IMG/VR virus record: IMGVR_UViG_3300044859_002168
Location: 1-64,000 of that record
From: a virus
DNA: 64,000 nt
Reading direction: 5' to 3' (one strand)
This document shows positions 1 to 64,000 of the stretch, piece by piece. The position numbers were made by a program, and so were the translations under genes. Within the stretch, counting starts at the first letter, position 1; every line of letters begins with the position of its first letter. Under the pieces are notes generated by a model. The model did no database searches. It saw only the letters and a program-made list of their open reading frames with translations, and was not told where the DNA came from.

Positions 1-105
1 GGCAATGTGATATCCACTTTTTGAAACAGAATCAATACACCTCTCAAGAGCTCTTTCTTGTTCTTCCGATGGACAATGAGCCGTTATAAAAATCAAATCT
101 TTCAT
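1..105 (-). CDS. Partial CDS, N-terminus of a possible glycosyltransferase
   Basis: A reading frame starts at the ATG read from 105 down and runs off the left edge, so only 35 residues are visible. They begin MKDLIFITAHCPS and continue with a helix rich in Glu and Arg (EEQERALERCIDSV). A beta strand, then TAHCPS, then a helix ending in a cysteine and IDS resembles the first strand and helix of some GT-A type glycosyltransferases. The fragment is too short to assign a function. It lies downstream of and parallel to the DUF262 gene, whose terminator separates the two. Confidence 0.45.
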   Translation of the reverse strand, partial: MKDLIFITAHCPSEEQERALERCIDSVSKSGYHIA

Positions 106-147
106 TCAATAAAAAATAACAAAATAAAAAATTCTGTAAATAAAAAA

Positions 148-166
148 CCCCCACTTTATGTGAGGG
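148..166 (-). terminator. Rho-independent terminator of the DUF262 gene
   Basis: Read on the minus strand this is CCCTCAC, a 5-nt loop, GTGGGGG, then a run of T (A at 142-147 on the plus strand). The stem pairs fully only on the minus strand, using one U-G pair, so it ends the gene whose stop is at 174. The same design recurs at 1878, 3286 and 17609. Confidence 0.8.
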
Positions 167-173
167 TCTTTTT

Positions 174-1736
174 TTAGATGGTGTATTCATCAACTAACTC
201 AACAATAGAACGTAAGGTTGGTTTAACCAAAACATGGTCTTTTTGAGAGTGACCACCTAAACGAATCAGGTTGTCAAAAAGTTTTTGGTTAGTCTCATAC
301 ATACCCATCAAACCATACTTCTTGAGGGGTTTATCAACATTACCGTAATCTTCTTTCTCCATAGTTCTCATAGTTACTGTTGAGATAACTTTAGACAACA
401 ACTCCATGTAATTATACATACTATCGTAAATAGTCTCGCCACTCATGTACTTGGACGATTTGTTGTTTTCTTTAAGATACATCCAAAATTCCATAAGTGA
501 AAGAATAAACAAACGTTGCATCACAGCTTTTTGACCTACACCAACCATCTCACGAGCCAGTTCCACTTTACGAACATTATTGTTTTTATCACCAAACTTA
601 CCACTAAAAACCTTACCCAAACGGGTTCTCATAAAGTCGATGAAACCGAAAGCATTTGGTTGAACAGGAATCTCATCATCATAAACAGCATCGAGTAAGT
701 TTTCAGCCACTTTTTGGATACCAAGACCCCACTTAACTTTTTCATCAAAACCTAACATGGAACGTACCAACAGGTCGTTAAAGGTTCGTGTCACTTCTTC
801 GTCATTGGTTGAACCATCCTCTTCCAAGTTGTATCCAAATGCACTCATGATAGCTGGGTAAGTCTCAACATATCCACGGGACTTGATGTTATACTCATCT
901 CGAGAACCCCAAATCTGATGGATGGGTTGTACAGGTTTTTGTTGTAAGTTCAACTTGTTAAATTTACTCCTAACCATCTCAATAACTTTAGTCTCATCGT
1001 AGTCTTCAGAGTTGTAAGTCAACGTAATATCGTCTTCGATACACTTGAACACTATCTTACTAATTACTTTGAGGTCAAAGGTTAGTTTTTTTATCTCTTT
1101 TCTTACATTATGCGGTAAGTTTTCAAATTTTACCACCGGTACGTTTTTGTTGGTTCCAATCGCTTTCAAGAGTTTATTACATTCAAGTTGTAAACTCTCA
1201 TCGACTTTTTGTTGGTGCCCTCGGATAATTTCGGGAAGATAGTAAGCCCAAAATTTAGCCGCTTGTTGACCAGAAAGTGTCAATTTACTATTTATAAACT
1301 TACGGATAATATCAACTCGTTGACCACCATCTACAAGCTCTTGTTGATAACGGTTTTCAGGTTGATAAAGTACGATAGTTCCAACTCGTTCTCCACACAA
1401 AAAGTCAAGAAGAATTCCTTTTTGAACTTTAGGCGAGTGTTGGCCCGCAGGACGTTGATATGCAGGTTTCGGATTTACAAGACCATCTGACTTATAGTCA
1501 TCAATGATAGTAGTCACTGATACTTCTTTACCAGCATCTTCTTTGATATACACAAGATAGTGTTTACCAGTCACCTCACCTTTAAACAAAGGTTGAGTAG
1601 TAGAGTCGACTAAACGTCTTTTAGCGTCAGCGACTAATTGGTTGTCTTGGTTCTTTTGACCGTGACCTTCACTTCCTGTGAGGGTGGGTGCTCCCGATGA
1701 TACCATATCGGTTTCATGTAATGAATTTTGGTTCAT
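174..1736 (-). CDS. DUF262 (GmrSD/ParB-like) domain protein
   Basis: 520 aa. Around residues 85-150 it has the DUF262 signature: an N/P-x-YQR segment (KPAYQRPAGQHSPKVQ), a helix leading to GERVGTIVLY, and VDGGQR, which corresponds to the family's DGQQR motif. DUF262 is a ParB/Srx-like fold found in GmrSD-type restriction enzymes and many phage proteins, where it can bind and hydrolyse nucleotides. The DUF1524 HNH half usually present in GmrS/GmrD nucleases is not visible; the C-terminal 370 residues are helical and unassigned. The first 50 residues are polar and low complexity. It has its own host-type promoter (1818-1847), a hairpin leader with a U-run just before the ATG, and its own terminator, so it is transcribed alone. 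Role unknown; regulation or defence against other phages is possible. Confidence 0.7.
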   Translation of the reverse strand: MNQNSLHETDMVSSGAPTLTGSEGHGQKNQDNQLVADAKRRLVDSTTQPLFKGEVTGKHYLVYIKEDAGKEVSVTTIIDDYKSDGLVNPKPAYQRPAGQHSPKVQKGILLDFLCGERVGTIVLYQPENRYQQELVDGGQRVDIIRKFINSKLTLSGQQAAKFWAYYLPEIIRGHQQKVDESLQLECNKLLKAIGTNKNVPVVKFENLPHNVRKEIKKLTFDLKVISKIVFKCIEDDITLTYNSEDYDETKVIEMVRSKFNKLNLQQKPVQPIHQIWGSRDEYNIKSRGYVETYPAIMSAFGYNLEEDGSTNDEEVTRTFNDLLVRSMLGFDEKVKWGLGIQKVAENLLDAVYDDEIPVQPNAFGFIDFMRTRLGKVFSGKFGDKNNNVRKVELAREMVGVGQKAVMQRLFILSLMEFWMYLKENNKSSKYMSGETIYDSMYNYMELLSKVISTVTMRTMEKEDYGNVDKPLKKYGLMGMYETNQKLFDNLIRLGGHSQKDHVLVKPTLRSIVELVDEYTI

Positions 1737-1742
1737 TGTAAA

Positions 1743-1816
1743 AAAAGTGTCGTCCGAATTGTGATTAATAGAGTGTCTGTGATAGAAGCTCGGACATTTA
1801 CTCCCACATCGACACT
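1743..1816 (-). promoter_or_regulatory. Structured 5' leader, possible attenuator
   Basis: Between the promoter and the ATG at 1736 the minus-strand RNA can fold into a long hairpin: AGTGTCG (1816-1810) pairs perfectly with CGACACT (1752-1746), and TCCGA (1794-1790) pairs with TCGGA (1757-1753). Seven Ts follow at once, then ACAATG. A stem followed by a U-run directly before the start codon looks like an intrinsic terminator used as an attenuator. Confidence 0.5.
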
Positions 1817-1817
1817 A

Positions 1818-1847
1818 CAAATATAAAACAGATTTTTGAATTACCAA
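1818..1847 (-). promoter_or_regulatory. Bacteroidota-type promoter
   Basis: Minus strand TTG (1847-1845), 19 nt, TATATTTG (1825-1818). This is an exact match to the TTG/TAnnTTTG promoter of the Bacteroidota primary sigma factor. Transcription should start near 1811-1814, giving a leader of about 75 nt. Confidence 0.8.
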
Positions 1848-1877
1848 ACGATTTTAAAACTTTTTTTAAAATAAAAA

Positions 1878-1900
1878 ACCCCCACTTAATTAGTGAGGGT
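1878..1900 (-). terminator. Rho-independent terminator of the methyltransferase gene
   Basis: Minus strand ACCCTCACTA, short loop, AGTGGGGGT, then T6. It lies just past the stop codon at 1906. Confidence 0.8.
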
Positions 1901-1905
1901 CTATT

Positions 1906-2733
1906 TTACAGATTCATTTCCGTTTGAATCGTTCCTAACCTTCGGTCACAAATATCTACATACTCTTCATTTATCTCAGAACCAATCCATAGTCTATTCA
2001 ACAACATCGCACCTTTTGCGGTGGTTCCACTTCCCATAAATGGGTCGTAAATAATATCCCCCTCGTTTGTCCAAGATGTAATATGGTCCTTAACCAAATC
2101 AATCGGGAAGATAGCGGGGTGTTCATATGCAACCTCATCTTCTTGTCCATTCTTAGAAGTTTTATACGTCCAAACATTATATCTTTGTCCATACTCCTCA
2201 ATCATCTTCTTGGTATTCTCCTTCATGGAACCATCTTTTTGTCTGACAGTGTTTTTACCCCACGAACCTACCTGTCCACCATATACATTCTTCCTGTCTT
2301 TGATTGGATTGAATACCTCAGGTTTACCTTTAGATAAAACAAACATATACTCAAATATCTGATGATATCTTGTGTTTGATGGATTGGCAAAGTTGTTCTT
2401 CATATAAATCATTGTGTCGTGAATATTGAACCCAATTTCTTTAAAGAATAACGCCTGTCTGAATGATGTTCCTGTTTCAGAACCATTGTGTGTTGCATCT
2501 CCTACAACCCATACAACAACCCCACCTTTTTTGGTTACTCTGTATAACTCACGAGCAATGTTCTCAAAGTCAAATGAGTATCCATTGTAATCAGTGGTTA
2601 AACCTTTTATCTTATTGTTATACGTTCTAAGGTCATCATACGGAGGTGATGTGACAGTCAGAGAAACAAAATTGTCTGGCATTCTTTTCATCGTGTCCAA
2701 ACAATCTTCCAAATAAATTCTATTAACTTCCAT
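1906..2733 (-). CDS. DNA methyltransferase, beta class (SPPY type)
   Basis: 275 aa, a normal length for a stand-alone methyltransferase. The catalytic motif IV is TSPPYDDLRTY at about residues 28-38, and the AdoMet-binding motif I, DPFMGSGTTAKGA, comes near the C-terminus (about 228-240), followed by WIGSEINEEYV. This catalytic-first order is the beta class, which contains N4-cytosine and N6-adenine enzymes; SPPY favours N4-cytosine but does not prove it. No restriction partner is adjacent, so it is an orphan that probably protects phage DNA. An out-of-frame ORF at 1998-2201 is a shadow. Confidence 0.9.
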   Translation of the reverse strand: MEVNRIYLEDCLDTMKRMPDNFVSLTVTSPPYDDLRTYNNKIKGLTTDYNGYSFDFENIARELYRVTKKGGVVVWVVGDATHNGSETGTSFRQALFFKEIGFNIHDTMIYMKNNFANPSNTRYHQIFEYMFVLSKGKPEVFNPIKDRKNVYGGQVGSWGKNTVRQKDGSMKENTKKMIEEYGQRYNVWTYKTSKNGQEDEVAYEHPAIFPIDLVKDHITSWTNEGDIIYDPFMGSGTTAKGAMLLNRLWIGSEINEEYVDICDRRLGTIQTEMNL

Positions 2734-2768
2734 ACAGTAAATATAAGATTTTTTAAATACAAAGTATA

Positions 2769-3242
2769 TTATTTATTACGCCTGTTTAAAAATTCATAAA
2801 TTTTTTCCGCACTCATTTTTTTATTCTTACCTAATTTTCCATTTTTTTCTAACAAGACAATTTCATCTTTAGTTATTTCATGAAAAATTAGGTTTTCAAT
2901 ATCTCTAAAATCGACAGCAACATAAATGTCTAAACTATTTAATTTTTCTTTAAACCCTTCTTCAGTAACCACCCTACCATATCCAACCTCCTTAGATGAT
3001 GCAAAAGAAATACCATTTTTACTTATGGACCTAACTTCTTCTCTACCATTCATAACATCACTAACATCATATGGACTCGACTCAGATGACGCTCGAGTGG
3101 AACCTCTTACTTCTTCTCGAATAAATTCCGAAAGTCTACCAATGATTCTACCATCATTTAAAAATTTTTTTACCGCATCAACACTGATGTTGAAACCTTC
3201 AGCAATTTTTTCAAGGTTAATTTGGTGTTCCATATTACTCAT
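2769..3242 (-). CDS. Hypothetical protein with possible N-terminal HTH
   Basis: 157 aa. The N-terminus (LEKIAEGFNISVDAVKKFLNDG, split here by its turn after GFNIS) has the spacing of a helix-turn-helix. The middle (about 45-75) is Ser/Arg-rich and probably disordered. The C-terminal half carries a hydrophobic-charged pattern (YVAVDFRDIENLIFHEITKDE) and ends in a basic helix. A second in-frame ATG at codon 4 is an equally good start. No family recognised. It is separated from the methyltransferase by 35 nt and has its own terminator region upstream of cyclophilin. Confidence 0.6.
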   Translation of the reverse strand: MSNMEHQINLEKIAEGFNISVDAVKKFLNDGRIIGRLSEFIREEVRGSTRASSESSPYDVSDVMNGREEVRSISKNGISFASSKEVGYGRVVTEEGFKEKLNSLDIYVAVDFRDIENLIFHEITKDEIVLLEKNGKLGKNKKMSAEKIYEFLNRRNK

Positions 3243-3285
3243 AATGCAAAGTAAAACAAAAAATTTGACACTACCAAATAAAAAA

Positions 3286-3305
3286 CCCCCACTTTTGGTG
3301 GAGGG
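3286..3305 (-). terminator. Rho-independent terminator
   Basis: Minus strand CCCTCCACC, AAAA loop region, GTGGGGG followed by T5. It lies between the 2769-3242 gene start and the cyclophilin stop at 3332, but on the minus strand it is downstream of cyclophilin, so it terminates the cyclophilin gene. Confidence 0.75.
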
Positions 3306-3331
3306 CTTTATGATTTTGATTTAAATGGGAA

Positions 3332-3763
3332 TTACATCATCCCGATTGAGTTAATCACATCTCCCTGTCTGATTTGGTCAAGGACATCAAGACCTTCCAC
3401 CACTTTACCAAAACAAGTGTGGTTATTATCCAAATGCTGTGTACCTTGTCGGTTGTGACAGATAAAGAACTGTGAACCACCTGTGTTACGTCCCGCATGT
3501 GCCATAGACAATACACCTCTGTCGTGGTATTGTTTTGGTGCGGTTACCTCACACTGAATGGTGTAGCCAGGACCACCGTTACCCATACCGTTAGGACATC
3601 CACCCTGAACAACAAAGTTTGGAATTACTCTGTGGAAGTTTAATCCATCATAAAACTTCTTCTCAATTAAACTTTTGAAGTTACCTGTGGTAATTGGCGT
3701 TTCATCGTCATACAATTCTGCAATCATATCACCCTTGCTTGTTGAAATTTTTACTCTACTCAT
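3332..3763 (-). CDS. Cyclophilin-type peptidyl-prolyl cis-trans isomerase
   Basis: 143 aa, the size of a minimal bacterial cyclophilin with no signal peptide, so cytoplasmic. The family motifs are clear: FHRVIPNFVVQGG with the catalytic Arg, then GVLSMAHAG, TGGSQFFI, and HLDNNHTCFGKVVEGLDV. It would speed prolyl isomerisation during folding of phage or host proteins. It stands alone on the minus strand between two terminators and faces the 3864 gene divergently. Together with DnaJ, thioredoxin and glutaredoxin it forms a scattered set of folding helpers in this genome. Confidence 0.93.
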   Translation of the reverse strand: MSRVKISTSKGDMIAELYDDETPITTGNFKSLIEKKFYDGLNFHRVIPNFVVQGGCPNGMGNGGPGYTIQCEVTAPKQYHDRGVLSMAHAGRNTGGSQFFICHNRQGTQHLDNNHTCFGKVVEGLDVLDQIRQGDVINSIGMM

Positions 3764-3852
3764 GTGTTATATTTTTGATAAACATAAACAATCTGTGGTG
3801 ATGTATCAACACATTATTAATGGGTATGTCAAACAAATTGTGATTTTTACGG

Positions 3853-3859
3853 TATTTAT
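3853..3859 (+). promoter_or_regulatory. TATTTAT start-proximal motif (putative late promoter)
   Basis: GGTATTTATT lies 4 nt before the ATG at 3864. No TTG is placed 19 nt upstream, so this is not a host-type promoter. Confidence 0.5.
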
Positions 3860-3863
3860 TTAC

Positions 3864-4424
3864 ATGGGTAAATTTATATTACAAGAATCCGAAAAAGAAC
3901 AAATCAGAAGAATGTATGGGTTGGTTAATGAACAAACACAATCTCCTGAAGATAACCAAGAATTTCTTGATTGGGCTAAAAATGCTACAGTAATGCCATT
4001 TATAGCACCAAACCCATATAGTAATGGGGATTTAAAACTTGGTGTTCAAATCAAAGGTAATGATGGAGAAACCATATCTTCAATGGATTTAAGAAATCCA
4101 AATCAATCACAAGTTATTAATCTCATTGAAAGATTGGATGTAACAACTGAAGATGGTAAACTTGTTTATCGTTTTGGTACAGATAATGGTCAACTTTTTA
4201 ACGCCTCAACATTTAAAGCAAACTATGAGGTTATTGATAATTCATATGTTGTATATTCTATAGTTGATGAAAATTCTGATATGATTCAAAAACTAAAACA
4301 ATTTACCAAACCAGGTAAAATAAATAAATTTATTGTTACTGTTACACCAAGACTATCAAGTGATTTATTAAAAACAGGTTCAAAATTATTTACAACCAAA
4401 CCCAACATATTAATTGTACAATAA
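3864..4424 (+). CDS. Hypothetical protein with virion-type N-terminal motif
   Basis: 186 aa. The frame is open further upstream to 3675, but I choose the ATG at 3864 because the start-proximal TATTTAT element lies 4 nt before it and because the protein then begins MGKFILQESEKEQIRRMYGL, the shared packaging-type peptide (L-Q-E at 6-8, V-N-E at about 21-23). After a polar linker comes a mixed alpha/beta region (SMDLRNPNQSQVINLIERL; KLVYRFGTDNG) that I do not recognise. It is convergent with the ParB-like gene. Inferred to be a head-packaged protein of unknown function. Confidence 0.7.
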   Translation: MGKFILQESEKEQIRRMYGLVNEQTQSPEDNQEFLDWAKNATVMPFIAPNPYSNGDLKLGVQIKGNDGETISSMDLRNPNQSQVINLIERLDVTTEDGKLVYRFGTDNGQLFNASTFKANYEVIDNSYVVYSIVDENSDMIQKLKQFTKPGKINKFIVTVTPRLSSDLLKTGSKLFTTKPNILIVQ

Positions 4425-4489
4425 AAAATCCCATCATTGATTACATTCTAAATATGTGTTCTTTGAACTTTTCATAATGGATAAATATA

Positions 4490-5011
4490 TTAATTTATTT
4501 CAAAATTGTTTGTCCCATCAGGTTTAACAAAATATTTATCTATCACCTTTTTATTATCTAAGACATCGGATAAACTTACATAGTCTTTATTTTTATCACC
4601 CCATGTTGTTTTCATTAAAACCACATCTGAGTGGGGTATAACAATTGCACCAACATCATCCATATCTGACTTAAGAAATGCGTATCTTCTGTGATTTCCA
4701 TCAACCACAATATACTTAGTCCTGTCATATGGATGTTGTATTACTTTGATTGGTGGTAACTCTTCACCATCATTGATGGATTTAACCATATTTTTAATAT
4801 TATCACTTGTTTCCATGTATGATATATCTTTGAATGGCTCGTTTGGTAATGTGTCACTTACTCGTATCTTCTGAATTGCTCCAACATATTTGTCTGCATA
4901 TTCACTTCCCCCACCATCAGAGAATATTTCTACAGGTTGATTGGTGATTACCTCTTCATTGATAACTCCCATCATTTCTTTGATTCTATGTATATTTTCT
5001 TGTAAGTTCAT
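4490..5011 (-). CDS. ParB/Srx-fold protein with virion-type N-terminal motif
   Basis: 173 aa. It starts MNLQENIHRIKEMMGVINEE, with L-Q-E at 3-5 and I-N-E at 17-19, the putative prohead-protease sites. Residues about 75-125 match the ParB N-terminal (Srx-like) domain: PPIKVIQHPYDRTKYIVVDG, then NHRRYAFLKS, the DGxHR box of this fold. ParB-like folds bind DNA or hydrolyse CTP/ATP, and some act as nucleases. Its ATG overlaps the stop of the upstream ART-like gene (ATGA), so the two are translationally coupled. I infer a protein delivered with the DNA, perhaps acting on host or phage DNA early in infection. Confidence 0.7.
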   Translation of the reverse strand: MNLQENIHRIKEMMGVINEEVITNQPVEIFSDGGGSEYADKYVGAIQKIRVSDTLPNEPFKDISYMETSDNIKNMVKSINDGEELPPIKVIQHPYDRTKYIVVDGNHRRYAFLKSDMDDVGAIVIPHSDVVLMKTTWGDKNKDYVSLSDVLDNKKVIDKYFVKPDGTNNFEIN

Positions 5012-5529
5012 CGTCTCAAATAATTGTTGATTTTATCTTGAACTTCAGGGTCATCACCCGTGTAAATGATGTCTATAAGATAACGATGTAATGGATATAT
5101 TTCATTAGTCATCACACGTTCTTCCAATTCATTATTCTTTTTATGATATTCGTAGTCAGGTTCAATCCCTGCATAGTTGAACGATTCAACTTTATATTTT
5201 GTTCTTAATTTGTTTCTATCTACAACAAATGTCATATTTGAATCTTCCAATGGTGATTCCAATCCTATACCTATTGTGTGACCTGGGTCCCAATTCTTAT
5301 CTCTTGTAAATGAAATGGCGTTTTGATGTTTTGTTTTGGCCATTCTTTTATCATATTGAAGGTAATCTCCTGATGGTATTGAACCCGCCCTTAACGCATC
5401 ACTATTGATTATATCTAATCCCCTGTTTGTTGAAGTCTTGTGATATAACGGAACTCCTTTGATGTCATCAAACACTTCGTTTAATCCCATCACCTCCTTA
5501 ATCCTATTTATGTTTTCAAACAAATTCAT
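5008..5529 (-). CDS. ADP-ribosyltransferase-like protein with virion-type N-terminal motif
   Basis: 173 aa from the ATG at 5529; an earlier in-frame TTG at 5535 is ignored because TATTTAT ends 5 nt before this ATG. The N-terminus MNLFENINRIKEVMGLNE has L-F-E at 3-5 and L-N-E at 16-18. The body has the order of features seen in H-Y-E type ARTs: PLYHKTS (strand with His), GLDIINSDALRAGS, a SFTRD strand, FVVDRNKLRTKY, and a late EERVMTNEIY carrying acidic residues. The family is not certain from sequence alone. In T4 the ART Alt is carried in the head and injected, so the combination with a packaging-type peptide is suggestive. Confidence 0.55.
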   Translation of the reverse strand: MNLFENINRIKEVMGLNEVFDDIKGVPLYHKTSTNRGLDIINSDALRAGSIPSGDYLQYDKRMAKTKHQNAISFTRDKNWDPGHTIGIGLESPLEDSNMTFVVDRNKLRTKYKVESFNYAGIEPDYEYHKKNNELEERVMTNEIYPLHRYLIDIIYTGDDPEVQDKINNYLRR

Positions 5530-5534
5530 AAACA

Positions 5535-5541
5535 ATAAATA
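5535..5541 (-). promoter_or_regulatory. TATTTAT start-proximal motif (putative late promoter)
   Basis: AATATTTATTG on the minus strand ends 5 nt before the ATG at 5529 and starts 2 nt after the stop codon of the upstream small gene. Confidence 0.5.
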
Positions 5542-5543
5542 TT

Positions 5544-5720
5544 TTAATCTTTTGTAATTAGTTCAGATATCTCCTTTAACACAACGTTCATTTGTGAAAT
5601 ACCATCAAATAAAGCAACATAGATGTTTGGATTATTTGGAACATAATAAAACTTTTTTATAGTCCACATTTTGTTGTTGTAAGTAATCTCTTTACCTATG
5701 ATTGGGAATGCATCTCTCAT
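5544..5720 (-). CDS. Small hypothetical protein (58 aa)
   Basis: A 58-aa frame from the ATG at 5720 to the TAA at 5546-5544, starting MRDAFPIIGKEITYNNKMW and continuing with an alternating beta pattern (KKFYYVPNNPNIYVALFDG) and a C-terminal helix. It has the composition and coupling of its neighbours and ends just upstream of the late-type motif of the ART-like gene. No family recognised; it could be a small modulator protein. Confidence 0.6.
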   Translation of the reverse strand: MRDAFPIIGKEITYNNKMWTIKKFYYVPNNPNIYVALFDGISQMNVVLKEISELITKD

Positions 5721-5759
5721 AAAAGGTAAATACTATCATCACAAATAATAATTTGAAGA

Positions 5760-5852
5760 TATTTATAAATAAAACAAGCCCCCTGTTTCAGGGCATTTAG
5801 GACCGTTACCGTTTCGGTAACAAAAAAAAGGGGAATTCGCTACTCCCCTTTT
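5760..5852 (+). ncRNA. Candidate small RNA: three hairpins behind a late-type motif
   Basis: On the plus strand a palindromic TATTTATAAATA (5760-5771) is followed by CCCTG-TTT-CAGGG (5781-5793), GTTACCG-TTT-CGGTAAC (5805-5821) and AAAAGGGGA/TCCCCTTTT (5826-5852) with a T-rich tail. No ORF fits. The last hairpin can also end the minus-strand glycosyltransferase gene. Expression is not shown by the sequence. Confidence 0.4.
5826..5852. terminator. Bidirectional terminator
   Basis: AAAAGGGGA, 9-nt loop, TCCCCTTTT: a 9-bp stem flanked by A and T tracts on both sides. It ends the glycosyltransferase gene on the minus strand (stop at 5857) and any plus-strand transcript from 5760. Confidence 0.8.
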
Positions 5853-5856
5853 ATTT

Positions 5857-6594
5857 TTACCAATAACCCACGTCTTGTCTAAAAAAGTTTGGATTCCGTC
5901 TGTTAACATATGATTTGATTAACAACCGAATCATACCTGTATAACCCATCTTCCTGAATCTTCTATCGTCCTGACCAACGTAGTGATTTAAAATTTTAAA
6001 TTCTCTTACTCTGTATTTTTTTGACAAACAATAATCTTCAGAGTGTTGAAGGGTTTCATCAAATTGTCCGTAATGCATAAATGATTTCTTTGTAGTTAAA
6101 AAGAATGTACCAACCGCGAATGGTGTCTTCTTACTCACAAAGTGATTTACCACATTGAAGAGTTTAAATGCAAGTTTGCTTCTAAGTGATTTACTAACCG
6201 ATTTTACCTTACAAGTTACAAGTTGTACCTTACTGTCTTTCAGTGTTAAAAGTGCATCAGATATTTGAGTATCACTTAAAAGTATTGAGTCAGCATCCAA
6301 GAATAAAATGTAAGGTGTTTTACTCAGATTGGCACCTACGTTCCTACCAAGAGCAACCTTCCCCCCATTTTGTATCTCAATCTTTAACACATCCTTTAAC
6401 TCCTCTTTACATCTTTTGATAACCTCTTGTGTTCCGTCAGTTGATTTACCATCACTGACAATAACTCTTGTTCCTTTGATACCCACTTGTTTACCAATGT
6501 TCATCAAAGTTTTTCCTATGTAATTCACCTCGTTGTAACACGGAATTACAATTGTCAATTCATCACTAATATTTGTGTACTTCATATTGCCCAT
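5857..6594 (-). CDS. Family 2 glycosyltransferase
   Basis: 245 aa. The GT-A fold is clear: TIVIPCYNEVNYIGKTL at the N-terminus, VIVSDGKSTDGT for the nucleotide-sugar pocket, GRNVGANLSKTPYILFLDAD with the DxD metal site (LDAD) near residue 100. A hydrophobic stretch near 140-165 (FKLFNVVNHFVSKKTPFAVGTFFLTT) could be a membrane-associated helix, and the C-terminal HSEDYCLSKKYR contains the acidic general-base region. It overlaps the phosphoesterase gene by 29 nt, so the two are co-transcribed. It probably glycosylates a surface or phage structure; donor and acceptor cannot be read. Confidence 0.9.
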   Translation of the reverse strand: MGNMKYTNISDELTIVIPCYNEVNYIGKTLMNIGKQVGIKGTRVIVSDGKSTDGTQEVIKRCKEELKDVLKIEIQNGGKVALGRNVGANLSKTPYILFLDADSILLSDTQISDALLTLKDSKVQLVTCKVKSVSKSLRSKLAFKLFNVVNHFVSKKTPFAVGTFFLTTKKSFMHYGQFDETLQHSEDYCLSKKYRVREFKILNHYVGQDDRRFRKMGYTGMIRLLIKSYVNRRNPNFFRQDVGYW

Positions 6595-7255
6595 CTTTTA
6601 ATGTAATATATGATTTGTTCTCAATCCAATCACCACAATTTAAATATCTAACCCCATCAACCATCTTGTCTTCAGGTGTGTGGATGTGCCCACATATAAC
6701 CGTATGACAGTATCTTCTTTTAGCTTGGAACACAAGTTGATTCTCAAATGATGTGATAAACTTTACCGCCTCTTTAACTCTGTCTTTTAAGAATTTGGAC
6801 AAAGACCTTTTAACCCCCAAAGACTTTAGTTTTCTGTCAATGTAAATCGCCGAGTCATATCCAATTGAACCTAACATAGCCAACCACTTTAATTTAACCA
6901 CACCGTCATATAAGTCACCGTGTGTAATCCAAGTACCTTTATATTCATATTCATTATGAATTTCAATGTTACCCAACTCCAAGAATGGGAACTCCCTCAA
7001 AAACTCATCATGGTTTCCCGTAATGTAAATTACCTTGGTACCGTTCTTTGAGTAAGATAGAATCTTTCTAATTACATTGGTGTATGATTGTGTCCAATAA
7101 AATCTTTTCTTGAGTAACCAACCATCTATTATATCACCAACTAAAAACAAATGCTCAGGGTTGTACATCTTCAATACTTCTAACAGTTTTTCGGACTCAA
7201 CCCCACGGGCACCTAAGTGAACGTCCGAAATAAATAATGCTTCTATTTTCATCAC
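6566..7255 (-). CDS. LpxH-like calcineurin-type metallophosphoesterase
   Basis: 229 aa, the length of LpxH-type UDP-2,3-diacylglucosamine pyrophosphatases. All metal-binding blocks are present in order: LFISDVHLG (D and H), LVGDIIDGW, YITGNHDEFLREF, TWITHGDLYDG and VICGHIHTPE. The family acts on lipid A precursors or similar phosphodiesters at the inner membrane face, and the overlap with a glycosyltransferase suggests a joint role in envelope sugar or lipid modification. The start is either of two adjacent ATGs (MMKIEALF). There is no late-type motif before it. Confidence 0.85.
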   Translation of the reverse strand: MMKIEALFISDVHLGARGVESEKLLEVLKMYNPEHLFLVGDIIDGWLLKKRFYWTQSYTNVIRKILSYSKNGTKVIYITGNHDEFLREFPFLELGNIEIHNEYEYKGTWITHGDLYDGVVKLKWLAMLGSIGYDSAIYIDRKLKSLGVKRSLSKFLKDRVKEAVKFITSFENQLVFQAKRRYCHTVICGHIHTPEDKMVDGVRYLNCGDWIENKSYITLKDGQYEVHKY

Positions 7256-7329
7256 CTATAATTAGGTTAAATTATGTTGTTATGATGGTTTTATGTATTA
7301 TCAAAACTTTAATATTAACTATAGGAAAG

Positions 7330-7336
7330 TATTTAT
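7330..7336 (+). promoter_or_regulatory. TATTTAT start-proximal motif (putative late promoter)
   Basis: GTATTTATAATC leads straight into the ATG at 7341 (4-nt gap). Confidence 0.5.
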
Positions 7337-7340
7337 AATC

Positions 7341-7727
7341 ATGAAGTATATTATCTCAGAATCACAATATAAAAGATTCAATGAAAATATTGATATTGAA
7401 TCTAATATTATTGGCCAGCCAACAGAGGAAGTTTTAACCGTTGCCGATTTTCTGAATCGTTACGATATTGTTGAGCCAGGAAGAATGTTAATTGAAGACC
7501 AAGCAATTCAAGTCTTTGGATTTGAAGGAAAAGATTTCAAATTCTTTGATGATGAATTCTTAATCTTTATTGTCTACCCAAGTAAAGGTGACATTTGGAT
7601 TAACGTTGAATGGGTTGAAGATGATACCATTAATCCCGAACAATTAAGTGAAGTCATTGATTATGTGAAACAACTCGCAGGTAATTATTCCATGTTTTAT
7701 TGGGCAATTGAAGGGGAACCCATCTAA
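7341..7727 (+). CDS. Hypothetical acidic protein with virion-type N-terminal motif
   Basis: 128 aa from the ATG at 7341, chosen over an upstream ATG at 7293 because TATTTAT lies 4 nt before it and the product then starts MKYIISESQYKRFNENI, with I-S-E at 5-7. The rest is strongly acidic with a beta-rich core (AIQVFGFEGKDFKFFDDEFL; DIWINVEWVEDD) and a C-terminal helix-strand (YSMFYWAIEGEPI). No family recognised. It is followed after 17 nt by the sigma-like gene, whose product has almost the same first ten residues. Confidence 0.7.
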   Translation: MKYIISESQYKRFNENIDIESNIIGQPTEEVLTVADFLNRYDIVEPGRMLIEDQAIQVFGFEGKDFKFFDDEFLIFIVYPSKGDIWINVEWVEDDTINPEQLSEVIDYVKQLAGNYSMFYWAIEGEPI

Positions 7728-7731
7728 CAGA

Positions 7732-7738
7732 TATTTAT
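7732..7738 (+). promoter_or_regulatory. TATTTAT start-proximal motif (putative late promoter)
   Basis: GATATTTATTAG lies 6 nt before the ATG of the sigma-like gene at 7745, in the 17-nt gap after the previous stop. Confidence 0.5.
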
Positions 7739-7744
7739 TAGAAT

Positions 7745-8290
7745 ATGAAAATTATTATCACGGAGTCTCAACGTAAGATTTTAACCGAAGGGTTAGATTT
7801 TACGGAAGTTTATAAAAAAAATTACAATCCAATATTTTCTCAGGTTTGTATGAAGTACGCCAAAGGTGATATTGATTTAGCCAAAGAGTTTTGTCAGATT
7901 GGATTTCTTAAAGTTCATAAAAACTTAGACAAATACTCAGGTCAAGGTAGTTTACAAGGATGGGTAAGAAGAGTTGTCACCAACGAAATTATCAATGAGT
8001 TTAGAAAAAAACAGTTGGATACCACAACTGATTTAGATATCTCAAAAATGGATGTTGGAGTAGAACCTACGGAAACCGATTTCATGGGTGGTAGAATAAC
8101 CAAAGAACAGTTAAGAAAAGCGGTTGATGGTTTAGCCGAAGGTTACAAAACAATATTGATGTTATATTATTTTGGTAACCTAAAACACAATGAGATTGCG
8201 GAGGTCTTGGGTATTGACCCAGGAACCTCTCGTTCACAACTCAGTAAGGCAAAAATAAGTTTAAGAAACGTTTTAGCGAAATACCTTTAA
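7745..8290 (+). CDS. RNA polymerase sigma-70/ECF-like factor with virion-type N-terminal motif
   Basis: 181 aa, the size of an ECF sigma factor. Region 2 spans about residues 25-85: VCMKYAKGDIDLAKEFCQIG, FLKVHKNLDKYSGQGSLQGW and VRRVVTNEIINEFRKK, the core-binding and -10 recognition helices. Region 4 spans about 125-178: LAEGYKTILMLYYFGNLKHN, EIAEVLGIDPGTSRSQLSKA, a clear helix-turn-helix for the -35. Upstream of this sits MKIIITESQRKILTEGL, with I-T-E and L-T-E, which ECF factors normally lack. I infer a sigma factor carried in the virion and injected to redirect host RNA polymerase, or alternatively a late factor that recognises the TATTTAT element, which also precedes its own gene. It overlaps the convergent 8287 gene by 4 nt. 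Confidence 0.85.
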   Translation: MKIIITESQRKILTEGLDFTEVYKKNYNPIFSQVCMKYAKGDIDLAKEFCQIGFLKVHKNLDKYSGQGSLQGWVRRVVTNEIINEFRKKQLDTTTDLDISKMDVGVEPTETDFMGGRITKEQLRKAVDGLAEGYKTILMLYYFGNLKHNEIAEVLGIDPGTSRSQLSKAKISLRNVLAKYL

Positions 8291-8541
8291 TATCTATTAA
8301 GGATTTGTAACCTAATCTTTTTTTGGTCTTCCTCAGGATTTGATTTTAATCCCCCCAAACTTATAGACTCACCATAACAATGTGGTTCAACAACATCAAA
8401 GTCATCCACATCTTTGATTACTCGGAATGAGACAAACCCAGCACTTGTTGCATCTTGCCCACCAACTATGTCAGAGTGATTTATCGCAGCACTAAAAACA
8501 ATCACACTACCATTGATAACAACATATTTTGCGACAAACAT
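8287..8541 (-). CDS. Small hypothetical protein (84 aa)
   Basis: 84 aa, beginning MFVAKYVVINGSVIVFSAAI and containing NHSDIVGGQDATSAGFVSF, then an acidic stretch with a single Cys and GESISLGGLKS. Predicted mostly beta. The His-Ser-Asp-Ile segment after an N-terminal hairpin is a recurring feature of small phage proteins of unknown function. It follows the 8544 gene by 2 nt, so it is co-transcribed from the promoter at 8767. Confidence 0.65.
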   Translation of the reverse strand: MFVAKYVVINGSVIVFSAAINHSDIVGGQDATSAGFVSFRVIKDVDDFDVVEPHCYGESISLGGLKSNPEEDQKKIRLQILNRY

Positions 8542-8543
8542 AA

Positions 8544-8762
8544 TTATGAATTTAATTGTTTCCCAATCATTTTACATTTGTGTCTCATATCACAAATGAT
8601 TTCAAAATACAAATGTGTATCTAATTGTTTGATTTGTGGTTGTTCAGAAAAGTTATCAATCAATCGTTCGGCAGTTCTAATTTGCTCAGATGTCTGACAA
8701 CTATCAATTACTTTATGGACCCATTTAATCAGGTCTCCGTAGTGAACTTCGTTTTTACTCAT
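8544..8762 (-). CDS. Small hypothetical helical protein, leaderless mRNA predicted
   Basis: 72 aa, helical, with two Cys (VIDSCQTSEQIRTAERLIDN and EIICDMRHKCKMIGK). No family recognised. The start codon lies only 4 nt after the TATATTTG of a perfect host-type promoter, so transcription should begin at or next to the A of the ATG, giving a leaderless message. It is the first gene of a two-gene unit with 8287-8541. Confidence 0.65.
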   Translation of the reverse strand: MSKNEVHYGDLIKWVHKVIDSCQTSEQIRTAERLIDNFSEQPQIKQLDTHLYFEIICDMRHKCKMIGKQLNS

Positions 8763-8766
8763 AGAG

Positions 8767-8796
8767 CAAATATAATATAAAAAACTTCACTCACAA
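8767..8796 (-). promoter_or_regulatory. Bacteroidota-type promoter
   Basis: Minus strand TTG (8796-8794), 19 nt, TATATTTG (8774-8767). The ATG at 8762 is 4 nt further on. Confidence 0.8.
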
Positions 8797-8810
8797 GTTA
8801 GGGTGTTAAA

Positions 8811-9038
8811 TTATTCTTCATCTTTAAATGGAAACCCACCCCAAAGGATTCTAATCAATCCCAAAGAGAGAGCATGATGTTGCCCATCATAATAAAAATG
8901 GTCGTAATGAAACCTCCACAAACCAAATTCAAATGTAAGATAATCTAATTTTGTAAATTTGGATAACCATTGTGAGTGTCCACCACTTTTTGTTGGTTTA
9001 CCATCAAATACTTTAATTTTTTTTCGGAGAACTTTCAT
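8811..9038 (-). CDS. Small hypothetical aromatic-rich protein
   Basis: 75 aa with a basic N-terminus (MKVLRKKIKVFDGKPTKSGG) and an unusually aromatic middle (FEFGLWRFHYDHFYYDGQHH) ending in LSLGLIRILWGGFPF. Such aromatic alternation suggests a small beta sheet or a membrane-surface protein. No family recognised. Gene spacing and codon use match the neighbours. Confidence 0.6.
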   Translation of the reverse strand: MKVLRKKIKVFDGKPTKSGGHSQWLSKFTKLDYLTFEFGLWRFHYDHFYYDGQHHALSLGLIRILWGGFPFKDEE

Positions 9039-9066
9039 TTGTTATATTTTTAAAAAATATAGTAAA

Positions 9067-9327
9067 CTATTCCTCTCCGCCCAACTCTGAACTCAAAATT
9101 TCATATACTCTGTCAAGAACTTCTAAGGTAAAGTCCTCACCGTACACACCATTAATCTCTCTGAACTTAGAAATCATTCTATCTGAGATGTAATTTACTT
9201 TGTTTTGTTTGTTTGGTTTTTTGTCAATATCCATATTAAAATCAAATGATTGTGGGAGTTCAGGGTATTTTACCGCAATCTCCTTAATTAAATCAATAAG
9301 TTGTGATTCCGTTAACCGAACTTTCAT
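9067..9327 (-). CDS. Hypothetical protein with virion-type N-terminal motif
   Basis: 86 aa starting MKVRLTESQLIDLIKEIA, with L-T-E at 5-7 and I-K-E at about 14-16. The remainder is polar and helical (YISDRMISKFREINGVYGED) without a recognised domain. A TATTTAAT box lies 3 nt before the ATG, a variant of the late-type motif. The product is small enough to be an internal-protein-like packaged factor. Confidence 0.65.
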   Translation of the reverse strand: MKVRLTESQLIDLIKEIAVKYPELPQSFDFNMDIDKKPNKQNKVNYISDRMISKFREINGVYGEDFTLEVLDRVYEILSSELGGEE

Positions 9328-9338
9328 ACTATTAAATA

Positions 9339-9926
9339 TTAGTGATTACAAGAAATTTGATGTTCACCCCACTTTTTAGTTGGTTTTACATTTGGGAAGT
9401 AATAACACTTCCAAACTCTTTGATTGTTAAAGTATATGTGTTTGGTAAATCCTGTTGGTACCGTGGCACCTGTTGGTAAGACATTATTTTTATTTTTGAA
9501 TTCAACACTTATCTTGATAGTTAACTTCTCAGCATCATCCCATTTTCTTTCTTGTTCTTCAAGTAATCTCCATTCCCCTCTGTTGAGGTATTGATTTTGA
9601 AGAGCTGAATTCAAATATGAGAAGGTGGTCTTTAGGTTTACCATGTTGTCAGAGAATGTTGCCGCAGGTGCCAAGTGACCCTTATCATAAATATTACTTA
9701 CATAATCAGCACCGTCAGATGTTTTGATGCCTGGCTCAATATAAAAGTCCATAGACCCCCTGTTAACGTTTGTGGGACGATTTGAGGACTCGTAAGTTAA
9801 TTCTAATGGTTGTTCTAACTTTTGAGAATAACTAACCGTGTAGATTGTTTTATCAACTTTAACATCAGGTAAAGAGTTACTTGATGATAGAAAGAATAAT
9901 GGTAATAAGATAATAAACTTTTTCAT
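9339..9926 (-). CDS. Secreted DNA/RNA non-specific endonuclease
   Basis: 195 aa. Residues 1-19 are a signal peptide (MKKFIILLPLFFLSSSNS). The beta-beta-alpha-metal nuclease core is visible: DKGHLAPAATF, a variant of the DRGH catalytic box whose His activates water, then SYLNSALQNQYLNRGEWRLL supplying the Mg-binding Asn. A later GFTKHIYF strand and a C-terminal CNH follow. Length is short for the family but complete. It is the last gene of the secreted operon and would be exported to the periplasm or outside, perhaps to degrade extracellular or competitor DNA. A lytic phage exporting a nuclease is unusual. Confidence 0.85.
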   Translation of the reverse strand: MKKFIILLPLFFLSSSNSLPDVKVDKTIYTVSYSQKLEQPLELTYESSNRPTNVNRGSMDFYIEPGIKTSDGADYVSNIYDKGHLAPAATFSDNMVNLKTTFSYLNSALQNQYLNRGEWRLLEEQERKWDDAEKLTIKISVEFKNKNNVLPTGATVPTGFTKHIYFNNQRVWKCYYFPNVKPTKKWGEHQISCNH

Positions 9927-9927
9927 T

Positions 9928-11127
9928 TTAATATGTTAATTTGTTTTTATTTGAGAAACCTGTTGTTATTAAATAGTAATTAGATGAACCATTTCTAACA
10001 GGTGAAGAAATTGTTATTGATTGGGAACCTGTAATTGTTGATTTTAAATTTGTGGTTCCCGTTTTAATGGTGTTCCATTCAGATGGAATAAAAAACCTGA
10101 CTGAAGGTAATGACCCCCAAGTTGATATTAATCCTGATTTTCTACCGTAAATAACAAATGCATCCGATACATTCACTCTACCATCATTATTCACATCCAT
10201 ACGGTAATATTCTCTACTCGTTAGATTTGTTTTACCTAACACAATATCTGTTGCATGATTGGCATCAGTGTTTGATAGAGATGATTTTGTTGACGGTGTT
10301 GGTATTTTAATTTGAAACTCATAGTTGTTAATATCCAATCCTGTTGAAGTAAAATTATACTGTCCATTTGAATTGGTATAAACAGTTCTGTTAAGTGAGA
10401 ATGAAGTCTGAACAGATGAAGGTGTGAATCTATATTTGGTTCCACTTGATATTGACCATACAGTTGCGTTTTTACCACCGACAGGAACAACTTTAGTACC
10501 ATCACTGTTGGTTAAACCCATCGTAGATGCGTTGTTACTACAATTAGGTTTTGATAAGACATTTATATCTATGTTATTTGATGATTCATACAACACAATT
10601 TGAAAAGTGAAGTATGTTGTTCTACAACTATAGTGTGGTGTGTTATTGAAGTTAAAAACAAATACTCTATTTGGTGAGGTACCTGTCGTATAATAGTTCA
10701 TGTTACCCGTGTTTGGAAATAAATCTTCCCAATCCGCTAATATCGCATTTTTTGGTGCTCCACTGTTTGGTAAAAATTGTGCGGTATATCCGTTTGTTTG
10801 ATTGGCAGAGAAACCTACCCAACCGTTTGAACTGGCATAAACCTGTGTGTAGTTGTTACCAAAATAAGTGAACGTGAAACCAATATTGAAAGGTCCCTGA
10901 ACACAGTCATCACAACCTGATACAGATGTTCCCCCACCATAGTTGTAGTTACCGTATGTTGGTGTGGTTATAGTATAGTTTGAAATACTTTTTGTGTGAA
11001 GTTCTACGGGTACATTAACAACCCCAACCTCATTACCGTCATAGATATATCCCGAATACGCAAACTCTTGTCCCTTTAGATTAAGGACAGAAACAAAGAG
11101 TAAACATATTGAGAATACAAACCTCAT
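9928..11127 (-). CDS. Secreted beta-rich protein with dockerin-like repeat
   Basis: 399 aa. A signal peptide (MRFVFSICLLFVSVLNLKG) is followed by a carboxypeptidase-regulatory-like strand pair (YSGYIYDGNEVGVVNVPVEL), a lectin or nidogen-like sandwich with CDDC and QVYASSNGWVGFS, and near residue 315 a dockerin-type calcium loop, DVNNDGRVNVSDAFVIYG. Dockerins bind cohesins, and the neighbouring 14534-16429 product carries a cohesin-like region and its own dockerin loop. No T9SS tail is visible; the protein ends NKNKLTY. ATGA overlap couples it to the upstream gene. Likely a surface or adhesion component made late in infection. Confidence 0.7.
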   Translation of the reverse strand: MRFVFSICLLFVSVLNLKGQEFAYSGYIYDGNEVGVVNVPVELHTKSISNYTITTPTYGNYNYGGGTSVSGCDDCVQGPFNIGFTFTYFGNNYTQVYASSNGWVGFSANQTNGYTAQFLPNSGAPKNAILADWEDLFPNTGNMNYYTTGTSPNRVFVFNFNNTPHYSCRTTYFTFQIVLYESSNNIDINVLSKPNCSNNASTMGLTNSDGTKVVPVGGKNATVWSISSGTKYRFTPSSVQTSFSLNRTVYTNSNGQYNFTSTGLDINNYEFQIKIPTPSTKSSLSNTDANHATDIVLGKTNLTSREYYRMDVNNDGRVNVSDAFVIYGRKSGLISTWGSLPSVRFFIPSEWNTIKTGTTNLKSTITGSQSITISSPVRNGSSNYYLITTGFSNKNKLTY

Positions 11128-11579
11128 TCTACTTTAGAAATCGCGTTCTCTAATGATTTTTTAACCGCAGATGCAAATACACTTTTTTCAAATGGTAAAT
11201 TCTCATCTTTAAGTTCCGCAAATCCAGCTTTAACGGATAATTTAGCTTCACCCTCACCCTCGTAAACCACAGAATCAATAATCATCTTAGTTTTTACAAT
11301 AGTTATTTTCTTTTTAATCATGAATGGTCCGATGTTAATACCAATTGAAGGAGCTTCAATAGAAACTATTTCAACAGTTATTGGTGCACCATCTTCACAT
11401 AATGAGTATTTCTGACTCGCCAATTCTTCAGTAATTTGTTTAACACCAAAGGTGAATCTTTTTGAGGATAAGTCGGGATTCTCTGTTTTATTTTCAACGG
11501 ATTTTACTGTGTAACAATCCTGAGCCTGAAGGTTTATACCTGAAAGTATAAGACCGATTATTAAAATTATTTTTCTCAT
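11124..11579 (-). CDS. Secreted hypothetical protein of the CsgG cluster
   Basis: 151 aa with a signal peptide ending LQAQ (MRKIILIIGLILSGINLQAQ). The mature part is alpha/beta: FTFGVKQITEELASQKYSLC, then alternating strands with GINIGPFMIKKKITIVKTKM and a C-terminal helix ending in ENAISKVE. The layout, a short periplasmic domain that would pair with a CsgG pore, recalls CsgE- or CsgG-like periplasmic domains, but I cannot assign it. Its start overlaps the stop of the upstream gene (ATGA). Confidence 0.6.
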   Translation of the reverse strand: MRKIILIIGLILSGINLQAQDCYTVKSVENKTENPDLSSKRFTFGVKQITEELASQKYSLCEDGAPITVEIVSIEAPSIGINIGPFMIKKKITIVKTKMIIDSVVYEGEGEAKLSVKAGFAELKDENLPFEKSVFASAVKKSLENAISKVE

Positions 11580-13087
11580 AATAAAATTTTTGCACCTGTT
11601 AATATTTGATAGTTTAACACACTACCTTTTATTTGGTAAGTACTAGATATACTCACGTTATACTTGAATGATTTTGATATAGTGTAATCCCAAGAACTGA
11701 ACGGTACTAATAAGATTCCTGAATCCCACCACTTACCATCATAGAACTTTGTAAAGGGTGAATAAACCCCCAACATTAGTATATTCCCTGAAAGTTTTTT
11801 AGATGCTTTAAATGGCATAAACCCACCACCAATTGCCGACAAGTTTGAAAACCCTTCACCCGCTAAAACACCAACAGTCATGTTTAAACCACCCATCATA
11901 GTTAATTTACCAAATCTCTTTGAATTCATCGCTGTTGATGTGTTGAATAAGTTTCTTTCAAAATCAATCATAGATGAGTTTGCAACAATCAAAGTGTTTG
12001 TTTTTTTCTTATTAGAAAACGCACCGTAGAATGTAAGGTTTGTATTATTAATTGTTGTTGTGAAGTTTAAAAGAAATCCTTTCGCCTTTGTATTGTTTGT
12101 ATTTGACTTAGTAACTGACATGGTTCCCTTAAATTGATTAGAACCGTCTTCATTACTTCTTAACGCAACGATGTCACCCGTACCAATTATTGAACCAACT
12201 CTAACTTTGGAACCACCACCATTACCTGATGACGATGCTTCTGCAGCATTTGCAACTGAGTTTGTTATCCCACCATTACCACCGCCTGATTCGGTTTGTT
12301 TATTATTCTCAGGAACATTTTGTCCTTGAGGGGTATTTGTACCCGATTGGGTATTACCACCACCACCTTGACCCGTATTCGTACCCGATTGGGTATTACC
12401 TTGACTTGAATTATTATTTGAAGGATTGTTTACAGATGGCTGAGTCTGTCCACTTCCACCTTGAGTTGAGTTACCTGAACTTGATGTGTTTCCTCCATTT
12501 TGGTTAGTTGTTTCTCCTTGTTGTGAATTTCCACCACCATTAGTTGAACCACCTCCTGAGTTTCCTGTTGTGTTAGGTGTTCCGTTTTGAGTTGTAGAAC
12601 CATTCGATACAGTTCCTGAAGATGTGTTATTTGATTGATTTGTTCCATTGTTTTGTCTGTTTGAAGAACCTTTCCTTGAGGACGGAGAGTTATTTGACGA
12701 GGCATTATCTACACTATTACTAATTGAGTTACCAACTGATGATACACTCATAGTAGAAGCCGCAGTAATAGAAGTCAATGTTGATATTATGTTTTGTGTA
12801 ATAATCATATTTTGAGTTGTCTGAGTTTGTGTCATCATCTCATCACATGGTTGATTCGCACCTTGAACTTGAATGTTAGTCATCCAATTATCAAAAGTAC
12901 CATTTGCAAAATCTGTTTGGCTGAAACTACCGATAAAACCGAGGTAGTTCACGGTAACATTTTGGTTACCTGTAATATTAATTACTTTTTGTTTTTTGGA
13001 ACAAGGGTCCACATACGAATACGTGAACCCCTGCCCAAATAAATTAGAAGAAAATAATAGTGATAATATGATTAATATTTTTTTCAT
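11576..13087 (-). CDS. Secreted protein with long Gly/Asn/Ser/Thr/Gln linker
   Basis: 503 aa. The signal peptide (MKKILIILSLLFSSNLFGQ) precedes an N-terminal domain with a CSKKQK site and CDEMM. Residues about 130-280 are a low-complexity linker of Gly, Asn, Ser, Thr and Gln of the kind seen in amyloid-prone or curli-like proteins. The C-terminal 200 residues are beta-rich with regular aromatic strands ending YQILTGAKILL, consistent with an outer-membrane or beta-sandwich domain. Its ATG abuts the stop of the 13087-13428 gene. In a curli-like system this could be the CsgF-like or substrate component, but that is inference. Confidence 0.6.
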   Translation of the reverse strand: MKKILIILSLLFSSNLFGQGFTYSYVDPCSKKQKVINITGNQNVTVNYLGFIGSFSQTDFANGTFDNWMTNIQVQGANQPCDEMMTQTQTTQNMIITQNIISTLTSITAASTMSVSSVGNSISNSVDNASSNNSPSSRKGSSNRQNNGTNQSNNTSSGTVSNGSTTQNGTPNTTGNSGGGSTNGGGNSQQGETTNQNGGNTSSSGNSTQGGSGQTQPSVNNPSNNNSSQGNTQSGTNTGQGGGGNTQSGTNTPQGQNVPENNKQTESGGGNGGITNSVANAAEASSSGNGGGSKVRVGSIIGTGDIVALRSNEDGSNQFKGTMSVTKSNTNNTKAKGFLLNFTTTINNTNLTFYGAFSNKKKTNTLIVANSSMIDFERNLFNTSTAMNSKRFGKLTMMGGLNMTVGVLAGEGFSNLSAIGGGFMPFKASKKLSGNILMLGVYSPFTKFYDGKWWDSGILLVPFSSWDYTISKSFKYNVSISSTYQIKGSVLNYQILTGAKILL

Positions 13088-13428
13088 TAATCACCATTCG
13101 TCACATCCGATAATACTTGACCATCTTCCTCATCTACTTTCTGAATTAACATCTTATCTCTATCTTCAGAGTTGAACCAATAGTCAACAACCTTATTTAG
13201 ATTACCAACGAAAGCACCCAATAAGATTAATAACATTTCCTTCCAACTCTCTTGAATTGGGATACCAACAAATGTTGCAACGTTGATACCTAAAATAATA
13301 AAGAAAAACAAAAACAACACAACGATAGTAATTCTCCATCTATTTGATTGCATTTGTTGTAACATGTAATAGAATCTGTTTTTATCATCTACCTTAACGT
13401 AATCACTTGTACTAAATAATTTTTTCAT
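13087..13428 (-). CDS. Two-helix inner membrane protein
   Basis: 113 aa. After a basic N-terminus two hydrophobic helices follow: ITIVVLFLFFFIILGINVAT and EMLLILLGAFVGNLNKVVD. The acidic C-terminal tail (DEEDGQVLSDVTNGD) would be cytoplasmic. The topology is similar to small phage membrane proteins such as holins, but nothing specific marks it as one. It sits 1 nt after CsgG and shares its last base with the next gene, so it belongs to the same operon. Confidence 0.65.
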   Translation of the reverse strand: MKKLFSTSDYVKVDDKNRFYYMLQQMQSNRWRITIVVLFLFFFIILGINVATFVGIPIQESWKEMLLILLGAFVGNLNKVVDYWFNSEDRDKMLIQKVDEEDGQVLSDVTNGD

Positions 13429-13429
13429 T

Positions 13430-14158
13430 TTAACTTTTTAACATTCCTTTTTTAATGAGTTTTTCAACTACTCTTACAGTTGAAGTCTCGAGAGCCTTTT
13501 TTGTAGATACACCCACAGTTGATTTGTTAAATGTTGGTCCTTCAATATCACCTAAAGTCGTTGAAGTCTTGGTTGTGATTGCTCTACCTTGACCTGACCC
13601 TGTAATAATTTCTCCTGTTTCAGCATCCACAAATCTAACCTGTAATCCTAACTGAGTTACTTGTTTTATTGTAACGCCACTTGTTTCAACAACTTCATCT
13701 TCACCGACAGAAAAATCATAGACTTCAATGTAAACAAAGTATTTTGCTAATTTGATTTTACCTTTCCCATCAATTTTGTTTTCGGTAAAACCTTTATTGG
13801 ACGCTTTGAATTGTTGAACCATTCTTTCTTTGATTTCCAATTTGTCTTCTGTGAATACAAATCTTCCTGTTTCCTCCAAGTATTCCAATACAATGTTTGT
13901 AACACCCATTCCAACACGAGCATCTTTCAACTCAGGATACATTTCATAAACTTCATCGTTGATACCAATTTTTAGGATTTGAATAGGGATTTGGATTGTA
14001 TCGGTGTAAGGTGGAAGTGATTCCAAAGACTTCTTTTTTTCAAAGTTGGCGGTATACTCCTCAGTTTTAATAGAACCGATTGGTTGACCATGACACTCTT
14101 TTGGAGTACCACACCCAACCAACACTAATCCCAAAACAATTAGTTTACCAAGGTGCAT
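13430..14158 (-). CDS. csgG-like: CsgG-family outer membrane lipoprotein
   Basis: 242 aa from the ATG at 14158, chosen over the longer frame from 14278 because it exposes a lipoprotein signal, MHLGKLIVLGLVLVGCG, with lipobox LVGC. CsgG features are strong: TDTIQIPIQILKIGINDEVY, EETGRFVFTEDKLEIKERM, the strand AKYFVYIEVYDF, GVTIKQVTQLGLQVRFVDAE TGEI (here split), and a C-terminal helix. CsgG forms the nonameric outer-membrane pore that exports curli subunits. It overlaps the upstream 14145 gene by 14 nt. A phage copy implies export of phage-encoded surface proteins or a pore used in lysis or exclusion. Confidence 0.85.
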   Translation of the reverse strand: MHLGKLIVLGLVLVGCGTPKECHGQPIGSIKTEEYTANFEKKKSLESLPPYTDTIQIPIQILKIGINDEVYEMYPELKDARVGMGVTNIVLEYLEETGRFVFTEDKLEIKERMVQQFKASNKGFTENKIDGKGKIKLAKYFVYIEVYDFSVGEDEVVETSGVTIKQVTQLGLQVRFVDAETGEIITGSGQGRAITTKTSTTLGDIEGPTFNKSTVGVSTKKALETSTVRVVEKLIKKGMLKS

Positions 14159-14459
14159 CTTCAGATTCACTTTTCTCTTGTTTAGGAGCAGGTGCTGCAG
14201 GTTTTTCAACTGTCTTTTCTTTGATAACTGTTGTCGTTCCACCGCCAGAATTTGTGTTCTTAGATGAATTGTCAACATTCAAATTAATTACAGGTGCCGC
14301 AGGTGCAACTTGCTCTGTTTTTGGTGACTCTTCTTCATCACCACCAAAAAGTGTTGTGGTGAAATAAGCTCCACCAGCTGTGACTGCTGTTGCAATCGCC
14401 CCGATAATAGTCTTCTTAAGACCACTCCAGGTTCCGTCATTTTCTTGTTCTTCTGACAT
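14145..14459 (-). CDS. Single-pass membrane protein with low-complexity tail
   Basis: 104 aa from the ATG at 14459 (MSEEQEND), chosen because the longer frame starts in a non-coding leader. One transmembrane helix (TIIGAIATAVTAGGAYFTTT) is followed by an acidic segment and a Ser/Asn/Gly then Pro/Ala/Lys-rich tail ending DAPW. The tail could span the periplasm. It overlaps csgG, so the two are translationally coupled; an energy-coupling or anchoring role for the CsgG pore is possible but unsupported. Confidence 0.6.
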   Translation of the reverse strand: MSEEQENDGTWSGLKKTIIGAIATAVTAGGAYFTTTLFGGDEEESPKTEQVAPAAPVINLNVDNSSKNTNSGGGTTTVIKEKTVEKPAAPAPKQEKSESEDAPW

Positions 14460-14503
14460 TTTATTTGAATTTAATTTAGGGTTTATTGTTTTTATTGGGC
14501 TAA

Positions 14504-14530
14504 CTTGAGGTCTCAATTTGAGACCTCAAG
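14504..14530 (-). terminator. Long perfect hairpin after the T9SS gene
   Basis: CTTGAGGTCTC, 5 nt, GAGACCTCAAG: an 11-bp perfect stem just past the stop at 14534. No T-run follows, so it may stabilise or process the RNA rather than end it fully. Confidence 0.55.
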
Positions 14531-14533
14531 ATT

Positions 14534-16429
14534 TTACTTAACTACTGAAGTTCTATCTGAGTACAACTCATCGTCTTTTCTGAGAATAGCAATGTATTCA
14601 CCAGCACTTAACATTCCTAAGTTTACAGTTGTAGAGTATTGACCAACAGAATATGTTCCGTTTAACACTTCCACACATTTTTTACCACCCATATCGTAAA
14701 CACCTAAGGTAACAAAACCTTTCTCGTATATCTTGAATGTAATCATGGTTTCACCCATAGTTGGGTTTGGGTAAACTCTCATCTTTTCAAAACCTGATAA
14801 CTCCGTAGGGTCTCTTTTGAAGACTTGTAAGATACCGTCTGTTGGTGTGATAATTAAATCAGTTGCAACATTGTCACCAGCAAATTTTCTTGTAACATAC
14901 AAAGGACTTTTGTTCCACTCACTCTGAGTCATTTTAGAACGAAATTCTAATGTAAATAAAGTCTCACCGTCTTTAACCAAATTTTGATTGTTTGTTGGGT
15001 CGTATCCACCCCATTCAACTTCGTTATCATTTACATTAATAAAAGAAATCCAATAAGAAGATTTCAATTCATTTTGAAGTGATACAAACTCTAACAAATC
15101 AGAATCATATTTCATTGAAAGTTGTAACGCTCCTAAGTTAATCCCTGATGTTTTTAATTTTACAGGAACTCTCACCAAGTTACCTTCATCAACACCAAGG
15201 GTTGGGAAGTTTACTTCAATGGTTCTTAGATTATTGTCGTATTGAGTTGTAACGTCAATGATACGTTTATTAGCGTTGTTTGGGTTAACAATTTCAATTG
15301 GAATCAAACGAGCTCTCTTGAATCCTGTTCCGTTAGCATCACCCGGTACCAACACATAGTATGTTACTGAGTCAGGTTGACCTGCAACAATATCAAATGT
15401 GAAGTTGGTTACACCAGGATGTGTGTTCTGTTGAGTTGTTGTTGAACCAACAATTGAATTATATTGTGATTCTGTAAAGAACTTAACATCAGGAACTGAG
15501 TTAGCCCATGTTGTAAATCTACCCGCAACTCTTGCATAAACACCGTAAACGTCAGACACGGTTACATTCTTATCACCATTAACATCTGATGAATAAAAAT
15601 CAAAACCTGTCATCGTTTGTGTACCCAAAACGTATTGGTTAATTCTTTGAGCGTCTGCGGTTGTTACCACATTACCAACACTCATCGTGTCACCCTGAAC
15701 TCTGATTCTTACGTTCCATGCACTTGTATCAATTTCAACATCGGTAAAAGCAAAACGACCGTTTACGTTTGTTTTCTGTGATGTAACTTGTGTCCAAGTA
15801 GACGATGTCTTAAGTTTTTTGTCTAAAGCAACCGCCAAATTTTTGGATACCGTTCCTGTAACGTTTACAAACTTACCTTTAAATGACATCTTCTGTGATT
15901 TCAAAACACCACCAAAGTTTGTAAGATTCAAACTGTAGTCATCACCTGCTTGTTTTGTTGCTGTCTGTGAAAAACTACTTGAACCAACAAATTTCATGTC
16001 AGTCACAGTAAAGTAAGTTGTTGCCAGTGAAGATGTGTGATTCATCTTTACATTGAACAAAGAACCTGCAGGAATTGTAAACGATGAGTTGGTTCCTGTG
16101 TAAACCAAAGTAATCGTCACATATCCTGAAGCAGGTGCATCAACATACTGAAGACTCTGTGAAAAAGATGTGTTAGTTGAGGTTACTGTGTCAACTCCAC
16201 TGAAAGCCTGATTGTCATAAAACAACCTGAACTGAACAGCGGTTATGTTCTCGGAAGAACTGTTGTAAAAGCACAATCCTACGTCAGTGTAACCCGCACT
16301 ATATTTTCCAAGTTGATACGTGGAATCTAAAGTAACGTGAACTCCTGAGGTGGTTGGTGTGGGGCACGTCTGTGCTTGTAACGTGACCCACGTGGTTAGT
16401 GCAAAAATTGCAGCAATTATTTTTTTCAT
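14534..16429 (-). CDS. Secreted cohesin/dockerin-like protein with T9SS sorting tail
   Basis: 631 aa. A signal peptide (MKKIIAAIFALTTWVTLQAQ) is followed by a cohesin-like beta sandwich (about 25-150), a carboxypeptidase-regulatory-like linker, a dockerin-type loop DVNGDKNVTVSDVYGVYA (about 288-305), and a second cohesin-like domain with VRVPVKLKTSGINLGALQLS and LLEFVSL (about 420-530). The last 80 residues are a type IX secretion C-terminal sorting domain: MRVYPNPTMGETMITFKI, GVYDMGGKKC, LSAGEYIAIL and a basic end. T9SS exists only in Bacteroidota, where such tails are cleaved and proteins anchored to the surface. Its promoter region carries a late-type TATTTATAAG 22 nt before the ATG. Likely a phage-made surface protein that uses the host T9SS. 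Confidence 0.85.
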   Translation of the reverse strand: MKKIIAAIFALTTWVTLQAQTCPTPTTSGVHVTLDSTYQLGKYSAGYTDVGLCFYNSSSENITAVQFRLFYDNQAFSGVDTVTSTNTSFSQSLQYVDAPASGYVTITLVYTGTNSSFTIPAGSLFNVKMNHTSSLATTYFTVTDMKFVGSSSFSQTATKQAGDDYSLNLTNFGGVLKSQKMSFKGKFVNVTGTVSKNLAVALDKKLKTSSTWTQVTSQKTNVNGRFAFTDVEIDTSAWNVRIRVQGDTMSVGNVVTTADAQRINQYVLGTQTMTGFDFYSSDVNGDKNVTVSDVYGVYARVAGRFTTWANSVPDVKFFTESQYNSIVGSTTTQQNTHPGVTNFTFDIVAGQPDSVTYYVLVPGDANGTGFKRARLIPIEIVNPNNANKRIIDVTTQYDNNLRTIEVNFPTLGVDEGNLVRVPVKLKTSGINLGALQLSMKYDSDLLEFVSLQNELKSSYWISFINVNDNEVEWGGYDPTNNQNLVKDGETLFTLEFRSKMTQSEWNKSPLYVTRKFAGDNVATDLIITPTDGILQVFKRDPTELSGFEKMRVYPNPTMGETMITFKIYEKGFVTLGVYDMGGKKCVEVLNGTYSVGQYSTTVNLGMLSAGEYIAILRKDDELYSDRTSVVK

Positions 16430-16457
16430 AAGAGTGTTGATTAGTGTACTTATAAAT

Positions 16458-16916
16458 ATGATAAAACACTTAGTTTTCTTACTACTATCAACTTTTTCGT
16501 TATCAATTAACGCACAAGTTAAAATTGATGTCGTTGGTGATAATTGGGAACAGGTTGTTCACAATGCTCTCACATTAATAAAAGAAACAGATTCAACAAC
16601 TTATAAATTTGTCACAAGTAATTGTAATCACATAGGATTTTGGAATGGTAATTATTCAACTACCGAAGGTAAAAGTATTTTTTTAACAACTACCGAAGTC
16701 AGAAATGGTAATATTAATAATATTGCATGTGCAATTGTTCATGAGTCTAAACACATAGAACTTTCAAATAGAAACTTATCAGAGTCACAGGAAGAATGTA
16801 TTTGTTATTTTTATGAACTTGAATTCATTTTGAAAATGAAAAACATTGACTTATTTTTGATAGACAATATCCAAGTTAACCTGAATAAATACAATTGTGA
16901 AAACTATTTAAAGTAA
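16458..16916 (+). CDS. Secreted small zincin-like protein (HExxH)
   Basis: 152 aa from the ATG at 16458, directly after a TATAAATA box. A signal peptide ends INAQ (MIKHLVFLLLSTFSLSINAQ). Near residue 97 the helix CAIVHESKHIELSNRNLS contains HESKH, the HExxH zinc-binding motif, and SQEECICYFYELEF some 12 residues later supplies acidic residues that could be the third ligand. The size suits a minimal metallopeptidase acting in the periplasm or outside. Substrate unknown. It overlaps the next gene by 1 nt. Confidence 0.65.
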   Translation: MIKHLVFLLLSTFSLSINAQVKIDVVGDNWEQVVHNALTLIKETDSTTYKFVTSNCNHIGFWNGNYSTTEGKSIFLTTTEVRNGNINNIACAIVHESKHIELSNRNLSESQEECICYFYELEFILKMKNIDLFLIDNIQVNLNKYNCENYLK

Positions 16917-17437
16917 TGAGCAGTAAATTAAGATTAGCCAATAAAGTTATTAAAGACTTATTTGTTAAACATAACGTAAAGTACAAAATTTCTGAAACCG
17001 ATAGAGAATTTATCGGGGATTTAGATTTTGACATTTATGTTGATTTGTCAAAATATCATAGATTGGGTGAGAATTTTGACGAATCATATCGTGATTTCTT
17101 TGATAACTTTTTGGAAGATGAAATTGCAGAATCACTTGAAATGGTTGGTCTTGAAGAGGATTTTAATCAAATCACTTTTCATCACGAAAACCGAGAAGTA
17201 GGTATATTAATGAAAAGAATTATTCAAGATAAATTAGATTCAACACTTAAACGTCTTGGAGGTTATTCTTCTTATGACAAATTTAAAATTAAATCATTAA
17301 AGTTACAAGACTACCGTCCTGGTTACGAGGTAGTGATTGAAAACCCTAAAAGTATTGTGAATTTAGTTAAAAATACCGCACAGAGACAATTGTCAGATAT
17401 ACCTGAGCTTGAAGATATTGTCATCAAATTCATTTAG
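16916..17437 (+). CDS. Hypothetical protein (173 aa)
   Basis: 173 aa, acidic, helical, without signal or membrane segments. Features: LRLANKVIKDLFVKHNVKYK at the start, a FDIYVDLSKYHRLGENFDES segment, and EVGILMKRIIQDKLDSTLKR. The C-terminus resembles a phage baseplate- or neck-type hypothetical but no family is recognised. It is co-transcribed with the zincin-like gene and convergent with the next minus-strand gene, overlapping it by 4 nt. Confidence 0.65.
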   Translation: MSSKLRLANKVIKDLFVKHNVKYKISETDREFIGDLDFDIYVDLSKYHRLGENFDESYRDFFDNFLEDEIAESLEMVGLEEDFNQITFHHENREVGILMKRIIQDKLDSTLKRLGGYSSYDKFKIKSLKLQDYRPGYEVVIENPKSIVNLVKNTAQRQLSDIPELEDIVIKFI

Positions 17438-17589
17438 TCCCAATCCTGAGAATTGGCATCCATCACAATACATTTTCTCCAAAATTTGGCAAATTTAGTT
17501 TTTGGGAATTTTATGGTAAAAAATTCACCTATAATAATAACACCTAATAGTAGGAGTGATATTAGTAACGAATAAAAAATATACTTCAT
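17434..17589 (-). CDS. Small single-pass membrane protein (51 aa)
   Basis: A 51-aa frame from the ATG at 17589 to the TAA at 17436-17434. It starts with one transmembrane helix (MKYIFYSLLISLLLLGVIII) followed by a basic-aromatic segment (FPKTKFAKFWRKC) and an acidic end (NSQDWD). Topology suggests an inner-membrane anchor with a cytoplasmic tail. Confidence 0.6.
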   Translation of the reverse strand: MKYIFYSLLISLLLLGVIIIGEFFTIKFPKTKFAKFWRKCIVMDANSQDWD

Positions 17590-17608
17590 ATTTTAATACT
17601 AATAAAAA

Positions 17609-17633
17609 ACCCCCACTCGTAAAGAGTGAGGGT
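17609..17633 (-). terminator. Rho-independent terminator
   Basis: Minus strand ACCCTCACTC, 5 nt, GAGTGGGGGT, then T6. It is about 170 nt past the stop of the 17805-18242 gene. The intervening 17634-17804 holds no ORF longer than about 19 codons on the minus strand and no structure I recognise. Confidence 0.8.
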
Positions 17634-17804
17634 AGTGAGTCTCGTACAGAAAAAGAATATCAGAAAGAGTTTTAAATGTTAAAGTTTGCTTGTTGAATCT
17701 CTTGACGGTTGAATTTTAAAAGCAAAATCAAATTCTGTTATCATGGTTTTTAGGTAAAGCCGAAGCCTGGATGAAAATTCAATCTCTGACGGACTCAACT
17801 ATCT

Positions 17805-18242
17805 TTAGATTGTTTTGGTTGCGTTGTGGACATCCAATTCATCTTGAAGTTTTTCAATCTTAACTTCAAGAAGTTCAATCAAGTTATTACGACGAACAAC
17901 ATCAATAATGGTAGTTTTCACCATCGGAGTTTCATCACTGTAACGATGCATTTTTCTTACAGTACCTTCACCACAATCTAAACCACGAAGGTGTTTTAAC
18001 AAACTTTTGAGTTCTGACATCTCAAAAATCTTATTGTAAACCCCCATGTTTGCCATGTGGATTTTTGTTTTTAGTTCAACCAAATCGTCAACATTGTTCA
18101 ACAATTCGGTAAGAGTTTCTTCAACGTCATAGTGACGGACCGCACCTTCTTCAACTGAGTTATTCTCATTTAGACGGTGGTATAAGTCTGATGTTTTCTT
18201 CACCAACTTATTTTTTTGTTTAAGAGCTTGTTTAATATTCAT
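17805..18242 (-). CDS. DIP1984/septicolysin-like coiled-coil protein
   Basis: 145 aa, almost entirely helical. The start MNIKQALKQKNKLVKKTSDL YHRL (split), then LTELLNNVDDLVELKTKIHM, NKIFEMSELKSLLKHLRGLD and a terminal coiled coil IELLEVKIEKLQDELDV follow the pattern of the DIP1984 (septicolysin-like) family: a coiled coil, a short loop region with a conserved EGxV-type element, and a second coiled coil. Members are widespread in phages and have no settled function. It is followed on the minus strand by a 170-nt 3' region and a terminator. Confidence 0.6.
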   Translation of the reverse strand: MNIKQALKQKNKLVKKTSDLYHRLNENNSVEEGAVRHYDVEETLTELLNNVDDLVELKTKIHMANMGVYNKIFEMSELKSLLKHLRGLDCGEGTVRKMHRYSDETPMVKTTIIDVVRRNNLIELLEVKIEKLQDELDVHNATKTI

Positions 18243-18247
18243 AATCG

Positions 18248-18541
18248 TTATTTTGTTAAGTATAGTAAAATGTTTGCAATAAAAAATCCAAGTCCAATTA
18301 TTGAAAGTGCAATTCTGACTGAATGTGAGCCACCTAAAGAAATTCTTTTCTTTATTGCCTTGTTATATTCTTCCATCATATTGTTCATTAAATCATTATC
18401 ACCCGTTTTGGCGGTTTCTTGAAAATTTGAAATCGCGTTATTAATTTCTTTTTGTTCTTTGTTTGACATAACATATCCAACTATCCAAGAGAGTAATAGA
18501 CATATCCATCCAAGTGGTACTAAAATTGTGTATACGGTCAT
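18248..18541 (-). CDS. Two-helix membrane protein
   Basis: 97 aa with a transmembrane helix at each end: TILVPLGWICLLLSWIVGYV (about 5-24) and IALSIIGLGFFIANILLYL (about 76-94). The soluble middle (KEQKEINNAISNFQETAKTG) is helical and charged. Such a hairpin topology fits a holin- or antiholin-like or a general membrane protein; nothing specific decides. It lies 5 nt upstream of the DIP1984-like gene. Confidence 0.6.
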   Translation of the reverse strand: MTVYTILVPLGWICLLLSWIVGYVMSNKEQKEINNAISNFQETAKTGDNDLMNNMMEEYNKAIKKRISLGGSHSVRIALSIIGLGFFIANILLYLTK

Positions 18542-18584
18542 TTGTTTTTTTTAAAATTTAGTTGGTTAAAATGGTGAAGTCAAA

Positions 18585-19028
18585 TTATTCGTAGAAAAAA
18601 ATCTCAACTCCCGCCTCTTTAAACATAACCAAACTTCGTTTAGCATGTTCATCCCAATATTCACGGTTTTTGGTTGTGTCTTCTGTCTTACAATAAATTT
18701 CCTTTACACCAGCAGAAATAATGCCCTTGGCACAATCCGTACAAGGAATACCACAGGTGAGATACATTGATGTTCCCTTTGTAGATACTCCAATACGTGC
18801 AGCATTGTAAAGAGCATTTCTTTCCGCATGTTCCATCCAAAAGTATTTCTCAGGTCTTTGTTGCCTTTCCTCAACAAAGTCATTGATACCCCTTGGAAAT
18901 GAATTAAACCCAGTGCTTACGATTTCCTTATCCTGACCAACAATAACCGCACCGATTTGAGTTCGTTGGTCTTTACTCTTGAGTTTTACAGCCTCCGCTA
19001 TGTTGAGAAAATATTCCTTCCAAGTCAT
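18585..19028 (-). CDS. dCMP deaminase (ComEB/T4 Cd-like)
   Basis: 147 aa. The zinc site is complete: MEHAERNALYNAARIG gives the His and catalytic Glu (HAE), and CGIPCTDCAKGIISAGVKE gives the PCxxC cysteines. The N-terminus (TWKEYFLNIAEAVKLKSKDQ) and TQIGAVIVGQD match deoxycytidylate deaminases. It would convert dCMP to dUMP for dTMP synthesis during phage DNA replication. It is about 30 residues shorter than the T4 enzyme. It overlaps the P-loop kinase gene by 4 nt, forming a nucleotide-metabolism pair. Confidence 0.9.
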   Translation of the reverse strand: MTWKEYFLNIAEAVKLKSKDQRTQIGAVIVGQDKEIVSTGFNSFPRGINDFVEERQQRPEKYFWMEHAERNALYNAARIGVSTKGTSMYLTCGIPCTDCAKGIISAGVKEIYCKTEDTTKNREYWDEHAKRSLVMFKEAGVEIFFYE

Positions 19029-19429
19029 AGTTTGATTTCAAAACGATTTCTCATTTGTTCAATTTTCTCTTCAGGACATTCGTGTATGTTAATACCCCCA
19101 TGTCGGTTTTCAACAATAATTGAGAACACTTTGTAACCATATTCTTTAGCCAACTCATAATAATCCTCCATCTCCCACTCTTGAGTGAAGGTGTTTGAAA
19201 CCACAATGTTTTCATATTCCAAACCGTAAGTGTTAAAGTTGATTTCCATCCACTCACGAACAGTTGCCTTACACCACGCATGAGCGTCTTTGATTTTGGA
19301 ACCATCAAATTTATATTCACCGTCTGAGTTGAAGAACATATCGGCTTCAACAAAGGCATCCCCAATCTCACGGGCTAATGTAGACTTACCCGAACCAGGT
19401 AATCCACGAAGAAGGTATAGATTTTTCAT
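19025..19429 (-). CDS. P-loop kinase, polynucleotide-kinase-like
   Basis: 134 aa. Walker A is NLYLLRGLPGSGKSTLAREI at residues 3-22, followed by FVEADMFFNSDGEYKFDG, a motif common in zeta-toxin/NEDD4BP2/T4 PNK-type kinases, and by IVVSNTFTQEWEMEDYYELA and an Arg-bearing lid (MRNRFEI). It lacks the phosphatase domain of T4 Pnkp. The RGLPGSGKST form suggests phosphorylation of a nucleic-acid 5' end or nucleotide. Co-transcribed with dCMP deaminase. Confidence 0.8.
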   Translation of the reverse strand: MKNLYLLRGLPGSGKSTLAREIGDAFVEADMFFNSDGEYKFDGSKIKDAHAWCKATVREWMEINFNTYGLEYENIVVSNTFTQEWEMEDYYELAKEYGYKVFSIIVENRHGGINIHECPEEKIEQMRNRFEIKL

Positions 19430-19444
19430 TTTGTAAAGATATAT

Positions 19445-19451
19445 TATTTAT
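19445..19451 (+). promoter_or_regulatory. TATTTAT start-proximal motif (putative late promoter)
   Basis: ATTATTTATTGAT ends 4 nt before the ATG at 19456. Confidence 0.45.
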
Positions 19452-19455
19452 TGAT

Positions 19456-19644
19456 ATGAAACAAGATAAGTCAATTATTAATCCTGAACTTTGGGACTTA
19501 ATTAAAAAGAAACAGAACATAAAGATAGAAAAAGAAATTATTGATTTCAATAGTAGAAAATGGAGATGGAAAATTTTCAAACAATACTTGAAGTCATTTT
19601 TCCAATCTCCATTCTCAAGAAAACAAAAGTATACTAACTATTGA
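19456..19644 (+). CDS. Small basic hypothetical protein (62 aa)
   Basis: 62 aa, strongly basic (MKQDKSIINPELWDLIKKKQ, then SRKWRWKIFKQYLKSFFQSP). I keep it because a TATTTAT element sits 4 nt before its ATG, as for other genes here, and the opposite-strand frame is merely its shadow. The amphipathic Trp/Lys/Phe C-terminus could bind nucleic acid or membrane. It ends inside the 3' end of the convergent phosphoesterase gene. Confidence 0.5.
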   Translation: MKQDKSIINPELWDLIKKKQNIKIEKEIIDFNSRKWRWKIFKQYLKSFFQSPFSRKQKYTNY

Positions 19645-20287
19645 TTCGTTTCTCGTGATGGTCTTGAGGTAGTGACAACTTAACGTGTGGTCTCCCTTTC
19701 ATAATACTTCTGATTTCCTCCAAAGAAATTGGATATAACTCATTACCATCAACACCAACGTCCATAGCCTTACCCTCATGTAACCTCAGTTGTTGTGGTA
19801 AGTGAACGTGACCGTGTAAGTGAATCACACCGTCGTTCATACCGTTCCATGAAGCAATCGGGTAGTGCATACACACCAAAGAAAACTTATCAACTTCTTT
19901 ACCATTGGGTTTCCTCACATCCAAGTGCAAGTAATCATGACAAGAAGAGAATATATCTTGGATTCCACCTTTATTCCTACGGATGTGTTGGTCGTGGTTA
20001 CCATATACCAAGTGAACGTTCTTACAAACAATTCGGTCCCTGAAGTCTTGAATGGATTCAAATCCACCAAAAGACCAATCACCCAAGTGAATTAGAATAT
20101 CATTCTCACCAACAAGTTCATTGATTCTATTAACCAACGTACTGTTCATATGTTCAAGTGATTTATAATCTCTTGTTAAATTATCCTGCCCACCCCAATT
20201 TGTGGTTGCACGACAGATATTTGCGTGGTTGTAGTGAGTGTCTGAAGTAAAAAACAACCCTTGACCTTTTTCTAATATTATTTTCAT
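19634..20287 (-). CDS. Calcineurin-like metallophosphoesterase
   Basis: 217 aa from the ATG at 20287 (MKIILEKGQGLFFTSDTHYN). The longer frame from 20392 is rejected because it would start upstream of the predicted transcription start. The metal ligands are SDTHYNHANI, LIHLGDWSFGG, LVYGNHDQHIRR, CMHYPIASWNG and HLHGHVHLP. This arrangement, with THYNH and HLHGHxH, is the phage/bacterial type of small phosphoesterase thought to act on phosphodiesters or nucleotides. It has an exact host-type promoter (20378-20407) and an 85-nt leader. Confidence 0.88.
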   Translation of the reverse strand: MKIILEKGQGLFFTSDTHYNHANICRATTNWGGQDNLTRDYKSLEHMNSTLVNRINELVGENDILIHLGDWSFGGFESIQDFRDRIVCKNVHLVYGNHDQHIRRNKGGIQDIFSSCHDYLHLDVRKPNGKEVDKFSLVCMHYPIASWNGMNDGVIHLHGHVHLPQQLRLHEGKAMDVGVDGNELYPISLEEIRSIMKGRPHVKLSLPQDHHEKRINS

Positions 20288-20377
20288 GAGTGAACTATTA
20301 ATGATACGATGAGTACAAAGAAAAATAAGACACACCATCCGATGAGACCCCAATACTTTTTGCGAATTTTCATACCA

Positions 20378-20407
20378 CAAAAGTAACTTCAATATTTCAC
20401 ATTACAA
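20378..20407 (-). promoter_or_regulatory. Bacteroidota-type promoter
   Basis: Minus strand TTG (20407-20405), 19 nt, TACTTTTG (20385-20378). Start expected near 20371. It is back to back with the plus-strand promoter at 20412. Confidence 0.75.
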
Positions 20408-20411
20408 AGAC

Positions 20412-20441
20412 TTGATAAAAATATTTCTACCCTTATGATTG
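20412..20441 (+). promoter_or_regulatory. Bacteroidota-type promoter, one mismatch
   Basis: TTG (20412-20414), 19 nt, TATGATTG (20434-20441), differing from TAnnTTTG at one position. It faces into a gene-free 90 nt ending in a terminator. Confidence 0.5.
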
Positions 20442-20447
20442 TATAAT

Positions 20448-20533
20448 AACTTGAGGGTTGGCTGGTTGTCCAAGAGTGTTGATTAGTGTTAGACCAGACT
20501 TTTAGGAGGGGACTTGTTCTCCTCCTTTTTTTA
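20448..20533 (+). ncRNA. Candidate small RNA (~85 nt)
   Basis: Between the promoter at 20412 and a strong terminator the plus strand has no ORF but can fold: CTGGT (20462-20466) pairs with ACCAG (20493-20497), then comes the terminator stem AGGAG/CTCCT. Promoter, stem and terminator together suggest a phage small RNA; its target is not evident. Confidence 0.5.
20504..20533 (+). terminator. Rho-independent terminator
   Basis: AGGAGGGGA, loop, TTCTCCTCCT with one G-T pair, followed by T7. The T-run shows plus-strand use, which no plus-strand protein gene explains. Confidence 0.75.
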
Positions 20534-21241
20534 GGCTACGTTGGTACCTAATATATTGTCAATCTTTTTACCACCTTGAGCAATAATACTATTACCCGAA
20601 TCTATTCTTGAACGTATTGCAATTTCAATTAGCTTGTTTGGGTCGGTAATACCTTTCTTAACTGCATCATTTATCTTTGTTGCAAACTTTCTAAACCAAC
20701 CTGGTCCGTTCCATGTACTGTAGACAAAGTGAAACATTAAATTAGGATTTGACTCAACTATCTTTCTCGCTTCAGGTGAAAGATAATTATTCATATTCTT
20801 CAAAAAGAATGGTTTCATCATCTTAGCAACCAAACTTCTCAATTTTGGTTCTAAATTACCACCCATGTAATTGTGTTTCCAATTTGAGCTAGCTTCGGCA
20901 TTATCAATAATTTTCCAAAATTCTATTCCATCAGGTGAAGTGTTAATATCACCACCATGTCTTCTATCAATACCCATCATAGTTTCACCTGAGTTGCCCA
21001 TCGCACCTTTATTCATATTAGGATGGTAATAACCACCCTCTAAAGCACTAATAACTTTATTTGTAATTTCTTCAAAAGAACCTGGAGATACTTGAGGAAT
21101 TTTGGTATCTACACTAACAAATGTCGCATCTTGTGGTGTAGAACTACCTTGCATGAATTTCGCAACATCAAAAAATGATTGTTCTTCAATATTCATTAAT
21201 TTCTGTTGTCTCTTAATATCTTCTACTAATCGTCTTTTCAT
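20531..21241 (-). CDS. Lysozyme-like (GH108-type) protein with virion-type N-terminal motif
   Basis: 236 aa. It begins MKRRLVEDIKRQQKLMNIEE, with L-V-E at 5-7 and I-E-E at 18-20. From about residue 55 it has a muramidase-like arrangement: VISALEGGYYHPNM with the EGGY catalytic Glu, then GNSGETMMGIDRRHGG resembling the GGETxxGI box of GH108, and later FHFVYSTWNGPGWFRKFATK. The spacing is looser than in classic GH108 enzymes. A TATTTATT box lies 17 nt before the ATG. I infer a virion-associated peptidoglycan hydrolase used at entry. Confidence 0.6.
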   Translation of the reverse strand: MKRRLVEDIKRQQKLMNIEEQSFFDVAKFMQGSSTPQDATFVSVDTKIPQVSPGSFEEITNKVISALEGGYYHPNMNKGAMGNSGETMMGIDRRHGGDINTSPDGIEFWKIIDNAEASSNWKHNYMGGNLEPKLRSLVAKMMKPFFLKNMNNYLSPEARKIVESNPNLMFHFVYSTWNGPGWFRKFATKINDAVKKGITDPNKLIEIAIRSRIDSGNSIIAQGGKKIDNILGTNVA

Positions 21242-21343
21242 TGAATGACCTTTAAAAAATAAATACCTATAATATAAGAAATACCTCGTTTATTAAAACA
21301 TAAATGAGGACATTTAAGTATTTATGTTTATACTAACCAAAAC

Positions 21344-21631
21344 ATGCCAGATAAAAATCTCATATTAAAAAGGTCTCTACAAAAGATTGTCAAGTCGGCA
21401 ATCAAGAAAGACCCTATTTTATCTGATGTATACCGTGTTGATATAACATTTTTATTTAAGTCACCTGTCATGTCAGCCATGTGTGATTGGGTTTATGGAT
21501 TAAAAATCTATACAGATTCTGAGTTTGTTGATAGAATCGCCATCGCTAATAGACTCAAGTCAAAAATCACCAACATCATTTCACAAATATCTAACGATTC
21601 ATTCTGTTGTACAGATGTTTCATTTGAGTAA
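21344..21631 (+). CDS. Small hypothetical protein (95 aa)
   Basis: 95 aa: a basic helix (ILKRSLQKIVKSAIKKDPIL), a strand pair (YRVDITFLFKSPVMSAMCDW, VYGLKIYTDSE) and a helix with a terminal CCTDVSFE. No family recognised. A TATTTATG box lies 18 nt before the ATG. It ends 4 nt from the convergent UDP-galactopyranose mutase stop. Confidence 0.6.
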   Translation: MPDKNLILKRSLQKIVKSAIKKDPILSDVYRVDITFLFKSPVMSAMCDWVYGLKIYTDSEFVDRIAIANRLKSKITNIISQISNDSFCCTDVSFE

Positions 21632-21634
21632 AAC

Positions 21635-22747
21635 CTAACCCATTTTTATTTTCTGATAAAGATGAAGTGCCTGAGCAATCACTTGGTGCATATCATAGTA
21701 TTGATAGGTTCCTAACCTACCACCAAACATATACTTCTCAAGTTTATCACCTTGTATTTTGTATTTGGTGTAAATCTCACTATTTGTATCATCCTTGATT
21801 GGATAATAAGGCTCGTTATCACCTGTGTAGTCACAGGGATATTCTTTACTAACATAACTTGTTTTTTGATTTTGATAGTCAAAGAACTTATGTTCTAAAA
21901 TCCTTGTAAATGGTGTATCACTGTCTGTGTAATTAACCACAGGATGTCCTTGGAAACTGTGAGAGGTAATGTGGACGTTCTCCCATGTCAAACTACGGTA
22001 TTCCAATCTACCATGTTCGTAATTAAAAAATTTATCAATCGGACCTGTGTAGATTATCTTATCAGCAACTTCTTCCCACATTCCTTTGTTTTCAAAGAAG
22101 TCTTGGTTCAAGAACACATCAACATTATCCAATAACTTTTCAAATATTTGTGTATACCCACCAACAGGAATACCTTGGTATCTATCGTTGAAGTAATTAT
22201 TGTCCCACGTAAACCTTACAGGTATTCTCTTAATGATTGACGCAGGTAGTTCCGTACATTTCTTCCCCCACTGTTTCTCAGTATATCCCTTAATAAACTT
22301 TTCATATATGTCGGTACCGACCATAGACAAGGCTTGTTGCTCTAAGTTAGTTACAGGACCCTTGTATCTTTGTTCCTCTATCTTCGCTCTTGCCTGTTCT
22401 TCTGTCTTCACACCCCACAGTTGGTAAAACGTCCACATATTAAATGGAAGGGTGTATAGTTCTTCTTTGTAGTTTGCTATGGGTGAATTAACAAACTGTT
22501 TAAAATCTGCAAATTGGTTTACCCAATCCCATATCTTTTTACTATCTGTATGAAAGATGTGAGCACCGTATCGGTGAACATGAATTCCGTCAACATCTTC
22601 GGTGTAACAGTTACCCCCAATGTGACTTCTTTTATCTATTACAAGTACTCTATGATTTTTACCCAACTCGTAGGCACAGGTTGCTCCAAAGAGTCCTGCA
22701 CCTACGATTAGATAATCATATTTCTTATTCGAAATCAAATTCAACAC
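21635..22747 (-). CDS. glf: UDP-galactopyranose mutase
   Basis: 370 aa, full length. The FAD-binding dinucleotide fold is at the N-terminus (YLIVGAGLFGATCAYELG), followed by IDKRSHIGGNCYTEDVDGIH, RYGAHIFHT, YTEKQWGKKC, and VPVGGYTQIFEKLLDNV. The C-terminal FGGRLGTYQYYDMHQVIAQA carries the conserved Arg and GG. The enzyme interconverts UDP-galactopyranose and UDP-galactofuranose with reduced FAD. It is followed upstream by two glycosyltransferase genes with overlaps, so the unit probably builds a galactofuranose-containing glycan on the phage or infected cell. Confidence 0.95.
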   Translation of the reverse strand: MLNLISNKKYDYLIVGAGLFGATCAYELGKNHRVLVIDKRSHIGGNCYTEDVDGIHVHRYGAHIFHTDSKKIWDWVNQFADFKQFVNSPIANYKEELYTLPFNMWTFYQLWGVKTEEQARAKIEEQRYKGPVTNLEQQALSMVGTDIYEKFIKGYTEKQWGKKCTELPASIIKRIPVRFTWDNNYFNDRYQGIPVGGYTQIFEKLLDNVDVFLNQDFFENKGMWEEVADKIIYTGPIDKFFNYEHGRLEYRSLTWENVHITSHSFQGHPVVNYTDSDTPFTRILEHKFFDYQNQKTSYVSKEYPCDYTGDNEPYYPIKDDTNSEIYTKYKIQGDKLEKYMFGGRLGTYQYYDMHQVIAQALHLYQKIKMG

Positions 22748-23888
22748 CGTCAGAACTTAATACAGGTTCCTCAATTCTACGTTTGAGTTTATCTGACCAC
22801 TCTTGTAAGAAATTTGATGTGTTATGGTAACAACGGTCTTCAATCAAGAAACACATCTGAGGGAATGGATTCACTCTTTCTTGTCCCATCATAATTTGTA
22901 AGTGTCCATAGATTTCATCGTATCTTCTTTGAGTCTCCAAGAAGAAACACAGGTAGAGTAAGTGTTCGTTTCTTGTTGGTGCGAACGCCTCTGCCTGATG
23001 AAAACACTTTTCAGCCTTCTCCAAGTCACCAATTACTTCCCAAGCCTGACCCATCAAGATAAATGCGAAGTAAGCCATCTCATCAATTCTTGCAGGTCTA
23101 CCAGTTACATAATAGTTATGAGAATACTCCATGAACTTTTCATAGTAGAAAATACATCTTCTAGCAAATTCTTTTGAGTGGTCTAATCCAAATGGAAGTT
23201 CATCAGACTTACCCCAACAGTCAGAGTATGATTTTGCAACGTACCAAAGGTGATATAAATCTTCTCTAACGGTATTACCAACCACTTTGTCAATTTCAAG
23301 TTCCAAAGCGTCTTTCAAGAACTTCCTTGGAACATGCCAAGTCTGTCCGTCACTGTGAACCACGTGTCTAAATCCTTCAGGGAGAGTAACTCTAACAAAC
23401 CCTTCACCGATTTCAGGTAAGTGGATTGTTTCGTGTCTTTTATCGTGTTGGAAGAACCATGGTCGGTCAGCATTCCACAACCAAGTTCGGTAGTATCTCA
23501 TACCGTTTGCATGTGCAATTACATTATAAGAATCCACACTCAAGTCATCCAATACGGACCAATCAAAATCTTCATCAACCTCAAGAATCTCATCAGCATC
23601 CATCCTCAAAATCCATTGACATCCGTGGTCTGTTTGGAGACATGTCTTCAAGGTATGGTCTCGGTTCCAACCTGGATATTGCCATTCAATCTCATAGAGT
23701 AAACCAGGGATTCCTTTTTCCGCAAAGAAGTCACGGATAATGTCCTGAGTTCCGTCTTTTGAACCGTTATCTTGGATAACCCAATAGTCAATGTGTTTCC
23801 ACACTGTTTCTAACATTCGGGTTATTGTTGGCGCCTCGTTGGCAACCATTGCGTTTAAACACAATTTAATTTTCTTGTTATTATTCAT
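22725..23888 (-). CDS. Family 2 glycosyltransferase with helical-repeat C-terminus
   Basis: 387 aa. The GT-A domain includes LCLNAMVANEAPTITRMLET, IQDNGSKDGTQDIIRDFFAE and WILRMDADEILEVDEDFDWS with the DAD metal motif. The C-terminal third (about 255-350) is helical with TPR-like spacing (VIGDLEKAEKCFHQAEAF, YDEIYGHLQIMM). This combination of a SunS/WaaE-like glycosyltransferase and TPRs is common in protein or surface glycosylation. It overlaps the mutase by 23 nt and the next glycosyltransferase by 8 nt. Confidence 0.88.
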   Translation of the reverse strand: MNNNKKIKLCLNAMVANEAPTITRMLETVWKHIDYWVIQDNGSKDGTQDIIRDFFAEKGIPGLLYEIEWQYPGWNRDHTLKTCLQTDHGCQWILRMDADEILEVDEDFDWSVLDDLSVDSYNVIAHANGMRYYRTWLWNADRPWFFQHDKRHETIHLPEIGEGFVRVTLPEGFRHVVHSDGQTWHVPRKFLKDALELEIDKVVGNTVREDLYHLWYVAKSYSDCWGKSDELPFGLDHSKEFARRCIFYYEKFMEYSHNYYVTGRPARIDEMAYFAFILMGQAWEVIGDLEKAEKCFHQAEAFAPTRNEHLLYLCFFLETQRRYDEIYGHLQIMMGQERVNPFPQMCFLIEDRCYHNTSNFLQEWSDKLKRRIEEPVLSSDGVEFDFE

Positions 23889-25128
23889 AGATGTAATTCA
23901 TTATTTGTTCTTCATTATGATACTTTCTCACTCCCCCACGGTTTTGAAACTTCTGAGAGTGACCCAGTTCTTCATCCCAATTCCAATCTTCAAAACCTAA
24001 CTCAATGATTCTCTCATGAATTCGTTTGTCGTAATGGTCTCGGATTAATCTTGCTCTACGATTGATGTCTGTCGCGTTGTTATCAACCGTTGAGTTTTTG
24101 TTGTTATATTGGATGTATAACATTTTTTTGACGTGAATCATTCGTGTATGTAGAAATGTATGAACAATAAGTTCAAAGTCATCAGCAACAGGTGTCAACT
24201 TATTGTGTCCACCAATCTCATGATATAGTTTTCTTTCCCACATTCTAACGTGGTTTGGCATTGATATGTTAAACCGTATAGACAATGGGTTGATATCAGG
24301 GTACCAATGTGCCAGTCTCTCAACACCATCAACCATAACTTTGGTATGACCAGCATATCCAAAGTCAAAGTAATTGTCGTGTCTTGCATACCAATCACCT
24401 GACCAATCGTGGTCATAGTATTTGAACTCACCATCCTCGTAACACTCGGTAACGTCTGTGTATAGGAAACCAGCATCGGGATATTGAAGGATTGCATCGT
24501 GAGAGATTTGTAAACACTCTGAAGTTAATGCATCATCATGGTCCAACTCAACCAACCAATCCCCATCACCAAGTGTTGCTGCTCTGTGTTTTGCCAAACC
24601 AACGTTACCACCTGTAATTGGATACAATTTATGTGGTTTTACTCTATAGTCATTCTCAGCGATTTTCTTGAGGATATTCCACGTAATCTCATCAGGTGAA
24701 TCATCCAACACAATCCATTCCCAATTGGTAAATGTTTGTTTTTTCAGACTCTCATAGGTTCTGTAAATCCTTTCGTTTGTCTTATACGTTGGAGTGAATA
24801 CTGAGAACCGTGGACGTATGTAGTCGGTGTTTCTGAAAACAGACTGACATACAATTACGTTTGCCAAGACCATATCAGGTAACGGTTCATCATAGTGAAT
24901 ATGAAATCTCGTTAAATGGAAATGTGGTATTTCAATGTTCTCATCAAAAGAAATGATTAGGTCGGGCTTATACTGTGTGTAATCTTCAATGACTCTATTC
25001 TCATAGGGTAAAGAATAAATCACAACCTCATCATGAAGGTGTTCCTCCCAATAAATGTCTGAATGTAATATAATCTCCCCCAAAGTGTGCCAACCGTAAA
25101 CGATTGCCGATGGTTTTTTTGTCTGCAT
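23881..25128 (-). CDS. Family 2 glycosyltransferase
   Basis: 415 aa. About 95 residues of N-terminal domain (IVYGWHTLGEIILHSDIYWE) precede a GT-A core: RFSVFTPTYKTNERIYRTYE, WEWIVLDDSPDEITWNILKK, GNVGLAKHRAATLGDGDWLV and ELDHDDALT with the DHDD metal site. A later KLTPVADDFELIVHTFLHTR provides the catalytic acidic region. It is first in the three-gene unit. Acceptor and sugar cannot be read from the sequence. Confidence 0.9.
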   Translation of the reverse strand: MQTKKPSAIVYGWHTLGEIILHSDIYWEEHLHDEVVIYSLPYENRVIEDYTQYKPDLIISFDENIEIPHFHLTRFHIHYDEPLPDMVLANVIVCQSVFRNTDYIRPRFSVFTPTYKTNERIYRTYESLKKQTFTNWEWIVLDDSPDEITWNILKKIAENDYRVKPHKLYPITGGNVGLAKHRAATLGDGDWLVELDHDDALTSECLQISHDAILQYPDAGFLYTDVTECYEDGEFKYYDHDWSGDWYARHDNYFDFGYAGHTKVMVDGVERLAHWYPDINPLSIRFNISMPNHVRMWERKLYHEIGGHNKLTPVADDFELIVHTFLHTRMIHVKKMLYIQYNNKNSTVDNNATDINRRARLIRDHYDKRIHERIIELGFEDWNWDEELGHSQKFQNRGGVRKYHNEEQIMNYIYE

Positions 25129-25163
25129 ACAAACAAATTATAGGTAAATAACTCTATGTGTCA

Positions 25164-25187
25164 AGGGTCTCCTTTTACAGAGACCCT
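25164..25187 (-). terminator. Hairpin after the 25194 gene
   Basis: AGGGTCTC, 8 nt, GAGACCCT: an 8-bp perfect stem lying 7 nt past the stop. A T-run is absent on the minus strand, so termination strength is uncertain. Confidence 0.5.
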
Positions 25188-25193
25188 CACACT

Positions 25194-25949
25194 TTAGGAC
25201 AACATTTCCAACATGATACTCCTGTCACCATCCCACTTTTTGATTTGTGACCTTGGAATCCAAAACTCCATCAAACCAATCTCTTCCACTCGTTTGAGGT
25301 AGTCCTCACGGTATTGGGTCGCCTGAGACCTGTCGGTGATGTATGGGACCCTCATGTGTTTAGAACAAATCTTACCCATACCAGTCAACATTGAGAACTC
25401 ATCAGTCAAGGTCTTGGCACAACACATACAAACCTTACTACGTTTTACCGTCATCTTACCTTGGAACTTCACAGCCTTTGGTGATATACCCAACATCTTG
25501 GTGATGTCAATTAAGGTTGGATTAAACTCAAGACCGTAAGTTTCTTTGAGTTGTTGGCCAATCTTACGACCAATCAAGACAGTCTCGCCAGGAGTCGGAA
25601 TACGTAGTTTAAGAACCTTGTCTTTGTATTCCTCCTTGTCAATCTGAGCGATTGCCACTGTGATTTGTTTGTCAGTCAAAGTTCCCCACTTTTGGAACTT
25701 CTCGGCGATGTCCTTTACGAACTTACTCTCCCCTGTGTATTCTACGATACGTTTGAGCTCGGGACGCTCATCTACAGTTACCTTGGTTGGTTGACTGTTA
25801 AGACATTTCTCTGCGGTTTCCATTTGTTTTGGTGTTAAACGTCCCCACTGATTAAGGGAATCTTTCATTTTGTTGATAAAACTGTTGTTTCCTTGGTAGT
25901 TACGAACTTTCTCGGTGATTTTGATGGTGTCAGTCATGGTTGTTGTCAT
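25194..25949 (-). CDS. Hypothetical protein with helical repeats and Cys cluster
   Basis: 251 aa. Two similar helical units occur: NNSFINKMKDSLNQWGRLTP KQMETAEKCL (split) at about 19-49 and ESKFVKDIAEKFQKWGTLTD followed by KQITVAIAQI at about 73-103. A C-terminal segment has KVCMCCAKTLTDEF and GKICSKH, a four-Cys/His putative zinc site. The repeated WGxLTxKQ unit resembles DUF6011-type and other phage proteins that use this to bind nucleic acid or zinc, but the function is unknown. It has an exact host-type promoter at 25958-25987, suggesting early expression. Confidence 0.65.
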   Translation of the reverse strand: MTTTMTDTIKITEKVRNYQGNNSFINKMKDSLNQWGRLTPKQMETAEKCLNSQPTKVTVDERPELKRIVEYTGESKFVKDIAEKFQKWGTLTDKQITVAIAQIDKEEYKDKVLKLRIPTPGETVLIGRKIGQQLKETYGLEFNPTLIDITKMLGISPKAVKFQGKMTVKRSKVCMCCAKTLTDEFSMLTGMGKICSKHMRVPYITDRSQATQYREDYLKRVEEIGLMEFWIPRSQIKKWDGDRSIMLEMLS

Positions 25950-25957
25950 TTGTTATA

Positions 25958-25987
25958 CAAAGATACAAATAAACTTCATTCCCACAA
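25958..25987 (-). promoter_or_regulatory. Bacteroidota-type promoter
   Basis: Minus strand TTG (25987-25985), 19 nt, TATCTTTG (25965-25958). From TATCTTTG on, the next bases (TATAACAAA) are identical to those at the 30384 promoter. Confidence 0.85.
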
Positions 25988-26001
25988 GCAAAAAGAAAAA
26001 A

Positions 26002-26028
26002 AATCCCCTCTTTTTTTCAGAGGGGATT
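26002..26028 (-). terminator. Rho-independent terminator
   Basis: Minus strand AATCCCCTC, 9-nt loop, GAGGGGATT, followed by T-rich sequence. It ends the 26036-26515 gene and lies just upstream of the next promoter. Confidence 0.8.
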
Positions 26029-26035
26029 CTCACTC

Positions 26036-26515
26036 TTAGTTTTGAGTGAAGGCTTTGTCAGCCCAAGTTTTAGCTCCCATGAAGTCCCAAATATTCATGT
26101 CACACATGTTGGGGAAACTACTTCTCATGTCACCAACGGTCAACACATCCAAGAAACCTTTATCGATTCCGTGCCACTTGTTTCCTTTAGTTGTGAAAAC
26201 ATTGTGCCATAATTCCATTCCATTGTCGTAAGTCACCTTAACTTGAACGTTTACCAAAGAGTTTTTCTTGTACCCTGCGATAACAGACTGAGCGGTACCT
26301 TTGGTGTCGTGGATGACGAGGAAACCCGCTCTACACTTAACAACGATACGGAATTCATATTCAGCGTTCACGTCTTTGATATGGTTAGAGACAGTAACAG
26401 ACAGACGTTTGCCGTTGGTGGTGGTGTCAAAGGAGCCGTAGAATACGTCTCCTGCCATTGTTCCTTCAGTAACTTTGATGATTGATTGGGTCGGGGTAGA
26501 GATTGTGTTTGTCAT
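26036..26515 (-). CDS. Hypothetical beta-rich protein (159 aa)
   Basis: 159 aa from the ATG at 26515 (MTNTISTPTQSIIKVTEG); a GTG at 26536 is possible but lies at the transcription start. Predicted beta-rich: KRLSVTVSNHIKDVNAEYEF, RIVVKCRAGFLVIHDTKG and VNVQVKVTYDNGMELWHNVF. No family recognised. The leader contains a small hairpin (GTAGTG/CACTAC) ending next to the ATG. Strong host-type promoter and terminator mark it as a single-gene early unit. Confidence 0.65.
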   Translation of the reverse strand: MTNTISTPTQSIIKVTEGTMAGDVFYGSFDTTTNGKRLSVTVSNHIKDVNAEYEFRIVVKCRAGFLVIHDTKGTAQSVIAGYKKNSLVNVQVKVTYDNGMELWHNVFTTKGNKWHGIDKGFLDVLTVGDMRSSFPNMCDMNIWDFMGAKTWADKAFTQN

Positions 26516-26538
26516 AGTAGTGGTTTTTTTTAACACTA

Positions 26539-26568
26539 CAAAGATACGCGCAAAATCCGAACTGCCAA
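26539..26568 (-). promoter_or_regulatory. Bacteroidota-type promoter
   Basis: Minus strand TTG (26568-26566), 19 nt, TATCTTTG (26546-26539), then TAGTGTTAAA, a downstream sequence shared with the 29394 promoter. Confidence 0.85.
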
Positions 26569-26576
26569 ACTTTTTT

Positions 26577-27305
26577 TTATTTTAATCTTGACATCTTAAA
26601 AATGTAATCGTCATCAATAAAATGTACGGTCTTTGGATTTTCAGGTATCTCATCAGTAAAATAATATAACGCCAAAGAATATCTTGAGATGTTATCGGGT
26701 GTGTTCAAAGGAACAGGGTGCCCGTGAGGAGCATTTTCAATATCAAATATAACCGCTCTATTAAAAATTGGTGAAATCTTAACACACTCCCTTGAAAAGT
26801 CTTTTTCCCACAATTCTAAATCTCCCCCCCATTCTTTTTCCCAATTTTTATTTAAGTATATTAACAAATTGAGTTTTCTACGATGATTGGTTTCAGGATG
26901 TCTATTATAATCAGTATGAATTGATAACTTACCACCTCTATTGATTTTATGAACACCACCACCCATTAAAATATCATCACAATATAAATTTGAGTGACCT
27001 GTCAATTCTTTAAGAAAATTTAAAAATTCAGGCGTGTTTAAATAATCAATAACTAAAGAAGTGTGTGGTATTTGTTTTTTTAATTGTATTATATCAGTAT
27101 CATGATTTGGTGTGTAGAATTTATTTACCTCATACTTTTCAACCCATTCTTGATTATTGTGATACCAATAATCGTGTTGTTTTAATTCCGAAAGAACTCT
27201 CTTCAAAAGATAATCAGGTAAAAAATTATCAATTACCGTATAGGGGAATGGGTGCGCATTTTGATACACACAACTTAATTTTTTAGATAAACTATAATCA
27301 ATCAT
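26577..27305 (-). CDS. 2-oxoglutarate/Fe(II) oxygenase, prolyl-hydroxylase-like
   Basis: 242 aa. The iron site is clear: KLSIHTDYNRHPETNHRRKL supplies HxD, and ENAPHGHPVP supplies the distal His, with ISRYSLALYYF giving the 2OG-binding Arg/Ser. The double-stranded beta-helix strands are LNLLIYLNKNWEKEWGGDLE and FNRAVIFD. This layout matches P4H/Rps23-hydroxylase-like enzymes that modify proline or other residues. No partner is adjacent, but the genome encodes three collagen-like fibres. It is 5 nt upstream of the next gene's stop, so co-transcribed with 27311. Confidence 0.85.
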   Translation of the reverse strand: MIDYSLSKKLSCVYQNAHPFPYTVIDNFLPDYLLKRVLSELKQHDYWYHNNQEWVEKYEVNKFYTPNHDTDIIQLKKQIPHTSLVIDYLNTPEFLNFLKELTGHSNLYCDDILMGGGVHKINRGGKLSIHTDYNRHPETNHRRKLNLLIYLNKNWEKEWGGDLELWEKDFSRECVKISPIFNRAVIFDIENAPHGHPVPLNTPDNISRYSLALYYFTDEIPENPKTVHFIDDDYIFKMSRLK

Positions 27306-27310
27306 ATTTT

Positions 27311-27616
27311 TTAAATTCTACAAGAACCGTCACAAGTTTGTCCAACACCATCAACATAACCTCTTCTTATATCAACGTGTGTGTTTTTGGTATAACTTGT
27401 TTTTCCACCACAAATAACACAACTATCATACTCATCGTCAGAACGTTCTTCAATACCAACGACATGTCCGTAATCGTCAACAACTAACTTGACATGTTCA
27501 TCAGAATTTTTTACAAGGTTATTAATCTCATTCCAATACTTTTCTCTAACGTATTTTCCGAGTTCCAAATCATTTGGTCTTTCCAAAATTTCACGGGTTG
27601 CGATTTTTATTTCCAT
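27311..27616 (-). CDS. Small hypothetical protein with CxxC
   Basis: 101 aa from the ATG at 27616 (MEIKIATREILERPNDLELG), chosen because the longer frame from 27640 adds a non-coding-like leader. The N-terminal half is helical and charged; the C-terminal half has SCVICGGKTSYTKNTHVD and GVGQTCDGSC, four or five cysteines that could bind zinc. Family not recognised. It is upstream of the oxygenase in the same unit. Confidence 0.6.
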   Translation of the reverse strand: MEIKIATREILERPNDLELGKYVREKYWNEINNLVKNSDEHVKLVVDDYGHVVGIEERSDDEYDSCVICGGKTSYTKNTHVDIRRGYVDGVGQTCDGSCRI

Positions 27617-27698
27617 TTTTATTTTAATAATACATACCAAATGTTGAAAAAAAATACTATCAATTCAATTTTACGGTATTTATATTAAAAGTCATACT

Positions 27699-28475
27699 GT
27701 GACCAACGAGAAAATTTATCAATTAGTTTTAAAATACTCTTACTTGTTTGACCAAACGCCAAACATACTTGACCTTATTACCGTACAAATTAATAAATTG
27801 TGGGATTGGGAGTATGGCGGAAGATTTAGGAGATTTACAAATGATGATGATTCCATATTTGCAATTATGTTATATCTACATAGAAAAGGATATTCCTATG
27901 ACCAAATTATAAATAAAATTAAAAACAGTACCGCAATAGTTCTTGGTTACGACAACGAAGAACGTGTTTTAGAAACGTGTGGTGATTGTGAGGGAAGTGG
28001 TCGTGAAGAATGTACAATTTGTGGTGGTAGTGGAACAGTTGAATGTAATGATTGTGATGGAACAGGAGAAGTGTCGGGTGAGCCTTGCGACTCGTGTCAA
28101 GGCGGAGGTGAATTTGATTGTGACGAATGTGATGGAGACGGTTATATTGAATGTCGTGAATGTGAGGGTGGTGGTGATGTCGAAAACCCCGACAAAACTA
28201 AATTTACAACAGTTACTTATCTAACCTTTAATCCTGTGGTTGCCAATTATTTTAGAGAAAATTTAAATGGTAGCGTTCCCGAAATTTCAAACTCAACTTT
28301 TGATAAATTACATAAATTGGATGAAAGTGATTTTGAAGTTGAATTACAAAGTAATTATAAAAGGGTGTCCAATTATGTTATTGAGGTAACTTCAGACCCT
28401 GAGGAATTAATTGAATTTATTTCGGACGCAAAAAACCAAATTGAAAATAACTACTTATGGACTTTAACGGTATAG
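27699..28475 (+). CDS. Protein with six DnaJ-type CxxCxGxG zinc motifs
   Basis: 258 aa with a GTG start at 27699 (MTNEKIYQLVLKYSYLFD). Residues about 93-155 hold a tandem of CxxCxGxG-type units: CGDCEGSG, CTICGGSG, CNDCDGTG, CDSCQGGG, CDECDGDG, CRECEGGG. DnaJ has four; here six are present but no J domain or substrate-binding beta domain. The N-terminal 90 residues are helical and the C-terminal 100 residues mixed. It could be a zinc-dependent chaperone or redox helper. A TATTTATA box is 15 nt before the GTG. It overlaps the next gene by 19 nt. Confidence 0.7.
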   Translation: MTNEKIYQLVLKYSYLFDQTPNILDLITVQINKLWDWEYGGRFRRFTNDDDSIFAIMLYLHRKGYSYDQIINKIKNSTAIVLGYDNEERVLETCGDCEGSGREECTICGGSGTVECNDCDGTGEVSGEPCDSCQGGGEFDCDECDGDGYIECRECEGGGDVENPDKTKFTTVTYLTFNPVVANYFRENLNGSVPEISNSTFDKLHKLDESDFEVELQSNYKRVSNYVIEVTSDPEELIEFISDAKNQIENNYLWTLTV

Positions 28476-28996
28476 TAAAATTTTTAAAATCCCGAGGTGG
28501 ATACCCTAACCCAAATATGAATTTATATTTGGAGATGTTTGACATGACTCAATCAGAGTTTCTCATGTCCATGCACAAATCTTTAGGTGAAGAAGGTACC
28601 AAAACATTATTAACTAAATCAATCAAAAAATTAACTAAAGATGGACCATTTAAAATTGAAATAGACAGTTTAGAGGTTGGGTCATACGTTGAGTTAGATT
28701 TTAAAAATTCATCTGTTTATGTTGAAGAAATTAATGATGAAAGATATGCCACAGTATTAATAGAAAATTGGGACATACCAAATTCAAGTATAATTTACTT
28801 ACATATAAATGACGATGGTGAAGAAGAGATGAAATATTTTGACATTGATGGTTTATTAGATTTTTTATGGGATGAAAACCCGTACGACTACTCCGACGCA
28901 TTAAATGAATGGGTATCATTTATTGCAAAACAAATTAGTTCATATATGGGAACCCCAATAGGATTGGCTGATAGAGCAAATAGAGCAAAAGAATAA
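28457..28996 (+). CDS. Hypothetical acidic protein (179 aa)
   Basis: 179 aa, acidic, with an N-terminal helical region (MDFNGIVKFLKSRGGYPNPN, FLMSMHKSLGEEGTKTLL) and a beta-rich middle (GPFKIEIDSLEVGSYVELDF; IYLHINDDGEEEMKYFDIDG). No family recognised. It overlaps the CxxCxGxG protein by 19 nt and is followed by a strong terminator. Confidence 0.6.
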   Translation: MDFNGIVKFLKSRGGYPNPNMNLYLEMFDMTQSEFLMSMHKSLGEEGTKTLLTKSIKKLTKDGPFKIEIDSLEVGSYVELDFKNSSVYVEEINDERYATVLIENWDIPNSSIIYLHINDDGEEEMKYFDIDGLLDFLWDENPYDYSDALNEWVSFIAKQISSYMGTPIGLADRANRAKE

Positions 28997-29022
28997 AAAA
29001 GGTCAGCCGAAACTGACCTTTT
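28997..29022 (+). terminator. Rho-independent terminator
   Basis: AAAAGGTCAG, CCGAAA loop, CTGACCTTTT. It ends the 27699-28996 unit. A separate perfect inverted repeat CCTGACAT/ATGTCAGG lies at 29062-29078. Confidence 0.8.
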
Positions 29023-29081
29023 CTTTTGGGACTGACCGAATGACAGTCAATCACTCCACCACCTGACATTATGTCAGGAAA

Positions 29082-29375
29082 TTATTTGGTAACTAAAGCT
29101 TCCACCTTAGATTTCATATGTTCTGACAAACTAAGTTCACCAACTGTTGGTGTAACCAAGGAAGTCAAAACAATAGAATCAACCAAATACTTGTAAGGAA
29201 TGTGAACCAAGAAGTCGGTACCATTGAAGAAATCTAAATCTCCTTTGAGTTCCAAACAACCGTGAACCATCTTCAAAAACAACTTAAACTGAACACCATC
29301 AACAAAGGTTTCATTCAAGAGGGTTCCGAACTTCTCGTTCTCAATCCGAATATTGTATGTAAAATTTATTTTCAT
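29082..29375 (-). CDS. Small hypothetical protein (97 aa)
   Basis: 97 aa beginning MKINFTYNIRIENEKFGTLL with alternating strands and a helical C-terminus (LSEHMKSKVEALVTK). No family recognised. Its host-type promoter (29394-29424) overlaps the U-tract of the terminator of the large RNA, so the transcript starts immediately where the upstream RNA ends. The leader is short and shares TAGTGTTAAA with the 26539 promoter. Confidence 0.6.
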   Translation of the reverse strand: MKINFTYNIRIENEKFGTLLNETFVDGVQFKLFLKMVHGCLELKGDLDFFNGTDFLVHIPYKYLVDSIVLTSLVTPTVGELSLSEHMKSKVEALVTK

Positions 29376-29393
29376 ATCTGTTGTTTAACACTA

Positions 29394-29424
29394 CAAATAT
29401 AAAAAGAACTTTCCATATAAACAA
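29394..29424 (-). promoter_or_regulatory. Bacteroidota-type promoter
   Basis: Minus strand TTG (29424-29422), 20 nt, TATATTTG (29401-29394). The TTG lies in the T-tract of the preceding terminator. Confidence 0.7.
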
Positions 29425-29425
29425 A

Positions 29426-29455
29426 AAAACCCGAAGATTTTTTTCTTCGGGTTTT
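29426..29455 (-). terminator. Rho-independent terminator of the large RNA
   Basis: Minus strand AAAACCCGAAG, A/T loop, CTTCGGGTTTT continuing into more T. Stem of about 11 bp. Confidence 0.85.
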
Positions 29456-30384
29456 GGCACTTAGGTTGAGAATACACCTTTGATTGAGAATCTTTAGGAA
29501 CATTATTGTTTCTTTCCGTTTCCACTATCTTTTGAATAGTAATTCTCAGTGACGGTTCCTTAGGGGTACCACTCCTTGAGTTGTAGCTTACTCTCTTTTT
29601 ACTTATTACTCTCCGAGGTTGCCACCCCAGTGAATCCTTGCGGGATTAGAGAACGTTCTCAAGAATCGTGTGGGTCTTGGAAACCCACAACGGCAATGAA
29701 CATCTCATTACTATGTAGTCACCTTTCACCTACAACTGACGGACACTTTTCCTTTGTCTTTTAGTATTTGCATACCTATAAAATGCAAAGTTTGTTGTTT
29801 GTGGATGGATGAAAGTAGTGGTCCGCCGACCAGCCAAGCCATCTTTTGAACGACTCGATACTATACTACTCTCTGAGATATCCCTACCTCAACACTTCAA
29901 GACTACTTCGTGACTTATGTCTTGGTAGACAATGGTCAAGGATGATTTCGGCACCACCCGTTTGTCATCATACCTTTCGGTTTTAAGTATCCTTTGATAT
30001 TGAATCCCGCAGTTATAAGGTTGGATTACCCTATTTCCCACAACAATTCTACGAGTTATTCTTATTGTTCTTCCGAACTCAACCCAACGACCCACATCGC
30101 TGAGTCATATTTCCATTTCATCTACAGTGTCACCCTCGATTACTTAGGACTTATGATATCCCGCTTGCCTACTCGAGTTAATAAAACCGAAGTTTTAAAA
30201 ACCGCAATCTCTTTTAAACTTGAGAGACCACTTTATCCCACTTTCGTGGTTTATTTATCGACCATAGGCGGCCGATTATCTTTTCTCAGTATTTTCTCAA
30301 AATCAACCCAAGGGTCTCATCATCAACATACTGATGGAATAATCAATAATTTAAAGAACGTTTCAGTTTCCTGATTTGTTATAC
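29426..30384 (-). ncRNA. Candidate large structured non-coding RNA (~0.96 kb)
   Basis: This is the only gene-free kilobase in the window, yet it has an exact host-type promoter at one end (30384-30413) and a strong terminator at the other (29426-29455), both for the minus strand. No frame gives a convincing protein. Local hairpins are frequent: TTTGCAT/ATGCAAA (29767-29789), TGGTC/GACCA with a 4-nt loop (29819-29832), TGTGGGT/ACCCACA (29669-29689), TGTAG/CTACA near 29720, and a stem near 29633-29647 that on the minus strand can close a GCAA (GNRA) tetraloop. Position next to a phage tRNA and size recall the large ornate phage RNAs GOLLD and ROOL. I cannot assign the class without a covariance search. 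Confidence 0.6.
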
Positions 30385-30413
30385 AAAGATACAACAGTTT
30401 TTCATTCTGTCAA
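30384..30413 (-). promoter_or_regulatory. Bacteroidota-type promoter of the large RNA
   Basis: Minus strand TTG (30413-30411) within TTGACA, 19 nt, TATCTTTG (30391-30384). The 20 bases at 30375-30394 are the same as at the 25958 promoter. Confidence 0.85.
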
Positions 30414-30433
30414 GCACCTTCGTGTTTTTTTTG

Positions 30434-30506
30434 TAGCGGGAGAGGGAATCGAACCCCCGACCTCAAGGTTATGAGCCTTGCGAGCTACCGCTGCTACTAT
30501 CCCGCG
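30434..30506 (-). tRNA. tRNA-Met (CAT), initiator-like
   Basis: A 73-nt cloverleaf on the minus strand. Anticodon loop CTCATAA with stem CAAGG/CCTTG; T-arm GGGGG-TTCGATT-CCCTC; D-stem AGC/GCT; acceptor GCGGGA/TCCCGC. The first base is C facing T72, a mismatch typical of initiator tRNAs, and the D-stem has the A11-T24 pair. Only two of the three initiator G-C anticodon-stem pairs are present. CCA is not encoded. It lies between a promoter at 30622 and the large RNA. An ORF drawn across it (30402-30644) is spurious. Confidence 0.9.
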
Positions 30507-30530
30507 ATTTATTTTTAAGAACGTTCCCCG

Positions 30531-30585
30531 AAAAAAAGTCCCACAACTTATTGTATTCTCTCGAACACTCGTTGTAGGACTGTGA
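30531..30585 (-). repeat. Inverted repeat in the tRNA leader
   Basis: Minus strand GTCCTACAAC (30582-30573) can pair with GTTGTGGGAC (30548-30539) using one G-U pair, a 10-bp stem between the promoter and the tRNA. It may be a processing signal or part of a short leader RNA. Confidence 0.4.
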
Positions 30586-30621
30586 ATTGAGGATTTAACT
30601 CCTCTTCTTCCGAGTGTCTCA

Positions 30622-30652
30622 CAAAGATAAAACAATTTTTTCAAATTGTCAA
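30622..30652 (-). promoter_or_regulatory. Bacteroidota-type promoter of the tRNA
   Basis: Minus strand TTG (30652-30650) within TTGACA, 20 nt, TATCTTTG (30629-30622). Confidence 0.75.
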
Positions 30653-30731
30653 AAGGGCTAAGTGAAACTTTTTTGTGGGGTGTTTCTACCTTTCGGTGGA
30701 GATTATAAATATAGACATACTATTGAAAAGT

Positions 30732-31160
30732 TCAATCTTTTTCAAAAATATTTTGTAAAATTGTTTTCAAATATACTCCTGTATCCATATTATTGACTTT
30801 ATCCAAACCAAAATACCCACATTCAGTGTGTTCATGTCCATCTTGAGCGGTTTCAAGGTTAGGGTACATATACTCATGGGTATTCAACAAATAAACATAC
30901 ATCATACCTTTTATACTACCGTCAGTCTTTTTCTTTTTTGGTAGTATACCCACAAAATCTAAATCGTAGTTATCTATGTTAATATCGGTCTCTTCGTAAA
31001 ACTCTCTGTACGCAGCTTCTTTAGTTGATTCATCTTTTTCAACGTGTCCTGAAGGAATAGACCACATATTAGGGTAAGATGACTTACCGTTTCTTTTACA
31101 CAATAAGCATTCACCGTTAACTTTAACGACCACACCACTCAACCTTTTATACTTTTCCAT
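30732..31160 (-). CDS. NUDIX hydrolase
   Basis: 142 aa. The Nudix box is intact: SGHVEKDESTKEAAYREFYE ETDI (split), giving the GX5EX7REUXEE pattern with REFYEE. The N-terminal strands (SGVVVKVNGECLLCKRNGKS) and later GMMYVYLLNTHEY complete the fold. It would hydrolyse a nucleoside diphosphate linked to another group, for example an oxidised nucleotide. Its ATG overlaps one end of the palindromic TATTTATAAATA shared with the divergent DUF192 gene. Confidence 0.9.
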   Translation of the reverse strand: MEKYKRLSGVVVKVNGECLLCKRNGKSSYPNMWSIPSGHVEKDESTKEAAYREFYEETDINIDNYDLDFVGILPKKKKTDGSIKGMMYVYLLNTHEYMYPNLETAQDGHEHTECGYFGLDKVNNMDTGVYLKTILQNIFEKD

Positions 31161-31171
31161 ATTTATAAATA
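31160..31171. promoter_or_regulatory. Palindromic TATTTATAAATA between divergent genes
   Basis: A 12-bp perfect palindrome fills the 14-nt gap between the ATGs of the NUDIX gene (minus, 31160) and the DUF192 gene (plus, 31175). Read on either coding strand TATTTAT ends 4 nt (minus) or 8 nt (plus) before the start codon. Any promoter here must give leaderless or nearly leaderless messages. Confidence 0.55.
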
Positions 31172-31174
31172 ATC

Positions 31175-31525
31175 ATGAAAGTTAAAATAGGCGATAACAC
31201 CTTTACTGTAAAGGTTATGGACGATTACCGTAAACGTGCTGAAGGTATGATGAACAAAACTTTTAACGAATATTTTAACGGTATGTTGTTTCTGATGACC
31301 GACCACACCAATTGTTTTTGGATGAAAAATTGTATAATACCTTTAGATATTATCTACATTGACAACCAAATCATATCAAAGGTTCACCACAATTGCCCAC
31401 CATGTGTTGATGAAGACTGTGAGAACTACTGTGGTAGAGGTTATCTTATATTAGAAGTTGAAGGGGGTACTTGTAAGAATCTTGGTATCAAAAAAGGGGA
31501 CTCTGTTAAGTTTCTTATTAATTAA
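31175..31525 (+). CDS. DUF192 family protein
   Basis: 116 aa. The family pattern is clear: RKRAEGMMNKTFNEYFNGML (here AEGMMN for the usual RxxGLM), FLMTDHTNCFWMKNCIIPLD, IIYIDNQIISKVHHN, a Cys-rich insert CPPCVDEDCENYC, and YLILEVEGGTCKNLGIKKGD at the end. DUF192 proteins are small beta-barrel proteins of unknown biochemical role, sometimes secreted; no signal peptide is seen here. The CPPC insert is unusual and could bind metal. Overlaps the convergent DHH gene by 4 nt. Confidence 0.85.
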   Translation: MKVKIGDNTFTVKVMDDYRKRAEGMMNKTFNEYFNGMLFLMTDHTNCFWMKNCIIPLDIIYIDNQIISKVHHNCPPCVDEDCENYCGRGYLILEVEGGTCKNLGIKKGDSVKFLIN

Positions 31526-32934
31526 CCTTCCTTTTTACTTTCCTGAATTTTTTCCTTTAAGACTTTAAAGAACTCTTGTCCAATCATCTTGACAAATTTG
31601 ATGTACGGTGCATCATCTCTTTCAGGGTCATATCTATATGGTCCTGATGGTGGTCTTTTGGCCCTACCCAAATAATTAAGTCCTGAAATGTTGGTAATAC
31701 ATTTGTGTCCACCTGAATTGGCTTGAATCAAATCCCAAGCATTTACACCAATCTTATCCAACAATTCCATTTCAGGTTCACTTAACTCTGAGAATGGTTT
31801 GTCAATGATTGTTTTTAAATTATCTAATATTTGTTCTCCATTATCCATCATCATAATATTACCACCATAAATGGCGTCAAAATCTTTGAATGTGAATCCA
31901 ACCGATTCCGCACCCATACCTGATTCTGCAATATACTTGATTGTTGATAATGGAATTGTTCTATCTTGAAGTTGTGCTTTCCACTTATTCAAAACCTCGT
32001 CTTTAACTTCTCCAAGATTTACACCTTTGAGCTCTCTATCTTTTTTAAATGGATTACAAGACGCTTGTACCAAACCTAAAGGCCACATGATAATTAAAAA
32101 GTCCGCATCAGGATTGTTTCTAAAAGGCGTATATCTATCGTAAGAACCAGTACCTTTCAAAGTTCCCATACCATACTGAAGAATGATTCCATCTTCAACT
32201 TTCACATTTCGGTGATTCGCCATTGAGTCCATATAATCTTTGGCATTTCTTTGGAGTCTTTCAGGAGTCTCACGAGTGTTTTCACTCATCCAAGTTTTAA
32301 TATTATTAAGGATTGAATAAAGTGACGGCTCAGAGTCCATCACCAAACTCTCTAAGAAACCTTTTTTGTTTTTAAACGCCAAGAGTAATTTGTTAGTTAC
32401 TAAACCTAATAACATTTTATTTTTTGCCAGACCTTTCTCTTTATCTAATCTAAAAAGAAAATTAACAACTTCTTTTGTTGTTAAATCATGTTTTGCAAAG
32501 TCAGCCGAGTCAACTGTAGAAATCAAAAGAATGTCTGAACTTGGGAACAATTCTTTTGGTGAGATAATCTGAGAAATTGTTTCAACATTTGAACGAGCTT
32601 GTCTGAATGATTTTGAAGCATCCTTTTCAGCACCAACTTGAGTATCGTGGTGGTCTGTGTGAATGACAAACATCGGTTTACCGTGAGCAAAGTCTACTAA
32701 CACAGGCATCACATCACCACTAGCATCAGGTTTCTTTACCGCAAACTCTTTCTCACCATATTGGATAACCTCAGAATCCACAACATCAATACCATTGTCT
32801 TCAAGGTATTTCTTCATCGCAATTGCTGTGGTAACACCATCTAAATCTTGGTGAAAATATATTTTAGCCTTTGGGTATCTTTTCGCCAAAGCTTTAATAT
32901 CACGTAAACCTGATTCTTTGATAATCTTTTTCAT
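31522..32934 (-). CDS. DHH-family phosphoesterase with virion-type N-terminal motif
   Basis: 470 aa from the ATG at 32934 (MKKIIKESGLRDIKALAKRY), chosen because it overlaps the upstream stop (TAATG) and gives the shared N-terminal peptide with I-K-E at 5-7. The DHH hydrolase motifs follow: IYFHQDLDGVTTAIAMKKYL (DxD-type motif), PVLVDFAHG, FVIHTDHHDTQVGAEKDASK (the DHH box) and VDSADFAKHDL. A C-terminal SGGHKCITNISG resembles the DHHA1 GGGH motif. Relatives are NrnA-type oligoribonucleases, RecJ-like exonucleases and c-di-NMP phosphodiesterases. As a packaged protein it might degrade signalling cyclic dinucleotides or nanoRNA on entry; this is inference. Confidence 0.8.
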   Translation of the reverse strand: MKKIIKESGLRDIKALAKRYPKAKIYFHQDLDGVTTAIAMKKYLEDNGIDVVDSEVIQYGEKEFAVKKPDASGDVMPVLVDFAHGKPMFVIHTDHHDTQVGAEKDASKSFRQARSNVETISQIISPKELFPSSDILLISTVDSADFAKHDLTTKEVVNFLFRLDKEKGLAKNKMLLGLVTNKLLLAFKNKKGFLESLVMDSEPSLYSILNNIKTWMSENTRETPERLQRNAKDYMDSMANHRNVKVEDGIILQYGMGTLKGTGSYDRYTPFRNNPDADFLIIMWPLGLVQASCNPFKKDRELKGVNLGEVKDEVLNKWKAQLQDRTIPLSTIKYIAESGMGAESVGFTFKDFDAIYGGNIMMMDNGEQILDNLKTIIDKPFSELSEPEMELLDKIGVNAWDLIQANSGGHKCITNISGLNYLGRAKRPPSGPYRYDPERDDAPYIKFVKMIGQEFFKVLKEKIQESKKEG

Positions 32935-33341
32935 TAGTCCCAACCAAAGTAATGTACAATTTTATCAAATAAATCGCCATAATCAGAAACACATTGTTTA
33001 AATATTAATTTATCCTTATCAGGCATCGCATCCATGGTATCTTCTCCCCAAACACCATCAACAGGATAAACATTAATCATTGATTGGTATTTGGCAACTG
33101 CCTGAGCACTTTTTGATTTTGGATAGTTACCGATTGAACCGTCAATTTTTAATGGTTGACCGGCATCATCTTTAACACCTTTTTTATTTAAGAAACATTG
33201 GATTGCACTATTGTAGTTGTATCTGTCAATAGTAGTCATACCACTATTCAAATCTTCTTTTAAATACTGTCTTGAAGTCGCACCAATGTGCATTCCAAGA
33301 ATTCTATTTTTTTCTTCTTCAGTTATTACAAACTTTTTCAT
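32934..33341 (-). CDS. Peptidoglycan-binding-like protein with virion-type N-terminal motif
   Basis: 135 aa. Starts MKKFVITEEEKNRILGMHIG with I-T-E at 6-8. Residues 40-115 resemble PG-binding domain 1: YNSAIQCFLNKKGVKDDAG, KIDGSIGNYPKSKSAQAV and VYPVDGVWGEDTMDAM, i.e. two helix repeats each with DGxxG(x)xT. The C-terminus is a short helix (IFKQCVSDYGDLFDKIVHYF). It would anchor to cell-wall peptidoglycan, maybe in the tail or injected. One-nucleotide overlap with the DHH gene and 1 nt from the 33343 gene. Confidence 0.7.
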   Translation of the reverse strand: MKKFVITEEEKNRILGMHIGATSRQYLKEDLNSGMTTIDRYNYNSAIQCFLNKKGVKDDAGQPLKIDGSIGNYPKSKSAQAVAKYQSMINVYPVDGVWGEDTMDAMPDKDKLIFKQCVSDYGDLFDKIVHYFGWD

Positions 33342-33342
33342 A

Positions 33343-33714
33343 TTAATATTTGAGAGTTAATAAATATTTTAATTTGTTAATTGATAACAACATTTCATCT
33401 CTAATATTCAATAAATCAGTATCCACTTTTGAATCTAAACCTTCAGTCATAGATAATAAAAATTCACAGATACCATCAATGAAATTTTGCATTGATAGTT
33501 TATCAATGTCTTGAAACATGATAGAAAATTCTTCAGGGAATTTTGGTCTTCCGTACTTTCCCATCATACCTTCAACGAAGTCGTCAATTAAATCACCTAA
33601 TCTATCATATACCTTACCATATGCTTTATGTTTAGCGTCAAACGTAGTTTGCCAATGTAAAAATCTAAATTGATTTTGAACTTGGACTAATTTTAAAATA
33701 TATTCTTCTTTCAT
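33343..33714 (-). CDS. Ferritin/Dps-like helical protein (DUF5856-like)
   Basis: 123 aa, four helices. The first helix pair (VQNQFRFLHWQTTFDAKHKA and YGKVYDRLGDLIDDFVEGMM) resembles Dps/ferritin-like proteins, in which HWxxxxxxxHxxxxxxY is a hallmark. The metal ligands of the ferroxidase site are only partly conserved. Related short phage proteins are annotated DUF5856. Its start overlaps the stop of the 33714 gene by 1 nt, so it is co-expressed with packaged-type proteins. Confidence 0.7.
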   Translation of the reverse strand: MKEEYILKLVQVQNQFRFLHWQTTFDAKHKAYGKVYDRLGDLIDDFVEGMMGKYGRPKFPEEFSIMFQDIDKLSMQNFIDGICEFLLSMTEGLDSKVDTDLLNIRDEMLLSINKLKYLLTLKY

Positions 33715-34706
33715 TATACTGGACTCATTAATTTTGTTAATGCTGACGTAATCGGCGACATGGATATTTTTTCACCCACAGCAACTAAACTCTGTGGTGA
33801 TACTTGAGTTGTTGTAGTTCCACCCAACTCAGTTTTTAAGGCTTCTTGACCCTCAGGAGTTGATTCATACTGTTTCATTGCCGCTAACATCTGTTCCTCA
33901 CCCATCATACCTGAAAGTTCTTCAGGTCCAACAAAATTTCCAACACCCAATTTATCTAAAAACCCAAGATAGAATTTTGTTTGACCCATTAGTACTCTTG
34001 TTCTTAAAGAACTTTTCCCAAACAGGTCAGAAAATCTACCTAAACCAAGACCACCCCCATAAAGGAATCTTTGGAGGATATTTGGTTTACCTAATATTGC
34101 TGGGTCCATAAACTTTTCTCTTTTCAAAGCTGTTTCCAAACCTTGAACCAATTTCATTTGTTCTTGTGGTGTTTTATTTACCATTAAACGTCTAACACCC
34201 ATGGACCTTCTTGACGCACTACTGAATAAGTTTACCCAACTTTGTAGAGTCTTTTTAAACCCTGATAATAATCCTCCCATATTTGGAATTTTATCAATTA
34301 CTGTGTCAACTCTTGAAGTCCAATTTTGAGCGGTTTTAAATAATATGTTTGCAGGTCCTTCAACTTTTTCTAACATCTTAAGATTCTTGAGAGCCAATTC
34401 AGTATTACCAGCATTAATGGCTTTTTCAGCATTTCTAAGGTACTTAGTCCCTTGACTTCCGGCTTTCATGGTTCCTATAGCAGTTTTACCAACCACATCA
34501 CCAATATATGGTACTGCGGATATTAAAGACAAAAACGCAAATAGGGTGTCACCTTGTTTATAATAAGAAATGGCATTTACAAAGTCAGTAATTCCTGTTG
34601 GGTCAACAATACCAACAACATCCAAAACAGTATTCAACCAATAAGCTTCATTAAGGTTTTGTTTCAACCCTTCAAGTTGATTTTCAGTTATCAAAATTTG
34701 ACTCAT
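33714..34706 (-). CDS. Pretoxin-like protein with virion-type N-terminal motif
   Basis: 330 aa. It begins MSQILITENQLEGLKQNLNE, with I-T-E at 6-8 and L-N-E at 18-20, so cleavage would release mature protein starting AYWLN. The next 60 residues, VVGIVDPTGITDFVNAISYY and KQGDTLFAFLSLISAVPYIG DVVGK (split), resemble the pre-toxin TG domain of polymorphic toxins (DPTG...A..Y...GD...A..S..P..GD..GK). The rest is helical and Gly-rich, ending in an unknown region with GGTTTTQVSPQS. It may act at the host membrane or be injected. A TATTTATAAG box is about 25 nt upstream, shared with the divergent 34742 gene. Confidence 0.65.
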   Translation of the reverse strand: MSQILITENQLEGLKQNLNEAYWLNTVLDVVGIVDPTGITDFVNAISYYKQGDTLFAFLSLISAVPYIGDVVGKTAIGTMKAGSQGTKYLRNAEKAINAGNTELALKNLKMLEKVEGPANILFKTAQNWTSRVDTVIDKIPNMGGLLSGFKKTLQSWVNLFSSASRRSMGVRRLMVNKTPQEQMKLVQGLETALKREKFMDPAILGKPNILQRFLYGGGLGLGRFSDLFGKSSLRTRVLMGQTKFYLGFLDKLGVGNFVGPEELSGMMGEEQMLAAMKQYESTPEGQEALKTELGGTTTTQVSPQSLVAVGEKISMSPITSALTKLMSPV

Positions 34707-34741
34707 GATTTTTTAAATAAAAATATCTACTTATAAATACT

Positions 34742-34894
34742 ATGATACAACTTAATATAAAGGTTGGTGACACAATTTTGATAGGTAGATTCAAAAATAA
34801 AAAGGTGATAGTAAAAACTATCACCCTTGACCAACATGGTTTACCATTGGTAAACGGAAAACCAATTTGTAATTTTCGTTACTCAAAAGAGTAG
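34742..34894 (+). CDS. Small conserved-type phage protein (50 aa)
   Basis: A 50-aa frame from the ATG at 34742 to the TAG at 34892-34894: MIQLNIKVGDTILIGRFKNK KVIVKTITLDQHG (split), then LPLVNGKPICNFRYSKE. The pattern GDTILxGxFKNKKVxVKxI...GxPxxNGK...FR is typical of a widespread family of small basic SH3-like phage proteins of unknown function. TATAAATA lies 2 nt before the ATG. Confidence 0.75.
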   Translation: MIQLNIKVGDTILIGRFKNKKVIVKTITLDQHGLPLVNGKPICNFRYSKE

Positions 34895-34904
34895 AACAGT
34901 TGGA

Positions 34905-35783
34905 TTAAACCACCTCAATTGGTTTTTCAGGAAATTCTATAACCTGTTGTCTTTTTTGTTGAACAAAAAACCCAACCCTTTCATTAGCCACTTTGGAGTA
35001 GTTAGAACTGATTTCAATACCAATCCAACGACGGTCTAAAGTCTCGGCAGCAACCATACTTGTACCTGAACCAGCAAACGGGTCAAGGACAATATCATTC
35101 TTATATGTGAGAATCTTAATTGCCTTGGTTGGGATATCCATTGAGAAGGTCGCCTTTGTCAATGAACGAGTATCGGCAAAATAATTCCACTGTCCAAATA
35201 CCAAATCAATAAACTCACGTTTCTGTTGTTCGGTATACATCATCTTGGGTCTCATGTTACCGTCTTTACCTTCAACCTCACCCATCTCACCAACCCATTC
35301 AGGTTGTCCTTTAACAATCTTAATATGTTTCTTCTTATACGCCAAGATAACACATTCCTTTGGATTGTAGATGTAAGGTGCCGAGGGACTCATCCATGAC
35401 CCCCAAGCTGTGGTACGACTTCTGTGTGGTGATTCTTCTTCAAGGTCCACAACTCCGAAGAACTTGTAACCAATCTGTTTCATAATTTGCCATACCTCAC
35501 TCAACATGAAGATTCTTCCACCCTTGGCTTGTCGGTTAATCTCATACGGGATATTCAAAGCAATCCTGCCGTCATCTTTCAACACACGGTATGCTTGTTC
35601 CATCCAGGAATATGTAAATTTAACATATTCCTCCCAAACCATATCATCATCGTGAACATCATATTCAATCCCGACACCATATGGTGGTGATGTCACAATC
35701 AAATCTACAGACCCTTCTTCCATGGTCTTCATCACTTCAATACAATCTCCGTTTACTATTTTTCCTAAATAATTTTCTGTCAT
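34905..35783 (-). CDS. DNA methyltransferase, beta class (SPPY type)
   Basis: 292 aa. Motif IV is DLIVTSPPYGVGIEYD near residue 28-42, and motif I, DIVLDPFAGSGTSMVAAETL, comes at about 230-250, followed by RRWIGIEISSNY. This is the same beta-class order as the 1906-2733 enzyme but the sequences differ, so a second specificity is likely. SPPY points to N4-cytosine or N6-adenine methylation. The gene starts the run of small minus-strand genes, followed after 1 nt by 35785-35988. No restriction endonuclease is adjacent. Confidence 0.9.
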   Translation of the reverse strand: MTENYLGKIVNGDCIEVMKTMEEGSVDLIVTSPPYGVGIEYDVHDDDMVWEEYVKFTYSWMEQAYRVLKDDGRIALNIPYEINRQAKGGRIFMLSEVWQIMKQIGYKFFGVVDLEEESPHRSRTTAWGSWMSPSAPYIYNPKECVILAYKKKHIKIVKGQPEWVGEMGEVEGKDGNMRPKMMYTEQQKREFIDLVFGQWNYFADTRSLTKATFSMDIPTKAIKILTYKNDIVLDPFAGSGTSMVAAETLDRRWIGIEISSNYSKVANERVGFFVQQKRQQVIEFPEKPIEVV

Positions 35784-35784
35784 T

Positions 35785-35988
35785 TTAATATATTGTTACT
35801 TTGTGGTCTCTTACAATAATAGGATTTTCTGTTTCAAATTCCAACCATGCTTGACCACCGTCTAAGAATGTTTTTGTTTTAACCGATACCTGAAATTCAA
35901 GACACCTGATTGTAAGTTTTTTATCCTCGGATTGTATTACCCAACCGACTTCCATGGAACCTGTCGCAGCCAATCTGTACTTCATCAC
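35785..35988 (-). CDS. Small hypothetical protein (67 aa)
   Basis: 67 aa with a beta-rich pattern (MKYRLAATGSMEVGWVIQSE, LTIRCLEFQVSVKTKTFL, GGQAWLEFETENPIIV). No family recognised. It overlaps 35985-36200 by 4 nt and precedes the methyltransferase by 1 nt. The beta content and a partner of similar size next door suggest two related small proteins. Confidence 0.6.
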   Translation of the reverse strand: MMKYRLAATGSMEVGWVIQSEDKKLTIRCLEFQVSVKTKTFLDGGQAWLEFETENPIIVRDHKVTIY

Positions 35989-36200
35989 TCAATAACCAAA
36001 CAACAATCTTCAATGGTAATTTTTTTAGCATTACAAGTAATATGACCTGTTTCTCTACCATCATCTCTATACCCGCTAGAAGAGTTTATCTGACACAGAA
36101 ATTCTATTGAATCAACTTTTAAAAGTTGTTTATCAATAAACACTTTCCATGGTCTGTCTCCGTTTTTGTGGTTTGAATTATATCGTACCTCAACCAACAT
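35985..36200 (-). CDS. Small hypothetical protein (71 aa)
   Basis: 71 aa, beta-rich (MLVEVRYNSNHKNGDRPWKV, LLKVDSIEFLCQINSSSGY, HITCNAKKITIEDCCLVIE). It resembles the neighbouring 67-aa product in its pattern, with a basic N-terminal strand, an I/V-E-F-x-C/V strand and a late C. It overlaps the DUF3310 gene by 11 nt. Function unknown. Confidence 0.6.
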   Translation of the reverse strand: MLVEVRYNSNHKNGDRPWKVFIDKQLLKVDSIEFLCQINSSSGYRDDGRETGHITCNAKKITIEDCCLVIE

Positions 36201-36417
36201 TTTCTAAATTATCAATCTTCCTTTGAAGATACCAAAGAGCTTTTTTTAAGTCTTGTAATTCTTTATCACTACCTTTCTTACCAGCCCTTGAGATATACTT
36301 CACCGTATTCCCAAGATGGAAGTCAAGTTCCCAAGCCTCAATTACTTTGATGGCCTCATACATATTATCCTCACCCCCATAATGAACCGGGTGGTTTACC
36401 ATTTCATTTAATGACAT
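36190..36417 (-). CDS. DUF3310 protein
   Basis: 75 aa. The family signature is complete: VNHPVHYGGEDNMYEAIKVI, EAWELDFHLGNTVKYISRAG and KKGSDKELQDLKKALWYLQR. DUF3310 proteins are common in phages; a similar domain in phage T7 is annotated as nucleotide kinase-associated, but the function is not established. It overlaps 35985-36200 by 11 nt and follows 36419-36637 by 1 nt. Confidence 0.9.
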   Translation of the reverse strand: MSLNEMVNHPVHYGGEDNMYEAIKVIEAWELDFHLGNTVKYISRAGKKGSDKELQDLKKALWYLQRKIDNLENVG

Positions 36418-36418
36418 A

Positions 36419-36637
36419 TTATCTTAAAGTAATGTAATAATTTTTTAGTTTAATTGATTTTTTGTATCCGTTCCTAACAGAAAACAAAGGGTTTTTAGTC
36501 CAACATATTTTGTATGAAAAGATTCCTATCCACCCATTTTCTTCTGACCTAACCAAAGAAAAGATATATTTCTTTCCCCAAGTCAAATGAATCTCATTGA
36601 TAAATTTATTCTTGAGTCGATATAGTTTTAATGACAT
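36419..36637 (-). CDS. Small basic hypothetical protein (72 aa)
   Basis: 72 aa, very basic with Trp and Tyr (MSLKLYRLKNKFINEIHLTW, RNGYKKSIKLKNYYITLR). A beta pattern is likely (YIFSLVRSEENGWIGIFSYK). It overlaps the winged-helix-like gene by 32 nt. No family recognised; nucleic-acid binding is plausible from charge. Confidence 0.55.
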   Translation of the reverse strand: MSLKLYRLKNKFINEIHLTWGKKYIFSLVRSEENGWIGIFSYKICWTKNPLFSVRNGYKKSIKLKNYYITLR

Positions 36638-36806
36638 AATATTTTGAAGCTAATGGAGTTTCAATTATTAGACCCTGTGATACAAGGTCTTCCAAATACT
36701 TTTCTGTAGTCTCCAAGTCCTCCTTCAAAATATATCGTGAGATGTACGATATGTGAAGGGGTCTCCGTAGTTTTAAAAGGAGACTATTTAGTTTTTTTTC
36801 GTCCAT
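36606..36806 (-). CDS. Small winged-helix-like protein (66 aa)
   Basis: 66 aa. Helices KKLNSLLLKLRRPLHISYIS and LETTEKYLEDLVSQGLIIET followed by ASKYYVIKT have the order of a winged helix: two or three helices, then a short beta wing with Gly. Likely a small DNA-binding regulator. It overlaps neighbours on both sides (36784-36806 and 36606-36637), consistent with tight translational coupling. Confidence 0.6.
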   Translation of the reverse strand: MDEKKLNSLLLKLRRPLHISYISRYILKEDLETTEKYLEDLVSQGLIIETPLASKYYVIKTISTQE

Positions 36807-37014
36807 AAGATTTCTTCTCTACTTCTTTTGATTTCTTTTTCTTTGGCTCCTCCATCACAACCTCTTTCTCACCTGTTGAACCTTTAAACTCAGACTTGGA
36901 GATGTAATTCCAATATCCTGTTGATACTCTACGCTCAGCGTCTTTGTCTACAACACGCAGCATGTGACCCTCTTTGTAAGGTCCTGTTGATTTTATCGCT
37001 TTAATACATTTCAT
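36784..37014 (-). CDS. Small hypothetical protein with very basic tail
   Basis: 76 aa. A small beta domain (MKCIKAIKSTGPYKEGHMLR, VSTGYWNYISKSEFKGS) is followed by a Lys-rich tail (PKKKKSKEVEKKSYGRKKTK). The tail would bind nucleic acid. It overlaps 37011-37220 by 4 nt. Confidence 0.6.
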   Translation of the reverse strand: MKCIKAIKSTGPYKEGHMLRVVDKDAERRVSTGYWNYISKSEFKGSTGEKEVVMEEPKKKKSKEVEKKSYGRKKTK

Positions 37015-37220
37015 AAAAATAAATTTTGGTTTTGTTTTTTAAGTGTGGAAAAGATTTGAGATTCATCGTGACCCTGTTGAAATAAATTAAAAACATCAGA
37101 TGATATGGTATCCATAAAAATAAAAGCATCCACCCTCGGAGAGAACAGAGTCTTTAAATCGGAATTTTCCAAATGAACTTTTACCGTCTTTTGGTCTACG
37201 AATCGTTTTGTGAATCCCAT
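37011..37220 (-). CDS. Small hypothetical protein (69 aa)
   Basis: 69 aa beginning MGFTKRFVDQKTVKVHLENS, then LKTLFSPRVDAFIFMDTIS and a C-terminal helix DVFNLFQQGHDESQIFSTLK. No family recognised. It lies 9 nt downstream of the 37230-38015 gene in the same unit. Confidence 0.55.
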   Translation of the reverse strand: MGFTKRFVDQKTVKVHLENSDLKTLFSPRVDAFIFMDTISSDVFNLFQQGHDESQIFSTLKKQNQNLFL

Positions 37221-37229
37221 GAGACAATA

Positions 37230-38015
37230 TTAGGAAATAATTTTTAGACTGTCAAACGATTCCCAATCTTCTTTTGGAACACTTTGAAGGATATATGCCA
37301 ATAGTTTTCTCTTTAACATCGGAACCAAAGTCTGTTCAAATGGGAAGTTTTCATTGGTCTCTACCTCAAATATCGGTAACTTGGTGAAATCTACCAAGTC
37401 CTTCCACGATGTCGCATCTTTTACTAACGTGGTAACTCGTTGACCTTGGGGGTCACCACTCCATACCATATCAAAATAAATCTTGGCGTCTGATTTGGTT
37501 CTCTTCATCTTTCTAATTGAATACTCCCACAAAAATACTTGTTTCTTACTTTTGTTGGGGTAATAGATGTATCCGTGACCAAACCCCATATTGTCTTTGT
37601 TTTTCTTTAGATTGATTGCTGTTGATTCATATACTATGGACCAAATGGACTTTCCAATATTAAAAGTGTCCATCAATCTGTTACCAGAAAAAACCAATGT
37701 CTTTTCTAACTCACTGAAATCACTGTCTTGTAGTTCGGGTAACTTAAGTGGTTGAAGTTCTTTCAAGAGAATCTCATCATCACAAGATTCAAATTTCTTT
37801 TTTGTTTGTAGTAACCTTTTTTCTTTAACTAAAGATTGAACATTCGCTAAGTGAAGTGCCAACTCAACAAAATCAGGATAAATTTTAAACTCGTCAAAAT
37901 TTTCCTCACATTTTTGAATGTAATTAAGTAAGGTATATTTGTTATACTCAAAATCTATTGGTTGCGAGAGCATCCAATCAGGATTTAATTTAAATGATTT
38001 TTTCTTCCTCGCCAT
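37230..38015 (-). CDS. Hypothetical protein (261 aa)
   Basis: 261 aa. A basic N-terminus (MARKKKSFKLNPDWMLSQPI) is followed by a helical region with QSLVKEKRLLQTKKKFESCD and a beta-rich C-terminal half (YIYYPNKSKKQVFLWEYSIR, DAKIYFDMVWSGDPQGQRVT). No family recognised. It heads the run of small genes down to 35785. Confidence 0.6.
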   Translation of the reverse strand: MARKKKSFKLNPDWMLSQPIDFEYNKYTLLNYIQKCEENFDEFKIYPDFVELALHLANVQSLVKEKRLLQTKKKFESCDDEILLKELQPLKLPELQDSDFSELEKTLVFSGNRLMDTFNIGKSIWSIVYESTAINLKKNKDNMGFGHGYIYYPNKSKKQVFLWEYSIRKMKRTKSDAKIYFDMVWSGDPQGQRVTTLVKDATSWKDLVDFTKLPIFEVETNENFPFEQTLVPMLKRKLLAYILQSVPKEDWESFDSLKIIS

Positions 38016-38042
38016 TTACATAAGAATAAAACACCATTTTAT

Positions 38043-39071
38043 TTATTCAACTCTTATGATAAAATAAAGAACACCCTCTACTTTTTGTTCATCAACTTTG
38101 CCATCATAATGAGACATTATCTCATAACCATCACTATCAATCCACCCTTCAATTAACTCATCTTCATTAATAAAGTTTGAAAGTTCTAAATCCCATTCCC
38201 TAATAAAACTTAAACTATCGTCCATAACATCATTTACCCTCTCCTCAATTATTTGGTTAATTAAATCATCAGGAAAATCACCTTCAGGACTTTCTTCTAT
38301 TTCTTCTATCTTTTGCTCAAACTCATAGATGGCATTATCTTCCAATTGGGATATTTTATTTTCAAATACCCCACGTAATTCTCTTGGCGACTTTTCCATT
38401 AATTGTTGCAAATTAACAATCTCACCCTTAACTTTTTCAATCTGATAATTTAAATACTTTATTTCATTATCTTGAACATATGAAGTTTCTCTCTGTGACT
38501 CGTCCAACCAACTTTCAGGGTCTTGGTAAATCAAATCATTGTACATGTCCTCAGCATATCTTTGAACACTATCATCATCAATATAATTTTCAAGAAAACT
38601 TTTTGAGAAAAAATTTATACCCTCACTTTCAATAATTTGTTTGGCGTATTCCTCAGCAGACCACTTTAATTCTCTTTCATTACCTATTGCATATTGGCTA
38701 TTGTCCCATGAAGTTTCAAAAATTTCCATATTACTATAGAATTCTTCATTTTTTGGGGTAATATCGTACACATCGTAATAATCATCAAACTCAGATAACT
38801 CTTCATCAATTTGTTCTAACTGTTGTTGTAAACTAGTCTTTAACCCTTGAGTGTCATTCTGTATTTCATCCTCAATTTGACTTTTTCTTAACTCAAGTTG
38901 TTTTTTTCTTTCTTTACCTTCTTCATCCAATGCATTTATCTCATTACTATACACCAAATGGTCAAATAAAGCATGTGCCATTAATCCTTCTTTGGGACAA
39001 TCAGGTCCTAATTTCCACAGGTCCTTCTCTCTTCTTAATTCTGCACTGATATTATTTACTTCTGAACTCAT
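38043..39071 (-). CDS. Acidic coiled-coil protein (342 aa)
   Basis: 342 aa, acidic, with coiled coils at about 55-95 (RKKQLELRKSQIEDEIQNDT, QLEQIDEELSEFD) and about 205-250 (IEKVKGEIVNLQQLMEKS). The N-terminus (LWKLGPDCPKEGLMAHALFD) and the C-terminal VLYFIIRVE are conserved-looking. It has a TATTTAT box 8 nt before the ATG. A structural or scaffold role is possible; it shows no packaging-type N-terminal peptide. Confidence 0.6.
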   Translation of the reverse strand: MSSEVNNISAELRREKDLWKLGPDCPKEGLMAHALFDHLVYSNEINALDEEGKERKKQLELRKSQIEDEIQNDTQGLKTSLQQQLEQIDEELSEFDDYYDVYDITPKNEEFYSNMEIFETSWDNSQYAIGNERELKWSAEEYAKQIIESEGINFFSKSFLENYIDDDSVQRYAEDMYNDLIYQDPESWLDESQRETSYVQDNEIKYLNYQIEKVKGEIVNLQQLMEKSPRELRGVFENKISQLEDNAIYEFEQKIEEIEESPEGDFPDDLINQIIEERVNDVMDDSLSFIREWDLELSNFINEDELIEGWIDSDGYEIMSHYDGKVDEQKVEGVLYFIIRVE

Positions 39072-39079
39072 TACAATTG

Positions 39080-39086
39080 ATAAATA
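39080..39086 (-). promoter_or_regulatory. TATTTAT start-proximal motif (putative late promoter)
   Basis: AATATTTATCAATTGTA lies 8 nt before the ATG at 39071. Confidence 0.45.
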
Positions 39087-39137
39087 TTAGGATATGTTTA
39101 TATTTATAATCAATAAACCTTTAATTTAAATAAAGTC

Positions 39138-39281
39138 ATGGGATGCGGTTGTAAAAACAAAAACAACACTAACACAAATCAGATTCAAGCGCCAGTGGTT
39201 AAACCCCAGGCTCAACCTGTTAATGAAAACATCAAAGATGCCATTAAAAGAACAGTAGAAAAGTATTACGTAAAGAAATAA
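39138..39281 (+). CDS. Small Cys-containing protein (MGCGCK type, 47 aa)
   Basis: A 47-aa frame from the ATG at 39138 to the TAA at 39279-39281: MGCGCKNKNNTNTNQIQAPV, a Pro/Gln linker, then a helix IKDAIKRTVEKYYVKK. Very short proteins beginning MGCGC with a polar linker and a basic helix are a recurring type in large phage genomes. The two Cys may bind metal or lipid. It is followed by a terminator with a GAAA-loop hairpin. Confidence 0.65.
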   Translation: MGCGCKNKNNTNTNQIQAPVVKPQAQPVNENIKDAIKRTVEKYYVKK

Positions 39282-39305
39282 ACTAATCTGAGATGTTTTT
39301 TAGTG

Positions 39306-39332
39306 AAGGGTGGAGAAATCTACCCTTTTTTT
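39306..39332 (+). terminator. Rho-independent terminator with GAAA loop
   Basis: AAGGGTGGA, GAAA, TCTACCCTT with one G-T pair, then T-rich sequence. It ends the 39138-39281 gene and overlaps the start of the region carrying the next late-type motif. Confidence 0.75.
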
Positions 39333-39333
39333 G

Positions 39334-39340
39334 TATTTAT
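39334..39340 (+). promoter_or_regulatory. TATTTAT start-proximal motif (putative late promoter)
   Basis: TTGTATTTATAAAAAT lies 6 nt before the ATG at 39347, right behind a terminator, so it should start a new transcript. Confidence 0.5.
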
Positions 39341-39346
39341 AAAAAT

Positions 39347-40276
39347 ATGGCACTTATTGATTTAGCAATTAAAGATTTCAACGAGGGTGATTACGACCTA
39401 ATTGAAACAGCATTTAATGGCGATATATTCTCATTCTTTAATTATGCTGATAAAAGAGGTAAATTTGATGAAATTATTGCCGATGATTATAATCACAACG
39501 ATTATGAAAACGATTACACTCTGTGGGTTTCTAATAACAAACCAGAAATTTTCCGTAAACTTATTGAAGACAAATTATCCGATGTGAAATACATTGATGG
39601 TAAATGGTATTTTATAACATCTGATAGGGGAGATTTATCCAAACTTTATTGTGACAGTAGAGATATTAGTCGTGAAACAATAGAATCTATATTGTCAGGA
39701 GAATATGATAGTTCTGATTATTGGGATTCAGGAATAGATGTCTATGACAACGTAATTGATGATTTAAATGACCAAAACAAACAAACTTTAATTGAAAAAT
39801 TATTAGAGGAATTGAAAGATGAAAGAATTACACCGTCAACAGATTTATTAGAAGAAATTGCATCGTCACAAGGTCATGATGAATATGTATCTTTAGATAC
39901 TGAAACATTAAATAGAATAATAGATGATAAAGATTCTATAAAAGAAATCCTACCCGATGATTTAGACAGTGAGTTAATAAGTTTATATTGGAGTGCATAT
40001 AATGCCGCATATGAAGATGAACTCTACAAATCTATTTGGGGTGAACTTGATTCTATATTTGAAGGTAATGGTGAATGGACTCAAACACCATCCCCTTTTG
40101 ATAAAAATAAATTTATCCAAGCATTTAAAATACCTTTTATTAATTTGGAATCAATTGTAAAAGATTATCTTGAGGATAATCTTAGATATAGAGATAGAAC
40201 CTTGGAGTATTGGGGTAACATCATTAATATAATAGATGATACTCACGATTGTTTAAGAGTTAGAGTCCCTGAATAG
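39347..40276 (+). CDS. Acidic hypothetical protein (309 aa)
   Basis: 309 aa from the ATG at 39347 (MALIDLAIKDFNEGDYDLIE). The longer frame from 39293 is rejected because it would begin inside the terminator. Very acidic and helical throughout, with several D/E-rich segments (DELYKSIWGELDSIFEGNGE, SIKEILPDDLDSELISLYWS). Composition is similar to the 38043-39071 product on the other strand. No family recognised; a scaffold or DNA-mimic role cannot be excluded. Confidence 0.6.
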   Translation: MALIDLAIKDFNEGDYDLIETAFNGDIFSFFNYADKRGKFDEIIADDYNHNDYENDYTLWVSNNKPEIFRKLIEDKLSDVKYIDGKWYFITSDRGDLSKLYCDSRDISRETIESILSGEYDSSDYWDSGIDVYDNVIDDLNDQNKQTLIEKLLEELKDERITPSTDLLEEIASSQGHDEYVSLDTETLNRIIDDKDSIKEILPDDLDSELISLYWSAYNAAYEDELYKSIWGELDSIFEGNGEWTQTPSPFDKNKFIQAFKIPFINLESIVKDYLEDNLRYRDRTLEYWGNIINIIDDTHDCLRVRVPE

Positions 40277-40332
40277 GCAGATTGGACTGATACTAAAGAA
40301 AATATTAATTCTCTTTACAACGATTACATTTC

Positions 40333-43300
40333 TTAAAGTAATCTTTTTTCTTTCGCCTTTACTACAAGTTTTTGAGCTCTGTCTTCAATTGAGTTAATAA
40401 TAACTTCTTGCTCTTTTAAAGCTTCAATACACACGGCAATCATCTCTTTGTATTTCATGGTGTAGTGTTTTTCTTCACTACCAGATACAAGTTCAGGGAA
40501 ATATGGTAAAACTTCTTGAGCAATAAAACCAATGTTTTTATGTCCAAGTTTTTCTTTATCATCCCAATTATAATAGAATTCAACACCACGAATTTTAATT
40601 AAATTTTCAAGTGCAGATTCAATAGGTTCAATGTTTGTCTTTAATCTAATGTCGGATGGTCCTGTAGGTCCTGTAGCACCTTGTGCACCCGTATTACCCG
40701 TGGCTCCTTGTGCTCCTGTAGCACCTTGAGCACCAAAAGTAGAACCTGCCTTTCCTTGAGCACCTGTAGGTCCTTGAGCACCACCTGCACCAGGTCCTTG
40801 AGCACCTGTTGCACCTTGGGAACCTGTAGGTGCGGTACCTGGAAAACCTTGAGCACCTTGAGCACCCGCACCTTCAGAAGGAAAACCTTGAGCACCTTGT
40901 GTACCAACCGCACCTTGAGCACCTTGTCCTCCTTGTGGTCCTTGAGCACCTTGTGGTCCTTGAGTTCCTTGTCCACCCGCAGCACCTGTTGAGCCACCTC
41001 CACCCTGAGAACCTTGTCCTCCTTGAGTACCCTGAGCACCTTGTCCTCCCTGAGCTCCTTGTGAACCTTGTCCTCCTTGAGTACCTTGAGCACCTTGACC
41101 TCCTTGAGAACCTTGTGAACCTTGAGCACCTGTAGAGCCACCTCCACCTTGCGAACCTTGTCCTCCCTGAGCTCCTTGTGAACCTGTAGCACCTCCACCA
41201 CCAGCACCACCTTGCGAACCTTGTCCTCCTTGAGCTCCTTGTGAACCTGTTGCACCTCCACCGCCAGTTCCTCCTTGAGCACCTTGTCCTCCTGTTGGTC
41301 CTGTGGCACCTTTACCTCCTTGTGAACCTTGTCCTCCTTGTGAACCTTGTCCTCCTGTTGGTCCTGTGTCACCTTTACCTCCTTGTGAACCTTGTCCTCC
41401 TTGTGAACCTTGTCCTCCTGTAGACCCCTGAGCACCTTGAGCACCTTGTCCTCCTTGTGAACCTTGAGCACCTTTACCACCTTGAGAACCTTGAGAACCT
41501 GTAGCACCTCCACCACCAGTCCCACCTTGAGAACCTTGACCTCCTTGTGAACCTTGTGAACCTTGAGCACCTGTGGAACCACCTCCACCTTGAGAACCTT
41601 GACCTCCTTGTGAACCTTGAGCACCACCTCCACCTTGAGAACCTTGACCTCCTTGAGTTCCTTGTCCTCCTTGAGAACCTTGTCCTCCTTGTCCTCCTTG
41701 AGTACCTTGTGAACCTTGAGCACCCTGACTACCAACACCACCTATCGAACCTTGAGCTCCCTGACCACCTTGAGTACCTTGGAAACCTTGTCCTCCTTGA
41801 GCCCCTTGATTACCTGTTGCTCCTTGTGAACCGGTCGCTCCTTGGAAACCTTGTCCACCCTGAGCTCCTTGGGAACCAACCGCACCTTGAGAACCTTGTC
41901 CTCCTTGAGAACCTTGTCCTCCTTGTGAACCGACCGCTCCTTGCGAACCTTGCCCTCCTTGAACACCCTGAGCACCTTGTCCTCCTTGAGAACCTGTAGC
42001 ACCTTGAGAACCCTGTCCTCCTTGAGTACCCTGAGCACCTTGTCCTCCTTGAGAACCTTGTGAACCAACCGCACCTTGTGAACCTTGAGCTCCCTGTACT
42101 CCTTGACCTCCTTGAGCACCTTGACCTCCTTGAGCACCTTGACCTCCTTGAGAACCTTGAACTCCTTGACCCCCTTGAGCTCCTTGTGAACCTATATTAC
42201 CTTGAGTTCCTTGAGTTCCTTGAGCTCCTTGTCCTCCTTGAGAACCTACAGGACCTTGAGCACCTTGTCCTCCCTGAGTTCCCTGAACACCTTGACCTCC
42301 TTGAGAACCTTGTGAACCTATATTACCTTGAGCACCCTGTCCTCCTTGAGCACCCTGTCCTCCTTGAGAACCTTGTCCTCCTTGTCCTCCTTGAGTACCT
42401 TGTGAACCTTGAGCCCCTTGACCTCCTTGAGCCCCAAGTGAACCAAGACTACCTTGTGAACCTTGACCTCCTTGAGTACCCTGTCCTCCTTGAGCGCCAA
42501 CAGCTCCTTGTGAACCTTGACCTCCTTGAGTACCTTGAGCACCTTGTCCTCCTTGAGCACCTTGAGCTCCAATAGAACCTTGAGCTCCAATAGCACCTTG
42601 CGAACCTTGTCCCCCTTGAGCACCTTGATTACCTGTTGCTCCTTGTGAACCAACCGCACCTTGAGCACCTTGTCCCCCTTGAGCACCTTGATTACCTGTT
42701 GCTCCTTGTGAACCAACCGCACCTTGTGAACCTTGTCCTCCCTGAGTACCTTGTGAACCTGTATTACCTTGAGCTCCAATAGGACCTTGAACACCCTGAG
42801 CGCCTTTAGCTCCTACATTACCTTGACTTCCTTGGCTTCCTTGACCTCCTTGAGCACCTTGACCTCCTTGAGCACCTTGCGAACCTACAGGACCTAAAAA
42901 TCCTTGAGAACCTTGAGCGCCATCCGCACCTACCGAACCTTGAGCACCTATACTACCTTGAGAACCTTGAGCACCCTGAGCTCCTTGTCCTCCTTGAGAA
43001 CCTTGTGAACCTATATTACCCTGAGAACCTTGAGCACCCTGAGCTCCTTGTCCCCCTTGTGAACCCTGTCCTCCCTGAGTACCTTGTGCTCCTTGAGTAC
43101 CTTGTGAACCCTGTCCTCCCTGAGTACCTTGTGAACCTACACTACCAACAGCACCTTGTGAACCTTGTCCCCCTTGAGAACCCTGTCCTCCTTGAGTACC
43201 TTGTGAACCTTGAGGTCCTTTTCCACCTTGAGCACCTTGTCCTCCTTGAGAACCAACATTACCTGTTGCACCTTGTGAACCAACATTACCTTGAGCACCT

Positions 43301-43632
43301 TTACCACCTTGAGAACCCTGAGCTCCCGCAGCACCTTGAGAACCCTGAGCTCCCGCAGCACCCTGAGCTCCTGTTGGTCCGGTATTTGCTGTACCCGTCC
43401 AAAGAGCATTATTAACTACCGTACCTGCAGTTGTTGCAATAGTACTAAAAACATAAAGATTGTTAAAAAACAACCTAAATTTAGGTGAGGTATTAATAAC
43501 TTTAAAATAAACAGTAGTACTGACTTTCCAATCAAGTACAGCACTGGAGTAAACCCAAGTTGCCTTAGTATTATTTGTATCATACAACTCAACAGTTGCA
43601 CTACCTGGTAATATAATGATATCCTTAGCCAC
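40333..43632 (-). CDS. Collagen-like fibre protein with S74 chaperone domain (copy 1)
   Basis: 1099 aa. An N-terminal beta domain (about 1-88) is followed by roughly 900 residues of uninterrupted Gly-X-Y repeats, dominated by [12 protein letters not shown] and GGQGSQ. The C-terminal ~107 residues begin [11 protein letters not shown] and match the peptidase S74 intramolecular chaperone: [48 protein letters not shown] and a final coiled coil. S74 domains fold the trimer, then cleave before the Ser of SD. This is a trimeric fibre, probably tail or head decoration for adhesion. It overlaps the next copy by 8 nt. Pro is rare in the Y position, so triple-helix stability must come from Gln. Confidence 0.9.
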
Positions 43633-46600
43633 CTATTTTTGTACTTAAATCTTTAAGAAAATTATTCAACACTTCAACTCTTTTTTGGTTTTCAATTAAT
43701 GCTGATACACCAACCGAAACCAATAGTTCATATTGTAAATTCTTATAACCATATTTATCTGTCCAAACTAAATCTGGATATTTTTCTTCAATTTCTTGAG
43801 CAATAAATCCAAGATTCGTACCTGTAATTAGATATCTGTACTCTGGTAAATAATCTGATAATTGAGGAATGTCCTCAACCCAATCAAATTTAACACCTCT
43901 CATGCTAACAATGTTTTGTCTAACGTTTGTGAGAGGTTTAATATTTGTTTTATATCTGGCATCTGACGGTGGTCCTTGAGCACCTGTGGCACCTTGAGCA
44001 CCTTGTGGTCCTTTACCACCTTGAGCACCTGTACCTCCACTCGGTCCTTTTGCACCTTGAGAACCCTCAGCACCTTGAGCTCCGTTACCACTCGGTCCTT
44101 TTGTACCTTGAGCACCTTGTGAACCTTGTCCTCCTCCAGGTCCTTTTGGTCCTTGAGCACCTTGTGGGCCTGGCGTTGGTGGACCAATTGACCCTGCAGC
44201 ACCTATAGTTCCTTGAGCTCCTGTATTTCCCGTGGAACCTGTATTTCCCGCAGCACCTTGAGCACCCTGAGTAGAACTCGCGCTACCTTGAGCACCTTGG
44301 GCTCCTTGAGCTCCTGTATTAGCACCCTGAGCACCTTGTGCTCCTTGAGTTGTACTATTAGCTCCCTGAGCACCTGTATTACCTTGAGCACCTGTTGCAC
44401 CTTGAGTAGAACCTTGAGCTCCTTGAGCTCCTGTGGAACCTCCACCACCTTGTGAACCCTGAGCACCTGTAACACTACTTTGAGCTCCTTGAGCACCTTG
44501 TCCTCCTTGAGAACCTTGACCTCCTTGTGCACCTTGTACAGAACTTTGAGCTCCTTGAGCACCTTGTCCTCCTTGAGAACCTTGACCTCCTTGTGCACCT
44601 GTACTAGCCCCTTGAGCTCCTTGTGAACCCTGAGCACCTTGGGCACCTGTAGCACCTTGAGCTCCTGTACTAGCCCCTTGAGCTCCTTGTGAACCCTGAG
44701 CACCTTGTTTACCCGTAGCTCCTTGGTCACCTTGAACCGAACTTTGAGCACCCTGAGCACCTTGTCCACCTTGAGCACCTTGACCACCTTGAGCACCTGT
44801 ATTAGCACCTTGAGCTCCTTGTGCACCTGTTGAACCTCCACCACCTTGGGAACCCTGAGCACCTGTCACACTACTTTGAGCACCAGTACTTCCTTGTGAA
44901 CCCTGAGCACCTGTACTTCCTTGAGCACCTGTAGGTCCTCCTTGAGCACCTTGTGCTCCTTGAGAACCTTGTTTACCAACAGCACCTTGAGCACCTGTAA
45001 CTCCTCCTTGAGGACCTTGAGTACCTTGAGCACCTGTATTACCTGTAGCTCCTTGAGCGCCCGTATTACCTCCTTGAGCACCTGTACTACCTTGAGTACC
45101 TTGGGCTCCTTGAGCACCTTGGGCTCCTGTGTTAGCTCCTTGTGCCCCTTGTGCTCCTTGAGCTCCTTGAGCTCCTGTACTACCTTGAGCTCCTGTAACA
45201 CCACCTTGAGCTCCTTGAGCACCTTGAGCTCCCGTATTACCTGTGGCACCTTGAGCTCCCGTGGTTCCACCTTGAGCTCCTTGAGCACCTTGAGCTCCCG
45301 TATTACCTGTGGCACCTTGAGCTCCCGTGGTTCCACCTTGAGCTCCTTGAGCTCCTTGTCCTCCTTGAGCACCTGTAACTCCCGTAGCACCCGCAGTACC
45401 TCCTTGAGCACCTATATTACCTTGGGCACCTGTATTACCTGTCGCACCTTGGGCACCCTGTACAGAACTTTGTGCACCTTGAGCTCCTTGAGCTCCTTGT
45501 GAACCTGTATTACCTTGAGCACCTTGAGAAGCTCCTTGAGCTCCTTGAGCTCCTTGAGCACCTGTATTACCTGTAGCACCTTGAGCACCTTGGACGGAAC
45601 TTTGAGCTCCTTGAGCTCCTTGAGCTCCTTGAGCACCCGTACTACCTTGAGCACCTGTAACACCACCTTGAGCTCCTTGAGCACCTTGGGCACCTTGTTT
45701 ACCTATAGCTCCTTGAGCACCTGTACTAGCACCTTGAGCTCCTTGGAATCCTTGAGCACCTTGAGCACCCGTACTACCTTGAGCACCTGTAACACCACCT
45801 TGAGCTCCTTGAGCACCTTGAGCACCCGTGTTTCCTGTAGCACCTTGAGCACCTGTGACACTACTTTGAGCACCCACAGAACCTTGAGCACCTTGGGCTC
45901 CTTGAGCCCCTTGAGCTCCTGTGTTAGCTCCCTGAGCACCTTGAGCTCCTTTAGGTCCTTGAGCACCTTGAGCACCTTGAGCACCTGTATTAGCACCCTG
46001 AGCACCTTGGGAACCTGTTGGTCCTTGAGCTCCCTGAGCTCCTTGAGCTCCCGTACTAGCACCTTGAGCTCCTTGAGCTCCTTGTCCACCTTGTGAACCT
46101 TGCCCACCTTGAGCACCAGGAGTATCATCCGTACTACCCTGAGTACCTTGGGCTCCTTGTGCACCTGTACTACCTTGAGCTCCTGTACTCGCACCTTGAG
46201 CTCCCTGAGCACCTGTTGGTCCTTGAGAACCTTGTGCACCTGTTGGTCCGATTACAATACTCGCAGTTCCTTGACTACCTTGGGCACCTTGGGCACCTGT
46301 ATTACCTTGAGCACCCGTGCTAGCACCTTGAGCACCTTGGGCACCCTGAGCACCTTGGGCACCTGTATTACCTTGAGCACCTTGTGTGGAACTGTTAGCA
46401 CCTTGAGTTCCTTGAGCACCTTGGGCACCCGTTTTTCCTTGAGCACCTTGGACTGAACTTTGAGCACCTTGAGTACCTTGTGCACCTTGAGCTCCCTGAG
46501 CACCTGTATTACCTTGAGCTCCCGTACTAGCGCCCTGTGCACCTTGAGCACCTTGTGTACCCTGAGCTCCTTGAGCACCTGTGTTAGCCCCTTGGGCTCC

Positions 46601-47032
46601 CTGTCCACCTTGTGTACCTTGAGCACCTTGTCCTCCCTGAGAACCTTGAGCCCCTTGTGCTCCTTGGGGTCCTTGTGTACCTTGAGCTCCTGTTGGTCCT
46701 TGTGTACCTTGAGCTCCTTGAGCTCCTTTAATATTGGCTTGTGAACCTATCCATTCTCCAAGGTAGTTAATAATCTGAACATATGTAGAACTACCATCCC
46801 ACGCGTAAATACCTTCACCACTACTTAGGTCATTAACAGAAAAACCTTTAGAAGTGACTGCTTGAGTACCAATACTACCTACAGAAGAATCTGTGGATGA
46901 TGAAAATGTTAAATCACCATTAGCATTAACTTTTTGAACCAACTGATTACCAGTGGCATCCTCATAAATAATAAAAGGTACACCACCTGAAAAGGTGTTA
47001 CCTGAAGGGTATATTATAATATCATTAGCCAT
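43625..47032 (-). CDS. Collagen-like fibre protein with S74 chaperone domain (copy 2)
   Basis: 1135 aa. N-terminal beta domain (about 1-100), then about 900 residues of Gly-X-Y built mainly from [12 protein letters not shown] and GANTGAQ with short interruptions such as ASTGAQ and SSVQ, and a C-terminal S74 domain starting [11 protein letters not shown] at about 1024, with [12 protein letters not shown] and [20 protein letters not shown]. The frequent SSVQ/STGAQ breaks are regularly spaced and would give flexible kinks. The N-terminal domain differs from copies 1 and 3, suggesting different attachment points. Confidence 0.9.
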
Positions 47033-50000
47033 TAGTAATTCTCAATATATTCCTCTAACATAGTTAATCTTTCATCAACAGATGCAATGTTATTTTGATG
47101 TTCTTTAATACCTTCCACTAAATATGCATTAAGTTGCGGATAAAGGATATAGTAATATCCATTTTCTCTCATTCTTACCACTTCAGGGATGTGTTCTCTA
47201 ACTTGTTGAGCAACAAATCCTAAAGAGTGTGTTTTGTTATTTTGAAGGTAATAATCATATTCAGGAGTATTTTCTGTCCAATCAAACTCAACAGGTTGTA
47301 ACATCATCAATTTTGTTAATGAGCCCTCTAAAGTTATAACTTCATTTTTAAGTCTTAAATCTGAGAAACAACATACCAACGTACAAGTTACATCTACAGT
47401 GGCTTGATACTCCGCTATTACCAAATTAATAAGACTATCACAACCAGAACAGTCATCTATATCATAAACTTTATCATTTGAGGTACAGTTAGGCATCATC
47501 ACATTCGAGTAAACATTTGGCATTCCCATCGGCGCTAGAAAATCACAATCTGGAAATAATCCAACAAAACCAACATCATAACACGCAGGTGCTGCTGGAG
47601 GCCCTGTCGCTCCTTGAGCACCTTGAGCTCCTTGAGGACCTTGTGTACCTGTTGCACCTTGGGCTCCTTGAAGACCTTGACCTCCTGTTTGTCCTTGAGC
47701 CCCTTGTGCACCAGGTGAACCAGGAATACCCGTACCACCTTGAGCCCCTTGAGCTCCTGTATTACCAACACTACCATTCACACCTTGAGCCCCTTGAGAA
47801 CCTTGCGACGGCAATCCGTCAGGACCTTGAGCGCCTTGTCCTCCGGTAGCACCTTGAGCACCAGGACTAATTCCTGTACCTCCTTGAGAACCTTGTCCTC
47901 CTGTTGGTCCAAAACCTCCTTGAGCACCTTGAGCACCTGTACTACCTTGAGGTCCAAGATTACCAGTATTACCTGTAGGTCCTTTACCACCTTGAGCACC
48001 TTGTGAACCTGTGTCACCTCCACCACCTGTGGGACCAACCGCACCTACAGAACCTACACCACCTTGAGAACCCTGAGCACCCGTGGAACCTTGAGGTCCT
48101 ATATTACCCGTAGCACCTGCATTACCTTGTGCTCCGGTATTACCTGTATTACCTTGAGGTCCTATATTACCCGTAGCACCTTGAGGTCCTTGTGCCCCGG
48201 TATTACCTGTATTACCTTGAGCTCCTGAATGACCTGTAGCGCCCTGAGCTCCTGTGGAACCTCCTCCACCAATAGCACCTTGTGCACCTGAATGACCTGT
48301 AGCACCCTGAGCTCCTGTGGAACCTCCTCCACCAATAGCACCTTGTGCACCGGTGTGTCCTTGAGCACCTGTGTTACCTTGTGAACCTACAGGTCCTGTA
48401 GCACCTGTCGGACCTATATTACCTTGAGCTCCCGTATTACCTTGAGCTCCCGTATTTCCTGTGGCACCTTGAGCACCTGTATGTCCTGTTGCACCGGCAC
48501 CACCTTGAGAACCTTGAGCTCCTGTAGAACCCTGTGGTCCTATGGCACCTGTATTACCTTGAGCACCCGTGGAACCTTGAAGTCCTGTTGCACCTTGTGG
48601 TCCTACCGCTCCTTGAGCTCCTTCATTACCAAATACACCTGTAGGTCCTGTAGCACCTTGTGGTCCTATTGGTCCTTGAGCACCTGTTGAACCTTGAGAA
48701 CCTTGTGGTCCCGTGGCTCCTTGAGGTCCAATAGACCCCGTACCACCCTGAGCACCTTGTGCACCTGTGTTTCCTGTTGCACCTTGAGCACCCGTGTTTC
48801 CTGTTGCACCCGTGTTTCCTGTTGCACCTTGTGGTCCCGTAGCACCTTGTGGTCCAATATTACCTTGAGCACCTGTTGAACCTTGAGAACCTGTTGGTCC
48901 TGTTGCACCTTGTGGTCCAATATTACCTTGAGCACCCGTTGAACCTTGAGAACCTTGTGGTCCGATGGCACCTTGTGGTCCGATATTACCTTGAGCACCC
49001 GTTGGTCCTTGAGCTCCTTGTGGACCTTTAGGTCCTTGTGGGCCAATTGACCCTTGGCTTCCTGTATTACCTTGAGAACCTGTTGGCCCTATATTTCCTG
49101 TCGGTCCAAGGTTACCTTGAGCACCGGTATTACCTTGAGCACCTTGTGGTCCTATATTACCTTGTGCACCTGTATTACCTTGAGCACCCGTTGAACCTTG
49201 AGAACCTGTTGGCCCTATATTCCCTGTGGGTCCAAGATTACCTTGAGCACCTATATTACCTTGAGCACCAACGTTACCTACATTACCTTGAAGTCCCACC
49301 GCTCCTTGAGCACCTTCATTACCAAATACACCGGTGTTACCAGTCGCTCCTTGAGCTCCTGTATTACCTTGAGCCCCTTGTGGTCCTTGAGCACCTTGTG
49401 GCCCCGTATTTCCTTGTGGTCCTAAAGCACCTTGAGCACCTGTATTACCTTGTGAACCCGTTGGTCCTGTAGCACCTGTTGGTCCTACAGCACCTTGTGC
49501 ACCTATATTACCTTGTGCACCCGTATTACCCGTGGCTCCTTGTGCTCCTGTATGTCCCGTGTTACCTTGAGCCCCTTGTGCACCAGTATTACCCGTAGCT
49601 CCCTGAGCACCTGTATGTCCTGTATTACCTTGAGCCCCTTGAGCACCGGTATTACCCGTGGCTCCTTGAGCACCTGTATTACCCTGAGCACCTGTATTAC
49701 CCTGAGCACCTGTATTACCCTGAGCACCTGGAGGACCAATAGGTCCTTGTGCACCTGTATTACCTTGTGCACCCGTATTACCCGTAGAACCTTGAGCTCC
49801 TGTATTGCCCGTAGAACCTTGTTTACCTTGAGCCCCTTGGTCTCCTTGAGCACCTTGGTTACCAATTTTACCTTGAGCACCTATAGCTCCTTGAGCACCT
49901 GTATTACCTGCAGCTCCTTGAGCACCTGTGTTACCTTGAGCACCTATGTTACCCTGTGCACCCGTTGGTCCTTGAGCTCCTGTAAGTCCTTGAGCTCCTT

Positions 50001-50595
50001 GAGCCCCGATATTACCCTGTGCACCCGTTGGTCCTACCGCACCTGTTGGCCCAATATTACCTGTTGCACCCTGTGCTCCGGTATTACCTTGAGCACCTGT
50101 ATTTCCTACGGCTCCTTGAGCACCTGTATTACCAATGTTACCTTGAGCACCTGTATTACCCGTAGCTCCTTGAGCACCTGTGTGTCCTGTATTGCCTTGA
50201 GCACCTTGAGCACCAACGTTTCCTTGAGCACCTGTATTACCCACATTACCCTGAGCACCAATATTACCTGTATTACCCTGAGCACCAGTATTACCCGTAG
50301 CGCCTTGAGCTCCAACAATATTTGTAGTTGGACCTACCCATCCTTTAGTACCATTTAAAACTTGAACACCATTAACAGATAAATTATCCGTAACGTTAAG
50401 ATTTCTAATAGTAAATTCGGTATCAGATAATTTGAATATTGTGTTAACTCCGACAATCCATTGGAAACTTGTTGTTGAACCACCTGTGGCAACCACACGA
50501 CCTGTCATTGATGCTGTTCCACCATCAAAATAAAAATAAGGAACTGTTATACTTGAACCATCCCCCTCGGGATAAATAGTAATATTTTTAGGCAT
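47032..50595 (-). CDS. Collagen-like fibre protein with S74 chaperone domain (copy 3)
   Basis: 1187 aa. N-terminal domain (about 1-90), then roughly 900 residues of Gly-X-Y with [12 protein letters not shown] and GPTG units, richer in Pro than the other copies (GPTG, GPQG). Residues about 1000-1077 are a Cys-rich insert (PDCDFL, DDCSGCD, CTLVCCF) absent in copies 1 and 2, followed by the S74 domain [15 protein letters not shown] and [25 protein letters not shown] box lies about 20 nt before the ATG, so this gene heads the three-gene fibre operon. The Cys insert could form disulphides or bind metal at the tip. Confidence 0.9.
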
Positions 50596-50666
50596 ATTTG
50601 GATTTTATACTCTCTATAAATACAAGGAGTTTTAAAACAAATCAAGAAAAAACCATTAAAATAAAA

Positions 50667-50686
50667 AAGGATGGTCACCCATCCTT
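50667..50686 (-). terminator. Rho-independent terminator
   Basis: AAGGATGG, TCAC, CCATCCTT with T6 on the minus strand. It ends the glutaredoxin-thioredoxin unit. Confidence 0.8.
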
Positions 50687-50689
50687 CAA

Positions 50690-50971
50690 TTATTTTATTA
50701 AATGTTTTTTTACTATGTCTAATGCCTCGGTGAGCTCATTATAATCTCTTTCGGGAGCATATAAAAATGATTTACGTTTTTCACCACCATCTTTAATAAT
50801 CATAAGTGCGGGTATGTAATCATTTTCAGTCGCTTCAACAAACAAATTATATTCATCAGAGTATTTGTCAATGTCTCGGTCAATGAATCTAATTTTGTTT
50901 TCTTTGAGCATGTCCTTAAACTCCGTGCAGAAAGGACATCCCTTCATAGTATAAACAACAACCGTGGTCAT
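50690..50971 (-). CDS. Glutaredoxin-like protein
   Basis: 93 aa. TTVVVYTMKGCPFCTEFKDM gives the thioredoxin-fold strand and the CPFC active site (CxxC) at about residues 11-14; ENDYIPALMIIKDGGEKRKS carries the cis-Pro. The size matches phage glutaredoxins that reduce ribonucleotide reductase. It overlaps the thioredoxin gene by 1 nt (shared base in TAATG). Confidence 0.85.
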   Translation of the reverse strand: MTTVVVYTMKGCPFCTEFKDMLKENKIRFIDRDIDKYSDEYNLFVEATENDYIPALMIIKDGGEKRKSFLYAPERDYNELTEALDIVKKHLIK

Positions 50972-51282
50972 TAATACTGTTCCATAAGTTCCATTATCTG
51001 TTGTTGTGTCAAAACTCCTGAATTGGTTTTAACTACTTCACCATCTTTGAAAATTTTTACTGTAGGTACAGAACGGATTCCCATCTCTGATGTTAGTTCA
51101 CGGTCTGAATCCACATCATATTTGAACATCTCCATTGGGAGTTCTTGACCACTGTCTGCAAGTTTTTGCATATTTCCCATTAATACTTTACACGGCCCAC
51201 ACCAAGTGGCATACATGTCCAAAAAGAAAGTCTCTTTGTTTGAAATCTTTTCTCTAATCTCTTCTGCTGTAAGTTGTTTCAT
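50971..51282 (-). CDS. Thioredoxin
   Basis: 103 aa. TFFLDMYATWCGPCKVLMGN contains the WCGPC active site (residues about 26-30), then MFKYDVDSDRELTSEMGIRS and VPTVKIFKDGEV with the cis-Pro (SVPT). Length and order match classic thioredoxins, cytoplasmic. It would reduce disulphides of ribonucleotide reductase or assist folding. Coupled to glutaredoxin. Confidence 0.93.
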   Translation of the reverse strand: MKQLTAEEIREKISNKETFFLDMYATWCGPCKVLMGNMQKLADSGQELPMEMFKYDVDSDRELTSEMGIRSVPTVKIFKDGEVVKTNSGVLTQQQIMELMEQY

Positions 51283-51286
51283 AATT

Positions 51287-51601
51287 TTAAATATTTGTAT
51301 TTTTTTTAGTTGTTAGACTTTTAATAAAGAAGTTTACGTCTGTTGTTTGTTCAGGATAAAAATAAATATCCATAGTATATGTTGGACCCCCACCTCTTTC
51401 GTAATGTAATATAAATCCGTTGATGGTCTTGTAAACAATCTCACGATATTCCTCTGAAGTGTGAACCTTATCAAAATAAAGACAGGTAATTTTACCACTG
51501 TCTGTATTTGGTAAACCACAATCTATACTTCTTATTACCGAAAATATTTTACCGGTAGACTCTTCAATTTTTCGTACAACGAAATGGTGTTTTGGAAACA
51601 T
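51287..51601 (-). CDS. Hypothetical protein (104 aa)
   Basis: 104 aa, beta-rich with KHHFVVRKIEESTGKIFSVI and ITCLYFDKVHTSEEYREIVY, then YTMDIYFYPEQTTD. No family recognised. It lies 4 nt upstream of thioredoxin and 10 nt downstream of the PcfJ-like gene, so all share one transcript. Confidence 0.6.
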   Translation of the reverse strand: MFPKHHFVVRKIEESTGKIFSVIRSIDCGLPNTDSGKITCLYFDKVHTSEEYREIVYKTINGFILHYERGGGPTYTMDIYFYPEQTTDVNFFIKSLTTKKNTNI

Positions 51602-51611
51602 AGTTTTAAAG

Positions 51612-53255
51612 TTAAATTAAAAAATCAAAAAATGAAGATGAATTTCTATCCATTTCAAAACCATTATCATCTACCCACTTAAACCCAAAACCATTCTCAT
51701 TTGGTTTTAATTTATACTGATATGTTTTTGATTTGGTTTCTTTTTTCAAACCCATAATAAAAACAAATTTACGGAGGTTTTTGTTTACCATGTCATCCAC
51801 AAAGTTTAAGGCTTCGTTCCAACACTCATCCAAGTTCTTATTGTATTTTGCCAAGTATTGAACTCTTTTCATAAGATATTTTCCATGAGTTATTGAAACT
51901 TCGTATTCTACCGTAGCCCTTTCATCACCTTTTCTTAATGATAATACAAAAGAAGATGTTTTATCAACATACCCTCTGACGCAGTTATATTGATGAGAAC
52001 TCTCCTCATTGAAATCGTCAGTAGTTAATAATACTTTAGGGTGATACTTCTCACCGTTAATTTCAAACGATTTGAATTCATTTAAAAATCCATCAGAATA
52101 GATTCGTGTGAATTTACCAATAACATAAGATTGTTTCAGTTCAGACAAAAATTGATGTTCTTGTGAAAAGTCAACAATGTTTTTACTTTCCCATTTTACA
52201 TCTTCACCAACTTCTTTGAGGTAGTTCAATAATTTGATATGGTCAACAAAGGTACTGAAAGATGTCTTACTCCATATAAATTTTTTAAACATATCAAAAC
52301 ACCTTTTCTTTTCACCAATTGACCAGTTAGAAATACTGATATTTGTTTCACTACTGCTAATCTGGTGTTGATTATTAAATAATTCCGTTAATAATTCATC
52401 GTCCTGATGAATCCATTCGGTACCAAATAAATTTATAGCAATTCTATACCAACCCAAATTTACAAATGATATTTTATGTAGAACTTTTTTAACTTTATCA
52501 CCTTTAAGATTATTACGGAGCATAAAGGCATCCACATACTTCATCTTTGTTTTCTTAAACTCCTTCATCGTTGGTAGGAAATCAAGTTTTCCGTGACCCG
52601 AGGTAAACAAATTTACATTGTTAGGGTATTTTATACCCTTTTTTGTCAGATAAAAAATATACAACAAATGAATGGGACTGGATGGTAAGAAAGTTCTACT
52701 TTCCATATGGGTAATCATTTCATACTTGAATATGTTTAACAAGTAATCAATATATTCATTTCTTTCATCTTTATCTTTAATATAAGGAAAAAAGAAATCC
52801 GAAAGAATACCAGGTAAAAAAGAGACTGTTGCATCGTAAAAACAATTTCTTCTTATATGTTTAGTTCGTTTTATTTTGTTTTGGTAGTTCAATAACTTTC
52901 CTTGGTAGAAATCACCTGTAACCAAATTTACAGTAATAAACCACATGTGTTTCTTTTCCTTAAAATAAGATGTACCCCTTGTTCGGGTTTTGAATTTTTC
53001 ATACATCTTAATGGATAACTTATCACCCACTCTTTCAATATAAAAAGTCTTCGTATGACAACTCACACTCGCCATAGGGTCGGCAAAGTGTTTTACATAC
53101 ATCTCCTCGTCGTCATTATATTCTTGAGCCGTTCTGAATAACAGCTTTCCATCCTTACCATAACGTTTTGACGATATCGGATATGTATTGGATTCTTGGT
53201 GTAACCCAACCCAATATGTTTTACGTAAATCTGAAAAAATAACTTTTCTATCCAT
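51612..53255 (-). CDS. PcfJ-like domain protein
   Basis: 547 aa. The C-terminal part carries the PcfJ-like signature: SSHQYNCVRGYVDKTSSFVL SLRKGDE (split), RATVEYEVSITHGKYLMKR VQYLAKYNK (split). In PcfJ proteins, Cys-V-x-x-Y then R...T-E...Q-x-x-G...N recur; PcfJ is known from conjugative plasmids and phages, with unknown function. The large N-terminal part (about 1-390) includes KRTKHIRRNCFYDATVSFLP and a long helical stretch. No packaging-type N-terminal peptide. Confidence 0.7.
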   Translation of the reverse strand: MDRKVIFSDLRKTYWVGLHQESNTYPISSKRYGKDGKLLFRTAQEYNDDEEMYVKHFADPMASVSCHTKTFYIERVGDKLSIKMYEKFKTRTRGTSYFKEKKHMWFITVNLVTGDFYQGKLLNYQNKIKRTKHIRRNCFYDATVSFLPGILSDFFFPYIKDKDERNEYIDYLLNIFKYEMITHMESRTFLPSSPIHLLYIFYLTKKGIKYPNNVNLFTSGHGKLDFLPTMKEFKKTKMKYVDAFMLRNNLKGDKVKKVLHKISFVNLGWYRIAINLFGTEWIHQDDELLTELFNNQHQISSSETNISISNWSIGEKKRCFDMFKKFIWSKTSFSTFVDHIKLLNYLKEVGEDVKWESKNIVDFSQEHQFLSELKQSYVIGKFTRIYSDGFLNEFKSFEINGEKYHPKVLLTTDDFNEESSHQYNCVRGYVDKTSSFVLSLRKGDERATVEYEVSITHGKYLMKRVQYLAKYNKNLDECWNEALNFVDDMVNKNLRKFVFIMGLKKETKSKTYQYKLKPNENGFGFKWVDDNGFEMDRNSSSFFDFLI

Positions 53256-53315
53256 CTTAAAAAAGTGCCATATCCAACACCTAACAAAGATAATGAAAAA
53301 AATTAAATGAAAAAC

Positions 53316-53594
53316 TTAGTTTAGAAAAATATTTCCGAATTTTGTTTCAAGTATGAATGACTCAATTTTTGATTTCTTCTTAGAACCACCATTAATCATC
53401 ACACAAATGTCAATAAGTTGTTTTTGAGTAAGGGATATTTCTTTACCTTCTTCAGCGTTGGAATCTGCAACCTCCCTAACCTTTTCATAAAAATCATCCT
53501 TTAGATTCAAAGGAATAAGATTTGCCAAGTCATCAGGGTTCTGATTGAAGAACCTTTTGAATTCTGATAAATAGATTTGAACATCGACGTTCAT
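53316..53594 (-). CDS. Small hypothetical helical protein (92 aa)
   Basis: 92 aa, helical, e.g. VQIYLSEFKRFFNQNPDDLA, NLKDDFYEKVREVADSNAEE and LTQKQLIDICVMINGGSKKK, ending ILETKFGNIFLN. No family recognised. It sits between the PcfJ-like gene and the first leucine-rich gene. Confidence 0.55.
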   Translation of the reverse strand: MNVDVQIYLSEFKRFFNQNPDDLANLIPLNLKDDFYEKVREVADSNAEEGKEISLTQKQLIDICVMINGGSKKKSKIESFILETKFGNIFLN

Positions 53595-53607
53595 AGTAAA
53601 AAATCAA

Positions 53608-54996
53608 TTATAAAGTTTCATCATCTTGTGAGAACTTGTCCCACATACCCGTTTCCATTTCAGACCAACCATTAGCTTCCAATGACTTAGGAGCCGATGA
53701 TACCCCAGTATTCTTAAAGTTGATAAATTCCAAACTTTCCATAGTCGCCAAACATTCAGGTAAACTTGTCAATTTAGGGTTATCCATAACACCCAAAATG
53801 TTTAACTTACTTAACTGACAAACATAATCGGGTATAGAATCAACACAATTTACTAACACTAAATGTTTAAGGTTTTGAAATCTTGTAATTGAAGATGGAA
53901 TGTTAATGATAGCGTCACTGTCTCTATTTTTAATTTTAATTTGTTCCAAAGTTTCAGGTAAAGAATTAAATAGTTCTTCTAATCCAAAAATACTCACAAA
54001 TTTACCAACTATACCGGAATTAAAACCGTCAATCTTTAGGTCCCTACCCGAACCAACAACTAAAGATTTTGCAAATTCAGGCTTAAAAAATTCTTTAAGT
54101 TCAGGATTTTCTTTGAAGAAAGAATGTAAATTAATTTGGTCATCATCAGCATCCATAAATTGTTGGTCAGGAAAATGGAATTGGTATCTTTCCCCTGAAA
54201 GTCCACTTACTCTACCAACTTCATCTCCGAAACCACCAAAAATTCTTGGTTGGTTAGGAATAATAACAAAAAGTGGACCTTTACTAATATAATATTTAAA
54301 ATTTCTATCATAACCCGGAGATGATGTGCACCAATCTGTTTCACCCTGACCAGGTCCTAACATATTTCCGCCATAATAACATGCGGCATCTCGACCTAAT
54401 TCATCACCACGTGAAATTTTAACGATAGTCCACTTCGGTCCTCTATAAACAACATCAGCACCAGGATGTTCATATGTTCTTGAGGCGACTTTCTTTTCAT
54501 CTCTTGTGGCTTTTTCTTTCTCTAAAGAAAAACTTGAGACTAAGTTTTCTAATGTATCTATAGATAACTTATCAATATTCCTAAATTCAACATCTAATCT
54601 ATTTTTGAACCTATCAAACTTCCTCAAATTTTGTGTAACCTTTATTAAGTCCTCCCAAAATAATCGTTTAGTCTTTTTTAATTGTTCTTTATACAATTTA
54701 CTATTTGGTTCAATAATTTGACCATCTTCATCTGTAGGTTTAAGGTTAAGATATTGTTTAATAATCCATTGAACATACGGACCCGTTTTTTTAAAACTTG
54801 ACCAATCACCATCAAAATTGTCAATGTCAACACCTTCTTCAACTTTAGTCAAGGGGTCTGCCACGGCAAGTGCAAAAAGTTCTTCCGCTGTTAATAAAGA
54901 TTCCTTTCCTTTTATGGGTTTCAAAAATTTATTAGATAAAACGTCTATTCTTGCATCTTCAAGAATAACGTTTTTTAAAATTTCATAGAATTTCAT
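53608..54996 (-). CDS. Leucine-rich repeat protein with virion-type N-terminal motif (paralogue A)
   Basis: 462 aa. Begins MKFYEILKNVILEDARIDVL with I-L-E at 11-13, matching the packaging-type cleavage rule. A central domain (about 190-300) has DAACYYGGNMLGPGQGETDW CTSSPG (split), YYISKGPLFVIIPNQPRIFG and YQFHFPDQQFMD, a conserved set also found in the paralogue. The C-terminal third is leucine-rich: FQNLKHLVLVNCVDSIPDY, LSKLNILGVMDNPKLTSLPE and ATMESLEFINFKNTGVSSAP. LRR effectors bind host proteins. It is followed by a near-identical gene on the other side of a 50-nt gap. Confidence 0.7.
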   Translation of the reverse strand: MKFYEILKNVILEDARIDVLSNKFLKPIKGKESLLTAEELFALAVADPLTKVEEGVDIDNFDGDWSSFKKTGPYVQWIIKQYLNLKPTDEDGQIIEPNSKLYKEQLKKTKRLFWEDLIKVTQNLRKFDRFKNRLDVEFRNIDKLSIDTLENLVSSFSLEKEKATRDEKKVASRTYEHPGADVVYRGPKWTIVKISRGDELGRDAACYYGGNMLGPGQGETDWCTSSPGYDRNFKYYISKGPLFVIIPNQPRIFGGFGDEVGRVSGLSGERYQFHFPDQQFMDADDDQINLHSFFKENPELKEFFKPEFAKSLVVGSGRDLKIDGFNSGIVGKFVSIFGLEELFNSLPETLEQIKIKNRDSDAIINIPSSITRFQNLKHLVLVNCVDSIPDYVCQLSKLNILGVMDNPKLTSLPECLATMESLEFINFKNTGVSSAPKSLEANGWSEMETGMWDKFSQDDETL

Positions 54997-55046
54997 AAAA
55001 TTGAAAGTTTACATTAATAAATAGTCAGATAAAACTAATCTAATTA

Positions 55047-56378
55047 TTATACTTCATCATCTTGTGAGAACTTATCCCACATACCAGTTTCCATTTCAGA
55101 CCAACCATTAGATTCTAATGACTTTGGTGCGGATGCTCCTGTGTCCTTGAAGTTAATGAATTCCAAGTTTTCCATTGTTCCTAAACATTCAGGTAAACTT
55201 GTTAGTTGAGGGTTACTCATAACACCTAAAATATTCAAGTTGTTCAACTGACAAATATAATCAGGTACATTATTAATACAATTTACCAACACCAAGTGTT
55301 TAAGATTTTTGAACCTTGTAATTGAAGGTGGAATATTAATGATTGTACCAGCGTTGTCTCTATTTTTAATTTTGATTTGTTCCAAACTATCAGGTAATGA
55401 ATTAAACAATTCTTCTAACCCATAAAGACCAACAAATTTACCAACAGAACCTGAACCAAAACCATCAATCTTCAAATCTTTACCAGAACCTGCCGTCAAA
55501 CCTTTTGCAAATTCAGGTTTGAAGTATTGTTTAAGTTCCGCCATAGGACCGTTCAATAAGTCCACCAAATTAACACTTCTATCATCTTTATCCATGAATT
55601 GATTAGAAGGGAAGTGGAATTGATACCTTTCAATAGGTAATCCTGTTTGTGGTGATATCTTAGGGTCGTTTGGATTATACACAACATATAAAGGTCCATC
55701 CTTGATGTAGTTGTTAAACCAACTCAAACCAGGTGCGGAAGTACACCATCTTGTCTCTTGTTGATTACCACCATAGAAACATGCAGCTTCTTTACCTCTT
55801 TCACCTTTATCTTCAATTTTTACGACTTTCCATGTCTCACCATCATAACTTGAGTCAGCACCAGGGTGAACAGGAAGACTCTTTCTCTCAGCCTTTGTTG
55901 TTGTCGCCAACGTTAAATCAAAGTCCTTAACTGCATCATATAATGCATCTGTACTTAATTTATTAATATCTCTCTGTTCAACAGGAAGTCTACCCTTGAA
56001 TCTATTAAACTTTTTCAAGTCATCCGTAACCTTATAAAGGTCTTCCATGAAACGGTCTTTCATGACCTTCACTTCTTGGTCATATCCATAATCACCAAAT
56101 GCACGTTCTGTTGTTGGATTTAAATATTGTTTGATTAACCATGGTGTGTATTCACCAACTTTAACCTTTTCCAAGTCTTCTTTAGTTGCATTGTCCAAAT
56201 CAACATTATTCAACCTTGATGTTGGGTCGGCATTAATAAGTTTGTAAAGCTCCTCTTTTTTCATTTTTGGAGCAATAACCTTTTCCCCTTTTTTCTTTGG
56301 TTTTACAAATTTGTCCATCAAGACTTCAAATCTTGATTGTTCTAAAATAATCTCCTTTAATACAGACGTGAATTTCAT
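55047..56378 (-). CDS. Leucine-rich repeat protein with virion-type N-terminal motif (paralogue B)
   Basis: 443 aa from the ATG at 56378 (MKFTSVLKEIILEQSRFEVL); the frame from 56414 is rejected because TATTTATAG lies 16 nt before this ATG and the N-terminus then matches paralogue A. It has ETRWCTSAPGLSWFNNYIKD, GPLYVVYNPND, YQFHFPSNQFMDKDDRSVNL and the same leucine-rich end, LNNLNILGVMSNPQLTSLPE. Roughly half the residues are shared with paralogue A, so this is a tandem duplication with divergence in the middle. Inferred to be delivered with the DNA. Confidence 0.7.
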   Translation of the reverse strand: MKFTSVLKEIILEQSRFEVLMDKFVKPKKKGEKVIAPKMKKEELYKLINADPTSRLNNVDLDNATKEDLEKVKVGEYTPWLIKQYLNPTTERAFGDYGYDQEVKVMKDRFMEDLYKVTDDLKKFNRFKGRLPVEQRDINKLSTDALYDAVKDFDLTLATTTKAERKSLPVHPGADSSYDGETWKVVKIEDKGERGKEAACFYGGNQQETRWCTSAPGLSWFNNYIKDGPLYVVYNPNDPKISPQTGLPIERYQFHFPSNQFMDKDDRSVNLVDLLNGPMAELKQYFKPEFAKGLTAGSGKDLKIDGFGSGSVGKFVGLYGLEELFNSLPDSLEQIKIKNRDNAGTIINIPPSITRFKNLKHLVLVNCINNVPDYICQLNNLNILGVMSNPQLTSLPECLGTMENLEFINFKDTGASAPKSLESNGWSEMETGMWDKFSQDDEV

Positions 56379-56420
56379 CTTTATATGTTTATCTATAAAT
56401 ACACAATAACTCAAGAAATA

Positions 56421-57260
56421 TTAATAATTCATTATCAATAACTCTTCCCCCATGTTTTGGGTCTTACCTTTCTTAGCGGCAGCTGCTTTAACAAACTCTT
56501 TTTTAACCCATCTATATTGGTCTTCAGGAAACCACTGATGTAGTAATTCAAAATCATAATACGATAACGAAAACTTACCCGTCACATTATGTAATACGTT
56601 TGCAAGTCGTTCATGGTCCTCACGGTCAAAGTCATGATTTGAATAATAGTTCTCAGTCTTCCAATATGGTGGGTCCAAATAAATGTAGGTAGTTGGTGAA
56701 TCATACTTAGTAATCACATCTGCAAAGTCCATGTTTTCAAAGTTAGTTATTCTAATAAACTTATCCAACCATTTTGGGTTGATTAGTTTGTCACGGAAGG
56801 TAAGATATTTGGACTTGTATTTACCCTTTAGGTCAATATAAGAACTTGATTCAGGTTTGGAACCACTAAAGACCTGAGTTAGAATATATGCATACTGTGC
56901 CGCTATCATATAATCAGGTGTCTTCAATTTTAAATCACTACTAAAAAGTGTTTGTTGGTAGTTCTTGAATAAAATTGGGTATAATTCAGGTGTTTTTTCA
57001 ATACCAAATTCCTGACAGGGTATTGAGTTTATTGCCTTGAGTAGTTCTGTTGGGTTTTGAAGACAGTTAAATAGATTATGATTTAGTGGATTAAAATCAT
57101 TATACACCACTGTCTTAAGATTTGGAAACTTACTCAAATCCATATTATAAAAACACCAAAACATTCCTCCGAATGTTTCTACATAGGTTTCCATGTCCTG
57201 TGGGTACTCCCCAACAATCCATTTACCTATCTTACTTTTTCCACCAATATATGATAACAT
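56421..57260 (-). CDS. dam: DNA adenine methylase (Dam/D12 class)
   Basis: 279 aa. The N-terminal MLSYIGGKSKIGKWIV and FGGMFWCFYNMDL give the AdoMet site, and TYIYLDPPYWKTENYYSN gives motif IV with DPPY. ADVITKYDSP and KFSLSYYDFELLHQWFPEDQ complete the D12-type arrangement. It should methylate adenine in a short palindrome such as GATC, the usual Dam/D12 specificity. It has an exact host-type promoter at 57294-57323. With the two SPPY enzymes this makes three orphan methyltransferases. Confidence 0.92.
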   Translation of the reverse strand: MLSYIGGKSKIGKWIVGEYPQDMETYVETFGGMFWCFYNMDLSKFPNLKTVVYNDFNPLNHNLFNCLQNPTELLKAINSIPCQEFGIEKTPELYPILFKNYQQTLFSSDLKLKTPDYMIAAQYAYILTQVFSGSKPESSSYIDLKGKYKSKYLTFRDKLINPKWLDKFIRITNFENMDFADVITKYDSPTTYIYLDPPYWKTENYYSNHDFDREDHERLANVLHNVTGKFSLSYYDFELLHQWFPEDQYRWVKKEFVKAAAAKKGKTQNMGEELLIMNY

Positions 57261-57293
57261 ATTTTAAAATATAAGAGATTTATTACTTTAATA

Positions 57294-57323
57294 CAAATGT
57301 AGGTCATAATCACAACAAAGCAA
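57294..57323 (-). promoter_or_regulatory. Bacteroidota-type promoter
   Basis: Minus strand TTG (57323-57321), 19 nt, TACATTTG (57301-57294). Confidence 0.8.
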
Positions 57324-57351
57324 GTTTCCAATGTTAAATTTTTCATCTGAC

Positions 57352-57381
57352 TTGTCTTATGTGTGGTAAATGTTATATTTA
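57352..57381 (+). promoter_or_regulatory. Bacteroidota-type promoter, one mismatch
   Basis: TTG (57352-57354), 19 nt, TATATTTA (57374-57381), differing from TAnnTTTG at the last base. It drives the 57431 gene. Confidence 0.6.
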
Positions 57382-57430
57382 TGTTAAGAGAGTGTTAACA
57401 CTTTCCATAAACCACAAACAATATTTACAT

Positions 57431-57664
57431 ATGAAAAAGTTATTTTTGGTTTTGATGATGGGATTAATTATGTTACCATCATTCGCTCAGGACGGGAAAG
57501 GAAAGAAGAAACACAGAAGAAACAACAATACAGAAGTTGTATCAGAAGTGCGACCAATTCACAGAGAACGTTGGGTTGAAAAAGATGGTGATAATTACGT
57601 GATAGTTTCACGAACAACCATTACTAAATCGGATTATTTAAAGATAAGAAACGCTCCAAGGTAA
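57431..57664 (+). CDS. Small secreted basic protein (77 aa)
   Basis: 77 aa from the ATG at 57431. A signal peptide (MKKLFLVLMMGLIMLPSFAQ) is followed by a very basic segment (DGKGKKKHRRNNN) and a C-terminal part RERWVEKDGDNYVIVSRTTI. Periplasmic or exported. The rest of the frame upstream (from 57359) is leader. It ends where the zincin gene's stop begins, on the opposite strand. Confidence 0.65.
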   Translation: MKKLFLVLMMGLIMLPSFAQDGKGKKKHRRNNNTEVVSEVRPIHRERWVEKDGDNYVIVSRTTITKSDYLKIRNAPR

Positions 57665-58552
57665 TTACTTGTAGCAATTCTTGTAGGGTCTACAAGAAGC
57701 TTTTTGACTAAACCCCATGGAACCACATGGGGTTTTTTCACAATATGACTTATCATACTTTCTTGGTTTCTTGAACTTACTTTCTTCTTTAAGTTCATCA
57801 CCAGACTTATAATTTTTAATATCTGTAGCAATTTCAATTACGGTTGAATATAACATCTTAAGGAATTCCCCCCACATTTCAGGGTTATTTGCCTTGAGAA
57901 GCATTAAAACTTGAATTACATGTGGTAACTCCTCACCTAAAGATTCTGATGAAATATCTAACAGAACATTTTTAGCAGTCTCGTCAGCTTCACCTTCAAC
58001 AGCAAAATATTTCACTAAAGATTTTAAACTGTTCAATATTTCTTCCTTTGTTTTAACACCTAAAAGACTTTTATACTCATTGACAATCCCTTCTAAAATT
58101 TCGTTGGTGTATGCCCTGAATTCAAAGTCGTGCCCCCAATATTCATCACTACCAGCACTTTTATATTTCTCTATTTGTTTAGGGTTTAAATAAAGAGTTG
58201 TGTTCAAATCAATCATGTGTTGAATTTCGTGATAGATTACATTGTATAGGGACTTCTTATTTGGTATTAAAACTTTATCAGGATTGACAATCATAAAAAG
58301 ATTATCCAAAGAACGTGGTTTGGTTTGGTCTTGTTGGAAAACAGCACCCTGTTCACTAAAGTCACTTAAATAATATACCGGTATATCAAACTCAGCACCT
58401 GATGGGTCATTGACATAAATCGTACCTTTCAACGGATTTTCATCATCCAAGTCTTCATAGTCTTTCCAAATAACATCAATAACATTTTTGATGTCGGATA
58501 TGGTTCTTTGATTTAACTTAACTCTTTTGGAACCCTCGTTGATTGTTTTCAT
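57665..58552 (-). CDS. Zincin-like protease with virion-type N-terminal motif
   Basis: 295 aa. Begins MKTINEGSKRVKLNQRTISD, with I-N-E at 4-6. Near residue 108 the helix SLYNVIYHEIQHMIDLNTTL contains HEIQH, the HExxH zinc motif, and YWGHDFEFRAYTNEILEGIV about 40 residues later carries candidate ligands (H, E). The C-terminus is a Cys-rich basic tail (SYCEKTPCGSMGFSQKASCR), a tail type seen on phage proteins with C-terminal MGFSQKxSC motifs. I infer a packaged metallopeptidase delivered at infection. A TATTTATG box lies 6 nt before the ATG. Confidence 0.7.
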   Translation of the reverse strand: MKTINEGSKRVKLNQRTISDIKNVIDVIWKDYEDLDDENPLKGTIYVNDPSGAEFDIPVYYLSDFSEQGAVFQQDQTKPRSLDNLFMIVNPDKVLIPNKKSLYNVIYHEIQHMIDLNTTLYLNPKQIEKYKSAGSDEYWGHDFEFRAYTNEILEGIVNEYKSLLGVKTKEEILNSLKSLVKYFAVEGEADETAKNVLLDISSESLGEELPHVIQVLMLLKANNPEMWGEFLKMLYSTVIEIATDIKNYKSGDELKEESKFKKPRKYDKSYCEKTPCGSMGFSQKASCRPYKNCYK

Positions 58553-58558
58553 ACAATC

Positions 58559-58565
58559 ATAAATA
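58559..58565 (-). promoter_or_regulatory. TATTTAT start-proximal motif (putative late promoter)
   Basis: GGTATTTATGATTGT lies 6 nt before the ATG at 58552. Confidence 0.5.
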
Positions 58566-58568
58566 CCC

Positions 58569-59495
58569 TCAATTAGATTTCAAATCAGATTTGTTGAACT
58601 TAACTCTTAATTTAACATACATATCCCCTGTTGGATAACCTTTCCCTTTAAGTCTTAAAGGTTTGTTTGTATCAAATTCATTTGGTGACGGAATTTTAAT
58701 ATCACCATCAGGGTGTGGGATATGATATACATCATTTTTAAGCTCATCATAATTGAACTCTAAATTATAAATCAAATCATTACCCATCTTTTGAAACTCT
58801 TTTGTATTGTCCATAACCACTTGAATTATCAAATCACCATAGAAACCATATGAGAAATCACCCTTTTGAGAAATGCGTAGGAACTGCCCATCATCAACAT
58901 TCTTTGGGATAGTAATTTTTATGGTTTCAAATTTTGGTTTGGTACCTACACCACTACATGAATTACAATATTTTGTTAGAATTGAACCTGTTGCGCCACA
59001 GTGTCCACATCCACGTCTAACAACTTGTTGTAAGAATCCTGAACCCATGACTTGAGTAGTGAATCCTTGACCTTGACAGTGATGACAAGTGACTCTATCA
59101 CCACCATTACCCCCACAATCACCACACGGATGGTTTCGTTGGAAGTTTAAGTCTTTATCCATACCCTTATATGAATCTATCGGTGTGACGTTTAGTTTGA
59201 CAATCTTATCGGCATTTTTTCTCGGACCTTGTGGTCTTTGACCCCCACTAAACATGTTTTTAAAGAAATCCTCAAATTCAGTTCCATTAAATGGGTTGTT
59301 TTTTTGGCTTAAGTAGTTATTCTTTTTAGTGGGGTCTGAAAGAACGTCGTAGGCTTCGGCTATTTCACGAAATTTTTCACCACCCTCAGGATTAACATCA
59401 GGATGGTATTGTTTAGACAATTTTCTATAAGCACGTTTAAGTTCTTCATCAGTGGCATTTTCCTGTACGCCTAATATTTCATAGTAATCTTTCAT
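58569..59495 (-). CDS. dnaJ-like: DnaJ (Hsp40) chaperone
   Basis: 308 aa. J domain at the N-terminus ([39 protein letters not shown], the HPD motif intact), a short Gly/Phe region ([19 protein letters not shown]), then four DnaJ zinc units: [24 protein letters not shown] and CNSCSGVG, and a beta C-terminal domain ([36 protein letters not shown]). It stimulates host DnaK ATPase, probably to fold phage proteins. It overlaps the start of the divergent 59494 gene by 2 nt. Confidence 0.95.
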
Positions 59496-60141
59496 GTTAG
59501 TAAATCCAAAGTATCAAATAGTTCTTTTCAAAGATAAGGTTAAAAAAAAGATAATAAAGAAGTTTAACAATTTCAAAAATTGTGAAAACTTTTTTAATTT
59601 ATTAATGGAAGAATCTGACAAAGTTATCTTCCCAAAACAAATTGAAGGTACTGTTGAATGTAAATTTGAATTGGGTATCCTACAAGATGGTTACAAGTCT
59701 GATATTCCACAATACACCACCGATGAATTTGGTAGAAATGTTAAAATACAATTGATTGATAATAAATGGGGACTAATTAAGGTGTCCGTATACAATCAAG
59801 AAGAAACGATTTACGACATTAAAAACAAAAAGAAGGTTACAGTAGCTCAATTAATTTCAAAACATCTAAATGGTGACGGTCTAAAAATGATTAACTCACT
59901 ACACAATAAAGTTATCATACAAAAAGATGATAATTTTTCAGTATTCACAACTAAGTCACCATCTGAGACATCAAGATTACTTGATTGTCTTACCGAACAC
60001 TTTATAAATTCGCAAAAGAAAGACTGTCTTATTGTAAAAGACACATCAACGGCTCAGAAAAAATACTTAATAGATTTTTTAAATAGTAATGGGTTTGATA
60101 AAAAACTACTTTACAGACAATACACTACTTTTCCTCGGTAG
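59494..60141 (+). CDS. Hypothetical protein (215 aa)
   Basis: 215 aa starting [20 protein letters not shown], mixed alpha/beta, with [40 protein letters not shown] and a C-terminal [20 protein letters not shown]. No family recognised. Its start overlaps the dnaJ start by 2 nt (divergent) and its end overlaps the 60125 gene. Confidence 0.6.
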
Positions 60142-60412
60142 GTTCCTCAGGAGCTTCTTCAGAAACTTCCTTAGGAGTTTCCTCAACCTCTTTTTTCAAC
60201 ATGAAGTAAAACTCAACACCTGAGATATCAATCAAGAACTGTTTGTGATGTCTATCAATCTCCCTGAAATGACCTATGATTTTGTCGTATTCAGGTTTAT
60301 CTAATTCAAAAACCATCATCCTATCATAATTTGGGAATAGGTCATTGATTGCGTCAGATAACAACGCTAATTTTTCTAATTCCCCCAAAGGAGCTTCTGT
60401 ATTCTTTTCCAT
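60125..60412 (-). CDS. Small acidic hypothetical protein (95 aa)
   Basis: 95 aa, helical N-terminus (LGELEKLALLSDAINDLFPN) and a Glu-rich tail ([16 protein letters not shown]). No family recognised; it overlaps the 60376 gene by 37 nt. Possibly a partner of the basic small proteins upstream. Confidence 0.55.
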   Translation of the reverse strand: MEKNTEAPLGELEKLALLSDAINDLFPNYDRMMVFELDKPEYDKIIGHFREIDRHHKQFLIDISGVEFYFMLKKEVEETPKEVSEEAPEEPTEEK

Positions 60413-60570
60413 ATTGAATTTTTCGGTTTTTGAAATAAATCAGTTTTTTTCATTTGAATGAGTTGTTGAGTAAATCTTTCCTTTTCCCTCATCAACTCAG
60501 CTTGGTCTTTTTGTTTTTCCTTATTCAGCCAGTCCAATAGTCTCTCCCTGTGGTTCATCTGTCTCAACAT
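60376..60570 (-). CDS. Small basic coiled-coil protein (64 aa)
   Basis: 64 aa, a charged helix: MLRQMNHRERLLDWLNKEKQ, KDQAELMREKERFTQQLIQM and a basic end (IWKRIQKLLWGN). Overlaps the genes on both sides, which suggests translational coupling in the histone-like operon. Confidence 0.55.
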   Translation of the reverse strand: MLRQMNHRERLLDWLNKEKQKDQAELMREKERFTQQLIQMKKTDLFQKPKNSIWKRIQKLLWGN

Positions 60571-60949
60571 TTAAATTCGCAGTTTCATCAAAACCAATTG
60601 AAAGATTTTGTAAATGTTTTAAATCAGTTTTTTCAAACGTCTTTTTTAACTCTGCAACTACATTATGAAATAGTCTTTCTTTTTCTTCCCTTTCTCGGTT
60701 CAACTTAATCACCTTGAGAATCATCTCAACGTTTTTCTGAACAGTCTTTTCATCAAACTCACAAACAAAACTCATTCCTCTCCAACCTTCTTCCTTATAA
60801 TCAAAAGGAACTACTTGAAATTCTGTTGTAGTACTCTTTGGCATTGACCAGTTAGCAGGAAATTTAACATCCAAACTAATATGGGTCTCAAGTCGTCTTA
60901 TTGCGACGAAAAAATTTTCAAACTGATTTAATACTGTATAAAGTGTCAT
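60521..60949 (-). CDS. Hypothetical protein (142 aa)
   Basis: 142 aa. An N-terminal alpha/beta domain (LYTVLNQFENFFVAIRRLET, TEFQVVPFDYKEEGWRGMSF) is followed by a helix (VQKNVEMILKVIKLNREREE) and an acidic end. No family recognised. Its ATG overlaps the stop of the upstream 59-aa gene (ATGA). Confidence 0.55.
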   Translation of the reverse strand: MTLYTVLNQFENFFVAIRRLETHISLDVKFPANWSMPKSTTTEFQVVPFDYKEEGWRGMSFVCEFDEKTVQKNVEMILKVIKLNREREEKERLFHNVVAELKKTFEKTDLKHLQNLSIGFDETANLNVETDEPQGETIGLAE

Positions 60950-61125
60950 GTCCTAATAATATAAGTGATAATATAACTCAAGGAAAGTCCAAAAAACAAA
61001 AGGTCCCTACTGGAGAAATCAATTTCTTTCCCCAATAGGGTACCTATGAGTTTAATGAAATTTTTGAATAGGACCAACAAAGAAAAAATAAAAATAAATA
61101 AGAACAGTGTGTCCGTATTAAACAT
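60946..61125 (-). CDS. Small membrane protein (59 aa)
   Basis: A 59-aa frame (too short to be obvious) from the ATG at 61125 to the TGA at 60948-60946. It has two hydrophobic segments: LFLFIFIFSLLVLFKNFI and DLLFFGLSLSYIITYIIRT. It lies 1 nt after the histone-like gene and overlaps the next start codon, so it is in the same operon. Confidence 0.6.
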   Translation of the reverse strand: MFNTDTLFLFIFIFSLLVLFKNFIKLIGTLLGKEIDFSSRDLLFFGLSLSYIITYIIRT

Positions 61126-61126
61126 A

Positions 61127-61300
61127 TTAGTCTTTTTTTGAATGTTCCAAAATTTCAGCTCTCAATTGTTGCAGTAAACTCTTAAGTTCTTGAGCAGATT
61201 TACGAGCTCTTGTACCAGCGCTCTTGTTACCTTTGTAGAACTTTTCTGAATCAACAGATAGAGTTTCACAAGCTTCCTTAATTTTTTGTAATGTTTCCAT
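61127..61300 (-). CDS. Histone H1-like (Hc1-type) DNA-binding protein, 57 aa
   Basis: A 57-aa frame from the ATG at 61300 to the TAA at 61129-61127. METLQKIKEACETLSVDSEK is followed by FYKGNKSAGTRARKSAQELK and SLLQQLRAEILEHSKKD. The NKSAGTRARKSxxE motif is diagnostic of the small H1-like (Hc1) proteins of Bacteroidota, whose basic helix binds and condenses DNA. It would package or protect phage or host DNA. This operon has five overlapping small genes down to 60125. Confidence 0.85.
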   Translation of the reverse strand: METLQKIKEACETLSVDSEKFYKGNKSAGTRARKSAQELKSLLQQLRAEILEHSKKD

Positions 61301-61358
61301 AAATTATTTTAAATTATTTTAAATTAAAAATAGTGGATTATGTTCTCTCGTCAATAGA

Positions 61359-61826
61359 TTAACCAACATGAATTACTTTATTTTGTAATGTTTTGTATAA
61401 TTCGGTTAAAATATCTAAATCAGATTTTGCGAACGGTTTATTTAAATCAAACAACTCCTCAATAAATTCAGGAATTGCCTCCCGATAATCAATTTGAGAT
61501 TGTGAGTAAAAACTATCGTGAAAGAAATTCCACAAATATTCTTTGTGTTCACCATCGGAGTCAATTAATATATTTTCTTTTTCATAATCTTTTATCATTT
61601 TACTCCAACACCAATCAAAATGGTTCTTCTTATCGTGGCTGGATAATATTACTTTAGTTTCGTGACTTTCCTCACCAAAATAAGTATCAATTATTAAAAT
61701 CGCCAAAGAATTGAATATATCACCAAAGAGTTCAACTCTTTCTGGTATGATGTTATGCACACTGAACCATATATCAACTTCACTGAATGGGAGTGGCTTG
61801 GACATCCAATTATAAAAATTCTCCAT
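61359..61826 (-). CDS. Hypothetical protein (155 aa), start codon in a hairpin
   Basis: 155 aa, acidic, helical: MENFYNWMSKPLPFSEVDIW FSVHN (split), LAILIIDTYFGEESHETKVI and NHFDWCWSKMIKDYEKENIL. No family recognised. The ATG at 61826-61824 lies inside a perfect 13-bp hairpin (61816-61846) that also looks like the terminator of the upstream gene, so translation from read-through RNA would be hindered. Confidence 0.6.
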   Translation of the reverse strand: MENFYNWMSKPLPFSEVDIWFSVHNIIPERVELFGDIFNSLAILIIDTYFGEESHETKVILSSHDKKNHFDWCWSKMIKDYEKENILIDSDGEHKEYLWNFFHDSFYSQSQIDYREAIPEFIEELFDLNKPFAKSDLDILTELYKTLQNKVIHVG

Positions 61827-61846
61827 AGGGTCTCTATGGAGAATTT
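61816..61846 (-). terminator. 13-bp hairpin: terminator overlapping a start codon
   Basis: Minus strand AAATTCTCCATAG, AGACC, CTATGGAGAATTT, a perfect 13-bp stem ending in a short T-run. It follows the stop of the 61872-63686 gene and contains the ATG (61826-61824) of the next gene in its 3' arm. Confidence 0.6.
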
Positions 61847-61871
61847 AATATAAAATTAAAATTATTAAAGA

Positions 61872-63686
61872 TTATTGAGTTTTTTGGTTGTATCCAACGA
61901 TATTCATCATTCTTGAAATCTGCTCATTCATAAGATTTGTTTTCTTATCTTCTTTAGATTCCAATTGTTTGAAAATCTTTTCGGATTTTTGAGAACCCTT
62001 TTTCAACTTCAAATCACCATCTTCAGTTGCTTCACCAGCTTGGTCTACAGGTTGAGGATATCTCTTATAAGATGCGTTCATTTGTTCTGCGCCATATACG
62101 TTATCCTTGAAGTTTTTATACATTTTTTCACCAAGTTCAGATGATACAACATTACCTAAGTCGTTACCGTCTTTATCTTTTGTTGCGTTTCCTGTTTTTG
62201 AAGAACCTTTCAAGTTAGCTTCAATCCACTCATCATTTGGTTTGATTTCATCATAAACCAAATTTGTTTGACCAGGGTAAGCAAACGCATCAATATACTC
62301 TTCAACAGCATCTGAAGGTTTGTAAGCCTTCTTGTCCATCTCTTTCATTTCACCGTTACCTTTTGGGAAATGTTTAGGTTCTGTGGTGTATCCTTCAACA
62401 TTACTATCTTTAGACCATTTTTCAAGTTTTTCCTTAGTCGCCTTTAAACTCTCTTGGTTTGTATTTTTGTTTTGTTTAGATACTTTCTTTAAGTCAGTTT
62501 GAGCAGCAATTTTGTTTTGTTCCATAACAAGTCTTTCAATTAATTCAATAACTTCAGATTCTGTCATTTGAACACTCTCGTGTTTAGCTCCCTTGAATCC
62601 TCCGATGTTTTTAGCAAAATTAGCCATCTTAACAACTTTACTGTCATCTGACTTCATTGCTTTATCAATACATTTTTTAGTAACTTCACCATCTTTATCC
62701 AAACCTTCTTTTTTACACCAATCACCGAATTTACCTGAAGTACCTTTCTTTTCCATTTTCTTGGTTGCTTTTTGAATGAACTTTTCTTCTTTCTTTTCTT
62801 CACCAATCCACATGTGTGACGCATACTCATCATCCTCAAATTCGTCAAAGTCATCATGTTTCTTCATATCAACCTTCATTTCTTCTTTATCTTTCTTTGG
62901 GAATAATCTCGTATTTCTTTTTAGAGCATCTTTAACAAATTTAGATAAGAAATCGTGGTCATCACTTTTCTCAGGGAAAACCTGACCTTCTTTAACTTCA
63001 TAAGTTTTACCGTCAACTTCAAAAGAGGATTTACCTTCTTCTTTAGCTTTTGCTAACGCTCCTGAAAATGCGTTACCTTCTTCAGTTTCTCCTTGTTCTT
63101 CCATTCTTTTTTTACGTAATTTCAATGGTCCCCATTTGTCACGATATGCGTTAAATATTCTTCTACCACTATCACTTTGGTCTCCACTTTGAAACCACCT
63201 TTGATTGCCAGCCTTTTCAGTAAATGAATCATAATCATCAAACTCTTCCTCGTCATAATCAAAATCAAAACCACCAGTGTACTCTCTATCCCTTTCATCA
63301 GTCCAATACTCTTTATCACCTCTGTTTTGACCTAAAAATTTACTTTCATTGAATTCTTTAGCAACTTTCTTTTCGTAATTGTATCCTACATTTTTAACCT
63401 TACCTACTTTTTTAGGACTGTCTGTTGAGAAATCTCCATAAGGTTCAACTTTTTCAATTTGGTCGTCACCCATAGTGTATTCTTTCATGTCTTTTTTAGT
63501 TCTTAATTTTTTGAAGTCAGCGGCGGTAATTTTACCTTTTGGCTCTGCAACATCAATTTTGTGTTGTTTACCATGTAACTTAGATTTTTTTTCAATCTCA
63601 GATACAAGATTGTCAACTTTTTTATTTAAAGTTTCATCAAGGACTTGTTTTACAACTTTATCCAAATATTTTTCAAATCTATCCAT
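61872..63686 (-). CDS. Large charged protein with internal packaging-type motifs, possible prohead core protein
   Basis: 604 aa, Lys/Glu/Asp-rich, mostly helical with disordered stretches. The middle contains VQMTESEVIELIERLVMEQN (about 385-405), a longer version of the T-E-S peptide, with V-M-E just before Q; the C-terminus ends NEQISRMMNIVGYNQKTQ, like the RIKEMMG peptide. Many E-E/K-K clusters recall T4 prohead core proteins (gp22, gp67, gp68), which the prohead protease cuts at [ILV]-x-E. The N-terminal FEKYLDKVVKQVLDETLNKK is a helix. TATTTATAGA lies 17 nt before the ATG. I infer a core or scaffold protein; the family is not recognised. Confidence 0.55.
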   Translation of the reverse strand: MDRFEKYLDKVVKQVLDETLNKKVDNLVSEIEKKSKLHGKQHKIDVAEPKGKITAADFKKLRTKKDMKEYTMGDDQIEKVEPYGDFSTDSPKKVGKVKNVGYNYEKKVAKEFNESKFLGQNRGDKEYWTDERDREYTGGFDFDYDEEEFDDYDSFTEKAGNQRWFQSGDQSDSGRRIFNAYRDKWGPLKLRKKRMEEQGETEEGNAFSGALAKAKEEGKSSFEVDGKTYEVKEGQVFPEKSDDHDFLSKFVKDALKRNTRLFPKKDKEEMKVDMKKHDDFDEFEDDEYASHMWIGEEKKEEKFIQKATKKMEKKGTSGKFGDWCKKEGLDKDGEVTKKCIDKAMKSDDSKVVKMANFAKNIGGFKGAKHESVQMTESEVIELIERLVMEQNKIAAQTDLKKVSKQNKNTNQESLKATKEKLEKWSKDSNVEGYTTEPKHFPKGNGEMKEMDKKAYKPSDAVEEYIDAFAYPGQTNLVYDEIKPNDEWIEANLKGSSKTGNATKDKDGNDLGNVVSSELGEKMYKNFKDNVYGAEQMNASYKRYPQPVDQAGEATEDGDLKLKKGSQKSEKIFKQLESKEDKKTNLMNEQISRMMNIVGYNQKTQ

Positions 63687-63703
63687 AACGGTCGTTTTAA
63701 TCT

Positions 63704-63710
63704 ATAAATA
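63704..63710 (-). promoter_or_regulatory. TATTTAT motif (putative late promoter)
   Basis: GATATTTATAGATT lies 17 nt before the ATG at 63686, in the longer-spacing group of this motif. Confidence 0.5.
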
Positions 63711-63728
63711 TCTAAACTTATAGAATGA

Positions 63729-64000
63729 TTACTTTTTCTTCTTTTTAAAATGATTATAAAGAATCCTTTTTATTATTTGTTCTTCAACACCCAATCTTGT
63801 ACTCACATTTTTAATTGCCTCATCTAAAGATGACTTATTTTTGTAAACAACAGCACCAGCCCCTTGATTACAATATGGGAATGTTAAACACTTCTTTTTA
63901 ACTTGAGCGAACTTGCCACCTTTGTAAATTGGTTTTTTACCACCTCTCCAATTCTTATCGTTTTTAGCAACAAATGCCGGTGTGGAATATTGACCTGAAG
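63729..64000 (-). CDS. Partial CDS, C-terminal part of a basic protein
   Basis: The frame enters from the right edge and stops at 63731-63729, giving 90 residues. It reads SGQYSTPAFVAKNDKNWRGG, then a basic segment with VKKKCLTFPYCNQGAGAVVY, then LDEAIKNVSTRLGVEEQIIK RILYNHF (split) and a Lys-rich end. The C-x(5)-C pair around TFPY and the terminal basic helix suggest a nucleic-acid- or capsid-associated phage protein; the family is not named. It is parallel to the 61872-63686 gene. Confidence 0.6.
   Translation of the reverse strand, partial: SGQYSTPAFVAKNDKNWRGGKKPIYKGGKFAQVKKKCLTFPYCNQGAGAVVYKNKSSLDEAIKNVSTRLGVEEQIIKRILYNHFKKKKK

Follow-up and report, generated by a model that had tools for sequence, protein, structure and literature searches.

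GOLLD and ROOL are classes of giant noncoding RNA, both of them known near tRNA islands (PMC12286853). The solved GOLLD RNA, env-38, is a hollow 14-mer cage with a disordered linker inside, and its gene was described downstream of a Met-tRNA; the same study reports a GC/CG switch of the L21a palindrome across the GOLLD family, and mentions a ribosome pull-down for GOLLD (PMC12286853). The GOLLD of a Lactobacillus brevis prophage accumulates in lytic growth (cited in PMC7567579; PMC12286853), and is reported in PMC7567579 to be dispensable for phage production. A different set of long untranslated transcripts, those of the rRNA operons, is shielded from Rho-dependent termination by the boxA element, which works through NusB, NusE (S10) and further Nus factors (PMC4807359). 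In Legionella, a boxA of sequence GTTCTTTAAAA inserted upstream of a synthetic CRISPR array raised transcript levels about tenfold (PMC7862264).

A full-length GOLLD in a phage genome

The window analyzed here, a 64,000-nt stretch of a virus record of 89,853 bases, contains a gene-free stretch of 0.95 kb that a first-pass annotation, made from the sequence alone, had taken for a member or a new class of giant phage RNA such as GOLLD or ROOL. The covariance model of Rfam GOLLD (RF02032) matched its minus strand with 318.8 bits (E=1.8e-90; the Rfam gathering cut-off for GOLLD is 150 bits), and all 416 model positions were aligned from end to end, indicating that the GOLLD 3' domain is complete. 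The match to this curated model settles the identity of the stretch as a genuine full-length member of the known class GOLLD. Of the Rfam models that had been proposed for the minus strand, ROOL (RF03087), group II, HEARO and OLE gave no match in the stretch, and a scan at lax thresholds yielded, besides GOLLD, only the tRNA as a convincing hit. The features of the locus are listed in Table 1. Its neighbors in the window encode a NUDIX hydrolase, a DUF192 protein, an endolysin-like protein and long collagen-repeat proteins that end in a chaperone-of-endosialidase domain. Three successive genes at 40333-50595 (-) encode proteins of about 1,100-1,190 aa that contain collagen-like repeats and are probably fibers; the product of 47032-50595, the one of the three that was tested, matched Collagen and carries a C-terminal Peptidase_S74 chaperone domain.

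Table 1. Features of the GOLLD locus and its tRNA neighbor, in window coordinates
Feature	Position	Strand	Remarks
GOLLD transcript	about 30378 to 29420	-	~955 nt; promoter, 5' domain, linker, conserved 3' domain, terminator
GOLLD promoter, Bacteroidota type	30384..30413	-	TTG(ACAGAATGAAAAACTGTTG)TATCTTTG; spacing 19, exact; predicted start near 30378
Hairpin TCAG-GAAA-CTGA	30363..30374	-	boxB-like position, between promoter and boxA; fold -4.3 kcal/mol
boxA-like antitermination element	30351..30359	-	GTTCTTTAA
Structured 5' domain	29874..30277	-	likened to the cap domain of the solved structure; outside the Rfam model
GNRA-capped hairpin CCAC-GAAA-GTGG	30238..30249	-	GAAA in 48/48; covariation at 3 of 4 stem pairs
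Conserved 3' domain	29463..29873	-	RF02032 positions 1-416
Variable A-rich linker	29746..29811	-	low conservation and gaps in the alignment; no tRNA inside
Hairpin ATCC-CGCAA-GGAT	29634..29646	-	counterpart of the L21a self-kissing loop (bridge B8 of the published cage)
Intrinsic terminator	29426..29455	-	12-bp stem AAAACCCGAAGA..TCTTCGGGTTTT and T-rich tail
tRNA-Met(CAU), initiator-like	30433..30506	-	C1xU72, A11:U24; about 20 nt upstream of the GOLLD promoter
Separate tRNA promoter	30622..30652	-	TTGACA, spacer 20, TATCTTTG

The RNA resembles env-38 in its full-model 3' domain, its separate and more variable 5' domain, its A-rich linker, its GAAA loops, the counterpart of self-kissing loop L21a with a GC/CG palindrome, and its location in a phage genome with a Met-tRNA upstream. 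Among the differences, the clade of the window has a host-type promoter and an rRNA-type boxA leader, which we found undescribed in the literature searched; moreover, the tRNA lies beside the linker-bearing RNA rather than in the linker, and a multimer is here only predicted. The L21a hairpin was equated with its counterpart by order and sequence rather than by structural superposition, and its palindrome reads GC in 47 of 48 aligned sequences and CG in the remaining one (L133). Three GOLLDs of other clades (L143, L146 and L147) carry a tRNA (Lys, Leu, Gln) within the linker, in agreement with published accounts of the class. The window RNA is also like ROOL in being a giant RNA of the phage and plasmid type, often near tRNAs and cage-forming (an 8-mer in ROOL; a cage inferred for the window), and differs from it in lacking an RF03087 match and in having a boxA, which the Lactobacillus salivarius ROOL leader does not.

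Three pattern scans of viral contigs, together with profile searches, recovered 123 GOLLD loci of the same clade, 97 of them near full length and 69 distinct. Several represent the same phage (100% identical), while others fall to about 55% identity with the window, and a GOLLD of this clade is also present in the genomes of two huge phages (635 and 642 kb). An exact pattern for the clade, which misses variants, had 0 matches in 84,980 cellular species genomes, suggesting that the phages bearing these RNAs do not integrate. Covariance model searches in one Clostridia-type phylum (398 genomes for GOLLD and 149 for ROOL) gave no match, and the control was likewise unmatched.

The fold was assessed on an alignment of 48 diverse full-length sequences, for which RNAalifold proposed 206 pairs, 134 of them with compensatory double changes. 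When a doubtful pairing that involves the boxA-like block was left out, 199 pairs remained, 134 of them doubly changed, and 97.2% of the alignment cells at these pairs could form a standard pair. Slid controls gave 38-44% of cells paired and 40-59 doubly changed pairs, and shuffled controls gave 86 doubly changed pairs (sd 3.9), none reaching the observed 134. The compensatory changes were found at 76 of 110 pairs in the 5' domain and at 58 of 89 in the 3' domain; because the 5' domain is absent from the Rfam model, its covariation is independent support for the part of the molecule beyond that model. The many local hairpins that had been noticed in the single sequence are far above chance among its relatives, the GNRA-capped stem is conserved, and the covariation that had been called for is present.

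The same comparison bears on whether the stretch might code for protein in a small or antisense open reading frame that was overlooked. An antisense frame of 126 codons does exist at 29994-30374 (+), and the antisense frames of the relatives are slightly longer than those in shuffled sequence (median of the longest frames in 69 relatives, 82 codons, against 68). The sense frames, with a median of 68 codons, are however no longer than shuffled ones, in line with the absence of a credible ORF noted in the first-pass annotation, and the coding signal in homologs that it had named as grounds for rejecting an RNA did not appear in the open-frame lengths. Indels among the relatives break the frame, covariation extends over the full length of the RNA, and the stretch matches a curated RNA family. 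We thus rejected the coding explanation, which retains next to no probability.

Both ends of the transcript had also been predicted. The exact promoter at the 5' end is of a type that lies no more than 130 nt upstream of the RNA in 61 of the 69 distinct relatives, which agrees with the proposed expression from a host promoter and, judged from the promoter type, points to a Bacteroidota host. The further proposal that expression is for this reason early found no support: the window has 10 promoters of this type, where shuffling gives an expectation of 1.3, and a type so widespread in the phage does not single out early genes; the L. brevis GOLLD, moreover, accumulates in lytic growth. The strong terminator seen at the other end is present as a 12-bp stem; a terminator scan was by itself at chance level (1 found, 1.1 expected), and near relatives retain terminators at this place. 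A conserved string, ATGGAGC(C/A)ACCGG(T/C)AAAAA, was observed between GOLLD and the terminator in many relatives (for example L095, L038 and L008), 20-40 nt after GOLLD.

A boxA-like block in the leader

Of 69 relatives, 67 have a single GTTCTTT(G/A)A among the first 40 nt of the RNA as aligned. All 48 aligned sequences agree in the first seven columns of this block; the leader has 89 further columns (mean identity 60%), each of which varies, and the sequence around the block differs between groups. The 9-mer alone is not rare (8 copies in the window, 2.2 expected), so that its weight comes from position and conservation and not from rarity. In a pattern scan that selected operons by this string itself, more than 20 Bacteroidota operons had it immediately ahead of 23S or 16S. 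Because that set was chosen by the boxA string, a second draw of Bacteroidota 16S genes was made without it, and the string was present in 10 of 16 16S leaders (counting operons with at least 400 nt upstream) and in 7 of 13 16S-23S spacers.

The block thus shares with the boxA of rRNA operons its core GTTCTTTGA, its place after a promoter, and its position before a long, structured and untranslated RNA, and the identical string is found in Bacteroidota operons. It differs in that the RNA it precedes is not ribosomal, that Nus binding is putative, and that an upstream hairpin is present in only some of the GOLLD leaders. This hairpin, which the window has, precedes boxA in about two thirds of the distinct leaders, with changing stem sequences, and a boxB-like hairpin as universal companion of boxA was accordingly discarded. 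The boxA described for CRISPR arrays (Stringer et al., cited in PMC7862264) likewise leads a long noncoding transcript other than rRNA, and the window copy, GTTCTTTAAA, has 10 of 11 bases in common with it; GOLLD, in contrast, is a phage gene for a structural RNA. In L143, a GOLLD from another clade, CGTTCTTTAACATAA occurs at the equivalent place in the leader, following a sigma70-type promoter (TTGACA-17-TATAGT).

It is conceivable that the GTTCTTTGA block is instead part of the GOLLD fold, a strand paired with UCAAGGA of the 3' domain that closes the molecule. RNAalifold does pair alignment columns 19-25 with columns 935-941 in most sequences, but this helix shows no covariation, and one of its pairs is broken in 6 of 48 sequences. 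L143 keeps its boxA with no 7-nt complement in the stretch searched, five relatives of the main clade also lack such a complement, and in the solved structure the 5' and 3' regions form separate domains (PMC12286853). A structural strand, furthermore, would not need to be identical to an rRNA boxA. We consider internal pairing unlikely for these reasons, and favor a boxA function of the block, which is likely from its position, conservation and rRNA counterparts.

The element is not shared by all giant RNAs. The strict boxA pattern is absent from the other-clade GOLLDs L144, L146, L147, L150 and L152, and boxA was found neither in the leader of the L. salivarius (pMP118) ROOL nor in the ICP1 noncoding RNA, which had no GOLLD match in Rfam. 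BoxA is therefore not required by giant RNAs in general, and the pMP118 and ICP1 RNAs do not support the idea that it is a general mark of them. Another string, TTAAAGAATT, was noted near the 5' end of the boxA-less GOLLDs L144 and L146 and of the ICP1 noncoding RNA (L319 14000-15250, -), and is possibly a common 5' element. In the huge phage LR745206 (L279 1820-1988), a second leader of promoter, hairpin and boxA stands before another tRNA-like gene, and boxA leaders may thus serve further stable RNAs of these phages. In the window, the tRNA-Met has in its own transcript leader, immediately ahead of the gene, the string GTTCTTAAAA at 30515-30524 (-), which is boxA-like but lacks one T.

We found no paper joining boxA with GOLLD or ROOL in a literature search that covered neither the original class descriptions of 2009 and 2017 nor most subscription papers. 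The boxA leader, and the recurrent initiator-type tRNA neighbor described below, are apparently new beyond the published descriptions that we found, although their novelty is not proven.

The tRNA beside GOLLD

The phage tRNA that the first-pass annotation had placed next to the RNA proved to be a tRNA-Met(CAU) gene. It resembles bacterial tRNA-fMet in its CAU anticodon, in A11:U24, in a GGCTCATAACC arm and in a 1:72 position that is not a Watson-Crick pair; it differs in having an extra D-arm base, a CCA end that is not encoded, and an anticodon stem of A29:U41, G30:C40 and G31:C39. Since one of the three consecutive G:C pairs of the anticodon stem is missing, we call this tRNA initiator-like only.

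Among the relatives, tRNA genes within 1.5 kb of a GOLLD of this clade were nearly always of the same kind: 41 of 42 were tRNA-Met(CAU), all on the GOLLD strand and mostly of initiator type, compared to 9 of 99 among the more distant tRNAs of the same stretches. A11:U24 is present in 14 of 17 distinct neighbor tRNAs, 11 with a 1:72 mismatch and 3 with an A-U pair, and the remaining three are aberrant. The tRNA-Met lies either 21 to about 400 nt upstream of GOLLD or 11-26 nt downstream, and in the downstream form it is probably co-transcribed with GOLLD, as judged from the lack of a terminator between the two. The huge phage LR745206 has a tRNA-fMet first, followed by hairpin, boxA and GOLLD. 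A maximum-likelihood tree requires at least 8 changes of arrangement, and the downstream form arose at least 5 times by well-supported branches. Just after the GOLLD of L039, TAGAAGT..GGTTCAAGTCC..ACTTCTA resembles a tRNA reduced by shortening or decay to its acceptor stem and T arm, and in L007, L023 and L040 GOLLD is immediately followed by an aberrant CAU tRNA-like gene (ATAGCAGGGGGGAGG...) whose acceptor stem is poor.

These neighbors might reflect only the way in which phages commonly gather tRNA genes and giant RNAs into one region, a habit with no functional link to initiation. The known proximity of GOLLD and ROOL to tRNA islands (PMC12286853) is consistent with such a habit, as are the 47 of 68 relatives that have no tRNA within 1.5 kb, and the phage isolates phi4:1, Lak-B1, Serratia BF and Caulobacter RB23, in which a similar tRNA-Met is present and GOLLD is not beside it. 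A general habit would not by itself predict that the near neighbors are almost exclusively Met(CAU) genes on the GOLLD strand while the distant tRNAs are mostly others, nor that Met(CAU) genes recur both upstream and downstream of the RNA. We regard the two sides as evenly balanced. Because the counts represent non-independent events, and so many relatives have no nearby tRNA, we treat a functional link between GOLLD and the tRNA as hypothetical.

Transcription, assembly and a possible role in translation

As read from its sequence, this RNA belongs to the GOLLD family, shares a conserved fold of two domains, and has a host-type promoter of its own that is directly followed by a conserved boxA. 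The explanation that we favor overall, with a probability of roughly 0.7, is that it is a Bacteroidota-phage GOLLD of ~955 nt that uses boxA antitermination, forms a cage, and possibly has a role in translation. Host RNA polymerase would start at the Bacteroidota-type promoter, and boxA on the nascent RNA would bind host NusB and ribosomal protein S10. The polymerase modified by Nus factors could then pass the long, untranslated and structured gene, as it does in rRNA operons, and continue to the terminator. By analogy with those operons, it is reasonably likely that NusB and S10 at boxA keep the polymerase going through the GOLLD gene. The finished RNA would fold into a homo-oligomeric cage with the A-rich linker inside, and assembly of the published type is highly probable by comparison with the solved relative, which has 14 chains.

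What the cage does is a more speculative matter. During infection it may act on the translation machinery, for example as a holder or buffer of ribosomal particles or of initiator tRNA. Both the tRNA neighbor and the ribosome pull-down mentioned for GOLLD (PMC12286853) suggest a connection with ribosomes or initiation, and a role at the translation machinery would explain the recurring initiator-type tRNA genes beside GOLLD. This is the most likely role that we can propose, and it is nevertheless a rather doubtful one. We advance, tentatively and as something that may well be wrong, the broader view that GOLLDs of Bacteroidota phages are transcribed like rRNA through host boxA and Nus factors and are genetically coupled to the phage initiator tRNA, which would point to a role of the cage at translation initiation.

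If this is true, GOLLD would join rRNA and CRISPR arrays among the classes of long noncoding RNA that boxA and Nus factors control, and the boxA leader suggests how a phage may spare a long untranslated RNA from Rho-dependent termination. For GOLLD, whose cage has been solved, the two-domain alignment, the promoter map, boxA and the tRNA neighbor offer a direct approach to the factors that transcribe it, and to a possible connection of its cargo or target with translation initiation.
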